From Richelia sp. SL_2_1 (GTDB lineage: Bacteria; Cyanobacteriota; Cyanobacteriia; Cyanobacteriales; Nostocaceae): 39,678 bases of DNA. A program made the position numbers and the translations under genes. The notes under the pieces are model-generated. The model saw only the letters and a program-made list of their open reading frames with translations, did not search any database and was not told the origin of the DNA. The DNA lies in NCBI GenBank assembly GCA_012033205.1, contig JAAUSO010000053.1, positions 1-39,678 on the forward strand, in the 5' to 3' direction. Numbering within the stretch: position 1 is the stretch's first letter; each line of letters starts with the position of its first letter. Of this stretch, positions 1 through 39,678 are shown piece by piece.

Positions 1-198
1 TTTTGCTGCTTCTCACGGTAATGCAAGGGTTTTAAGACATTTTAGAGTTTTTTCTTGCACATGAATATATACCTTTAGTCTGAAATGTATGCTGCATTAC
101 ATTTTTGTATTTATTCAGCAAGCCCTAATTACAAATTACAAATTAAGTAGGTAGGCACAATAATTTATAAAATCCTTAATAGCCCAATTTTTCTATTA

Positions 199-233
199 CC
201 TGTTCCCTGTTCCTCGTTCCCCGTTCCCTATTC
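199..233. repeat. Short tandem heptamer repeat
   Basis: About five imperfect copies of a seven-base unit (CCTGTTC, CCTGTTC, CTCGTTC, CCCGTTC, CCTATTC). Repeats of this kind are abundant between genes in Nostocales genomes. The rest of bases 1-317 is AT-rich and holds no gene I can recognise. Confidence 0.75.
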
Positions 234-317
234 CCCTGCCTCAGCATTTTACATTTAATTACACCCATCCACTTACAAATTACGGATTACAAATTATCTT
301 CCACTCAGTAATGTTAC

Positions 318-1898
318 TCAATAACCGTCCTTGGTGACGTAAGGAAGGCATTTTTTTCTACCAATATCCAGACATTCACTTACTAAATAAGTCTCATTCA
401 GATTAACCAACCAAACGGAAGCAGCATCTCCTTGAGTTCCAATTCCAGTTTGACCGTTCCAATGTACTTGTTTCCAGAACTTGCTAGCAGCGATTTCATT
501 AGCAGCACCCAATCCTCGATCCAATAAGCGGTCAACTGTGGGATTGGTATAATTACTGTAGTTAGGGCGACCGTTGGGTATCCCATTGGGACTACGGTAG
601 AGGGAAAACAAATCTTGAGAACGTGTTGTTAGAGTGTATAACCAAGCATCATGAGAGATGCGATGCTTCATCTGCTCCCAATATGAACCTTCCGGTTTAA
701 CTTTGATCCCAACTGATTTGAGCATTTGGGCGATCGCCATCGCTAATCCTTGTTCGTGCGGTAAACTTGCCATATAAAGCAGGGTAAATTCTGCTTCTGT
801 TCCTTGTTTATCCACTGTGCCATTACCGTTGCTATCCCGCCACCCAGCTTCAGCCAAGATTTGTTTTGCTTTATTGACATCTGCATCAGCAATGGCTGGG
901 GCTGGTTCTTGCCAAGGTGGCCCGCTAGGATAACCATAAACACTAGACCCATAGCCCCACAAAATTGCATTTACTAATGTCTGGCGGTTAATTGCATAGT
1001 TGATTGCTTGGCGAATTGCTCGGTCTGACGTGACGTTATTTCCAGTGGGATAACCTTGAGCATTTTTTTGTCCAGTATCGGGGGCAAAAGGTAAGATCGT
1101 GACAGTATGATCTAAAGTCGGAACTTGGTATAATTGCATTCTGGGGACAGAATGCTTTGCCAAGGGATAGGGAATTTTGGCAATTTGAGCGCGACCCGAT
1201 TTAGCCGCCGCAAAAGCAGCATCTCCTTGGGTGAACAAAAACACAACACGCTTGATGCTGGGTTTGTTCCCGTAGTAGTAAGGGTTAGCTTCCAAAACGA
1301 TTTGTTCTCCCTCAACCCACTGTACTAACTTGTAGGGGCCAGAACCAATAGGATTGCGGTTGTATGTTTTGCTGTGGGCGTGTTTGGGGACAATCCCTAA
1401 GCTGGCGAGTTTGTCAACAAAGATGATATTTGGTTTTTTAAGATGTAATTTCACCTCGTAATCGCCTGTGACTACGGCTTTGTCTAGAAATTTTTCTAAA
1501 CCATTATCTGCCTCTTTGTTGAAGGTGTAAGCAACATCTTCTGCTGTTAAGGGTTTTCCATCACTGAAGCGGACATCGGGGCGGATTTTTACTGTCCAGA
1601 CTTTGCGATCGCTACTCAATTTATATTCTTGAGCCAAATCCATGATTAGTCCTTGATTAAGGTCACGCCTCAATAAGCGACTTTGCAATAATGGGTCGCC
1701 GTAACTATCCCAAGACCAACCATCGGTGGGATCAAATCCCTGGCGGAAATTAACGTATTCATTCCATCCTAAATCCATGACAATTTTATCTTTAGGAACA
1801 GAACGAGCTACTGCTGCGTTGAAATTTGTAGTATTTTGGCTACAGGCAGTTAGACTTGTGAGTAAAATTCCCCAAGTAGCGAACGCTAGCTTTTTCAT
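318..1898 (-). CDS. ABC transporter substrate-binding lipoprotein, family 5 (peptide/nickel type)
   Basis: Periplasmic solute-binding protein of the SBP_bac_5 family, which captures peptides, nickel chelates or metallophores for an ABC importer. I place the start at 1898 because the protein then opens with a clean lipoprotein signal, MKKLAFATWGILLTSLTAC, whose lipobox is LTAC. The frame is open further upstream to a TTG at 1994 that overlaps the receptor's stop codon, but those extra 32 residues do not look like a signal peptide. The mature protein of about 505 residues shows the family pattern: an early DPTDGWSWD segment, the LTAEDVAYTF motif, and a late YSNYTNPTVDRLLDRG segment. It lies directly downstream of an AMIN/TonB receptor on the same strand, so receptor and binding protein probably act in series. 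In opine-metallophore systems (Cnt type) a TonB receptor or family-5 binding protein handles zinc chelates. No permease or ATPase for it is in the window. The ligand is unknown. Confidence 0.85.
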   Translation of the reverse strand: MKKLAFATWGILLTSLTACSQNTTNFNAAVARSVPKDKIVMDLGWNEYVNFRQGFDPTDGWSWDSYGDPLLQSRLLRRDLNQGLIMDLAQEYKLSSDRKVWTVKIRPDVRFSDGKPLTAEDVAYTFNKEADNGLEKFLDKAVVTGDYEVKLHLKKPNIIFVDKLASLGIVPKHAHSKTYNRNPIGSGPYKLVQWVEGEQIVLEANPYYYGNKPSIKRVVFLFTQGDAAFAAAKSGRAQIAKIPYPLAKHSVPRMQLYQVPTLDHTVTILPFAPDTGQKNAQGYPTGNNVTSDRAIRQAINYAINRQTLVNAILWGYGSSVYGYPSGPPWQEPAPAIADADVNKAKQILAEAGWRDSNGNGTVDKQGTEAEFTLLYMASLPHEQGLAMAIAQMLKSVGIKVKPEGSYWEQMKHRISHDAWLYTLTTRSQDLFSLYRSPNGIPNGRPNYSNYTNPTVDRLLDRGLGAANEIAASKFWKQVHWNGQTGIGTQGDAASVWLVNLNETYLVSECLDIGRKKCLPYVTKDGY

Positions 1899-1990
1899 CT
1901 CCTGCCAATGACACAGCATTGGCTTGGAAATGACAGCTAAGAAATATCTTTGCATAATTTTTAAACTAGTACGATCCATCAAACTCTCAA

Positions 1991-4573
1991 TCAAAATTTG
2001 TATGAAAAGCTACCAATAACCGTAAATGGTTCTTGGGGATTAATTGATGAAAAATCATTAGCATCATAATAATCAATATCAAAGAGATTTTTGAAGTTTA
2101 GGCGTGCCTCAAACTGACGGCGGCGATAGAATAATGCTGCATCTGTACGGACATATGAGGGTACGGTGACTGTGTTAGGCAGTCCACCTTGGCGCTCGCC
2201 TACATACACTATCCCCAAGCCTGCACCCAACCCTTGCAGATTGCCACTTTGAATTTCATAAGTTGTCCATAGACTCGCGCTATTGTAAGGGACATTCGGT
2301 AAGCGATCGCCAACCGGAATGAGATTATCTTCTGTCACCTGTGCATCGGTATAAGCATAGTTAGCAATGATTTTCCATCCAGGTGATATTTCCCCAGAGA
2401 TATCCAATTCAACCCCCCGACTGCGTTGTTCTCCTGTTTGGATTCTGTCAAAAAAGTCATCTGAGTTCGGGTCTGTAGTAGCAACATTCTCGCGTGTAAT
2501 TTGATATAGTGCTAGACCTGCTAATAACTTTTTATCGAATAACTCCTGCCGAATTCCCACCTCTAATTGCTCCGAAGTGACTGGCTCAAAAGGTTCCCCG
2601 CTGGAGTTTCTACCAAAGATTTGGGGTGTGAATGAGTTTGACCAGCTGGCATAAAGTGTTGTCGTATCGCCAGGCTGATAAACAATACCAAATCTCGGTG
2701 AAAATTTACTATCACTTACTTCATTAATGCTAGTGTTTGTTTCGCGGTCTTCGTAGAAGCCATTAACATTATCAAAGCGCACTCCTGCTAAAATTTTCAA
2801 ACTAGGCAGCACTTCAACAATATCCTGAAGGTAAATACCAAGGGTATCATCACCGTATGCCTCGTTAGAGTTTAGTGAAAGTGCTGCTGTTGGTCTAGCA
2901 CCGTAGATTGGATTAAAGATATCGATGGGAGCGATCGGCGCACTAGAGAAGGTATAGGCATACTCCAAGCGGGAGTAATCCACCCCAAACAGCAGATTAT
3001 GCCGCACAGAACCAGTATTGAACTTTCCTAAAATTTCATTTCTCAGGGTGAGGTTTTCCAGATCGTTAGTGCGTCTAGTAAACTCCCGATTCAATGTGCG
3101 ACGATCTGCTTGCAGTCTACCACTACGAGTTGCTCCCTCATCAAAAACATCTTGCCAAAGTGTATTAAATCCTAATCGATACTGCCAGTTATCACTAAAC
3201 TCATGTGAAAATCCGAGTACGAGGGAGTGAGCAGTGAATCTTTCACTGGCTAAATCTGGTTCACCCAGATAGGTTTTCGGGGAAATTTGTAAAAATTCTG
3301 GCTCGGCTCTAAATATTTCATCATCAAGGTAATCGGCATCAACATATTCGTAATCAAAACTCAAAGTAGTACGTGGACCGATGTTCCAGGTCAAAGATGG
3401 CGCAATAAAAAAGTTTTCGTAGTTAAGGAAGTCACGAAAACTCCCCTGATCTTGATAAGCGACGTTGAGACGATACAGCAGCGATTGATTTTCTACCAAT
3501 GGGCCTGTTAAATCGACTTCACCACGATAAAAGTCGAAACTCCCAACAGTAGCTTTGACTTCATAACGTGGTTCGTCAAGGGGTTTTTTCGTCAAAATAT
3601 TCACAACACCTGACTGAAAACCACCACCATACAAAGCCGCTGCCGGTCCTTTAAGTACCTCAACTCGATCGATATTGGCCAAATCGCGCGGAAAACCGCC
3701 CTGACTCCGAAATCCATTGCGGAGATTTTCAAATTGATCGGAGAACCCACGAATGATAAAACCCGATGTCCCAAATCCATCTCCACCTGTTATCCGTTGG
3801 ACACCACTGACATTATCAGTAAATTCATCTAAACGTACTACTCCCCTATCTTCCAGAACTTGGCGCGGAATTACCTGAATTGATTGCGGAGTGTCCTGAA
3901 TAGGAACTTCAATTCTTGTCCCCGTGACAACGAGTTCTATTGGTGGTTCTTCGGCTTGTTCTGTGGTGTTTGCAGGAGGTGTATCCGGCGTTTGTGGTTG
4001 CTGTGTGGAAGTTGTAACTGGTGTGACAACAAAAATTAGACCTTTATCGCTCTCATATAGCTCAACTTTCGGTAAACCCATCTCACCCGTCACCGTGACT
4101 CGGATGGTATTTGCATTTTGATTTGTCACCACAACATCAGTAATTCCCGCAATTGGTTTTTCTTGACGGAATAATTCACCAGTACTTAGCTTCAGTTGAG
4201 CGTTAGGAATATCAACGATAAAATTATTTCCTTCACTATTAGCTACTGCTTGCAATTGCTTAGGTAATGGTGTTTCTAAAATTACTTCAAAACTATTCTC
4301 GCTGGTGTTTAAGTTTACTCCTGTTACTAATATGACTTGATTTTGCTGCTGTGCTAGCAAGTCTTTGGCGCTGGTGTGGGGACGTTGAATATCACTTATT
4401 CGGGGAATCTGTGTAATAGGTACTTCTGCTTTTGTTCCCTCTTTAGAGACTGTATACTCTGGATTTAAATTAATCTTGACTAACTTTTCTTTTTCCTGTG
4501 CTTGTACGGACTCAGAACATAGCAAACAGATAATTCCTGCAATCCATAAACAACTAAAATGTCTTAGCTTCAA
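1991..4573 (-). CDS. TonB-dependent siderophore-type receptor with AMIN domain
   Basis: Outer-membrane receptor that imports a metal chelate using TonB energy. The start is a TTG at 4573, chosen because GGAGG sits six bases upstream and the product begins with a good signal peptide (hydrophobic core CLWIAGIICLL, cleavage after VQA). The frame extends upstream to 4633 without such support. After the signal comes an AMIN domain (around residues 75-185), a linker rich in Pro and Thr, the plug domain (from TPQSIQVIPRQVLEDRG), and a beta barrel ending in SFSYKF with a terminal aromatic residue. About 860 residues, normal for cyanobacterial receptors of the FhuA/siderophore class. A perfect Zur-type palindrome lies about 118 bases upstream, so zinc rather than iron control is likely. 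Its stop codon abuts the region of the downstream binding-protein gene, suggesting one transcript. The chelate it imports cannot be told from sequence. Confidence 0.9.
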   Translation of the reverse strand: MKLRHFSCLWIAGIICLLCSESVQAQEKEKLVKINLNPEYTVSKEGTKAEVPITQIPRISDIQRPHTSAKDLLAQQQNQVILVTGVNLNTSENSFEVILETPLPKQLQAVANSEGNNFIVDIPNAQLKLSTGELFRQEKPIAGITDVVVTNQNANTIRVTVTGEMGLPKVELYESDKGLIFVVTPVTTSTQQPQTPDTPPANTTEQAEEPPIELVVTGTRIEVPIQDTPQSIQVIPRQVLEDRGVVRLDEFTDNVSGVQRITGGDGFGTSGFIIRGFSDQFENLRNGFRSQGGFPRDLANIDRVEVLKGPAAALYGGGFQSGVVNILTKKPLDEPRYEVKATVGSFDFYRGEVDLTGPLVENQSLLYRLNVAYQDQGSFRDFLNYENFFIAPSLTWNIGPRTTLSFDYEYVDADYLDDEIFRAEPEFLQISPKTYLGEPDLASERFTAHSLVLGFSHEFSDNWQYRLGFNTLWQDVFDEGATRSGRLQADRRTLNREFTRRTNDLENLTLRNEILGKFNTGSVRHNLLFGVDYSRLEYAYTFSSAPIAPIDIFNPIYGARPTAALSLNSNEAYGDDTLGIYLQDIVEVLPSLKILAGVRFDNVNGFYEDRETNTSINEVSDSKFSPRFGIVYQPGDTTTLYASWSNSFTPQIFGRNSSGEPFEPVTSEQLEVGIRQELFDKKLLAGLALYQITRENVATTDPNSDDFFDRIQTGEQRSRGVELDISGEISPGWKIIANYAYTDAQVTEDNLIPVGDRLPNVPYNSASLWTTYEIQSGNLQGLGAGLGIVYVGERQGGLPNTVTVPSYVRTDAALFYRRRQFEARLNFKNLFDIDYYDANDFSSINPQEPFTVIGSFSYKF

Positions 4574-4690
4574 GATTTTCCTCCACTCCACAATCTGATA
4601 AATAGACACAGACAATTTCAGCCCACAACACAAAAGTCTTATGAGTTTTTGACCCTTATAATGCTGTAATAGCTGTAATATTTTTAATAA

Positions 4691-4705
4691 TGATAATGAT
4701 TATCA
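4691..4705. promoter_or_regulatory. Zur box (perfect 7-1-7 palindrome)
   Basis: TGATAATGATTATCA is an exact match to the cyanobacterial Zur/FurB operator TGATAATnATTATCA. It lies upstream of the TonB receptor that starts at 4573 on the minus strand. Confidence 0.85.
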
Positions 4706-4822
4706 TACTATTTCCGTATAAGAAAAGAAAAAATAAATACATTTTTATAAATTTTTACAATTTTGAAATTAGAGCCTTACTTTCTTGGCATTATTCTATC
4801 TAAGTATCTTGGGACGTGAGAA

Positions 4823-4843
4823 CCCCTGGTTAAAAACCAGGGG
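4823..4843. repeat. Hairpin CCCCTGGTT/AACCAGGGG
   Basis: A perfect nine-base inverted repeat around a three-base loop. It marks the point where the degenerate reading frame 4843-5310 begins, so it may be the edge of an old insertion. Small hairpins like this are common at ends of IS200/IS605-type elements, but no transposase is seen here. Confidence 0.5.
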
Positions 4844-5310
4844 CCGAAATAGATCCAGCAGAACCAGTTGCCAAACAAATAGTAGAAACTCCAGATGTAA
4901 AACCGGAAAGTCCTCAAGAAATTCCCCAGAAAACTCCTATTCAAAATAAAGTTAATCCGGCAATACAATCACTAGAAAAATGTCCCGATCAACCATTAAA
5001 GTCAGATAATCTAATTCCTTAAGATAACTCCCCACCCCTAATATCTGGAGAAACTCCTTCAGAATTAAAGTCTAATAATGAAACTCCTTCTAATAATCAA
5101 GTTCCTAGTTCTGAGAATCAAACTGTAGGTAATTATAATGATTCTAAACCTGTTGATCGAGGTTCTGAAAATAGTAATGAGACTTCTAAGGTAATTACAG
5201 ATATAGGAGTGGGGAAAATCATAGTATCGATCCGCATCAAAGCCTTGTAATTACTACCTCACAAGGACTTGAAACCGATTATTGTAGATACGGGTTCAAC
5301 GAAAAATTAG
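4843..5310 (+). pseudogene. Remnant of a Pro/Ser/Glu/Asn-rich protein gene
   Basis: A reading frame of about 156 codons with no start, one internal TAA (5020-5022) and a second TAA at 5248. The first part reads as low-complexity sequence with repeated ETP and NNETPS motifs, like an extracellular or periplasmic linker. Around 5210-5270 the sense reading appears to move into another frame (SIDPHQSLVITTSQGL) and back (PIIVDTGSTKN, then TAG at 5308), which suggests compensating frameshifts. I do not recognise the family. A TonB-like or adhesin-like linker would fit the composition but nothing proves it. It lies between the receptor and the first COG0523 gene. Confidence 0.45.
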
Positions 5311-5377
5311 GGTTTGAGATATATACACAAATTTTATTATTAAAGTTGCTTCGATCCCAAATACAGTACCATACAAT

Positions 5378-5396
5378 GATAATGATATTCATTATC
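5378..5396. promoter_or_regulatory. Fur/Zur-family operator, 7-3-7 form
   Basis: GATAATGATATTCATTATC matches the classical 19-base Fur box (GATAATGATAATCATTATC) at 18 positions, and forms a perfect inverted repeat ATAATGA/TCATTAT around TAT. Other operators in this window use a 7-1-7 layout. It ends 12 bases before the COG0523 start codon and so overlaps the region just before the ribosome-binding site. Confidence 0.7.
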
Positions 5397-5408
5397 TAGG
5401 AGAATAAG

Positions 5409-6377
5409 ATGACTGCCCAAACATTGGATACAATCCCAGTAACAGTTTTAACTGGCTACTTAGGAGCAGGAAAAACAACTTTGCTTAATCGAATTCTTAC
5501 CCATGAACACGGAAAGAAAATCGCCGTAATAGTCAATGAGTTTGGGGAAGTTGGTATTGACAATCAATTAGTTATTGATGCCGATGAAGAAATATTTGAA
5601 ATGAACAACGGTTGCATCTGTTGTACAGTACGCGGCGATTTAATTCGCATTTTTGCTAATTTGATGAAACGTCGTGATAAATTTGACCATCTGGTCATTG
5701 AAACTACTGGATTAGCCGACCCCGCACCTGTAATTCAAAGTTTTTTTGTTGATGAAGATATGCGGGAGAAATTGAGTTTAGATGCTGTAGTTACCGTAGT
5801 TGATGCCAAACATATTTGGCAACATTGGGATGCCGAGGAAGCCCAAGAACAGATTGCTTTTGCGGATATAATTTTACTTAACAAGACCGATTTAGTTACT
5901 CCAGAACAACTTAATGAATTGGAAACCCGCATCCGAGGAATGAATGCGATCGCAAAAATCTACCGTACACGCAATTCTGAGTTAGAAATAGATGCGCTGT
6001 TGGGAGTACAAGCTTTTGATTTAGATCGAGCTTTGGAAATTGACCCAGAGTTTTTGAGTGAATATGCTCATGAACATGATGAAACAGTTTATTCTATTGC
6101 TTTGGTAGAAGAAGGAGAATTAGATGGCAATAAATTAAATCAATGGTTAAGTAATTTACTACAAACCAAAGGTCAAGATATTTTCCGGATGAAAGGTATT
6201 CTAAATATTTTTGGAGAAGATGCCAGGTTTGTTTTCCAAGGAGTACATATGTTACTAGATGGTAAAGCAGACCGATTGTGGAAAGAAGGCGAAAAACGCA
6301 AGAATGAACTGGTATTTATTGGTCGCAATTTAGATGAAACTCAGTTAAGGAAGGATTTTTTAGCCTGTATGGTGTAG
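5409..6377 (+). CDS. COG0523 (CobW-like) GTPase, putative zinc metallochaperone
   Basis: G3E-family P-loop GTPase of the COG0523 group, whose members hand metal ions to target proteins; Zur-controlled members are implicated in zinc allocation. Visible motifs are the Walker A GYLGAGKT (residues 16-23), the metal-binding CxCC at C69, C71 and C72 in the context NGCICCTVRGDL, ETTG (98-101) and NKTD (158-161). The C-terminal CobW domain is present, and the length of 322 residues is normal. A moderately acidic stretch YAHEHDE sits where other members have a His-rich loop. AGGAG lies seven bases before the ATG. The Fur/Zur-type box just upstream indicates derepression under metal shortage. It is followed by the remains of a WD40 gene. 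Confidence 0.92.
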   Translation: MTAQTLDTIPVTVLTGYLGAGKTTLLNRILTHEHGKKIAVIVNEFGEVGIDNQLVIDADEEIFEMNNGCICCTVRGDLIRIFANLMKRRDKFDHLVIETTGLADPAPVIQSFFVDEDMREKLSLDAVVTVVDAKHIWQHWDAEEAQEQIAFADIILLNKTDLVTPEQLNELETRIRGMNAIAKIYRTRNSELEIDALLGVQAFDLDRALEIDPEFLSEYAHEHDETVYSIALVEEGELDGNKLNQWLSNLLQTKGQDIFRMKGILNIFGEDARFVFQGVHMLLDGKADRLWKEGEKRKNELVFIGRNLDETQLRKDFLACMV

Positions 6378-6444
6378 TTTCAGTTAACCATTGTAACATA
6401 ATTTTTGGCGTTGCTAATTAAAAGTATCAATAAAAATGTTTTAA

Positions 6445-6782
6445 TTGCCGTTATTAGCATCTTCTAGCGCAGAAGGTATAGTCATTTGGGAAAAACAAGA
6501 TGATGCATCTTTGGGTTGGGGTGCGATTATATTAAGCAACCATTTCAATACTGTTGAAGCAATACAATTTGCACCCGATAGCTTGATGCTTGCTTCTGCT
6601 GCTGCTGACGGTTGGCTTTGTTTGTGGAAGAAAGCAAAAAAATCGCGCAAACTCTCCAAGGTGCTGACAAGGGGTTTTCTTCTGTTGCATGGCACCCCCA
6701 AGGTAATAAAATTGCTGCTGGAGGTCAAAATGGAGAAGTAATAATTTGGTCTAAAGGTAGTCACGGGGTTGGTTTTGGTTGA
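6445..6782 (+). pseudogene. WD40-repeat protein, truncated and frameshifted
   Basis: Two to three WD40 blades can be read, each ending in a W-containing strand: SSAEGIVIWEKQ, then LMLASAAADGWLCLWKKAKK, then, in a different frame, NKIAAGGQNGEVIIWSKG with a TGA at 6780. The change of frame maps to a run of A residues near 6634-6642; one additional A would join the two frames. The gene also lacks its N-terminal part, because an in-frame TAA sits at 6442 directly before the first blade. In cyanobacteria a WD40 protein is sometimes found beside zinc-regulated COG0523 genes, so this is probably the decayed partner of the upstream gene (inference). Confidence 0.7.
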
Positions 6783-6993
6783 AAATTGATATTCCCGTCA
6801 AAATTCTGAACAGTTAATTATTTATCAGCTATATGAATAAGTTTTGTAGATTACTCCCGAACCGGCTCTATGATTACCGATTAAAAAACCGATGCTTGAC
6901 GCAGAAAGCACAGAGGAAAGAAGTAAAGAGAGAAGGTAATTTTAGAGCGGAATAGGAGTATTACTTTATGTTAAGTCGTAGAAAAGACCTACA

Positions 6994-7008
6994 CGATAAT
7001 GATTATCA
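6994..7008. promoter_or_regulatory. Zur box (14 of 15 positions)
   Basis: CGATAATGATTATCA, one mismatch from the Zur consensus, 29 bases before the ATG of the 7038 gene. Confidence 0.8.
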
Positions 7009-7037
7009 TTATTTGGGACAATTACGTAGGATAAAAA

Positions 7038-7892
7038 ATGTCGCTAGATTTTAATGAGAATCTTGTTGAAGAAGCTGTTGGTAATTTCAGCCCAGCAATC
7101 TCTACTGCTGCTACCAAAGATTTACCTTTAAATAATAACGTATGTTTGATTGAAGGTGAACAAGCAATACCAGTAAATCAACTTCCTCAATCTTGGCAAG
7201 ATATTTGTGCAGCTACTTCTAATACAAAGCTTTCCGATCCCCAAGCATATGTGAAGATGGCACAATTATTTCTTTACAAAATGTCTAATGGCGATGTAGA
7301 TTTATTTAATGAATCGAAATCAGAACATCTCAAGCCCGCTTTTTGTGAAATTTTTGGTAGTCTTGCTTGGGAAGCACTTGAGTTTTATGGTGAAGACTTT
7401 AAAGTTGATAAATATCCTAATTTTGACTTGATTGAAAAGGAAATTTCTTCAGAAGAAGATTACGACGAACGCAAAAAGATAGTAGAAATAGGTAAGGCTC
7501 TTTTTCAAGAGTTCGGATACGACTTACCCGCATCTTTTTATCACGTACATTTAGCACCTATTTACAGAGAAGAAGTCTCAGAAATTCGTCCGTTGAGATT
7601 TTCAGAGCCAGATAAAAACCATGCTCGTGCGTGGGATGCTTCTTTACACGGTCAAAAAGTATTTCCTATTCAATTAACCGTGCAAAGTATATCTTCTAAA
7701 CACGGATTTTTCCAAGAGCATGGTTGTGGATGTAACCACGCGATGACGAGAGTTGGTGCTACAGATACCGCTTTTGATTATCAGATCCGTCCTTCCATGC
7801 GAACAACGTGGATTAGAGATTTTATTTGGACAATATGGTATGAGTATGCATTTTTTAAATTTACTCCCGTAACTCGTTTCTTAATTGGTTAG
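7038..7892 (+). CDS. Conserved-looking protein of unknown function under a Zur box
   Basis: A 284-residue soluble-looking protein that I do not recognise. There is no signal peptide and no clear membrane segment, apart from an aromatic-rich C-terminus (WIRDFIWTIWYEYAFFKF) that could contact a membrane or partner. A motif HGFFQEHGCGCNHAMTR near residues 221-240 has two cysteines and several histidines close together and could bind a metal. Several H and D/E residues also occur in SFYHVHLAPIYREE. The start ATG has a weak AGGA site nine bases upstream. It stands alone as a single-gene unit, with a Zur-type box upstream and a hairpin terminator downstream, so it is very likely produced under zinc deficiency. 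A zinc-scavenging, chaperone or metal-sparing enzyme role are all possible; none is shown. Confidence 0.8.
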   Translation: MSLDFNENLVEEAVGNFSPAISTAATKDLPLNNNVCLIEGEQAIPVNQLPQSWQDICAATSNTKLSDPQAYVKMAQLFLYKMSNGDVDLFNESKSEHLKPAFCEIFGSLAWEALEFYGEDFKVDKYPNFDLIEKEISSEEDYDERKKIVEIGKALFQEFGYDLPASFYHVHLAPIYREEVSEIRPLRFSEPDKNHARAWDASLHGQKVFPIQLTVQSISSKHGFFQEHGCGCNHAMTRVGATDTAFDYQIRPSMRTTWIRDFIWTIWYEYAFFKFTPVTRFLIG

Positions 7893-7932
7893 TTATTGGT
7901 AAAACAATAATAAGCAACACAATTATCAAAAT

Positions 7933-7969
7933 ATCCTGGAGGAAGCAGATTCTTCAGGATTTATTTTTT
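7933..7969 (+). terminator. Intrinsic terminator after the 7038 gene
   Basis: ATCCTG (7933-7938) pairs with CAGGAT (7955-7960), with partial pairing inside the loop, followed by the T-rich stretch TTATTTTTT. Confidence 0.65.
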
Positions 7970-8076
7970 GCTAATTTAAGTAGACCATTGTATCTAGGAC
8001 TTAGCAAAAAGGCATATTAAACTTGTAGGGGAGGCAAAAAGCGGTGTAGATACTCTTCGGGCTTTATTGCCGTTGC

Positions 8077-8151
8077 TGTGACACTTAATTAAAATTTTGA
8101 CTTAATAATAGGGGTTGTAGTGTCATGCACTATCCGAGTTTTGTGACACTT
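8077..8151. repeat. TGTGACACTT repeats (two direct, one partial inverted)
   Basis: TGTGACACTT occurs at 8077-8086 and 8142-8151, with AGTGTCA in inverse orientation at 8119-8125. Spaced short repeats of this sort resemble transposase-binding sites at the end of Tn7-like elements, but no partner end or transposase is visible. The rest of 7970-8240 holds no recognisable gene. Confidence 0.35.
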
Positions 8152-8246
8152 GCGGCTATTTCTGATATTAATAACCTCAATTAATAATGTTGACAAGTTT
8201 ATTTCAAACAAATAAACAAATTATCTTCCCAAAGAAAGATTTATAG

Positions 8247-8261
8247 TGAAAATGATTTTCA
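8247..8261. promoter_or_regulatory. Zur-like box, perfect variant palindrome
   Basis: TGAAAATGATTTTCA is a perfect 7-1-7 inverted repeat that differs symmetrically from the Zur consensus (A for T and T for A in each arm). It lies 53 bases before the ATG at 8315, with a TATATT-like -10 element near 8276. Confidence 0.7.
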
Positions 8262-8314
8262 TTCTCAAATAATATGCTATATTAAAAGCGTTTTCAATAA
8301 CGAGAATTTTAAAA

Positions 8315-8575
8315 ATGTTTAATTCTTCAAAATCGGCTTATCCCAGCCATTCTCAAATGGTAAAAAGCCTTTTTTCAGAAGCATATAAAACTGCAAAGCA
8401 AGGCTTGTGCGGCGATAGAGTTTTAGCAGATAATAAGACTGTAGAAGACAGGCTACAAATATGTTCAACTTGCGAAAAGTTTAATGCAAAAGAGAAACGT
8501 TGTACTGTTTGTGGATGCTTTATGATGGTTAAAGCTAATCTGGAAGCTTCTAATTGTCCGGATGATAAATGGTAA
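8315..8575 (+). CDS. Small zinc-ribbon-like protein (DUF6171-like)
   Basis: An 86-residue protein with cysteines at 50, 53, 63, 66, 68 and 81, in the arrangement CSTC, CTVCGC and a final NCPDDKW. The paired CxxC motifs with CGC and a C-terminal CP...W resemble small phage and bacterial zinc-binding proteins of the DUF6171 type (moderate confidence). The N-terminal half is helical and basic. The Zur-like palindrome just upstream suggests it is made when zinc is scarce, which is unexpected for a protein that probably binds zinc itself. It could be a zinc carrier or a small regulator. It converges on the flavoprotein gene, whose end lies 25 bases away on the other strand. Confidence 0.8.
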   Translation: MFNSSKSAYPSHSQMVKSLFSEAYKTAKQGLCGDRVLADNKTVEDRLQICSTCEKFNAKEKRCTVCGCFMMVKANLEASNCPDDKW

Positions 8576-8599
8576 AAAAATGCATAGATACTTATTTTC

Positions 8600-9838
8600 T
8601 TAAGCTGACTTAGCTTGATTCTGAACAATATTAGATTTAATAATGGCTTTAAGCATTTTCTCACTAGCCATTCTTGCACCTGATAAATTTCGGGCTGTCG
8701 GCCCGATTTGCAAAGCCGCTAAACCACCCATAATAAATAACGAACAACCATGCCAACCCAGGTTATCATCTAAAATAGGTAACCCATTTACTACAGGAAT
8801 CGGATATGCCCCGATAATTTCCTTCAATAAGGGTTCGGAGTTGACATCGAAATAGGTTCCAGTAGATAACCAAATGCGATCGCATTCATATTTTCCATCA
8901 GGAAATTTCACCAACCAATGATTATCTATCCATTGGGCCTTAACTACCTGAGTATTTTCAAGGATTCTCAACTTACCACCACGTACTTGTTGCCGTAGTT
9001 TTATTCCCATTGCAGGTGTCATCGAGCCACCGTTTCTTGCTTGCTGAATCATTGCAAAGCGTTTCGCAAAATCTGGTTCTGCAAAAAATCCTCTGAGATA
9101 TTTTGGTCCTAACCAACCAGCATCCGCATCAAATATTTTTTCTTGCATCTTTCGTCGGATAGATATTTGTACTTCTGCTCCGCGAGATATTGCACCTACC
9201 GCTAAATGTCCGCTTGTCAGCCCTCCACCAATAATCAATACTCTTTCACCAGCTAAATGTAGATTGCGTAAATCTATTGCTTGGGAATGAATAAGCCTGT
9301 CTTGGGGATAGTTTGCATTAATCTGATTTACCCAATCAGGTATTTGTAGTTGACTGCTACCAGTTGCTAATACTACCCGACGAGCCATAATCGATTTTCC
9401 CGAATCCAACCACAGACGAAACCGGGAAAGTAAAGGATTACGTAATGGTTGGATTCTAATTACCTTTTCACTTACAACTATATTCTCTAAATCCCAACGG
9501 CGAATTATATCCTGAGAAAAATTATTAAACAGTCTAGTTCCTGGTAAATCGTAGGGAGGGAAAAATTCATTCCCGCGAGACTCTGCGAATTTACGTAATG
9601 CAAAAGGATTGGGATCGCAATGGTGAACCGCAGGGGAACGTAAATGCGGTATTTCTAATGCTGCAAACTGTTGCTCCCATTGACTCATCCATTTCCCACT
9701 AGGGTCAAATACTGTAATTCTAGGACGGATCTTTTGCCGTTTCTGTAGCAAATGAGTAACTAAAGTAAGAGCGTGAGGTCCAGCACCAATAATTGCTAAG
9801 TCAATTCTTCTCAAAAGGTGTGGTATGTTACTTTCCAT
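8600..9838 (-). CDS. FAD/NAD(P)-binding oxidoreductase, N-hydroxylase-like
   Basis: Flavoprotein of 412 residues related to the SidA/IucD/YdhS group (NAD_binding_9 type). It shows an N-terminal FAD-binding motif IIGAGPHAL (residues 16-24), the W-x-x-Q-F segment after it, and a second dinucleotide fold around VLIIGGGLTSGHLA near residue 210. Members of this wider family include lysine and ornithine N-hydroxylases of siderophore synthesis, but the substrate here cannot be read from sequence. A Zur box ends 15 bases upstream of its start, in the short gap after znuB, so it can be transcribed from its own zinc-controlled promoter as well as from znuCB read-through. A role in making or modifying a metal chelator is a reasonable inference from position alone. 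Confidence 0.8.
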   Translation of the reverse strand: MESNIPHLLRRIDLAIIGAGPHALTLVTHLLQKRQKIRPRITVFDPSGKWMSQWEQQFAALEIPHLRSPAVHHCDPNPFALRKFAESRGNEFFPPYDLPGTRLFNNFSQDIIRRWDLENIVVSEKVIRIQPLRNPLLSRFRLWLDSGKSIMARRVVLATGSSQLQIPDWVNQINANYPQDRLIHSQAIDLRNLHLAGERVLIIGGGLTSGHLAVGAISRGAEVQISIRRKMQEKIFDADAGWLGPKYLRGFFAEPDFAKRFAMIQQARNGGSMTPAMGIKLRQQVRGGKLRILENTQVVKAQWIDNHWLVKFPDGKYECDRIWLSTGTYFDVNSEPLLKEIIGAYPIPVVNGLPILDDNLGWHGCSLFIMGGLAALQIGPTARNLSGARMASEKMLKAIIKSNIVQNQAKSA

Positions 9839-9853
9839 AAATCTTATATATAA

Positions 9854-9868
9854 TGATAATCGTTATCA
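9854..9868. promoter_or_regulatory. Zur box (14 of 15 positions)
   Basis: TGATAATCGTTATCA, one mismatch from the consensus, between the stop of znuB (9877) and the start of the flavoprotein (9838). Confidence 0.8.
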
Positions 9869-9876
9869 TGGTAACA

Positions 9877-10751
9877 TTAGATTTTAGAAAGATGTCTAAC
9901 TTTTTTAGAACTATTTTTCTTTCTTCTCGGACGAGTTAATATACCTTGCGAAGGGCTGAATAATAATGCTAATAAAAATAACCCGCAAATAAATAATACA
10001 ATTGATGCACCCGAAGGCACGTTTTGATAATAGCTAATATATAAACCGCCGACGCTACCAATAATACCTATTACCGAACCTAAATACATCATGTGATGTA
10101 ATTCTTTAACTAATAAATAAGCCGTAACTCCAGGACCTATTAATAAAGAAATTACTAACACTACTCCCACAGCTTGCATACTGGCAATAATTGTTAACGT
10201 AATTGCTGCCGTCAATCCAAATTTAATAATATTTGTCGGCAATCCACTGGCTTGTGCGCCTAATGGGTCAAAGGTGTAAAATAGCAATTCTTTATAACAA
10301 AATTTAACTAAAAATAAGGTAATAAATGTAATAATTAAAGTTCTAAAAACATCTTCTGTTGTCACCCCTAAAATATCGCCAAATAAAAATGATGCAAATC
10401 AACTTTACTTTTCAGTACGCTAATTAGCATAATACCCAACGCTAAAAAACCCGAAAAAACCAAAGCCATTGCAGCATCGATTTTAACCCGAGACTGCGAT
10501 TCTATCCAAGCTATAACAAAAGTACTGAAAGTCCCGCATACAAAAGCACCCAAGAAAATATCAATGCCAAGAAATATTGCGATCGCAATTCCGGGTAAAA
10601 CAGCATGAGCAATTACATCACCAAGTATTCCCTGACGCTGTACTATTAGATAAGAACCAACTACAGAACAAAGAATGCCCAAGCTTGCAGCAATAATTAG
10701 CGCATCTCGCATAAAACCAAAACTAAGCGGTTCCAAAAGCAAATTCAACAT
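9877..10751 (-). pseudogene. znuB: Zinc ABC transporter permease ZnuB, split by a frameshift
   Basis: Inner-membrane subunit of the ZnuABC high-affinity zinc importer (ABC-3 family). The N-terminal part (10368-10751, 127 residues) covers the first membrane helices, including GILGDVIAHAVLPG, typical of this family. It ends in YLAIF and a TAG. The C-terminal part (9877-10365) continues with VTTEDVFRTLIITF and the remaining helices. In the other frame the junction reads HHFLFGDILGVTTEDVF, exactly what the family has, so one base is missing in the run of A residues at 10385-10389 (a T run on the coding strand). Total length would be about 290 residues, normal for ZnuB. It follows znuC by 41 bases. 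Because this gene is important for zinc import, a sequencing error or rescue by slippage must be considered beside true loss. Confidence 0.85.
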
Positions 10752-10792
10752 TATGAATAACTGATAATTGTTTATTGAGAATTGAGAATTGT

Positions 10793-11527
10793 CTAAGCTG
10801 ATTTTTCTTGTCGATTTAAAAATAAAATATTATTGCCATAAGCACGCTGTAAATTTTCGCTTGTAACAACTTCTTTCATTGAACCATCAGCGATAATATG
10901 TTTGTTTAACAATAATAAAGAGTCACATTGAGCTAAGGTTTCACCCAAATCATGGGTAATTAAAATCAAAATTTTGCCATCCCTTCTTAATTCATCAAAA
11001 ATATCAAACATAATATCTTCAGTAGTTTTATCAATTCCCACAAACGGTTCGTCAAAAAATAATAAATCAGCTTGCTGTGCTAGCGCTCTAGCTAAAAATA
11101 CTCGCTGCTGCTGTCCCCCGGATAACTCACCAATTTGACGGGAACGAAATTCCCACATTCCCACTCTGTGCAATGCAGATTTAACTATTTCTTTAGACTT
11201 ATGACTGGGTTTGCGAAACCAACCCGTGGTTACAGTACGAGCCATCATCACCACATTCTGTACCGTAATCGGATAATCCCAATCTACTTGGGTTCTTTGA
11301 GGTACGTAAGCAATGGAGCGTAATTGCTTATGGATGGGACAGTTACAAAATTTAATAGTACCATCTGAAACCGGAATTAAACCTAGTATCGCTTTGACCA
11401 AAGTGCTTTTACCAGCACCATTGGGACCAATGACACCAACCATCTGTCCGGGGAAAACGCGAAAACTGACATCCTCAACAGCCACTACACCCCGGTAATC
11501 CACATCCAAATGCTCTACTTCTAGCAA
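10793..11527 (-). CDS. znuC: Zinc ABC transporter ATPase ZnuC
   Basis: ATP-binding subunit of the zinc importer. All ABC motifs are present: Walker A GPNGAGKST (residues 34-42), a Q-loop in VPQRTQVDWDYP, signature LSGGQQQR, Walker B LLFFDEP and the switch histidine in LILITHDLGE. The VDWDYPITV segment is typical of zinc/manganese importers of this class. 244 residues, normal length. The start is a TTG at 11527 supported by AGGAG seven bases upstream. It is the first gene of a znuC-znuB unit on the minus strand, divergent from znuA, with two Zur-type boxes in the shared intergenic region. Confidence 0.95.
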   Translation of the reverse strand: MLEVEHLDVDYRGVVAVEDVSFRVFPGQMVGVIGPNGAGKSTLVKAILGLIPVSDGTIKFCNCPIHKQLRSIAYVPQRTQVDWDYPITVQNVVMMARTVTTGWFRKPSHKSKEIVKSALHRVGMWEFRSRQIGELSGGQQQRVFLARALAQQADLLFFDEPFVGIDKTTEDIMFDIFDELRRDGKILILITHDLGETLAQCDSLLLLNKHIIADGSMKEVVTSENLQRAYGNNILFLNRQEKSA

Positions 11528-11541
11528 TGATTTCTCCTGTA

Positions 11542-11556
11542 TGATAATGATTATTG
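11542..11556. promoter_or_regulatory. Zur box, weaker (13 of 15), znuC side
   Basis: TGATAATGATTATTG, two mismatches at one end, placed 14 bases before the znuC start codon so that it overlaps the leader next to the ribosome-binding site. Confidence 0.65.
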
Positions 11557-11599
11557 TTAATGTTAAAAATTTACTTCCCTAACTGCAATAGCTGCTGTA

Positions 11600-11614
11600 T
11601 GATAACGATTATCA
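11600..11614. promoter_or_regulatory. Zur box (14 of 15), znuA side
   Basis: TGATAACGATTATCA, one mismatch from consensus, 25 bases before the znuA start. Together with the site at 11542 it can control both divergent znu transcripts. Confidence 0.8.
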
Positions 11615-11639
11615 TTATATTGCATTGTTGTTATAAGTG

Positions 11640-12722
11640 ATGTTTAGAAAATTACCTCTTAATAGCATCTGCTTGCAGCAGCGCTGGGTTCCAATGGGAC
11701 AGGCTTGCGTGAATGCTGTCGCGACATTAACATTTGCTATTGGCTTAATTAGCTGCGGTGAAACCCCATCCGTTAATTCCAACACTGAGACCACAGAAAA
11801 TACTGCTACGAACACTAGCACCACAACCGGAGAACGTCCTTTAGTAGTGGCAACTACAAGCATACTTTGTGACTTAACCAAACAAGTTGCGGCTCAAACC
11901 GTTGACTTGAAATGTTTGGTAGGTGCAGGAGCAGACCCCCATACCTATCAGCCGAAACCAGAAGACCGTAAAGCCATCGAGCAGGCTAATTTGGTTTTGT
12001 ACGGTGGTTATAATTTTGAACCCAGCATTATTAAGTTAGTTCAAGCTAGCACTAATACAGCTCCAAAAGTTGCGGTACATGAAGTTGCAGTACCCAAACC
12101 GATTATTGGGGAAGAACACGACCACGACCATGGGGGAGAACACTCTGAGGAAGAAAAACACTCAGAAGAAAAAGCTCCAGACCCCCACGTATGGCATAAT
12201 CCTCAAAATGGGGTTCAGATGGTGGAGGCTATTCGTAGTAATTTAGAGAAAGTTGCTCCGAACAATGCAGAGTTATATGCAGCCAATACCCAAAAAGTAA
12301 CCGAGGAAATCAAACAAATAGATAGCTGGATTAAACAAAATATAGCGACAATACCTGCTAATCAGCGTAAATTAGTCACCACTCACGATGCTTTAGGTTA
12401 CTATACCCAAGCTTATAACATTAATTATGAAGGTGCGATAGAAGGTTTGAGTACTGAAGCTGAGCCAACAGCAGCGAGAATTGCTGAACTTTCAAAAGAA
12501 ATTAAACAAGAGAAAGTACCGACAATTTTTGCTGAGAGTACCCATAGTTCTAAACTGATTGAAAGAGTTGCTCAAGAAGCGAATGTGAAAGTTTCTCCAG
12601 AAAAACTATATGCTGATGGGTTGGGGGAACCGGGAACGGATGCCGATACTTATCAAAAAATGTTGATTGCTAATACTAAAGCTATTGTTGATGGTTTGGG
12701 AGGTAAATACACGGCTTTCTAA
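11640..12722 (+). CDS. znuA: Zinc ABC transporter substrate-binding lipoprotein ZnuA
   Basis: Periplasmic zinc-binding protein (cluster A-I) that feeds ZnuBC. ATG at 11640 is preferred over the adjacent GTG at 11637. The N-terminus is long, with a lipobox GLISC and the lipid-attachment cysteine at about residue 39; a shorter start at the ATG 11694 would give a more usual signal. Zinc-ligand regions are all visible: GADPHTYQP (His near 101), DPHVWHNP (His near 183), TTHDALGYY and the late FAESTHSSK. Between the first two is the charged loop typical of zinc-specific members, rich in His, Asp and Glu (residues 158-179, starting EEHDHDHGGEH). 360 residues. Divergent from znuC, with a Zur box just upstream. 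Confidence 0.95.
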   Translation: MFRKLPLNSICLQQRWVPMGQACVNAVATLTFAIGLISCGETPSVNSNTETTENTATNTSTTTGERPLVVATTSILCDLTKQVAAQTVDLKCLVGAGADPHTYQPKPEDRKAIEQANLVLYGGYNFEPSIIKLVQASTNTAPKVAVHEVAVPKPIIGEEHDHDHGGEHSEEEKHSEEKAPDPHVWHNPQNGVQMVEAIRSNLEKVAPNNAELYAANTQKVTEEIKQIDSWIKQNIATIPANQRKLVTTHDALGYYTQAYNINYEGAIEGLSTEAEPTAARIAELSKEIKQEKVPTIFAESTHSSKLIERVAQEANVKVSPEKLYADGLGEPGTDADTYQKMLIANTKAIVDGLGGKYTAF

Positions 12723-12785
12723 TAATATTTGCAAGGCGGTATATTGTCGTTTTCCAATATCTGTTTTATTCGTAATCAAGCAATT

Positions 12786-13068
12786 AATAGTTAATACAGT
12801 TTCACCATTAGACAATATATCCACTCTTGCAGATACTCCCTTCAGTGCCGATTCCTATCGTATCCAAGCATCATTAGGAATCAGTAAAAACTTGGTATTA
12901 GGTGGTTGGGCTGGCTATACTAATGCTCGTAATTTAACTACATCAGCGGCTTTTCCAGACCGTGGAGAAGCAGAAACATGGAACTGGGCTGTAACTTTAG
13001 GATTACCAGATTTGGGTAAAAAAGGTAACTTGGCCCCCATTGAAACCGACAATGATTGCTCGGTGTAG
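12786..13068 (+). pseudogene. Fragment of an OprB/SLH-type porin
   Basis: The reading frame contains ADSYRIQASLGISKN, LVLGGWAGYTNARNL and ETWNWAVTLGLPDLG, which match a conserved stretch late in cyanobacterial 'iron uptake porins' (SLH plus OprB family), outer-membrane proteins of about 550 residues. Both the front part and the C-terminal barrel strands are missing; the frame ends early at 13068. It is open upstream into the end of znuA, but only the part from about 12790 resembles a porin. Some porins of this family are zinc-responsive in cyanobacteria, so a once-functional zinc porin downstream of znuA is plausible. Confidence 0.65.
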
Positions 13069-13079
13069 CAGTATTAGTA

Positions 13080-14579
13080 TTAATCTGTTAGCAATCTAGC
13101 TTTACGAAAAATAAATGTAATTATAGTTTCTTGTCGAGAAATAATATCTGCTGTCACTTCCATTCCCGGCTGAAGGGGATACTTTTGAGAATCTTTTTCT
13201 ATGTATGTTTTTATCGGTTCGATACTTACTTCATAGTAAGGTGTGACCGTACTATTGTCATTGGTTAGTGTTGCAATGGTATCGGCTGATATGGCTCTCA
13301 CAGCACCACTAAGCGTACCGTAATCGGGGTATGGATAAGAAGAAATGCGTAATTCTACTTTACCTTGAGTACAATCTTTGACTAATAAATTATTGCAAAC
13401 TTGTACTTTACTAATATCTTGAGCAGCAACGCGGGCTTTGATAATTATCGGCGCTTTGCTCGGTGCTATTTGAGCTACAGCATCCCCAGCACTCACCACT
13501 TGACCGGAGTTTCGTAGTTCAAGTTTCAAGATAGTTCCGGCTTCTGTTGTCCGAATAATGGTTTTTTCCAATTCATTTTCAATTTTTTTTAGCTCTTTTT
13601 GAGCGTTGTAAATTTGGTTTTGCAGTTCGGCTTGCTGTTGCAGTAAACTTTCTTTTTCTTGCTTTAACTTTGCCAAACTTACTACTTGTGTGGCACTCTC
13701 TTGAGCAATTTTCTCCTTTGCAATTGATATTACAGCATTGCTAGGGTTTAACATTGCTAATGCTCGCTTTTGTCTAGCATAAGTTGCTGCGATCGCTTTT
13801 TGTTGTCTTTGTACCACTTGTCTGTAACTTTCCACAGTCGCTTTTTGAGACTCCAAAACTTGCTGTTGTTGCGTCACTGCTAACTGTATTTCTTCTAATT
13901 GATTTTGAGAAATCGAGCCAGATTGAGCTATGGCTTGGTAACGATTGCGTTTGGCGATCGCAGCTTGTAATGCGGCTTGGGTGGCTTTTAATTGTGCTTG
14001 AGTTGACTTCAACTCTGCTTGAGCTTTTTGCAATTCATCTTGGGCAATTTTTATATTGGCTGTGGCTTCTTGCACATCGCTAGTTGCAGTTTCTTGCTTT
14101 TGCTCATATTCCTGTTGTGTATTCACAAGTTCTGCATTCGCTGAAGCTACAGCACGATTAGAACGATTAGTCTCTGCGGCTGTTTGACTGTCTAAGGTAC
14201 GAATTTGGGCATTTAGTTGCATTAATTGCTGTTGGTTTTGTTGGATATTTCCCAAAATTTGACTTTTTTTGGTTTGTAACTCCCAAGCATTAAGAGTGGC
14301 GATCGCATCTCCTGATTTGACTTCCTGATTTTCTTTGACTGCAATCCGTTCTACTGTTCCGGCGGTAGTTGCTTGGACAATACGCACTTCCCCCGATGGG
14401 CGAACTGCACCGCTAGTTCTCACTGTGACCGGATATTGAATCACAGCCGCTAGCAGCATTCCCACCGCCACGGTTGCAAATAAAAATAACCCCCCGCAAG
14501 TTTCCCAAGCACTGATGGGAGGAAGAAATTCGTTACTTTGTACTGGACGCAGGGAGTCGGGGTTACTTTCATTAAGCAT
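13080..14579 (-). CDS. HlyD-family periplasmic adaptor (type I / bacteriocin export)
   Basis: Membrane-fusion protein that links an inner-membrane ABC exporter to the outer membrane. It has a short cytoplasmic N-terminus, one membrane segment (about residues 30-50, FLFATVAVGMLLAAVIQYPV), a first half lipoyl/barrel segment (VQATTAGTVERIAVKENQEV), a very long Gln/Ala/Glu-rich coiled coil (about 105-345), the second half motif (RTTEAGTILKLELRNSGQVV), and a C-terminal beta domain ending near PLQPGMEVTADIISRQETII, which is typical of HlyD. 499 residues, normal for cyanobacterial adaptors paired with C39-peptidase ABC exporters. It is divergent from the lanthipeptide precursor 245 bases away, and the Zur-like box in that gap might serve both. 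The matching ABC exporter is only a fragment (15310-16005). Confidence 0.9.
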   Translation of the reverse strand: MLNESNPDSLRPVQSNEFLPPISAWETCGGLFLFATVAVGMLLAAVIQYPVTVRTSGAVRPSGEVRIVQATTAGTVERIAVKENQEVKSGDAIATLNAWELQTKKSQILGNIQQNQQQLMQLNAQIRTLDSQTAAETNRSNRAVASANAELVNTQQEYEQKQETATSDVQEATANIKIAQDELQKAQAELKSTQAQLKATQAALQAAIAKRNRYQAIAQSGSISQNQLEEIQLAVTQQQQVLESQKATVESYRQVVQRQQKAIAATYARQKRALAMLNPSNAVISIAKEKIAQESATQVVSLAKLKQEKESLLQQQAELQNQIYNAQKELKKIENELEKTIIRTTEAGTILKLELRNSGQVVSAGDAVAQIAPSKAPIIIKARVAAQDISKVQVCNNLLVKDCTQGKVELRISSYPYPDYGTLSGAVRAISADTIATLTNDNSTVTPYYEVSIEPIKTYIEKDSQKYPLQPGMEVTADIISRQETIITFIFRKARLLTD

Positions 14580-14746
14580 AACTAAATACCAATTTTTAAT
14601 TTGTAATTTAAAAAGTCAAATATGGTCTAGATTATAGGGTTTGAATGTGTTGCCAGATTTTAGATAAAAGGTATCTCCCTTTCTGTCTTCTGCTTTTTTT
14701 AAGCTAAAAAGCAGCAAAACGCTCTAATTTTAATTTTTGTAAATTT

Positions 14747-14780
14747 TGATAATCATAATCATTCTTATCATCTGTATAAT
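14747..14780 (+). promoter_or_regulatory. Zur-like box overlapping the promoter of the lanthipeptide precursor
   Basis: TGATAATCATAATCA (14747-14761) has one mismatch to the Zur consensus. A perfect -10 element TATAAT follows at 14775-14780, so the box covers the -35 region, an ideal place for repression. The precursor ATG is 44 bases beyond the -10. Confidence 0.7.
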
Positions 14781-14824
14781 CTTGACGGTTATTAAGTAAG
14801 CTTTTTTACTTGGAGGTAAATACC

Positions 14825-15052
14825 ATGTCGAATTTGGATATCGTCCGTGCTTGGAAAGATGAAGAGTATCGTGCTAGTCTCAGCCCCGAGCAAAAGGCAC
14901 AACTACCAGAAAACCCAGCTGGGTTAATTGAACTGACAAATGACGATATGTCTTCGTTAGGAGGTGGACTTGTGGCCGACCCAACCCATACCAAAACTTG
15001 TAAACATTGTTGCCCGAAAAACTATGAGACTAGTATTGACTTAGCCAGCTAA
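14825..15052 (+). CDS. Mersacidin/lichenicidin-type lanthipeptide precursor
   Basis: A 75-residue RiPP precursor. The start at ATG 14825 has GGAGG eight bases upstream. The leader (MSNLDIVRAWKDEEYRASLS, then PEQKAQLPENPAGLIELTND) closely follows the type-2 lantibiotic leader of the mersacidin/lichenicidin family and ends in a double-glycine site, SSLGGG. The core that remains, about 27-28 residues, has cysteines at 59, 62 and 63, histidines at 55 and 61, and Thr/Ser residues before and after (THTKTCKHCCPKNYETS). A LanM synthetase would dehydrate Thr/Ser and form thioether rings; none is present here. A double-glycine leader is removed by C39-peptidase ABC exporters, and a HlyD adaptor is adjacent. 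The upstream Zur-like box suggests production in zinc deficiency. A weak stem with T5 near 15065-15116 may end the transcript. Confidence 0.85.
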   Translation: MSNLDIVRAWKDEEYRASLSPEQKAQLPENPAGLIELTNDDMSSLGGGLVADPTHTKTCKHCCPKNYETSIDLAS

Positions 15053-15127
15053 ACGATCGGTAACTGGGGACTAAGGCTGGGTTTTAATCCATATACCTAA
15101 TCCCCAATCCTTTTTACTGTATAGAGA

Positions 15128-15307
15128 TTACTTTAGTGGTTTGGTGTAATTTCGTTTACGCTTAACTACTAAGCTAGTTCCCAAAACACCAAAGGCGAAT
15201 AAACTCCCAAATGTTGTGGTTGGTTCAGGTACTTTCGTTGCCACAAACCCATGCTTGACACCCTCAGCATCAAAGTAATAACCAGCAATCTTCCCAGAAT
15301 CATTTAA
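15128..15307 (-). pseudogene. C-terminal fragment of a PEP-CTERM protein
   Basis: Read on the minus strand this gives about 59 residues: LNDSGKIAGYYFDAEGVKHG (a HAF-type repeat), then a PEP-CTERM tail with VPEPTTT, a hydrophobic helix FGSLFAFGVLGTSLVV and the basic end KRKRNY. PEP-CTERM tails direct exported proteins to exosortase-type sorting. The 5' part is missing: the coding sequence stops at about 15307, exactly where the ABC-exporter fragment of the other strand begins. A deletion or rearrangement therefore joined the two broken genes. Confidence 0.7.
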
Positions 15308-15309
15308 CC

Positions 15310-16005
15310 TCTCCGTTTTTAATTCAAGTTCTTACCGATGATGTCTTGATTCGCCGCGATCGCCAATTGTTAACTAGTGTAATCATAGCTGTTTTAACAT
15401 TCAACTTCATTAGTAGCGGGCTGCGATATGTGCAATCAAATTTAATTGCCCATTTTGCTCAACGTTTAGAATTAGATATGATTTTAGAATTTGGTAGAAC
15501 CATTTTACGTTTACCACTTCCCTATTATGAAGCTCGTCGCAGTGGTGAAGTTGTCAGCAGAGTCCGCGATATTCAAGAAATCAATCAGTTAATTTCGCAA
15601 GTTGGGGTAACTTTACCAAGTCAATTTTTTATTGCCATAGTTTCCCTAGGTTTTATGTGCTTTTATAGTTGGAAACTCACCGCAGTCCCAATCGTAATAG
15701 CTGGAGTACTAGCAGTAGCGACTCTAGGTTTCTTACCAAGTATCCGCAAAAAAATTCAAAATGTTTTAGTAATAGGTAGTGAAAATCAAGCTGTATTAGT
15801 AGAAACTTTTAAAGGTGCGATCGTTCTTAAAACTACTAACTCGGCTTCCTATTTTTGGGAAGAATTACAAAGTCGTTATGGACAACTTGCCCATGCTAGT
15901 TTTCGGGCAACGCAAATGGCAATTATCAATAATAACTTTTCCAGTTTCTTATTTAATACTGGGAAAATTGCTTTGCTGTGGTTTGGGAGTTTATTAGTCA
16001 TCTAA
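15310..16005 (+). pseudogene. Fragment of a peptidase-containing (C39) ABC exporter: membrane domain only
   Basis: The frame is open from about 15310 (SPFLIQVLTDDVLIRRDRQL) and reads as the transmembrane domain of bacteriocin/type I secretion ABC exporters: FISSGLRYVQSNLIAHFAQR, then LPLPYYEARRSGEVVSRVRD, the coupling region, and helices up to KIALLWFGSLLVI. The N-terminal C39 peptidase is missing because of the junction at about 15308. The nucleotide-binding domain is missing because a TAA comes early, at 16003. About 230 of roughly 700-1000 residues remain, so it cannot export anything alone. It is likely the former partner of the HlyD protein at 13080-14579 and would have cleaved double-glycine leaders such as that of the nearby precursor. 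Confidence 0.8.
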
Positions 16006-16060
16006 ATTTTTTAAATCCTTGAGATGCAATGTATTTAAACTGTATCCGTATACCCAATGC

Positions 16061-16258
16061 CTATTGCTTTTGACATCGCAAGCACTTACTTGCAACTCCA
16101 TTGCATTTTTCCCCATATTTAGGACATCCGGTAGCATAAGTCTCTCGTTCCGATATCTCTCGACAGTATTGACAGATGAAGTTATAGACCCTCGTATGGA
16201 TAATACGATCGTGTGCTTTGACATTATATTCCCGGACGTGAATTTTCTTGCTTGGCAT
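16061..16258 (-). CDS. Small putative zinc-finger protein, C-terminus altered
   Basis: A 65-residue protein beginning [20 protein letters not shown] and containing [14 protein letters not shown], followed by three more cysteines and CLRCQ at the end. It resembles small cyanobacterial proteins with two CxxC pairs in the order HTRVYxFxCQxC...RETY. The last dozen codons overlap a palindromic repeat (16076-16095), so the normal C-terminus seems to have been replaced by repeat sequence. A Zur-type box lies 148 bases upstream at 16406-16420 in suitable position. Function unknown; it may be partly decayed. Confidence 0.55.
16076..16095. repeat. Short palindromic repeat, copy 1
   Basis: TCGCAAGCACTTACTTGCAA forms an imperfect hairpin. 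A related copy with the same flanking GCTTTT and ACTCCAT lies at 38857-38876. Confidence 0.55.
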
Positions 16259-16405
16259 AGTTTGAATAAAGATCCTAAGTTAATAATGATAATCAATTCT
16301 AGCTAAATAATTATAAAAGTAGAAAAGACTTGAATAAAAAAAGCTTATATGACAAGCACTTAAAAGAATTATACAAAAATTAATGTAACATGAACGACTT
16401 GTGTT

Positions 16406-16420
16406 CGATAATCATTATCA
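16406..16420. promoter_or_regulatory. Zur box (14 of 15 positions)
   Basis: CGATAATCATTATCA, one mismatch from the consensus. It lies 148 bases from the minus-strand zinc-finger gene and 608 bases from the TonB receptor at 17029, so its target is not certain. Between 16421 and 17028 I see no clear gene: on the minus strand about 16680-16800 reads as a short start-less frame with alternating Val/Asn (NDNVNVNVSVIVDVSV). Confidence 0.7.
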
Positions 16421-17028
16421 CTATATTAGGGTAGTTGACTCTTGAGAAGGTTGCGAGAGGATAAGCTGATACATCTAGTTTTTAGATTGAATTGGCAAAT
16501 TTCTTTTAACCTATGGGTAAACTTGATCGAGAGTCGGTCATTCAAGTTAAGCTTACTCACCGTTTCCTACTCCTTTTTATGGTCTAAATATACTTAAATT
16601 ACCATGCAAAAAGCAATAAGTTATCAATAAAAAATTTGTGAACTTGATTAATCTCAAATATTACTTAAAAGATTAACACTGACATCAACAATAACGCTGA
16701 CATTAACATTAACATTGTCATTATTGATTAAAGGTGATTTATCTAAATCGATATCTGAGATATGTGATCGGGTGCTTTTTTCATAGAATTAGCATATAGA
16801 GTAAGTTTTTCCAAATTAGTTAGCTTACAAAATGAACCACCAATGGTTTGTATTGAAAAAGTTTTATTGAAACCAGAAAAATGGTGTATAAATAGTAAGT
16901 ATTTAATTTGAGATAAATACTTATTTTTTGATTAAGCGTAGACTATCATACTAATTTGTTTTCATTCTTAAATTAGCTATAGGACTTCTATTTAATGACA
17001 AAAAAGCACAATTATCTGCGAGGTACGG

Positions 17029-19197
17029 ATGAGAATTATTTTTAATTGCCAATCGGGAATACAGTTTATAGTATCAATTATGACTGTATTGGGTATAGTG
17101 TCAGGGAATGATAGCGTTACAGCACAACAAATAGAGCAAATCTCAGAATTTCCCCAGCATCAAGGTACAGCAAAGGATTTAGAAATAATTCCAGAATTAC
17201 CACCTGAAAATACTTCCATTACCAATAATCACACGAATGTGATCGGCGAAGCCCTGCCGCAGGCAATCGCGCAAAATCAACCTGTAAACCAAGAAGCCGA
17301 TATAGAACTGACAGTCACAGGAGAAATATTAGATCAGCCAGTTTTTACACCGTTTCGTCGTGAAGGAAAGGTAAGAGATGCGACTCGTCCTGTATACGTG
17401 ATTAACCGTAAGGAAATTGAAACTCAAGGAGCGCGTACTGTTAAAGAAGCGCTGAGATTTGTTCCTGGGATATTACCCGATGGGACTGTAGGAACAGAAA
17501 TCGGAGGTTTGAGCGGTCAATTTATTCGTGGTTCCAATACCGGACAAGTATTAATATTACTCAATGGACGACCAGTTAATAATCTTGGAAGTGGTGGTTT
17601 CGACTTGTCAGAAATTACTACTGATATTGTCGAAAGAATTGAAGTTCTTCCTGGTGGAGGTTCTACCCTCTATGGTTCCGATGCGATTGGAGGGACAATC
17701 AATATTATTACTCGTCAGCCCACAAAAGATATTACCACCACCGCTCAACTCAGATTTGGTAGCTATGATTTGAACGAACAAAGCATTCAAAATAGCGGTA
17801 AACAGAGTAATGTCTCTTGGTTACTAGGGTATAACCGTACTCGTGCTAACAACAATTTTGATTATTCCATTCCTGAAGTTGACTTTGATGGAACTAGGGA
17901 AAATGCCGATGTACTCTACAATAATCTCAATTTACAGGTTAATGCAGAGTTAGGTAAACGCCAAACTTTAAGTTTCAATACGATTTATCTGGCAAAAGAT
18001 CAAGGGGTTCCCGGTGGTGTTGCAATTCCTCAAATTTCTCAAGCTGCTTTTAACTCACTTACCGATAATAATCGTAAGTACACCGACCAAGTTCTCACAG
18101 ATTTGACCTGGAACGCAAAATTAGGAAAAGCAGACGATTCCTTATTAACAGCTAGAGTTTATCTAGATTTCCTCAATACTCGCTTTGATAACCGCACGGG
18201 AGATATTAGCACCCATCAACAATTTGATAACAACCAAAAATCCTTGGGTTTCCAAATACAGCATAACTGGCAAATTGCTGAAAATCATAATATTGCCTAT
18301 GGTTTTGACTATCGCAATGTCAGCGCTGAAAATGTGACTCGTAAGCTCGCAGATGGAACAGAAACAGAGAATTACGATGATAGTATCGGACAAGGAGCGA
18401 TATTTGCCAAATATCTAGTTGATGTGAATCCAGAGGTTCGATTAAACTTCGGATTGCGTCAAGATTTCAATAGTTTGATAAACGGTTCGGTCACTTCTCC
18501 AGCGGTAGGTGTGCGTTGGAATTTAGCAGAAACGACTACCGTTCGAGCTAACTATATCCGTAATTTCCGAGTTCCTACCCTATTTAACTTATTTAGTAAT
18601 TCTCCCTTTGCACAAGGGAATCCAGATTTAAAACCAGAAAGAGGTAATAGTTTTGACATAGGTATTGATCAACAATTAGGGGATATAGGTTTACTACGTT
18701 TTACTTTCTTCAACAACACCATATCCGATAATATTGCCTATGATAATATAAATTTTACCTATGAAAATATTGGTAAAGTTCGGACTACTGGGGTGGAACT
18801 TGCTTTAAACTTGCAATTAGCAAAAAATTTCTACTTTTCTGGTAACTATACTGCAAATGACCCTAGAATTGTTGAGAGTTCTAATCCCGCAGAAGTTGAT
18901 AAAGAATTAAGATTTGCTGGAGCTGATAGTATAAATTTAGGACTTTCCTACGAAAATCGTCAAGGTTGGTATGCAGGAATTTTGATGCACTCTTTGGGTA
19001 GCTATCCCACGAACAACATTAATACAGAATCTTTAGCAGGTTATACAACTTTTGATTTTAAATTACGAGTTCCCGTAGGTGAGAACCTCGCGGTTAATGG
19101 TAGTGTAGAAAATATTTTTGATCGGAGATTCCAGTTATTCCCCGGCTACCCCGATGCAGGTAGAATTATTCAAGTTGGCATGAATTATAAGTTTTAA
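17029..19197 (+). CDS. TonB-dependent receptor (BtuB/Cir type)
   Basis: Outer-membrane receptor of 722 residues without an AMIN domain. The start ATG is preceded by GAGG. The signal peptide is hydrophobic with an end near VTAQQ. After a linker (about residues 35-95) comes a TonB-box-like ELTVTGEI, then the plug: PVYVINRKEIETQGARTVKE, VPGILPDG, a GQFIRGS motif, and ERIEVLPGGGSTLYGSDAIG, all conserved. The barrel follows and ends GRIIQVGMNYKF with a terminal Phe. This class imports cobalamin, catecholates or other chelates. Downstream in the same direction are a ferredoxin-like protein, a FecB/BtuF-like binding protein and a cobalamin riboswitch, so cobalamin or a metal chelate is the best guess. 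A Nostoc-type palindromic repeat is inserted in frame in the linker. Confidence 0.92.
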   Translation: MRIIFNCQSGIQFIVSIMTVLGIVSGNDSVTAQQIEQISEFPQHQGTAKDLEIIPELPPENTSITNNHTNVIGEALPQAIAQNQPVNQEADIELTVTGEILDQPVFTPFRREGKVRDATRPVYVINRKEIETQGARTVKEALRFVPGILPDGTVGTEIGGLSGQFIRGSNTGQVLILLNGRPVNNLGSGGFDLSEITTDIVERIEVLPGGGSTLYGSDAIGGTINIITRQPTKDITTTAQLRFGSYDLNEQSIQNSGKQSNVSWLLGYNRTRANNNFDYSIPEVDFDGTRENADVLYNNLNLQVNAELGKRQTLSFNTIYLAKDQGVPGGVAIPQISQAAFNSLTDNNRKYTDQVLTDLTWNAKLGKADDSLLTARVYLDFLNTRFDNRTGDISTHQQFDNNQKSLGFQIQHNWQIAENHNIAYGFDYRNVSAENVTRKLADGTETENYDDSIGQGAIFAKYLVDVNPEVRLNFGLRQDFNSLINGSVTSPAVGVRWNLAETTTVRANYIRNFRVPTLFNLFSNSPFAQGNPDLKPERGNSFDIGIDQQLGDIGLLRFTFFNNTISDNIAYDNINFTYENIGKVRTTGVELALNLQLAKNFYFSGNYTANDPRIVESSNPAEVDKELRFAGADSINLGLSYENRQGWYAGILMHSLGSYPTNNINTESLAGYTTFDFKLRVPVGENLAVNGSVENIFDRRFQLFPGYPDAGRIIQVGMNYKF
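17241..17270. repeat. Palindromic repeat inserted in frame in the TonB receptor gene
   Basis: A GC-rich 30-base segment beginning GATCGGCGAAGCCC and ending GCAGGCAATCGC, unlike the AT-rich surroundings. Repeats of this form (GGCTTCGCC/CTGCGG core) are dispersed in Nostoc-like genomes. It encodes IGEALPQAIA in the linker between signal peptide and plug, where extra residues are tolerated. Confidence 0.55.
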
Positions 19198-19220
19198 AAT
19201 ATATCAAATCTAAAATCATT

Positions 19221-20093
19221 ATGAGTAACTATAACCCTTGGGTAACACCACTAAACCATCAAATTACAGAAGACTTACCGATGGATGGTAAGGTTGAATA
19301 TGAGGATATTGATTGCAGTTGTGACGTTTTATCATCTCTACTCTACACCTTGTTTCAACAAAATTGGCAGCAGGTAGAGTTAGGACACGTTGCTCAAGGT
19401 GGGGTTCTAGAATTGGAATTTAACAATCCACCTAAGATTTGTATTCTTTATGATGGTTATCTCACAGTAGTAACAGATGGTTGGCATTTACATCTGTGCA
19501 TTGATGATAATTTAGGTGGTCCAAATAACCAAACTCCTTTAGAATTAAGAAAACAAAGAAGAGTCAATCGAGCAGCATTTTATCGACGGTTTAATGCATT
19601 AGGAAAGCCCCGAAGCTGGGGAATTGAATTTTGGAATGGTGCAGGTGAAAATGTGATGACAATTTTCTTGCCCAATCCTTTAGTTGATGGTGAAAATTTA
19701 TTACCAGAAGGTAAACCAGATTTATCGAAATTAGCTCTTTATCAGGAGCTAAGAGATATTTATGTATTAGGAAATAAACCGATGCCATTTATCAAAAACC
19801 CCTTAAAACGGGCTTATATTTCCGTTTGTACTTCTGGAAGATGTTTACCTTCACGTAATTGGCAACCAACTTTTGAATCCTTAAAAAATGCTGTAGAAAA
19901 AGCAGGTTTAGATATAGAAGTAAGAACTTCTGGCTGTTTGGAGGTTTGTAAATTGGGACCAGTCGTATTTTATTCTGAGGATAGGACTTGGTACAGTCGC
20001 GTTACTCCAGAAATTTCTGAGACTATTGTAGAAAAACATTTAGTTGAAGGAAATAAAGTTACCGAACATCTTTATCCACCAGAGTCGGTTTAA
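19221..20093 (+). CDS. Protein with C-terminal thioredoxin-like [2Fe-2S] ferredoxin domain
   Basis: 290 residues in two parts. The first 190 residues form a domain I do not recognise, with a CSC pair at 32-34 and a repeated GYLTVV/GWHLHLC strand pattern. The C-terminal 90 residues resemble the COG3411 ferredoxin domain: C203 and C208 in ISVCTSGRCLPSRNW, and C239 and C243 in SGCLEVCKLGPVVFY, spaced to hold a [2Fe-2S] cluster. It begins 24 bases after the receptor stop codon, so it is very probably cotranscribed with it. A similar gene neighbourhood (ferredoxin-like protein beside TonB and FecB-type transporters) fits a role in reductive release of an imported metal or cofactor, which is inference. 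Confidence 0.85.
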   Translation: MSNYNPWVTPLNHQITEDLPMDGKVEYEDIDCSCDVLSSLLYTLFQQNWQQVELGHVAQGGVLELEFNNPPKICILYDGYLTVVTDGWHLHLCIDDNLGGPNNQTPLELRKQRRVNRAAFYRRFNALGKPRSWGIEFWNGAGENVMTIFLPNPLVDGENLLPEGKPDLSKLALYQELRDIYVLGNKPMPFIKNPLKRAYISVCTSGRCLPSRNWQPTFESLKNAVEKAGLDIEVRTSGCLEVCKLGPVVFYSEDRTWYSRVTPEISETIVEKHLVEGNKVTEHLYPPESV

Positions 20094-20142
20094 AGATATT
20101 TTAGGAAACATCCTTATATTGTAATTTGACATCTGGGGGGGA

Positions 20143-20168
20143 GATGTAGCAGTGGTACGTCTCTACAT
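20143..20168. repeat. Nostoc-type dispersed palindrome
   Basis: ATGTAG and CTACAT flank GCAGTGGTACGTCT-type sequence, a form of the widespread GTAGAGACGT...ACGTCTCTAC repeat. It sits in the 117-base gap between the ferredoxin-like gene and the binding-protein gene. Confidence 0.5.
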
Positions 20169-20210
20169 TCAGCATCGCAAAAAACATAATTCTTATCTTT
20201 AGCGAACAGA

Positions 20211-21401
20211 ATGAAATTATTTTTCTTCTTTTTTCAGGTTGTATGTGTCGCGGCTTTAACGATTGCTTGTAATTATACGCCAAACTATCAAAAAATATCA
20301 TCAATTCCTCATCAAAATTGCGTTAAAAATTATAATTCAAAGACAGATTATTTTCCTAATAAAATAAGTGTTAATCATGCTAAGAAATTTTCTGTAGAAT
20401 ATCATAATAATTATAAAGTTTTAACAGTAAAGAATCCTTGGCAAGATGCAAAAACAAGCTTTCAATATGTTTTAGTTGAATGCGGTACACCAGTACCACA
20501 AGGATTCAAAGAAAATCAAATAATTACAGTACCTATAAATACAGTTGTATCTCTTTCCACAACTCATTTACCCCATTTAGCTTTCTTAGGAGTAGTAGAT
20601 AAACTCGTCGGTGTTAGTAATCCGAAAATAGTCAATACAATAGAAGTCGTTGAGAGAATTAAAGCAGGTAAAATCCTCGGATTAGGTGATAATAACGTAA
20701 ATGTAGAAAGATTATTAGAACTTAATCCCGATTTAATTACAACTTATGGAACGGGAAATCCACAAACAGATAGTTATCCCAAATTATTAGAAGCAGGATT
20801 AAAAGTAGCTATCAATGCTGAATATATGGAAAATACACCTTTGGGTAGAAGCGAATGGTTAAAATTTACGGCTCTATTTTTTAATAAAGAAGATATTGCT
20901 GAAAAAATCTTTAGTAAAATTAGTAAAAATTATCAAGAAATCGCTGAAGCAGCTAAAGCTATAAAAAAATATCCAAAAGTATTTACAGGATTTAATTTTA
21001 AAGGAACTTGGTATGCACCAGGATGTAAAAGTTATGTAGCACAATATTTAGCCGATGCTGGTGCAGAATTACTTTGTGTTGATAATCTTGATGGTAGTAT
21101 ACCTTTATCTTTTGAAGATGTTTTTGAACGTGCTGCTACAGCAGATTATTGGTTGAATGTTAGTCAGTCTTGGCAGAATTTAAACGACATAATTACAGAA
21201 GATAATCGTTATGGCGATTTTCAAGCAGTAAAAAAAGGTAATGTTTATAATAATAATGCTCGTTTAAATGAGAATGACGGTAATGATTATTGGGAAAGTG
21301 GCATTAGTAATCCTGATATTGTTTTAGCTGATTTAATTAAAATTTTTCATCCAGAATTATTATCTAATCATCAGTTGTTTTTTTATCAGAAGCTTAATTA
21401 A
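20211..21401 (+). CDS. FecB/BtuF-like ABC substrate-binding lipoprotein
   Basis: Periplasmic binding protein (class III, helical-backbone type) for an iron chelate, cobalamin or similar ligand. The signal peptide MKLFFFFFQVVCVAALTIAC ends with a lipobox cysteine at residue 20. The family landmarks are a first lobe with VVSLSTTHLPHLAFLGVVDKL, VERLLELNPDLITTYG, the connecting helix, and a second lobe with YLADAGAELL and ending ADLIKIFHPELL. 396 residues. It follows the receptor and ferredoxin-like genes in the same direction, and a FecCD-type permease is at 26616-27704; the ATPase that would complete the importer is not in the window. A cobalamin riboswitch starts about 67 bases after its stop. 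Confidence 0.88.
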   Translation: MKLFFFFFQVVCVAALTIACNYTPNYQKISSIPHQNCVKNYNSKTDYFPNKISVNHAKKFSVEYHNNYKVLTVKNPWQDAKTSFQYVLVECGTPVPQGFKENQIITVPINTVVSLSTTHLPHLAFLGVVDKLVGVSNPKIVNTIEVVERIKAGKILGLGDNNVNVERLLELNPDLITTYGTGNPQTDSYPKLLEAGLKVAINAEYMENTPLGRSEWLKFTALFFNKEDIAEKIFSKISKNYQEIAEAAKAIKKYPKVFTGFNFKGTWYAPGCKSYVAQYLADAGAELLCVDNLDGSIPLSFEDVFERAATADYWLNVSQSWQNLNDIITEDNRYGDFQAVKKGNVYNNNARLNENDGNDYWESGISNPDIVLADLIKIFHPELLSNHQLFFYQKLN

Positions 21402-21467
21402 TTTTAATTATAAGATTTGAACGCAAAATTTTTCCGCAAGTAAACCACGTTTATGTTAATATAAAAT

Positions 21468-21597
21468 TTAACTTCGGTTCTAATGGAGAACAGCCATTAG
21501 AGGTAACGGGGAAAGTTCGGTGTGAATCCGGCGCTGTCCCGCAACTGTAAACAAGAAAAATCGTAACCTTGTAAGTCAGAATGCCCGCCGACAAATC
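21468..21597 (+). promoter_or_regulatory. Cobalamin riboswitch
   Basis: The conserved core is plain: GGTAACGGGGAAAGTTCGGT, then GTGAATCCGGCGCTGTCCCG and CAACTGTAA, followed by GTAAGTCAGAATGCCCGCCG. This is the AdoCbl/B12-box pattern. It precedes the DUF1636 gene and metE. Known biology: bound cobalamin shuts off the downstream genes, which makes sense for a B12-independent methionine synthase. Confidence 0.93.
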
Positions 21598-21629
21598 AAC
21601 AAAAACATAGCTAAATCTACGAGGTATAG

Positions 21630-22055
21630 ATGAAGGCATATACAATATTTGTTTGTACGACTTGTGCAAGCAAGTGGGAAAACGGTAAGCGTGTCGGTGA
21701 AAGTGGTGGTGAAAAGCTACTTAAACGCTTGAAAAATGATTATCATAATTGGGATTTAAACCAAGAATTTACTATTCAACCAGTCGAATGCATGAGTGCT
21801 TGCAATCGCTCTTGTGTAATTTCCTTTGCTTCATCTGGAAAAACTACATATCTTTTTGGCGATATTTCCCCCGATTTAACTCCCCTAGAAGTTAAAGGTG
21901 TATTTGATTGTGCAGGTAAGTATTACGTGCATCCAGAAGGTTCTTTACCCTGGGCTGAACGTCCCCAACCGCTGAAGAAAGGTATTTTAGCGAGAATTCC
22001 AGCAGTAAATGTTTCTGCAGAAAAGGGAAATATTGAACTGGAACTGTGTAATTAA
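21630..22055 (+). CDS. DUF1636 predicted metal-binding protein
   Basis: 141-residue protein of the DUF1636/COG5469 family. It opens with YTIFVCTTCASKWENGKR (a CxxC pair), has CMSACNRSC in the middle, and ends with the family tail PWAERPQPLKKGILARIPA. The layout resembles a thioredoxin-like [2Fe-2S] or zinc-binding fold. The family is often linked to COG0523 GTPases and to cobalamin genes. It is the first gene after the cobalamin riboswitch, so it should be expressed when B12 is low. A paralogue at 34354-34734 sits in the zinc operon instead. The exact role is unknown. Confidence 0.88.
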   Translation: MKAYTIFVCTTCASKWENGKRVGESGGEKLLKRLKNDYHNWDLNQEFTIQPVECMSACNRSCVISFASSGKTTYLFGDISPDLTPLEVKGVFDCAGKYYVHPEGSLPWAERPQPLKKGILARIPAVNVSAEKGNIELELCN

Positions 22056-22291
22056 AGATTTGAGAATTTAATTGCAGCAAAATCTTGTCGTAATTAACTT
22101 GCAGTTGGACTCCTGTTTAGACAACTGCTTAAATTCGATTGCAGATATTTTGATATCAGAGATTTGGGTTAATTTCTAAAAAGTTTAAGTCTCAAAGTCT
22201 ATTTCTTAGGAAAGGATTTTGAGAGAAATTTTCAATCAAAACCCATATCTGATATAGAACTCGCGCACCTTCATAAACTAGGAAATGAAAA

Positions 22292-24631
22292 ATGAAAATT
22301 AAAACTGCGACTTTAGGTTATCCCCGCATTGGTAAGAACCGGGAAGTAAAAAAAGCGTTGGAAGCTTTTTGGAGTGGAAAAATCACATCAGAATTGCTAT
22401 TACAGACGGTCAAAGAAGTCGAGGAAGCTAACTGGAAAACGCAATTAGATACAGGTATCGATAAGATTGGAATTGGTGATACTACACTTTATGACCACAT
22501 CCTTGATTGGACATTTCGTTTCGGTTTAATTCCCGAACGATTTCAGCAATTTTCTGGATTAGAACGTTATTTTGCAATGGCTAGGGGTAAAGAAGGAATA
22601 CCCGCGCTGCAAATGACAAAATGGTTTGATACTAACTATCACTATTTAGTTCCGGAGATATCTAATAAAGCATTAACAGCAGATTGGAGTGATTTTGTTG
22701 AAAGAGTGAGTCGCGCTCATAAAATCTTAGGTGAACGTACAATTCCTATCGTTTTTAGTCCCTGTACATTGTTACGTTTGAGTAAGTTGGAGATGGATAT
22801 TGAGCAAGCTGTTTCTGTGTTAACTCCACTTTATGTTAACCTGCTTACCGAATTGAAATCTCTTGGTATTTCTGAAGTACAAATTCACGAACCCGCGCTG
22901 GTGTTAGGTGATGCAAATAATTGGAGGGAATATTATCAAACTGTGTATAATTCCCTGGCTAATGTAGGAATACCGTTGAATTTAGTCACCTACTTTGACG
23001 ACTTGGGCGAAACCTATGCTTGGGTAATGGATTTGCCTGTAAATACAATTAGTTTAGACTTGACTCGCGGATGTAATTTAGAATTAATCAAAACCTATGG
23101 TTTTCCTAAAGATAAACGTTTGGGAGTGGGAATAGTCGATGCAAGAAATATTTGGCAAATTCGTCCGGAAGAAGTTATCCCCAAGCTGGAAACTATCAAA
23201 GATATAGTCAGGGAATTTGAAGTGCAGCCTTCTGCTTCCTTACAATTTGTACCCTACGACGCAACGCAAGAAACCCAACTTCCCCAAGCTTTACGTAATG
23301 TTTTGAGTTTTGCCGAACAAAAGCTACAAGAAGTAGTCTTTTTAGCTCAGAAAATTACTGTTTATGATGCTTGTAACCACGAACCTTTAGTTAATTTCAA
23401 TCGAGACAATAGCAAAAATAAGTCAAAATTTGACGCGACAAAACTCACGGTTACATATTATAAAAAAGACCAAAAAACAATTGAAACAGCCTGGGAAGAA
23501 TTTCGCCGTTTTAGCCCGATAAATCAAATAGTTCAGCAACAACTCAAATCACTCACAACCAAAGATTTTGAGCGTAGCATATCCTATGATTTAAGATGTT
23601 CGTTACAAATTTCATTACCTGCTTTTCCTACAACTACTATTGGTTCCTTTCCCCAAACATCAGAAGTACGTAAACTCCGAGTTTGTTACAAACGAGGTGA
23701 AATCAGTCAGGAAGATTATCAAACAGCGATCGAGGCTCAAATTCTCGAATGTATAAAAATCCAAGAAGAAGCAGGACTTGATGTTTTGGTACATGGGGAA
23801 TTTGAACGCACCGACATGGTGGAATACTTTGGTCAACAGCTACAAGGTTTTGCTTTCACTCAAAATGGCTGGGTACAAAGTTATGGTAGTCGCTGCGTGC
23901 GTCCACCAATTATTTATGGGGATGTGGTTCGCACCCAAGCAATGACGGTAGATGAATTTATTTATGCTCAATCTTTGACAGAAAAACCTGTAAAAGGAAT
24001 GCTCACAGGTCCGGTGACAATGATAAATTGGTCTTACACCCGGACAGATATTTCTCGTCAAGAACAAGCTTTTCAAATTGCTTTGGCGTTGCGAGATGAG
24101 GTAGCGGATTTAGAAGCTGTAGGCGCAAAAATAATTCAAATAGATGAACCGGCTTTACGTGAAGGTTTACCATTGAAAACCGAACGTTGGAATGAATATC
24201 TATCTTGGGCAGTGGATTCATTTAAATTAAGTGCAGGAATCGCCAAGCCCCAGACACAAATTCATACTCATATGTGCTACTCAGAGTTTGGCGATATTAT
24301 CACCGATATCGAACGGTTAGATGCAGATGTATTGTCGATTGAAAATAGCCGTAGTAACAATGAAACGCTGTATGAATTGACAGATGGCGGCTACTCAAAA
24401 CAGGTAGGCAATGGGGTTTATGACGTGCATAGTCCAGCTATTCCTAGCACTGAAGAAATGTTGTCACAATTGCGGACTGGAATTGCTAATTTACCCGTAA
24501 AACAAATTTGGGTAAATCCAGATTGCGGTTTGAAAACTCGGAGATGGGAAGAGGTAATTCCTGCTTTAAAGAATATGGTATCAGCAGCTAGAAAACTGCG
24601 AGAGGAAGCCAATGTGACTAAAGGAGACTAA
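22292..24631 (+). CDS. metE: Cobalamin-independent methionine synthase MetE
   Basis: Transfers the methyl group of methyltetrahydropteroyl-triglutamate to homocysteine, giving methionine without B12. 779 residues, normal full length, with both halves: N-terminal domain starting TATLGYPRIGKNREVKKALE and catalytic C-terminal domain with TTTIGSFPQTSEVRKLR. Zinc ligands are visible in QIHTHMCYSEF (His and Cys) and NPDCGLKTRRW (Cys), with the Glu in SIENSRSN. It is a zinc enzyme, so its use costs zinc. The cobalamin riboswitch upstream of the preceding gene would repress it when B12 is available. Start ATG 22292 has AGGAAA nearby. The 236 bases between DUF1636 and metE hold nothing I can name. Confidence 0.95.
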   Translation: MKIKTATLGYPRIGKNREVKKALEAFWSGKITSELLLQTVKEVEEANWKTQLDTGIDKIGIGDTTLYDHILDWTFRFGLIPERFQQFSGLERYFAMARGKEGIPALQMTKWFDTNYHYLVPEISNKALTADWSDFVERVSRAHKILGERTIPIVFSPCTLLRLSKLEMDIEQAVSVLTPLYVNLLTELKSLGISEVQIHEPALVLGDANNWREYYQTVYNSLANVGIPLNLVTYFDDLGETYAWVMDLPVNTISLDLTRGCNLELIKTYGFPKDKRLGVGIVDARNIWQIRPEEVIPKLETIKDIVREFEVQPSASLQFVPYDATQETQLPQALRNVLSFAEQKLQEVVFLAQKITVYDACNHEPLVNFNRDNSKNKSKFDATKLTVTYYKKDQKTIETAWEEFRRFSPINQIVQQQLKSLTTKDFERSISYDLRCSLQISLPAFPTTTIGSFPQTSEVRKLRVCYKRGEISQEDYQTAIEAQILECIKIQEEAGLDVLVHGEFERTDMVEYFGQQLQGFAFTQNGWVQSYGSRCVRPPIIYGDVVRTQAMTVDEFIYAQSLTEKPVKGMLTGPVTMINWSYTRTDISRQEQAFQIALALRDEVADLEAVGAKIIQIDEPALREGLPLKTERWNEYLSWAVDSFKLSAGIAKPQTQIHTHMCYSEFGDIITDIERLDADVLSIENSRSNNETLYELTDGGYSKQVGNGVYDVHSPAIPSTEEMLSQLRTGIANLPVKQIWVNPDCGLKTRRWEEVIPALKNMVSAARKLREEANVTKGD

Positions 24632-24680
24632 CTAATTTTTGCTAGTTGGTTATACGCTTGAAAAAGCCACTTATCAAATG

Positions 24681-24738
24681 GGACGCAACAATGTTTTTTC
24701 TAATATCAAAAAAGTCTAGTTGTCTCGCGTCCTTTTTT
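24681..24738 (+). terminator. Intrinsic terminator after metE
   Basis: GGACGC (24681-24686) pairs with GCGTCC (24727-24732), extended by partial AACAA/TTGT pairing, and is followed by six T residues. The remainder of 24739-24994 has no gene. Confidence 0.7.
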
Positions 24739-24922
24739 CGCTTATTTAGGATAGAATTAACACTATATGATGAAAAATAACGTCACAACATTGACATAAC
24801 CTTGACACAAACTCTCCGAGAAATAAAACAGTTTGTCTGGTAACATTTCTAAAAAGATACAGAATTACTATATCGCCAAAAAACAAATAATGTGTTACAC
24901 CTAATTAATTCAAGGAACAGGA

Positions 24923-24937
24923 TGAGAATTATTCTCG
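24923..24937. promoter_or_regulatory. Fur-family-like palindrome TGAGAATTATTCTCG
   Basis: A 7-1-7 inverted repeat with one mismatch (GAGAAT/ATTCTC arms around a T), about 58 bases upstream of the 24995 gene. It has the geometry of the Zur boxes here but a different arm sequence, so it may be read by Zur, FurA or PerR. Only symmetry and position support it. Confidence 0.4.
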
Positions 24938-24994
24938 TCCATTGAATTTAGAACTGATTGATAATAGCAATCTCTGTATTTGTAGGATAATTAA

Positions 24995-25386
24995 GTGAAA
25001 AAGTTACTCGCTAATTTACCAAGAAAACCCTTAGCTTTTATTTCTCTAGGTTCACTGTTAATGACTGGAAAAATAGCTGTAGCTAACGAAACGGCTAAGA
25101 AAGTACAACCAGTAGAACGTCCAGATGCTAACGTTACACCAGTTTCCGGAGAAAGCCAAAAGGCTTGTGTGAGACATTCAAAATTCGGTACATTTTTCTG
25201 TGCAAATGCGAACCAATTATCTCATCTAAAAAAGGTAATCCACAAATTGATGCTGCCGATGAAAATAATCAGGATGCGTTACTTGGTGTTACAGATGAAG
25301 AAAGTGATGCTGCTGTAAATATGTTTGGTTGCGATTGTGTTGCATCGATTAACTGTTTGCGTAAGCTGCGAAATAGTCTACCGTAA
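24995..25386 (+). pseudogene. Secreted Cys-rich small protein, frameshifted
   Basis: A GTG start with TAGGA before it opens a frame with a signal peptide (KPLAFISLGSLLMTGKIAVA, then NE). The frame continues to ACVRHSKFGTFF. From there the next frame gives the better reading: CKCEPIISSKKGNPQIDAAD, then GVTDEESDAAVNMFGCDC and SINCLRKLRNSLP with a stop at 25384. The switch maps to the T run near 25193-25197, where a one-base indel would restore a single protein of about 130 residues with six or seven cysteines. I do not recognise the family. A periplasmic metal- or redox-related role would fit the next gene, a Rieske protein. It could be a real mutation or a sequencing error. Confidence 0.6.
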
Positions 25387-25595
25387 AATTCAATTTACTA
25401 CGTAATTTCTGATTAATTGTAAATATAGGGTGTAATTACCTCAAAGGTATAGGGCAAGTTGATTTATTTATGTTTTTGTTGTTCCCTATGCCTTTAATTA
25501 TGAACATATTATTGTTCTTAAAATTTATTTTCAGGTTTTTTATCTTCTCAGACCTAATCATCTTCTGATTTACTGATTTATCTTATTGAAATTAT

Positions 25596-26033
25596 ATGAA
25601 TCGTCGCAACTTTCTGACTTTATTTAGTGTAAGCTTATTCGTAAGTTGTTCGCCTTTATTGTTCGCTGCTAGTTACGCAGCCGAATCCAAACCAAAATCC
25701 AAAACCAATCTATCGAAATCTAAAAGATGGATTTCTGTAGGAACTGTAGAAGAGTTAAATCAAGCAGGTCAAATATTAAAAGAGGAATCTCCTTTAGGTG
25801 CAATTTTAGTAATTGGTACATCTAAAAGTAAAAACTTGATTGCCGTTAATCCAACTTGTACCCACCTTGGTTGTGCCGTGGATTGGGAAGCAGAAGAAAA
25901 TATCTTTTTATGTCCCTGTCATGCTTCAGAATTCACTACAGATGGTAAAGTCCAAAATGGACCAGCAACAAAACCACTCTCAACTTATGAAGCTAGGATA
26001 TTGTTAAATACAGTAATGGTAAGACCTGTTTGA
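25596..26033 (+). CDS. Exported Rieske [2Fe-2S] protein
   Basis: 145 residues. The N-terminus MNRRNFLTLFSVSLFVSC carries an RRNFL motif, compatible with Tat export, and FVSC, which could be a lipobox. The cluster-binding motifs are intact: C88-T-H90 in NPTCTHLGC and C106...H109 in FLCPCHASEF, with C93 and C108 placed for the usual disulfide. The C-terminal strand STYEARILLNTVMV completes the fold. It resembles small stand-alone Rieske subunits. Its place between a secreted Cys-rich protein and a FecCD-type importer suggests periplasmic electron transfer linked to metal or cofactor uptake (inference). Confidence 0.9.
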   Translation: MNRRNFLTLFSVSLFVSCSPLLFAASYAAESKPKSKTNLSKSKRWISVGTVEELNQAGQILKEESPLGAILVIGTSKSKNLIAVNPTCTHLGCAVDWEAEENIFLCPCHASEFTTDGKVQNGPATKPLSTYEARILLNTVMVRPV

Positions 26034-26111
26034 TTATTTTAATTACAATCTGATTCAAATATTGCGAATAAGTAAGCAACAGCATCTACCAAACCATTAT
26101 AGGAGTTTAAT

Positions 26112-26561
26112 ATTCAGATAACCTTAGACATCAACTCTCAAGATTGGCAACAAAATTTTATTTCTACCAATTTAATTGCTATTGGCTACAATGCTTGGCT
26201 TGGCTATTCTAACGGAGAACGTGGTATTGTTATTTGCAGTACTAATTCACCTCATTTAGGTGTTTCTGGAGAAACATTTAAAGCGCATTTTGTTCCCCGT
26301 CAAAATCTTGCACCCTTTCTTAATGCTTGGTTAGCAGCACCAGATACCATACTGTTACAAAGGCATTTTATGAACGGTGATATTCTGCAAGCTGTAGATA
26401 GCTATAATCCAGAAAAAGATGCTGTGTTTTTGTTGGAGTATAGAAATCAAGTTGCTTTTTGTTATTTAACTAATTTGCCAATTACACCACCGCAATGTTT
26501 CCAAACTGTCCGTAAACAATTAGTGGAATTTCAATCCACTTTTAAATCATTTCAGGCATAA
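26112..26561 (+). CDS. Unknown 149-aa protein, apparent ATT start codon
   Basis: The reading frame is open from 26103 and reads QITLDINSQDWQQNFISTNL, then NAWLGYSNGERGIVICSTNS, ending VEFQSTFKSFQA. It has no ATG or GTG before 26370, and starting there would remove more than half of a coherent protein. AGGAG (26101-26105) lies six bases before ATT at 26112, an allowed though rare start codon. The ATT might be a mutated ATG. I do not recognise the family; no signal peptide or metal motif is evident. It lies between the Rieske gene and the permease, 54 bases before the latter, so it is probably part of that unit. A stray fragment of the same gene is at 38879-38921. Confidence 0.65.
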   Translation: MQITLDINSQDWQQNFISTNLIAIGYNAWLGYSNGERGIVICSTNSPHLGVSGETFKAHFVPRQNLAPFLNAWLAAPDTILLQRHFMNGDILQAVDSYNPEKDAVFLLEYRNQVAFCYLTNLPITPPQCFQTVRKQLVEFQSTFKSFQA

Positions 26562-26615
26562 AAAATAGGTTACATTTAGGTTACATTTATATTTTATGAC
26601 TCTTAAAATAACTTT

Positions 26616-27704
26616 ATGTTTACACGTGATTACAGAACTAATAAACTCGATCAAAACAAACATATAAAAAATAAAAATTACAAATTTCTTATTTTCACAA
26701 TTTTATTTAGTAGCTTAATTTTCGTATTTTTATTAGATTTAGCTTTAGGTTCTGTCCAGATTCCGATTCAACAAGTAATCATGATTTTGCTGGGGGAAGA
26801 ATCAGAAAAAGCCGCTTGGACTACTATTATTCTTAAATTTCGCTTACCTAAAGCTTTAACTGCAATTTTAGCTGGTGCTGCTTTAAGTGTGAGCGGGTTA
26901 CAGATGCAAACTCTCTTTAAAAACCCACTTGCGGGACCATTTGTATTAGGAATTAGTTCTGGTGCTTCTTTAGGAGTAGCTTTAGTGGTGCTTGCAACAA
27001 ACACCACTGGTGTGGGTATATGGTTGAGCAAATGGGGAATAATCGGTGATTTAAGTTTAGTTATAGCGGCTTGTTTAGGTGCAGCATTAGTCTTAGGAAT
27101 GGTCTTATTAATATCTCATCGCGTACCCGATTCCATGACGTTACTAATTTTGGGATTACTTTTTGGTTATGCGACTAGCGCTATTGTCAGTATTTTGCTG
27201 CATTTTAGCGAAAATAATCAAATCCAATCATATTTACAGTGGACTTTTGGAAGTTTTGGTGGTGTTACTTGGCGACAAATGGTAATTTTAGCACCTGTAA
27301 TACTGTTAGGATTAATTATGGCTTTACTATTATCAAAACCCCTAAATGTAATGCTTTTGGGTGAATCCCAAGCTCAAACTTTGGGTTTAGCAGTACAACA
27401 AATAAGATTTTGGATTATTCTTAGCGCTTCAATTTTAGCAGGTGCAATTACTGCTTTTTGCGGTCCGATTGGATTTTTAGGTGTTGTGGTTCCTCACTTG
27501 TGTCGCAATTTGTTTAAAACTGTAAACCACAAAATATTAATTCCCGTTGTCGCTGTCATGGGTGCAATATTGGCTTTGATAGCAGATTTAGTATCCCAGT
27601 TACCGGGAAGCGAGACTGTTTTACCTTTAAACTCCGTTACTGCTTTGATTGGGACTCCCGTTGTCATGTGGGTAATTTTACATCGTCGTTCTCGATTTGG
27701 TTGA
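26616..27704 (+). CDS. FecCD/BtuC-family ABC permease
   Basis: 362 residues with about nine or ten membrane helices, family of permeases for siderophores, haem and cobalamin. Conserved stretches are RLPKALTAILAGAALSVSGL, the QTLFKNPLAGPFVLGISSGA loop that contacts the ATPase, then GPIGFLGVVVPHLCR and the late GTPVVMWVIL. A Lys/Asn-rich cytoplasmic N-terminus precedes the first helix. It would pair with the binding protein at 20211-21401. The cognate ATPase is not found in the window and is presumably encoded elsewhere. Ligand unknown; the nearby riboswitch favours cobalamin. Confidence 0.92.
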   Translation: MFTRDYRTNKLDQNKHIKNKNYKFLIFTILFSSLIFVFLLDLALGSVQIPIQQVIMILLGEESEKAAWTTIILKFRLPKALTAILAGAALSVSGLQMQTLFKNPLAGPFVLGISSGASLGVALVVLATNTTGVGIWLSKWGIIGDLSLVIAACLGAALVLGMVLLISHRVPDSMTLLILGLLFGYATSAIVSILLHFSENNQIQSYLQWTFGSFGGVTWRQMVILAPVILLGLIMALLLSKPLNVMLLGESQAQTLGLAVQQIRFWIILSASILAGAITAFCGPIGFLGVVVPHLCRNLFKTVNHKILIPVVAVMGAILALIADLVSQLPGSETVLPLNSVTALIGTPVVMWVILHRRSRFG

Positions 27705-27733
27705 ATTACAAAAGTAAAAATTCAAAAATCTAG

Positions 27734-28780
<1,047 letters not shown>

Positions 28781-28789
28781 TTATTACGG

Positions 28790-28812
28790 GTGTCTTGGGG
28801 ATTCCAAGACAC
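28790..28812 (+). terminator. Hairpin after hemB
   Basis: A perfect nine-base stem GTGTCTTGG/CCAAGACAC with a five-base loop, 10 bases after the stop. No T run follows, so termination may be partial. Confidence 0.5.
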
Positions 28813-28910
28813 GAACCTACTATGCAATTACATTCGAGTTGTAATGCAGTACCATATTACGATCGTGATTTTCATTTTTACCAGAATAACTGCTTAAAAC
28901 TACTACTATC

Positions 28911-29612
28911 ATGACAAATCAAGAACCTGCTGTTGTTTTCGACAAAGAGCGTGCTTCGTCTTATGATGAAAGATTTGCACGTTTGGCTCCATTCCGCGAT
29001 GCACTTCATCTGTTAATCCGCCAAATATTTTCAGAGCTTCCTACCGATGCAAACATTCTTTGTGTCGGAGCAGGAACAGGAGCAGAAATGATTTATCTTG
29101 CTGAGAATTTTCCACAATGGCGGTTTACAGCGGTAGAGCCTGCGGCACCAATGCTCGATATTTGTCGCCAGAAAGCTGAAGAATGCGGTATTTCGTTCCG
29201 TTGCACTTTTCACCAAGGTTATCTCGATTCGCTTCCTGCTTCAAATTCTTTCGATGCGGCAACGTGTCTTCTGGTTTCTCATTTTATGATGCAGCAAGAT
29301 GAGCGAAGCAATCTTTTCAGGCAAATCGCTGCACGGCTTCATCCTCATGCCTACTTGGTGAGTTCTGATTTGACTTGCGATATGGACACTTCAGAGTATC
29401 AAAGCCTGTTGGAAGTTTGGCTGCGAATGCTTAAATTTTCTCAAGTACCTGTTGCGGAAGTTGAAAATATGCGCGCTTCCTATGGAAAAAATGTTGCTTT
29501 GTTGTCACCGCAAAAAGTTGAATCGATTATCATCAAAGGCGGCTTTGACTCACCCACATTATTTTATCAAACCCTTCTTATTCGTGCTTGGTATTCTAAA
29601 CGAACTCCTTGA
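28911..29612 (+). CDS. SAM-dependent class I methyltransferase
   Basis: 233 residues with the Rossmann-type motif I ILCVGAGTGAEMIYLAENFP (about residues 49-68), acidic motif II WRFTAVEPAAPML and motif IV FDAATCLLVSHFMM. The substrate is not evident; the scaffold is the UbiE/Methyltransf_25 type. Codon use is slightly more GC-rich than its neighbours. It follows hemB by 130 bases across a hairpin. A poor Zur-like half site (28860-28874) lies ahead of it, but I do not count that as an operator. Confidence 0.85.
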   Translation: MTNQEPAVVFDKERASSYDERFARLAPFRDALHLLIRQIFSELPTDANILCVGAGTGAEMIYLAENFPQWRFTAVEPAAPMLDICRQKAEECGISFRCTFHQGYLDSLPASNSFDAATCLLVSHFMMQQDERSNLFRQIAARLHPHAYLVSSDLTCDMDTSEYQSLLEVWLRMLKFSQVPVAEVENMRASYGKNVALLSPQKVESIIIKGGFDSPTLFYQTLLIRAWYSKRTP

Positions 29613-29698
29613 ATTAGGATTTGCCGAAAGCAACATGATCGCGATCGCCTAGAACAGGTACTAGTTTTTTACATAAGTCCCTCTCATATCATTCAACA

Positions 29699-30035
29699 TC
29701 AAGATTCTCCCCCACTTTGTTTTTCAATAACTTTTCTCACAACTTCAACTTCCGTTTTCTTGTGCTTGAGTAATTTGTTCGACACTTAATCACATATTTT
29801 ACCGAAGCCCTTCGGGCAAAAGTCGCGAAGTAAAAAGTAAAAAGTAAAAAGTGATAATATATGCCCGTATTTTGGTATAAAGCCTCGTCTTTTAAAGACG
29901 AGTAAAACCGTGCTTGTATCATTATTTGAATCCTCTACCTGAATACGGAGAGGTACTACTTATTACTTCTTACTTACTACTTATTACTTGTGAAAAACGG
30001 GGAATTGCTTCAAGTTTTGTTTCTTGCTTAACTAT
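29699..30035 (-). pseudogene. Remnant of an Rpn/COG5464 nuclease gene, split by an insertion
   Basis: Two pieces match the C-terminal part of the intact gene at 31236-32036. The first, 29699-29785, reads VEVVRKVIEKQSGGES and is frameshifted upstream. The second, about 29995-30035, reads KLEAIPRF, as KLETVPRL in the intact gene. Between them is about 200 bases of repeat-rich sequence with AAGTAAAA units, a GCCCTTCGGGC hairpin and a perfect CTCGTCTTT/AAAGACGAG hairpin, which looks like a small non-coding element inserted in the pseudogene. Confidence 0.6.
29884..29902. repeat. Perfect hairpin inside the inserted segment
   Basis: CTCGTCTTT and AAAGACGAG around a single T. It may be the structured end of a small mobile or MITE-like element within 29790-29995. 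Confidence 0.45.
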
Positions 30036-30066
30036 CAATCTCAATTCTTGTCCACGAAAACAGTAT

Positions 30067-30678
30067 CTAAGCCAAAGCTCTCCAAGACTGTGAAAGTACT
30101 TTCCCTGCCGACTTTGCAAAAACAAACGTTAACAACAAACCTACTGCTAAATCCGGCAGTATCGAACCCGTTAGAAAAACTAATCCTGCTGCTACAAGAA
30201 CAGATATATTGGCAATAATGTCATTCCTCGAACATATCCATACAGAAGACATATTTAGATTATCTTTTCGATGTCTAGCTAATAACAGCAAACAGACTAA
30301 ATTGGCGCATAACGCTATAAATCCAATCGCACTCATAACAGTTGCCTCTGGAGTTACACCCGAAAAGAATTGATAGGTTGCTCTGGCAAAGACTGCTATC
30401 GCAAACAAAAACATGATGATTCCCTTCAGAAATGCCGATCCAGCCTGAGCTTTACTACCCTTATTAATGACATACAAACTGCTTGCATAAACCAACGTAT
30501 CACCCAGCATATCGAGGGAGTCTCCAGTCAAAGATAGCGAATCCGCACGAATACCTGCTCCAAACTCAACAAAGAACATCACAAGGTTGATAAATAAAAC
30601 TACCCAAAGAACATTAGCTTGCTGTTTTTTCAGCTTCGTTAGCTCACTACCTTTGTTTTGACAGCAGTTATCACTCAT
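30067..30678 (-). CDS. CDF-like cation efflux transporter, short form
   Basis: About 203 residues from the ATG at 30678, which has AGAGGA six bases upstream (an in-frame upstream start at 30696 lacks this). Five or six membrane helices are seen, with the cation diffusion facilitator pattern SLSLTGDSLDMLGDTLVYASS. The metal-site positions read D-S-L-D, rather than the more usual HxxxD, and the second site is NDIIANIS. The large cytoplasmic C-terminal domain is absent. A CysCys pair lies at the N-terminus (DNCCQNKG). It is the second gene after a CadC-type ArsR repressor, so it likely exports a metal such as zinc, cadmium or lead when the repressor is released. Confidence 0.82.
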   Translation of the reverse strand: MSDNCCQNKGSELTKLKKQQANVLWVVLFINLVMFFVEFGAGIRADSLSLTGDSLDMLGDTLVYASSLYVINKGSKAQAGSAFLKGIIMFLFAIAVFARATYQFFSGVTPEATVMSAIGFIALCANLVCLLLLARHRKDNLNMSSVWICSRNDIIANISVLVAAGLVFLTGSILPDLAVGLLLTFVFAKSAGKVLSQSWRALA

Positions 30679-30718
30679 GGTTTTCCTCTGATTCAAATAA
30701 TCTAATATTCAAACGAAC

Positions 30719-30766
30719 ATTAGAATGATATCACAAAAAAAGTTCATTCTAACGTTGTTTAGAATG
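30719..30766. promoter_or_regulatory. Inverted-repeat cluster, candidate ArsR operator
   Basis: Three copies of TTAGAATG in alternating orientation: TTAGAATGA at 30719-30727, TCATTCTAA at 30744-30752 and TTAGAATG at 30759-30766. The last two form a perfect 8-6-8 palindrome. It lies between the repressor's stop and the transporter gene, so it may be an internal operator/promoter, or partly a terminator hairpin. Confidence 0.5.
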
Positions 30767-30768
30767 AG

Positions 30769-31134
30769 TTACTCAGCAAGTTGCTTTAATGTATAGTAAA
30801 GAACTTCTGCTATACGTTGGTCTTTAAGAGAATAGTAAGCGAGCTTGCCATCGTTTCTATACTTTAAAATTTTGAGGTCGCGCAGTTTCCGCAGGTGATG
30901 AGAGGCAGACGCAATCTTGACATCAAGCAGGGAAGCCACATCACAGACGCAAAGCTCTTGACCATTACTTAGAGCATGGAGAATCTTTAGACGTGATTTA
31001 TCTGCTAAAGCACCAAAAAGAATTTGAGCATTTTCGAGAATATCATCTTCCGGCAGTGCTTCGCCAACCTGAGTTACTAACTCTAAATTAAAACACCGGG
31101 TTTGGCAAATGTCGCTTTCCTTGGCTTTGGTCAC
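30769..31134 (-). CDS. ArsR/SmtB-family metal-sensing repressor, CadC-like
   Basis: 121 residues, GTG start at 31134. The winged-helix region runs from FGALADKSRLKILHAL through the recognition helix SASHHLRKLRDLKIL and the wing NDGKLAYYSL. Cysteines C10 and C14 in the N-terminal arm and C62 and C64 in ELCVCDVA reproduce the alpha-3N site of CadC (C7, C11, C58, C60), which senses cadmium, lead or zinc. The His ligands of the alpha-5 site of SmtB are absent. It precedes the CDF-like exporter on the same strand and probably represses both in absence of toxic metal. This is a metal-excess module inside a metal-shortage region. Confidence 0.9.
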   Translation of the reverse strand: MTKAKESDICQTRCFNLELVTQVGEALPEDDILENAQILFGALADKSRLKILHALSNGQELCVCDVASLLDVKIASASHHLRKLRDLKILKYRNDGKLAYYSLKDQRIAEVLYYTLKQLAE

Positions 31135-31235
31135 AAATCTTGACAGACATGAATTTTACTATTTAATTATAACTGCCTGCCTACCGTGACCTACTGTCCC
31201 TAAAAATAGCACGAGCAGTGTTGGGTACATAAGGA

Positions 31236-32036
31236 TTAAGATTCCTCCCCACTTTGCTTTTCAATGGCTTCTCTAACAACTTCAACTTTTAATTCAAGAG
31301 CTTGAGCAATTTGTTCTATACTAAAACCCATTTTTAATAAACGGGGAACTGTTTCAAGCTTCCCTTCAAGTTTACCTTCAAGCTTCCCTTCAAGCTTAAC
31401 TTCCTGATAAAATCTAGTTTGTTGCCACTCGGTTAATCCAAACATCGCTGCTAACTCCTGTCTACTTTGATTTGAGAATTTGTAAATCAACATCCTTTCT
31501 ACTAATTCTAAAAGCTGCCGACGGTTTGTGACATCAGCAAGTTGGACTTGAGCAATCAAATTTCTTGCAACTTCTACTGCTTCGTCTTCCGGAGCAACTA
31601 CCATCCCAATAATCCCTAACCCAATTGAGGAAGAAGTATCAGCTAATTCATCCAAATATATTACTTGTATTTGCCCATCAGCTAATGATGTTTGATACGC
31701 AATTGGAATACCTGGATCGAGGCTACGTTTTGCCCATAAAACCACTGCTTGCCAGGATTTATCTGGTCTATACTGATTTAAGTAAACGAATGCTTCCGTA
31801 ATTAATCGCCAGTATAAATTATCATCATCTTGATATTGTACCTCGACGAAATAAATCGGGTCTTGAGGATATTCAGGTTTTGGTAAAAATAAACCATCAA
31901 TCCGTCGTGCAAGTTCTTTTATCTCCACAGAGGAAAATTCATAGTGTAAAGCTTGGGTCGGAGGTTGTTGCAGTATTTCAAACAATACACTGGGGAGATT
32001 TTGTAGCAAAGTGTAAAAGATTGTATCTGTTTTCAT
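31236..32036 (-). CDS. Rpn/COG5464 family putative nuclease (DUF2887 type)
   Basis: 266 residues. The N-terminal half has the PD-(D/E)xK nuclease pattern of transposase-like Rpn proteins: RIDGLFLP, then YFVEVQYQDDDNLYWRLITE with a catalytic-looking E-x-Q. The C-terminal part has a tandem repeat of KLEG (about residues 217-230) and a small helical domain, IEQIAQALELKVEVVREAIE. The KLEG copy number may vary by slippage. Such genes are numerous and mobile in cyanobacteria. A decayed second copy lies at 29699-30035. No functional link to the metal genes is evident. Confidence 0.85.
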   Translation of the reverse strand: MKTDTIFYTLLQNLPSVLFEILQQPPTQALHYEFSSVEIKELARRIDGLFLPKPEYPQDPIYFVEVQYQDDDNLYWRLITEAFVYLNQYRPDKSWQAVVLWAKRSLDPGIPIAYQTSLADGQIQVIYLDELADTSSSIGLGIIGMVVAPEDEAVEVARNLIAQVQLADVTNRRQLLELVERMLIYKFSNQSRQELAAMFGLTEWQQTRFYQEVKLEGKLEGKLEGKLETVPRLLKMGFSIEQIAQALELKVEVVREAIEKQSGEES

Positions 32037-32143
32037 TACCGCTTTTTGGTTCCTGGTAGAGCAAATGTATTATACAGTCATGTTTTAACAAATTGTTTCC
32101 AGCTTGTAAAAAAGTCTTCACATCAAATCAATTTACGCTATTA

Positions 32144-32158
32144 TGATAATGATTCTCA
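32144..32158. promoter_or_regulatory. Zur box (14 of 15 positions)
   Basis: TGATAATGATTCTCA, one mismatch from the consensus, 12 bases before the thrS start. It probably controls the whole 32171-37209 gene row, since no other box is found within it. Confidence 0.8.
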
Positions 32159-32170
32159 TTCTAGTAACAT

Positions 32171-34030
32171 ATGGTCAGTTCATTACCCCAATCTCAGGAA
32201 AGCTTAAAAAAAGATACTCAAAAGCTTGAGCGGATTCGTCATACTTGCGCTCATATCATGGCTATGGCTGTACAAAAGCTGTTTCCGGGGACAAAGGTTG
32301 CGATCGGACCAGTTACTGATACAGGTTTTTACTACGATTTTGATTGTCCTGTAAGTATTACGACCGATGATTTGGGTAAAATTGAAGTAGAAATGCGACG
32401 AATAATCAAGGCAAATTTACCGATTATTCGTGAGGAGGTAGAAAGAGATGAGATTAAAAAAGAGATTGTAACTTTAAATGAACCATATAAATTAGAAATA
32501 TTAGAACGCATTCCCGAACAAGAGATAATTACCCGTTATTTTATTGGTATTCCTGATGCTAATAAAACAGAATTATCATTATTTAATATAGAAAATTTAG
32601 CAAATATAAAAACTAAGCAAACTGATACTTATTGGTGGGATTTATGTGCAGGACCCCATGTAAATTTTACTGGAGAAATTAATCAAAAAGCCTTTGCATT
32701 ATTAAATGTTGCGGGTGCATATTGGCAAGGTGATGAAACCAAGCCGATGTTACAACGTATTTATGGTACGGCTTGGGAAACTCCAGAAGAATTACAAAGT
32801 TATTTACAACAAAGAGAAGAAGCATTAAAACGCGACCATAGAAAATTAGGTCAACAATTAGATTTATTTAGCATTCAAGAAGATGCTGGTGGAGGGTTAG
32901 TATTTTGGCATCCTAAAGGTGCAACAATTCGCTACATAATTGAAGATTATTGGCGCAAATCTCATATAGAATCTGGGTATCAGTTATTATATACACCCCA
33001 TATCGCTAATCTAGATTTGTGGAAAACATCGGGTCATTATGACTTTTATGGTGAGAATATGTTTGATTCGATGGAAGTGGAAAAACAAGCTTATCAAATT
33101 AAGCCGATGAATTGTCCTTTCCACGTTCTTACCTATAAAAATAAGCTGCATTCCTATCGAGAATTACCTTTAAGATGGGCTGAACTAGGAACAGTTTATC
33201 GTTATGAACGTTCGGGTGCGTTACATGGTTTGATGCGGGTGCGTGGTTTTACTCAAGATGATGCTCATATATTTTGTTTACCCAATCAAATCGCTGATGA
33301 AATTTTAGGAGTATTGCATCTTACCGAACGAATTTTATCTGATTTCGGCTTTAATAATTATGAAGTAAATCTTTCCACTCGTCCCAGTAAATCAGTAGGA
33401 ACAGATGAGGTATGGGAGCTAGCAAATGCGGCTTTAAAATCAGCATTGGATAGTAAAGGTTGGAATTATATTATTGATGAAGGTGGTGGTGCTTTTTATG
33501 GTCCTAAAATAGATATTAAAATTCAAGATGCAATTGGTCGTTTGTGGCAATGTTCTACGATTCAGGTAGACTTTAATTTACCGGAAAGATTCGATATGCA
33601 ATATGTGGCAGATGACGATACCAAACAGCGACCAATTATGATTCATCGAGCAATTTTTGGTTCGATAGAACGTTTTTTTGGCATCTTAATTGAAAATTAT
33701 GCGGGTGATTTTCCTTTGTGGTTGGCACCGATTCAATGTAGATTATTACCAGTCAGCGATGAAGTCCGAGAATATGCTGAATCTGCCGCTAAGGAGTTGC
33801 ATAAAGAAGGATTAAGAGTAGAAGTTGATAGTAGTGGAGAAAGATTAGGTAAACAAATTCGCAATGCACAATTAGAAAAGATTCCTGTAGTAGCGGTAGT
33901 TGGGAAACGAGAGATGGAAAACCAAAATTTAAGCGTGCGTACTCGACAAGCTGGAGATTTAGGAACGTTATCAATCAGTGAAACAATTAGTTGTTTACAG
34001 TCAGCTATTGCTTTGAACTCAACTATTTAG
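32171..34030 (+). CDS. thrS: Threonyl-tRNA synthetase, zinc-regulated paralogue
   Basis: Charges tRNA-Thr with threonine. 619 residues. No N-terminal TGS domain is seen; the protein begins almost directly with the editing domain, HTCAHIMAMAVQKLFPGTKV and DLCAGPHVN. The class II catalytic core has RELPLRWAELGTVYRYERSG and VRGFTQDDAHIF. Catalytic zinc ligands remain: Cys in KPMNCPFH, His in GALHGLMRVRGF's following DDAHIF segment, and His in MIHRAIFGS. The C-terminal anticodon domain is complete. In Anabaena a second ThrRS under Zur control is known, and this gene fits that by its upstream box and operon partners. Its benefit in zinc shortage is probably increased dosage or altered metal affinity, since the zinc site is conserved. 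Confidence 0.93.
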   Translation: MVSSLPQSQESLKKDTQKLERIRHTCAHIMAMAVQKLFPGTKVAIGPVTDTGFYYDFDCPVSITTDDLGKIEVEMRRIIKANLPIIREEVERDEIKKEIVTLNEPYKLEILERIPEQEIITRYFIGIPDANKTELSLFNIENLANIKTKQTDTYWWDLCAGPHVNFTGEINQKAFALLNVAGAYWQGDETKPMLQRIYGTAWETPEELQSYLQQREEALKRDHRKLGQQLDLFSIQEDAGGGLVFWHPKGATIRYIIEDYWRKSHIESGYQLLYTPHIANLDLWKTSGHYDFYGENMFDSMEVEKQAYQIKPMNCPFHVLTYKNKLHSYRELPLRWAELGTVYRYERSGALHGLMRVRGFTQDDAHIFCLPNQIADEILGVLHLTERILSDFGFNNYEVNLSTRPSKSVGTDEVWELANAALKSALDSKGWNYIIDEGGGAFYGPKIDIKIQDAIGRLWQCSTIQVDFNLPERFDMQYVADDDTKQRPIMIHRAIFGSIERFFGILIENYAGDFPLWLAPIQCRLLPVSDEVREYAESAAKELHKEGLRVEVDSSGERLGKQIRNAQLEKIPVVAVVGKREMENQNLSVRTRQAGDLGTLSISETISCLQSAIALNSTI

Positions 34031-34067
34031 TTATTAACTTTAATAATTAACTTCATTCAGCAACTAT

Positions 34068-34328
34068 ATGACTTTTTCTTTCTGTAAACAATCTCAAAAA
34101 GCAAGTTCTCAAGAAATTCAGCAAGTCAAGAAATGGATTTATCAAGCTTTGCAAATTGATGATGAAATTTCTATTTCTTTAAGTCAGTTACAATGTACAG
34201 AACCTGGATGTCCACCAATTGAAACGGTAATTAATGTGATGACTAATCCCGTACAACAATACAAAATTCACAAATCTATTGCCCAAATCGAGTATACAGA
34301 TATCAGTCTACTCAAGCAGGATAAATAA
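34068..34328 (+). CDS. Small conserved-looking protein of the zinc operon
   Basis: 86 residues, soluble, with a helix SQEIQQVKKWIYQALQID and the motif LQCTEPGCPPIETVINVM, where two cysteines five residues apart could bind metal. The C-terminal half looks like beta strands (QYKIHKSIAQIEYTDI). I do not recognise a named family. It lies 37 bases after thrS and 25 before DUF1636, in the same direction, so it is almost certainly part of the Zur operon. Similar short proteins occur beside COG0523 genes in cyanobacteria (recollection, not verified). Confidence 0.8.
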   Translation: MTFSFCKQSQKASSQEIQQVKKWIYQALQIDDEISISLSQLQCTEPGCPPIETVINVMTNPVQQYKIHKSIAQIEYTDISLLKQDK

Positions 34329-34353
34329 TCTTTGTTGTTAAATTTTATATAAT

Positions 34354-34734
34354 ATGGCTTATCACACATTATTTGTTTGCAAATCTTGCTACTTCTCAAC
34401 TACACAACGCGATTATATGGGTGAAAGAGGTGGTAAAGTGTTATTTACTAAATTACTCGAATTGCATCAACAATGGTCATTAAAATCTGAATTTTTAATT
34501 GCAGAATTAGAATGTATAAGCGCTTGTAAAAGACCTTGCGCTGTTGCACTAACTGCTCCCAATAAAACTAGTTTAATGTTTGGTGATTTACCACCATTAG
34601 CAAGTGCAGCAGATATATTAAAACTATGCGAAAAGTATCATTCTAGCCCTGATGGTATAGTGCCACGAAACCAACGACCAGAAGTTTTGCGAAAAGGAAT
34701 ATTAGCACGAATTCCCGCACCAATAGAAGATTAA
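34354..34734 (+). CDS. DUF1636 predicted metal-binding protein, zinc-operon copy
   Basis: 126 residues, paralogue of the 21630-22055 protein. It has the same plan: TLFVCKSCYFS at the start, CISACKRPCAVA in the centre and RPEVLRKGILARIPAPIE at the end. The shared cysteines (CxxC and CxxxCxxxC patterns) suggest a common metal or cluster site. Here it is placed 66 bases before a COG0523 GTPase and downstream of the Zur box of thrS, so it follows zinc rather than cobalamin status. The two copies give a natural pair for comparing specificity. Confidence 0.88.
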   Translation: MAYHTLFVCKSCYFSTTQRDYMGERGGKVLFTKLLELHQQWSLKSEFLIAELECISACKRPCAVALTAPNKTSLMFGDLPPLASAADILKLCEKYHSSPDGIVPRNQRPEVLRKGILARIPAPIED

Positions 34735-34800
34735 TTTTTTTTAAATTACTTCTATCGAATTTACAAAAATCTAACGTAATAATAAATCAAAGGAGAAATT

Positions 34801-35853
34801 ATGACTCAACTAACTGCACCTAAATCCGATATCATTCCTAATATTCCCAAACGGGGAATGCCTGTTACTATCATTACAGGATTTTTGGGTAGTGGTAAAA
34901 CCACATTACTCAATCAAATTCTGAAAAATAAAGACAATTTGAAAGTCGCTGTACTTGTCAACGAATTTGGTGACATTAATATTGATAGTCAGTTACTCAT
35001 TTCTACAGATGATGACATGATGGAATTGAGTAACGGCTGCATTTGTTGTACTGTTAATGATGGATTAGTTGATGCCGTTTATCGAGTTCTAGAAAGAGAT
35101 GAGCGCGTTGATTATATGGTCATAGAAACGACAGGTGTAGCCGACCCGTTACCGATTATTTTAACTTTTTTAGGTACAGAACTCCGAGATTTTACTAATG
35201 TCGATTCTATTATCACTCTTGTTGATGCAGAAGCCTTTAATAGCGAACATTTTCAAAGTGAAGCTGCTTTAAAACAGATAACTTATGGTGATATTATCCT
35301 CCTTAACAAAACTGATTTAGTTGGTGAGGAAAAACTATTAGAATTAGAAAGTTTTATTCAAGATAATAAAGTCGGTGCAAAAATTCTCCGCACTTCTTAC
35401 GGTAAAGTCGCTTTACCACTAATTTTAGATGTGGACTTGACTCCAAAAGATGAATATTCTTCCTTGATTGAGGAAGATAGTCACGAACATCATCATCACC
35501 ACGACCACGACCATCATCATGAACATCATGACCACGGACATCACCACCACCACTCAAATCATTTAGAAAATGACGGATTTGTTTCCATCTCTTTTCAAAC
35601 TGATAAACCTTTTGATGTCCATAAATTTGAGACGTTTCTAAATGAAACAATGCCAGAAAATGTGTTTCGAGCCAAGGGTATCCTCTGGTTTAGCGATAGC
35701 GAACTACGACATATTTTTCAGCTTAGCGGTCCTCGGTATCAGCTTGATGCTGATGTATGGACTACCGAAAAACGTCAAAATCAGCTAGTTTTCATTGGTC
35801 GTGACTTGCAGCGTGAGGAAATATACTCTCAGATCAACGATTGTTTACTGTAA
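34801..35853 (+). CDS. COG0523 GTPase with His-rich loop, putative zinc chaperone
   Basis: 350 residues. Walker A is GFLGSGKT (27-34), the CxCC motif has C80, C82 and C83 in NGCICCTVNDGLV, ETTG lies at 109-112 and NKTD at 169-172. Between the GTPase and C-terminal CobW domains is a loop with about 18 histidines (residues 228-254), a strong zinc-binding feature. AAAGGAG stands before the ATG. This form fits zinc-handling COG0523 proteins such as those in Zur regulons. It lies between DUF1636 and folE; a reasonable hypothesis is that it delivers zinc to FolE or ThrRS encoded beside it. Confidence 0.94.
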   Translation: MTQLTAPKSDIIPNIPKRGMPVTIITGFLGSGKTTLLNQILKNKDNLKVAVLVNEFGDINIDSQLLISTDDDMMELSNGCICCTVNDGLVDAVYRVLERDERVDYMVIETTGVADPLPIILTFLGTELRDFTNVDSIITLVDAEAFNSEHFQSEAALKQITYGDIILLNKTDLVGEEKLLELESFIQDNKVGAKILRTSYGKVALPLILDVDLTPKDEYSSLIEEDSHEHHHHHDHDHHHEHHDHGHHHHHSNHLENDGFVSISFQTDKPFDVHKFETFLNETMPENVFRAKGILWFSDSELRHIFQLSGPRYQLDADVWTTEKRQNQLVFIGRDLQREEIYSQINDCLL

Positions 35854-35864
35854 TTTGATTAATG

Positions 35865-35900
35865 CACCCTAGCAGTATTTTTTGTATATCTACTAGGGTG
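35865..35900 (+). terminator. Inverted repeat between COG0523 and folE
   Basis: CACCCTAG (35865-35872) pairs with CTAGGGTG (35893-35900), eight perfect bases, with extra pairing possible in the loop. There is no T run, so it may only reduce read-through to folE or protect the upstream mRNA. Confidence 0.45.
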
Positions 35901-35945
35901 TTAATGAATCGTGAGCTAATATTCATTAACCAAAAAACTTAAATA

Positions 35946-36587
35946 ATGACTTTATCCTTTCGTTCTGAATTAAATTCTGCTGAAGTTTCATTATCAACAC
36001 AAAATCAACCTAAGATTACAGATGAAGAAATGATGCAAGCTGTGAGAACTTTACTACTGGGATTAGGGGAAAACCCAGATAGAGAAGGACTCAAAGATAC
36101 TCCTAAAAGAGTTGTAAAAGCTTTACAATTTTTGACCAAAGGATATCATGAATCATTAGATGAACTGTTAAACGGCGCAGTATTTACAGAAGATGCTAAC
36201 GAAATGGTACTGGTAAGGGATATTGATATTTTTAGTTCCTGCGAACACCATATTTTACCAATCCTTGGTCGCGCCCATGTGGCTTATATTCCTAATGGGA
36301 AAGTCATTGGATTATCAAAAATTGCCCGCATTTGTGAAATGTATGCAAGACGTTTACAGTTACAGGAAAGATTAACTTTACAAATAGCTGATGCGCTCCA
36401 AGGTTTACTCAAACCCCAAGGTGTAGCAGTAGTTGTAGAAGCTAGTCATATGTGTATGGTAATGCGTGGTGTGCAAAAACCTGGCTCTTGGACTGTTACC
36501 AGCGCAATGCGTGGTGTATTCGCAGAAGATGCAAGAACTCGTGAGGAATTTATGAATTTGATTCGACATAATGCTAATTTTCATTAA
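35946..36587 (+). CDS. folE: GTP cyclohydrolase I (FolE, type IA)
   Basis: First step of folate and pterin synthesis: GTP to dihydroneopterin triphosphate. 213 residues, normal length. Zinc-site residues are present: Cys and His in [13 protein letters not shown], and the second Cys in [10 protein letters not shown]. Other landmarks are [20 protein letters not shown] and RTREEFM at the C-terminus. It is the zinc-dependent type IA, not the FolE2 type. Its place in a Zur-controlled row suggests a paralogue used in zinc shortage, perhaps supplied with metal by the adjacent COG0523 protein; a zinc-regulated folE is known in related cyanobacteria. It is 16 bases upstream of the next gene. Confidence 0.94.
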
Positions 36588-36603
36588 TGTATAATTTTAG
36601 GTA

Positions 36604-37209
36604 ATGGTCAACAAAATCTCGCCATTGCCTGCTTTCCTAATTTTGGGGTTCGCAGGTAGTGGAAAAACTAGTTTAATTAAACATTTGAGCAATCAAACTG
36701 GAACTACTGTAGAACATATACAAAGTGGTTCTTCAGAACTCGGTAGTGGTTGTATTTGCTGTAGTGGACTCAAAGATTTAAAACAGTTAATTAAAGATTT
36801 ACTTATTGATAGAGAAAGCGAAAAAACTGAATTTCAGCAATTGTTTATCGAAGCTAGTCATGAAACCGATCCAATTCCAGTAATTAGAACCATTCGTCAA
36901 CACTTTCCCTCAGCAAAAATTTTTTTGAAAGAAGTTATTACAGTGATTAATGCAGCAAACTATCCACCTAAAAATGCAGAAAGTTATTTAGTTACTAATC
37001 AAATATTCTTTGCTGATAAGATAGTAGTTAATTATTGCGACACCGCAACTGATGAGCAAATAAATAAATGCCATAAGCATATTCGTGGAGTGAAATGGCA
37101 GCCAATATTTAATGCTATTCAAGGAATTGTTAATACCAATGATTTTCGCGTGCCTTCAACAGTAGAAGCATCTACGGGTGTTTCTACTGTAATTTCCTTT
37201 TCCTCCTAA
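36604..37209 (+). CDS. Short, divergent COG0523-like GTPase
   Basis: 201 residues. It keeps the Walker A GFAGSGKT (15-22) and the metal motif GCICCSG (C50, C52, C53). The usual ETTG is replaced by EASH (83-86), and the NKxD base-recognition motif by VNYCD. The C-terminal CobW domain is absent altogether, and the protein ends in a Ser/Thr/Val-rich tail. It starts 16 bases after folE, so translation is probably coupled. Either it is a specialised minimal metal-binding P-loop protein or a gene on the way to decay; the intact frame and preserved CxCC argue for function. Confidence 0.82.
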   Translation: MVNKISPLPAFLILGFAGSGKTSLIKHLSNQTGTTVEHIQSGSSELGSGCICCSGLKDLKQLIKDLLIDRESEKTEFQQLFIEASHETDPIPVIRTIRQHFPSAKIFLKEVITVINAANYPPKNAESYLVTNQIFFADKIVVNYCDTATDEQINKCHKHIRGVKWQPIFNAIQGIVNTNDFRVPSTVEASTGVSTVISFSS

Positions 37210-37303
37210 ATTGATTGATAATTGATAATTAAAATTACCAGTTATTCTTTAATGGTAAAAGTTTCCCCGAATTGACCCGTACACACAATCCAAAATCTGT
37301 CTT

Positions 37304-37343
37304 GGAAAGTTTGGGGGACGGAAACCGACACCCCCAACTTTCC
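37304..37343. repeat. Inverted repeat before cysS
   Basis: GGAAAGTTTGGGGG and CCCCCAACTTTCC form a long stem with one bulge around a 13-base loop, flanked by AATCCAAAATCT copies. Such GC-rich hairpins are dispersed in Nostocales. It could end the upstream zinc operon or regulate cysS. Confidence 0.5.
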
Positions 37344-37367
37344 GCAAAATCCAAAATCTAAAATCGG

Positions 37368-38828
37368 ATGACTCTGAAAATATACAATACCCTCACCCGT
37401 CGTAAAGAAACCTTTCAACCTTTAGAACCAGGAAAGGTCAAAATGTACTGCTGTGGTGTCACCGTGTATGATTATTGTCACCTGGGTCATGCAAGGTCTT
37501 ATATTGTTTGGGATACGGTGCGACGCTATTTAAAATTTAGCGGTTATGAAGTGCATTACCTGCAAAACTTTACCGACATTGATGACAAAATTCTCAATCG
37601 CGCTAACGCTGAGAATACATCAATGGAAGAAGTTTCTCAAAAGTACATTCAAGCCTACTTTGAAGATATCCGTCGCTTAAACGTCATCGATGCATCTGAG
37701 TATCCCCGTGTGACTGAAAATATACCCGCAATTCATCAGTTGATTGCAGAATTAGAACGAAAAAACTATGCTTATGCCGTAGAAGGAGATGTATATTATC
37801 AAACAGAAAACTTTCTTAAATATGGCAAACTTTCCGGTAAGCAATTAGAAGATATGCAAGCCGGGGCAAGTGGTAGAGTTGATTTAGAAGATTTATCCCG
37901 AAAGAAGAAACATAAACCATCTGACTTTGCCTTGTGGAAAGCAGCAAAACCGGGAGAACCCGCTTGGGAGTCACCTTGGGGAATGGGAAGACCGGGATGG
38001 CACATTGAATGTTCGGCAATGATTCGTGCTAATTTGGGAGAAACCATTGATATTCATGGTGGTGGTGGTGATTTGGTATTTCCCCATCATGAAAATGAAA
38101 TTGCTCAATCAGAAGTAGTCACGGGTAAACCACTTGCTAATTACTGGATGCATAACGGTATGGTGACTGTGAATGGTGAAAAAATGTCCAAGTCTCTAGG
38201 TAATTTTACGACCATTCGAGAATTGCTTGAGCGACCGATCGACCCAATGGTGATCAGATTATTTGTATTGCAAGCCCATTACCGCAAGCCTTTGGACTTT
38301 ACAGAAGATGCTATTTCTTCCGCTCAAAATGCTTGGGAAACTCTCAAAACTGGTTTGTTATTTCGACATCAGTATGGCGAAAAATTGAGATGGAAGGAAA
38401 CAAATCTAAATCCAAATGAATTGCAAAATTCTCAGATAAACAGCTTCCAAACAGCAATGAATGATGATTTTAATACACCTGGGGGATTAGTCGTATTATT
38501 TGAACTAGCCAAAAAACTGCGTCGGAATGCTAATATCATCACCCATCAAGGTAATACTGAAAAACATACAGAAAAGTTAAAGCAAATGTGGCAAACTTTA
38601 GTGACATTAGCAAAGGTTTTCGGACTGGAAATTTTATCTCCACCAGAAAATAAAAACGCATCCGAAGTACTGAGCAATGCAGAAATTTTAGCTTTAATTG
38701 AGCAACGGCAAGATGCACGTCAAAATCGTAACTTTGCTTTATCCGATTCTATTCGCGATCAATTACAAGTCGTAGGAGTGAATCTAATTGACCAACCTAA
38801 TGGGGAAACTCGCTGGTATCGGGAATAA
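37368..38828 (+). CDS. cysS: Cysteinyl-tRNA synthetase
   Basis: Charges tRNA-Cys. 486 residues, normal length for class I CysRS. Motifs: HIGH-like CHLGHARSY, KMSKS in GEKMSKSLGNF, and the zinc ligands in MYCCGVTVYD, WHIECSAMI and VFPHHENEIAQSE. The DALR-type anticodon domain and the C-terminal end NLIDQPNGETRWYRE are present. The start ATG directly follows repeat sequence and has no clear ribosome-binding site. No Zur box is seen in the 158 bases between it and the preceding gene; whether it belongs to the zinc row by read-through is uncertain. It may simply be the housekeeping copy. Confidence 0.95.
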   Translation: MTLKIYNTLTRRKETFQPLEPGKVKMYCCGVTVYDYCHLGHARSYIVWDTVRRYLKFSGYEVHYLQNFTDIDDKILNRANAENTSMEEVSQKYIQAYFEDIRRLNVIDASEYPRVTENIPAIHQLIAELERKNYAYAVEGDVYYQTENFLKYGKLSGKQLEDMQAGASGRVDLEDLSRKKKHKPSDFALWKAAKPGEPAWESPWGMGRPGWHIECSAMIRANLGETIDIHGGGGDLVFPHHENEIAQSEVVTGKPLANYWMHNGMVTVNGEKMSKSLGNFTTIRELLERPIDPMVIRLFVLQAHYRKPLDFTEDAISSAQNAWETLKTGLLFRHQYGEKLRWKETNLNPNELQNSQINSFQTAMNDDFNTPGGLVVLFELAKKLRRNANIITHQGNTEKHTEKLKQMWQTLVTLAKVFGLEILSPPENKNASEVLSNAEILALIEQRQDARQNRNFALSDSIRDQLQVVGVNLIDQPNGETRWYRE

Positions 38829-38856
38829 TTGAAATAAGTTACAGTTGCTTTTTAGA

Positions 38857-38876
38857 TCGCAAGCATTTACTCGCGA
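38857..38876. repeat. Short palindromic repeat, copy 2
   Basis: TCGCAAGCATTTACTCGCGA, an imperfect hairpin related to the copy at 16076-16095, with similar flanks on both sides. Confidence 0.5.
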
Positions 38877-38878
38877 CT

Positions 38879-38921
38879 CCATACTCTTACAAAGACACTT
38901 CATGAACGGTCATATTCTTCC
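38879..38921 (+). pseudogene. Short fragment copied from the 26112-26561 gene
   Basis: The stretch reads SILLQRHFMNGHIL and matches TILLQRHFMNGDIL of the unknown protein at 26112-26561, with most bases identical over about 42 positions. No more of the gene is present around it. Confidence 0.6.
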
Positions 38922-39038
38922 GTATTATTTAATTATCATGTCCTAGCGGAAGGTACATACAATTTTAATCCAGCCGCAAGAGTATAGAAAATCGTATGTA
39001 TTAGATTGCTGTCACACGATTTGCAAGCGATGCTGTTT

Positions 39039-39058
39039 AACCCTAAGTGCTTAGGGTT
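39039..39058. repeat. Hairpin AACCCTAAG/CTTAGGGTT
   Basis: A perfect nine-base inverted repeat with a two-base loop in the non-coding stretch after cysS. The next T run is about 16 bases further on, so a terminator role is doubtful. Apart from this and the two small repeats above, 38829-39092 holds no gene. Confidence 0.45.
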
Positions 39059-39092
39059 GGTTAGAACCTGTTAATTTTTTTATCTACTATCT

Positions 39093-39220
39093 CTAATTAC
39101 TTAGGAAGTCTTGTTCTAACTTGTCTTTTGCATTTTTCGCACGAGAACAAGCCCAATTTTCAGACATAATAGCAGGAAAACCTTTTCTTATAGCTTCTGG
39201 ACAAACTGCATAAATAGTTA
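39093..39220 (-). pseudogene. C-terminal fragment of an unknown gene, cut by an insertion
   Basis: On the minus strand the frame reads TIYAVCPEAIRKGFPAIMSE, then NWACSRAKNAKDKLEQDFLS and a TAG at 39093. It reads as coherent protein but has no start. Its 5' side meets the region where the IS630-type element begins, so the insertion probably truncated it. Family not recognised. Confidence 0.4.
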
Positions 39221-39286
39221 ACTGATACCAATTTTATATGAAGTTGCATATAATAGAGAAAACAAACTAGATAAATTAAAATAACC

Positions 39287-39678
39287 ATGAGCCGCCCGTT
39301 TAAGATTGAAATCGCACAGAGTGAAGAAGAACTTAAAAAACGTTTACAAACAGTCAAGTTAGGGAAGCAAAAAGAAAAACTACAGATGCTGTGGTGGATA
39401 AAAAGCGGGCAAGTTAAGGAGCAGCAAGAAGTTGGTAAACGCTTGGCGAAAGATAGCTCAACTGTGACAAGGTGGCTGCAAAAGTATAGATCAGGTGGGT
39501 TAGATGAATTATTAGAAATCAAAAAAGCTCCAGGAGCAAAACGCAAAATTCATGACGCAGCGATCGCAGCACTTGAGTCAGAGTTAAAAACAGGAGAAGG
39601 CTTTAGTAGCTATGGTGCAATAGTTGAGTGGTTGAAACTTGAGCAGGGACTGGATATTGAGTATGCAACAGTTTATGC
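39287..39678 (+). mobile_element. IS630-family transposase, N-terminal part (runs off the window)
   Basis: From ATG 39287 the frame is open to the window edge (130 codons). It begins MSRPFKIEIAQSEEELKKRL and has a helix-turn-helix region, EVGKRLAKDSSTVTRWLQKY, followed by GGLDELLEIKKAPGAKRKI and a winged-helix segment FSSYGAIVEWLKLEQGLDIE. This is the DNA-binding half of IS630/Tc1-mariner-type transposases of cyanobacteria; the DDE catalytic part lies beyond the edge. The left end of the element is probably between 39210 and 39260, near ATATGAAGTTGCATAT, a short palindrome. Confidence 0.85.

Follow-up and report, generated by a model that had tools for sequence, protein, structure and literature searches.

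A lanthipeptide precursor behind a Zur-type operator in Richelia sp. SL_2_1 and its relatives in an apparent family of zinc-linked clusters

Can a lanthipeptide belong to a bacterial response to zinc starvation? The question is raised by a small gene of Richelia sp. SL_2_1, found on a contig of 39,678 nucleotides that was analysed over its whole length and is called the window here. The gene (14825-15052) runs from an ATG at 14825 to a stop codon at 15050-15052 and encodes a product of 75 amino acids. An earlier note, made from the letters of the DNA, had described a mersacidin/lichenicidin-type leader with a GG site, a core with three Cys and two His, and a near-perfect Zur box 13 bases before a TATAAT. 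All three descriptions were borne out. The NCBIfam model TIGR03898 (mersacidin/lichenicidin family type 2 lantibiotic) matches residues 5-48 of the precursor along its full profile (1-44 of 44) at 9.6e-20, and the score of 70.3 bits, above the curated cut-off of 23.5, places the peptide in this family; a Pfam search of the precursor returned nothing at E ≤ 0.01. The core contains three Cys and two His, and the peptide combines a GG-type cleavage site with Ser/Thr and Cys in the core, as expected of class II. The elements of the gene are:

14747..14761, + strand: Zur-type operator TGATAATCATAATCA, one mismatch to TGATAATNATTATCA, from a motif scan; the same type of box is kept upstream of relatives
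14775..14780, + strand: TATAAT, candidate -10 element, from the sequence; a TATAAT also follows the box in loci L074-L078
14825..14968, + strand: precursor leader with GG at its end, from TIGR03898 and alignment
14969..15052, + strand: core LVADPTHTKTCKHCCPKNYETSIDLAS and stop codon, from the sequence; HTKTC(K/R)HCC is kept in L074-L078

The box ends 13 bases before the TATAAT and so spans the expected -35 region, which puts a Zur-type 15-bp palindrome over the candidate promoter of the precursor. In the window, 16 boxes with at most two mismatches to TGATAATNATTATCA were found, while 30 shuffles gave 0.43 on average and the reversed motif, used as a control, had no site in the window at one or two mismatches. 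Three of the 16 are intragenic (2067, 20402 and 22627); the remaining ones precede, among others, genes for a TonB receptor, a COG0523 protein, an FAD protein, ZnuC, ZnuA, HemB and ThrS. A scan of the 7.55-Mb genome that allowed up to one mismatch gave 19 sites, and the reversed motif gave 14, so single sites elsewhere in the genome are often due to chance. The 39.7-kb contig makes up 0.5% of the genome yet holds seven of the 19 (binomial 5e-12). Ten of the 12 sites outside the contig were looked at, C234 and C292 being left out. Two of these are at a znuC-znuB pair, two fall between a second copy of znuA and the second FAD gene, one (C140) is 60 nt before a FUR-family gene, three are within open reading frames and two have no downstream gene within 240 nt. 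Among these ten, the only genes with a site at most 100 nt upstream are thus the second znuA, the neighbouring FAD gene, znuC-znuB and the FUR-family gene. These locations suggest that in Richelia sp. SL_2_1 the motif marks mainly zinc genes. The genome contains three Fur-family regulators (PF01475), any of which is a candidate Zur. A chance AT-rich match as the origin of the box is ruled out by the shuffles, the reversed control in the window, the enrichment in the contig and the conservation described below.

Relatives of the precursor are encoded at E ≤ 1e-4 in 42 of 388 genomes of the order, Richelia sp. SL_2_1 included, and in two of the eight genomes of the genus, the second being one other member. 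A genome scan, limited to the best 80 of the 118 that encode a relative, left 78 loci; its patterns were drawn from group A peptides, and group A is therefore over-represented among the loci. Membership of group A was decided by the leader motif D[ML]S[SA], which follows D or E and precedes the GG; neither box nor core enters this rule. In the resulting set of 79 loci it comprises 23, including the window, and group B consists of the other 56 mersacidin-type loci, 32 of them cyanobacterial. Among the best 80 of 118 relatives and the window, a box with at most two mismatches lies within 300 nt at 22 of the 23 loci of group A, whose leader motif was picked after the boxes had been seen; by the same measure no such box was found at any of the 56 group B loci (0/32 cyanobacterial) among the best 80 of 118 relatives. 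As a background value, a box lies within 300 nt in 6 of 88 unmatched genes of group A loci. A wider genome set, in which the box was scored for group A only and the group B comparison remains that of the 79 loci, yielded 33 distinct peptides of group A. In 30 of them the box departs from the motif at no more than two positions; in the remaining three it has three mismatches, and one of these is a plasmid copy that adjoins a zinc transporter. Locus L100, whose peptide is cut off, is included in the box counts and excluded from the counts of intact cores, and locus L177 is outside all locus and LanM counts. Related loci are non-independent observations. Zur control of the group A clusters is very likely on these comparisons, and we consider the existence of a Zur-controlled lanthipeptide family highly probable. 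The window precursor and its relatives would then belong to an apparently unreported family of zinc-linked lanthipeptide clusters.

In L074-L079 the gene order is HlyD, precursor, HAF-repeat protein and LanM, followed in L075-L079 by LanT as a separate gene. Most other loci show LanM, LanT, precursor and HlyD, many with a porin gene divergent from LanM; in L085 the precursor comes first. LanM of the relatives matches TIGR03897 at 2.7e-294 and has the domains DUF4135 and LANC_like, and the full-length LanT homologue has C39, transmembrane and ATPase domains. The HAF-repeat gene sits between precursor and LanM, and its Okeania homologue matches the TIGR02913 HAF repeat. The box also recurs at these other genes: it lies within 300 nt of 16 of 22 entries for LanM, 8 of 13 for the porin and four of the six HAF-repeat genes of L074-L079, where the counts are of gene entries, a split gene contributing more than one entry and a box shared by divergent genes being scored for each.

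Does the gene in the window operate within such a cluster? Its surroundings contain the following features:

11637..12722, + strand: ZnuA zinc-binding protein (PF01297, 1.6e-86); boxes 11542 and 11600 lie between znuA and the divergent znuC
12667..13068, + strand: possible SLH/OprB porin remnant, tentative (BLASTP cluster with c4, no Pfam match); a porin flanks LanM in relatives
13080..14579, - strand: HlyD-type membrane fusion protein of 499 aa, open throughout (cluster gene c2; TIGR01843 at 3e-47, under the model cut-off); adjoins the precursor in relatives
15139..15306, - strand: 3' remnant of a HAF-repeat protein gene (blastn to L074 and L075)
15307..16001, + strand: internal fragment of a LanT-type transporter (PF00664 only; 93% DNA identity to L075 9079-9777)
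15999..16039, + strand: remnant of the 3' end of that LanT-type transporter gene (blastn to L075 10670-10710)
17029..19197, + strand: TonB-dependent receptor, candidate uptake receptor (PF00593, PF07715); a homologue adjoins the intact cluster in L077
20211..21401, + strand: FecB/BtuF-like periplasmic binding protein, candidate receptor partner (weak IsdE/BtuF matches under the cut-off); adjoins the cluster in L075 and L077

A genome search for a LanM gene, which the earlier note had proposed, was run with TIGR03897: in the Richelia sp. SL_2_1 assembly, which is 98.3% complete, nothing was found at E ≤ 1, and a search with LANC_like gave no match either. As a positive control, the TIGR03897 search found LanM in all five chosen relatives that hold the cluster. 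At the window locus the transporter is represented by a transmembrane fragment only, the open reading frame 15346-16005 (219 aa) having neither the C39 peptidase nor the ATPase. The window was compared with Nostoc sp. S4 (L075). The stretch 4197-9078 of L075, which holds the 5' part of the HAF-repeat gene, the whole of LanM and the 5' part of the transporter gene, is absent from the window at about 15304, and a second deletion has removed L075 9778-10669, the ATPase end of the transporter, at about 16000. The remaining parts have diverged little in protein sequence: compared with L075, the precursor shows 11 synonymous and four non-synonymous codon changes and the transporter fragment 34 and 12. 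These mostly synonymous changes make the break look recent. With no LanM in a 98.3%-complete assembly and a transporter reduced to a fragment, the copy would probably yield no mature product via its own pathway. A window gene at work within its own cluster is ruled out, LanM not having been found and the transporter being broken; we consider it highly probable that this copy is broken, and it is probably a relic of recent origin in which operator, precursor and HlyD gene have stayed intact. What stands of the earlier reading is the class II lanthipeptide-type precursor and the Zur-type box, which recurs upstream of cyanobacterial homologues; the working pathway in Richelia sp. SL_2_1 does not.

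Two other altered copies were seen among the relatives. In Nostoc sp. CHAB 5715 (L074 2909-7678) LanM and transporter form a single open frame of 1589 aa, apparently without part of the transporter. In Trichormus sp. NMC-1 (L100 10001-10132) the precursor is cut off right after the leader and is accompanied by LanM fragments; this decayed copy has retained its box.

The earlier note had also pointed to zinc genes near the precursor. They are there, and several box-bearing homologues sit among zinc genes as well. Zinc-type genes occur within about 10 kb at nine of the 23 group A loci, window included, versus two of the 56 others; two of the nine, L101 and L103, have only the phosphoesterase/GTPase genes c5/c8 or the FAD gene, whose zinc link is drawn from the present comparison. 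The other 14 group A loci have no zinc-type gene within about 10 kb, and many contigs are short. Recurring neighbours are znuABC, thrS, folE and COG0523 genes. A zinc ABC transporter adjoins the cluster in L085 and in the intact plasmid copy of Dolichospermum sp. DET69 (L178), folE, COG0523 and thrS genes adjoin it in L076, and a TonB receptor with FecB-, FecCD- and ATPase-type genes adjoins it in L077. Receptor and/or FecB/FecCD-type genes adjoin the cluster at three loci (window, L075 and L077), and L099 has a partial FecCD match. No TonB receptor is found beside most clusters and none is common to all. In the window itself, the box closest to the TonB-dependent receptor gene is at 16406, about 600 bases upstream, and the FecB/BtuF-like gene has no box within 300 nt. 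Uptake is mildly favoured by the FecB-type and/or receptor genes that adjoin the cluster at the window, L075 and L077 loci.

A clear zinc island is on plasmid A of Trichormus variabilis ATCC 29413 (L177), with an intact cluster of genes for porin (AVA_RS27215), LanM (AVA_RS27210), LanT, precursor (AVA_RS27200) and HlyD. Within 12 kb after this cluster lie genes for two phosphoesterases, GTP-binding proteins, HisI, a DUF1636 protein, ThrS, HemB and a zinc-binding protein. At this locus five boxes have two mismatches or fewer, where shuffles gave 0.2; one without mismatch lies between porin and LanM and one with a single mismatch precedes the precursor, the two being at 6397-6411 and 11883-11897 of L177. 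The intact clusters of L177 and L178 are both on plasmids typed as conjugative. Carriage on such plasmids may explain the patchy distribution of the clusters.

Which properties do the core peptides share? In the wider set, His is present in all 32 intact group A cores, and 31 of them carry three or more Cys. Among the 79 loci, 22 of the 23 in group A have a core with His, the exception being the cut-off L100, compared with 13 of the 56 others. The core types include HTKTC(K/R/N)HCC, CTTCGNPLHTPIIKC, CTTCTGGTGFTHTCNWSC, CTCGSSQCSMPWHH, HPTVRPTTCSCCGSA and GHPVCHTNCSHC. CTxTxEC is the core motif of the lipid II-binding, mersacidin-like lantibiotics. It was found in none of the 32 intact group A cores, an absence that weighs mildly against a mersacidin-like antibiotic.

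The LanM sequences were compared using 20 rows of group A and 44 of group B, and nine rows added from the wider genome set brought group A to 29 distinct sequences; the window, L091, L100 and L110 are the group A loci without an assessable LanM. In a tree of 63 rows, the group A enzymes lie on one side of a branch with an SH-aLRT support of 94 (19 group A rows from eight families, in which near relatives are non-independent). The same branch is supported at 93/99 in a tree of 39 rows, for which 20 of the 44 group B rows were taken and the fused LanM-LanT frame of L074 was trimmed to its first 1090 residues. We placed the zinc ligands of the cyclase domain by alignment to LicM2, CylM and NisC; in NisC they are Cys284, Cys330 and His331 (PMC7296275). 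All 42 group B LanMs that have the domain keep the ligands, as Cys followed by Cys-His (40) or Cys-Cys (2). In group A, 14 of the 29 keep all three and 15 are without the first and the third. The first is replaced by Ser (14) or Asn (1), the third by Asn (12), Ser (2) or Gln (1), and two of the 15 are also without the middle Cys. The nine ligand losers in the 39-row tree form one subclade (100/100), and the loss may therefore be a single event.

Such a loss might be taken as a sign of a decaying domain, an explanation that is ruled out by the rest of the sequence. The His of GF(S/A)HG is retained in all 15 losers and 34 of 44 near-invariant cyclase columns are unaltered in every one of them. 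Changes outside the ligands are Tyr to Phe/Trp and Pro to Leu, each in 14 of the 15, and changes of an Asp and of a Leu, each in five. The median ratio of LanC to dehydratase divergence is alike in losers (1.01), keepers (1.09) and group B (1.00), a comparison that dropped the group B rows L122 and L130, in which the domain is missing, and L136, which keeps the ligands. In the N-terminal and dehydratase part, 18 of the 23 near-invariant polar columns scanned show no change in any of the 20 rows of group A. One ligand-less cyclase domain was modelled with AlphaFold2 (pLDDT 91.5); the model has LicM2 as its best match (TM 0.82), and the cyclase fold is thus predicted to persist.

Changes of the ligands in NisC lead to inactive NisA (PMC7296275), and zinc-ligand mutants of lacticin 481 synthetase keep dehydration while cyclisation is impaired, according to a title in a reference list. 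A LanM branch without these ligands would mature its peptides without zinc or leave thiols free: the enzymes may cyclise without the metal, or may leave dehydrated residues beside free thiols. A ribosomal zincophore could be imagined on this basis, in which a Zur-controlled class II lanthipeptide is served in one branch by a zinc-free LanM, which would allow the peptide to be produced in zinc scarcity or would keep its thiols available for zinc binding. We regard this more specific proposal as doubtful.

Genes for TfuA and/or YcaO, resembling the proteins of McrA-glycine thioamidation, occur near several clusters (L036 881-3608; L083, L084, L101 and L103; L070). Four of these clusters have a zinc-less LanM and one, L070, is a group B locus; thioamidation of a lanthipeptide is possible there.

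The explanation that we prefer is that a class II lanthipeptide system under Zur control serves the acquisition of zinc, with the window gene as its surviving precursor; taken as a whole, it has slightly the better of the argument. In zinc shortage, Zur would leave the boxes that precede the precursor gene and usually also LanM, and precursor, LanM and often the porin would then be made. LanM would modify the core with its His and Cys, and the C39-peptidase transporter together with HlyD would cleave at the GG and export the product. The exported peptide would most likely bind zinc or otherwise aid its acquisition, like a zincophore. In the genome of the window, the two deletions appear to have taken LanM and most of the transporter. 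The regulatory part of this mechanism has strong comparative evidence and the export part draws on knowledge of the family; an export route encoded with the product is seen in the relatives only, being broken in the window. For the role in zinc acquisition by itself we would put the chances a little short of even. Thioether formation uses up Cys thiols, so zinc binding by the mature peptide should be poor, which counts against a zinc role, and the intact zinc site in 14 of the 29 group A LanMs and the lack of a receptor common to all clusters speak against the preferred explanation too.

The same genes might instead make a bacteriocin under Zur control, released in zinc shortage to inhibit neighbours and thereby free zinc or remove competitors. 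LanM, LanT and HlyD are the usual layout of a bacteriocin cluster, and behind their conserved leader the cores vary strongly from one subgroup to another, as in bacteriocin families. This reading is nevertheless unlikely, given that CTxTxEC is missing from all 32 intact cores, that no immunity gene of the LanFEG or LanI type was conspicuous in the cluster gene tables, and that a metal role is suggested by the His present in all intact cores and by the association with zinc genes. A signal of zinc shortage or a surface peptide (a morphogen or a component of sheath or filament), acting in neither zinc transport nor killing, would suit the ends of the cores: in 27 cores counted at plus-strand loci only, the last residue is Ala or Ser in 20 and an acidic residue occurs in the last ten in 24. 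It would also suit the HAF-repeat protein of L074-L079, which in L075 and L076 has a VPEP tail that we read as PEP-CTERM-like and whose genes are boxed in four of six cases, and there is a precedent in SapB, a lantibiotic-like morphogenetic peptide (PMC2843593). Such a role needs neither cores rich in Cys and His nor neighbouring zinc genes, and we hold it to be improbable, somewhat more so than the bacteriocin.

Two further possibilities concern the boxes and the window copy. Fur and Zur boxes resemble each other in having a 7-1-7 palindrome in common, and the boxes could be Fur sites of an iron-related system, as might be suspected from the flanking porin, which matches NF033921 'iron uptake porin', and from the C140 box before a FUR-family gene. 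That the motif precedes zinc genes in Richelia sp. SL_2_1 and that the clusters recur with zinc genes make this most improbable; in Anabaena, moreover, 15-bp Zur sites overlap promoters and candidate Zur sites occur in the furA promoter (PMC10957091). Finally, the window precursor might still work, with a LanM missing from the assembly, with an unrelated enzyme and C39 transporter, or as an unmodified Cys/His peptide inside the cell. Its intact sequence and operator and the mostly synonymous codon changes (11 versus 4, and 34 versus 12 in the transporter fragment) would fit. Against it stand the searches of the 98.3%-complete assembly, empty at E ≤ 1 for LanM and for LANC_like where the same LanM model succeeded in five of five chosen relatives, and the synonymous excess in the fragment itself, which shows that the break may simply be recent; we judge a working precursor very unlikely.

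How does the preferred zinc-acquisition system compare with known ones? With the mersacidin/lichenicidin class II lanthipeptides (TIGR03898 with TIGR03897) it shares the leader and the GG site and, in the relatives, LanM and the C39 transporter. Group A differs in its Zur-type operators, its His in every intact core, its frequent zinc neighbourhood, its lack of CTxTxEC and a LanM branch without two or three of the zinc ligands, and the window's genome differs in that LanM was not found there. Coelibactin and EDDS are zincophores under Zur control that are made by other enzymes. The proposed logic, a zinc-scavenging small molecule under Zur, is alike, whereas the group A product is ribosomal, is made via LanM, LanT and HlyD, and has zinc binding only as a proposed property. 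Zincophores under Zur are mentioned in PMC10957091, which also describes the Zur regulon of Anabaena PCC 7120 with ZnuA, the TonB receptors Alr3242 and Alr4028-4029, and ZepA. Cyanobacterial Zur regulons there have the same type of 15-bp operator over the promoter and similar types of neighbouring genes; no lanthipeptide is mentioned in the passages considered, and with a cluster for a ribosomal peptide such regulons would gain a target of a new type. The cyclase domain of class III LanKC is naturally without the conserved zinc-coordinating residues (PMC7296275), as in the group A branch that lost them. The group A enzymes, however, are class II LanMs (TIGR03897; DUF4135 and LANC_like), the other half of their clade keeps the ligands, and a zinc-type operator is present.

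No report of a Zur-controlled lanthipeptide was found in the open-access literature, most subscription papers being outside the scope of the search, and searches with the peptide strings returned no paper. The words 'zinc' and 'Zur' are absent from the main text of PMC3140520 and PMC3951391, and 'lantibiotic' is absent from PMC2770081. Class II lanthipeptides and the Zur regulon are each of a known kind; their combination appears unreported. If the preferred reading is true, ribosomally made, post-translationally modified peptides join the bacterial zinc-starvation response, and class II lanthipeptides gain a candidate role other than antibiosis. Natural class II synthetases without the zinc site would allow the need for zinc in the cyclase to be tested directly, and the intact cluster in the zinc island of Trichormus variabilis ATCC 29413, a culture-collection strain, makes the regulation open to experiment.

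Several other genes were observed with these boxes or near the clusters. An FAD/NAD(P)-binding protein (window 8600-9838, - strand; also L167 3036-4277) matches PF13454, more weakly a Lys/Orn monooxygenase, and has a box with one mismatch; a second copy adjoins the second znuA in the same genome, and homologues lie within the lanthipeptide clusters of L103 and L105. A 284-aa protein without NCBIfam or Pfam match (7038-7892, + strand, box 6994 upstream) and an 86-aa DUF6171 protein (8315-8575, + strand, box 8247 upstream) are candidate zinc-response genes. Small proteins with the pattern KFGC(T/D)C..C are encoded near the cluster of Nostoc sp. S4 (L075 867-1622), and a similar FGCDC open reading frame lies at 24995-25386 of the window; these may be small Cys-rich zinc-response proteins.
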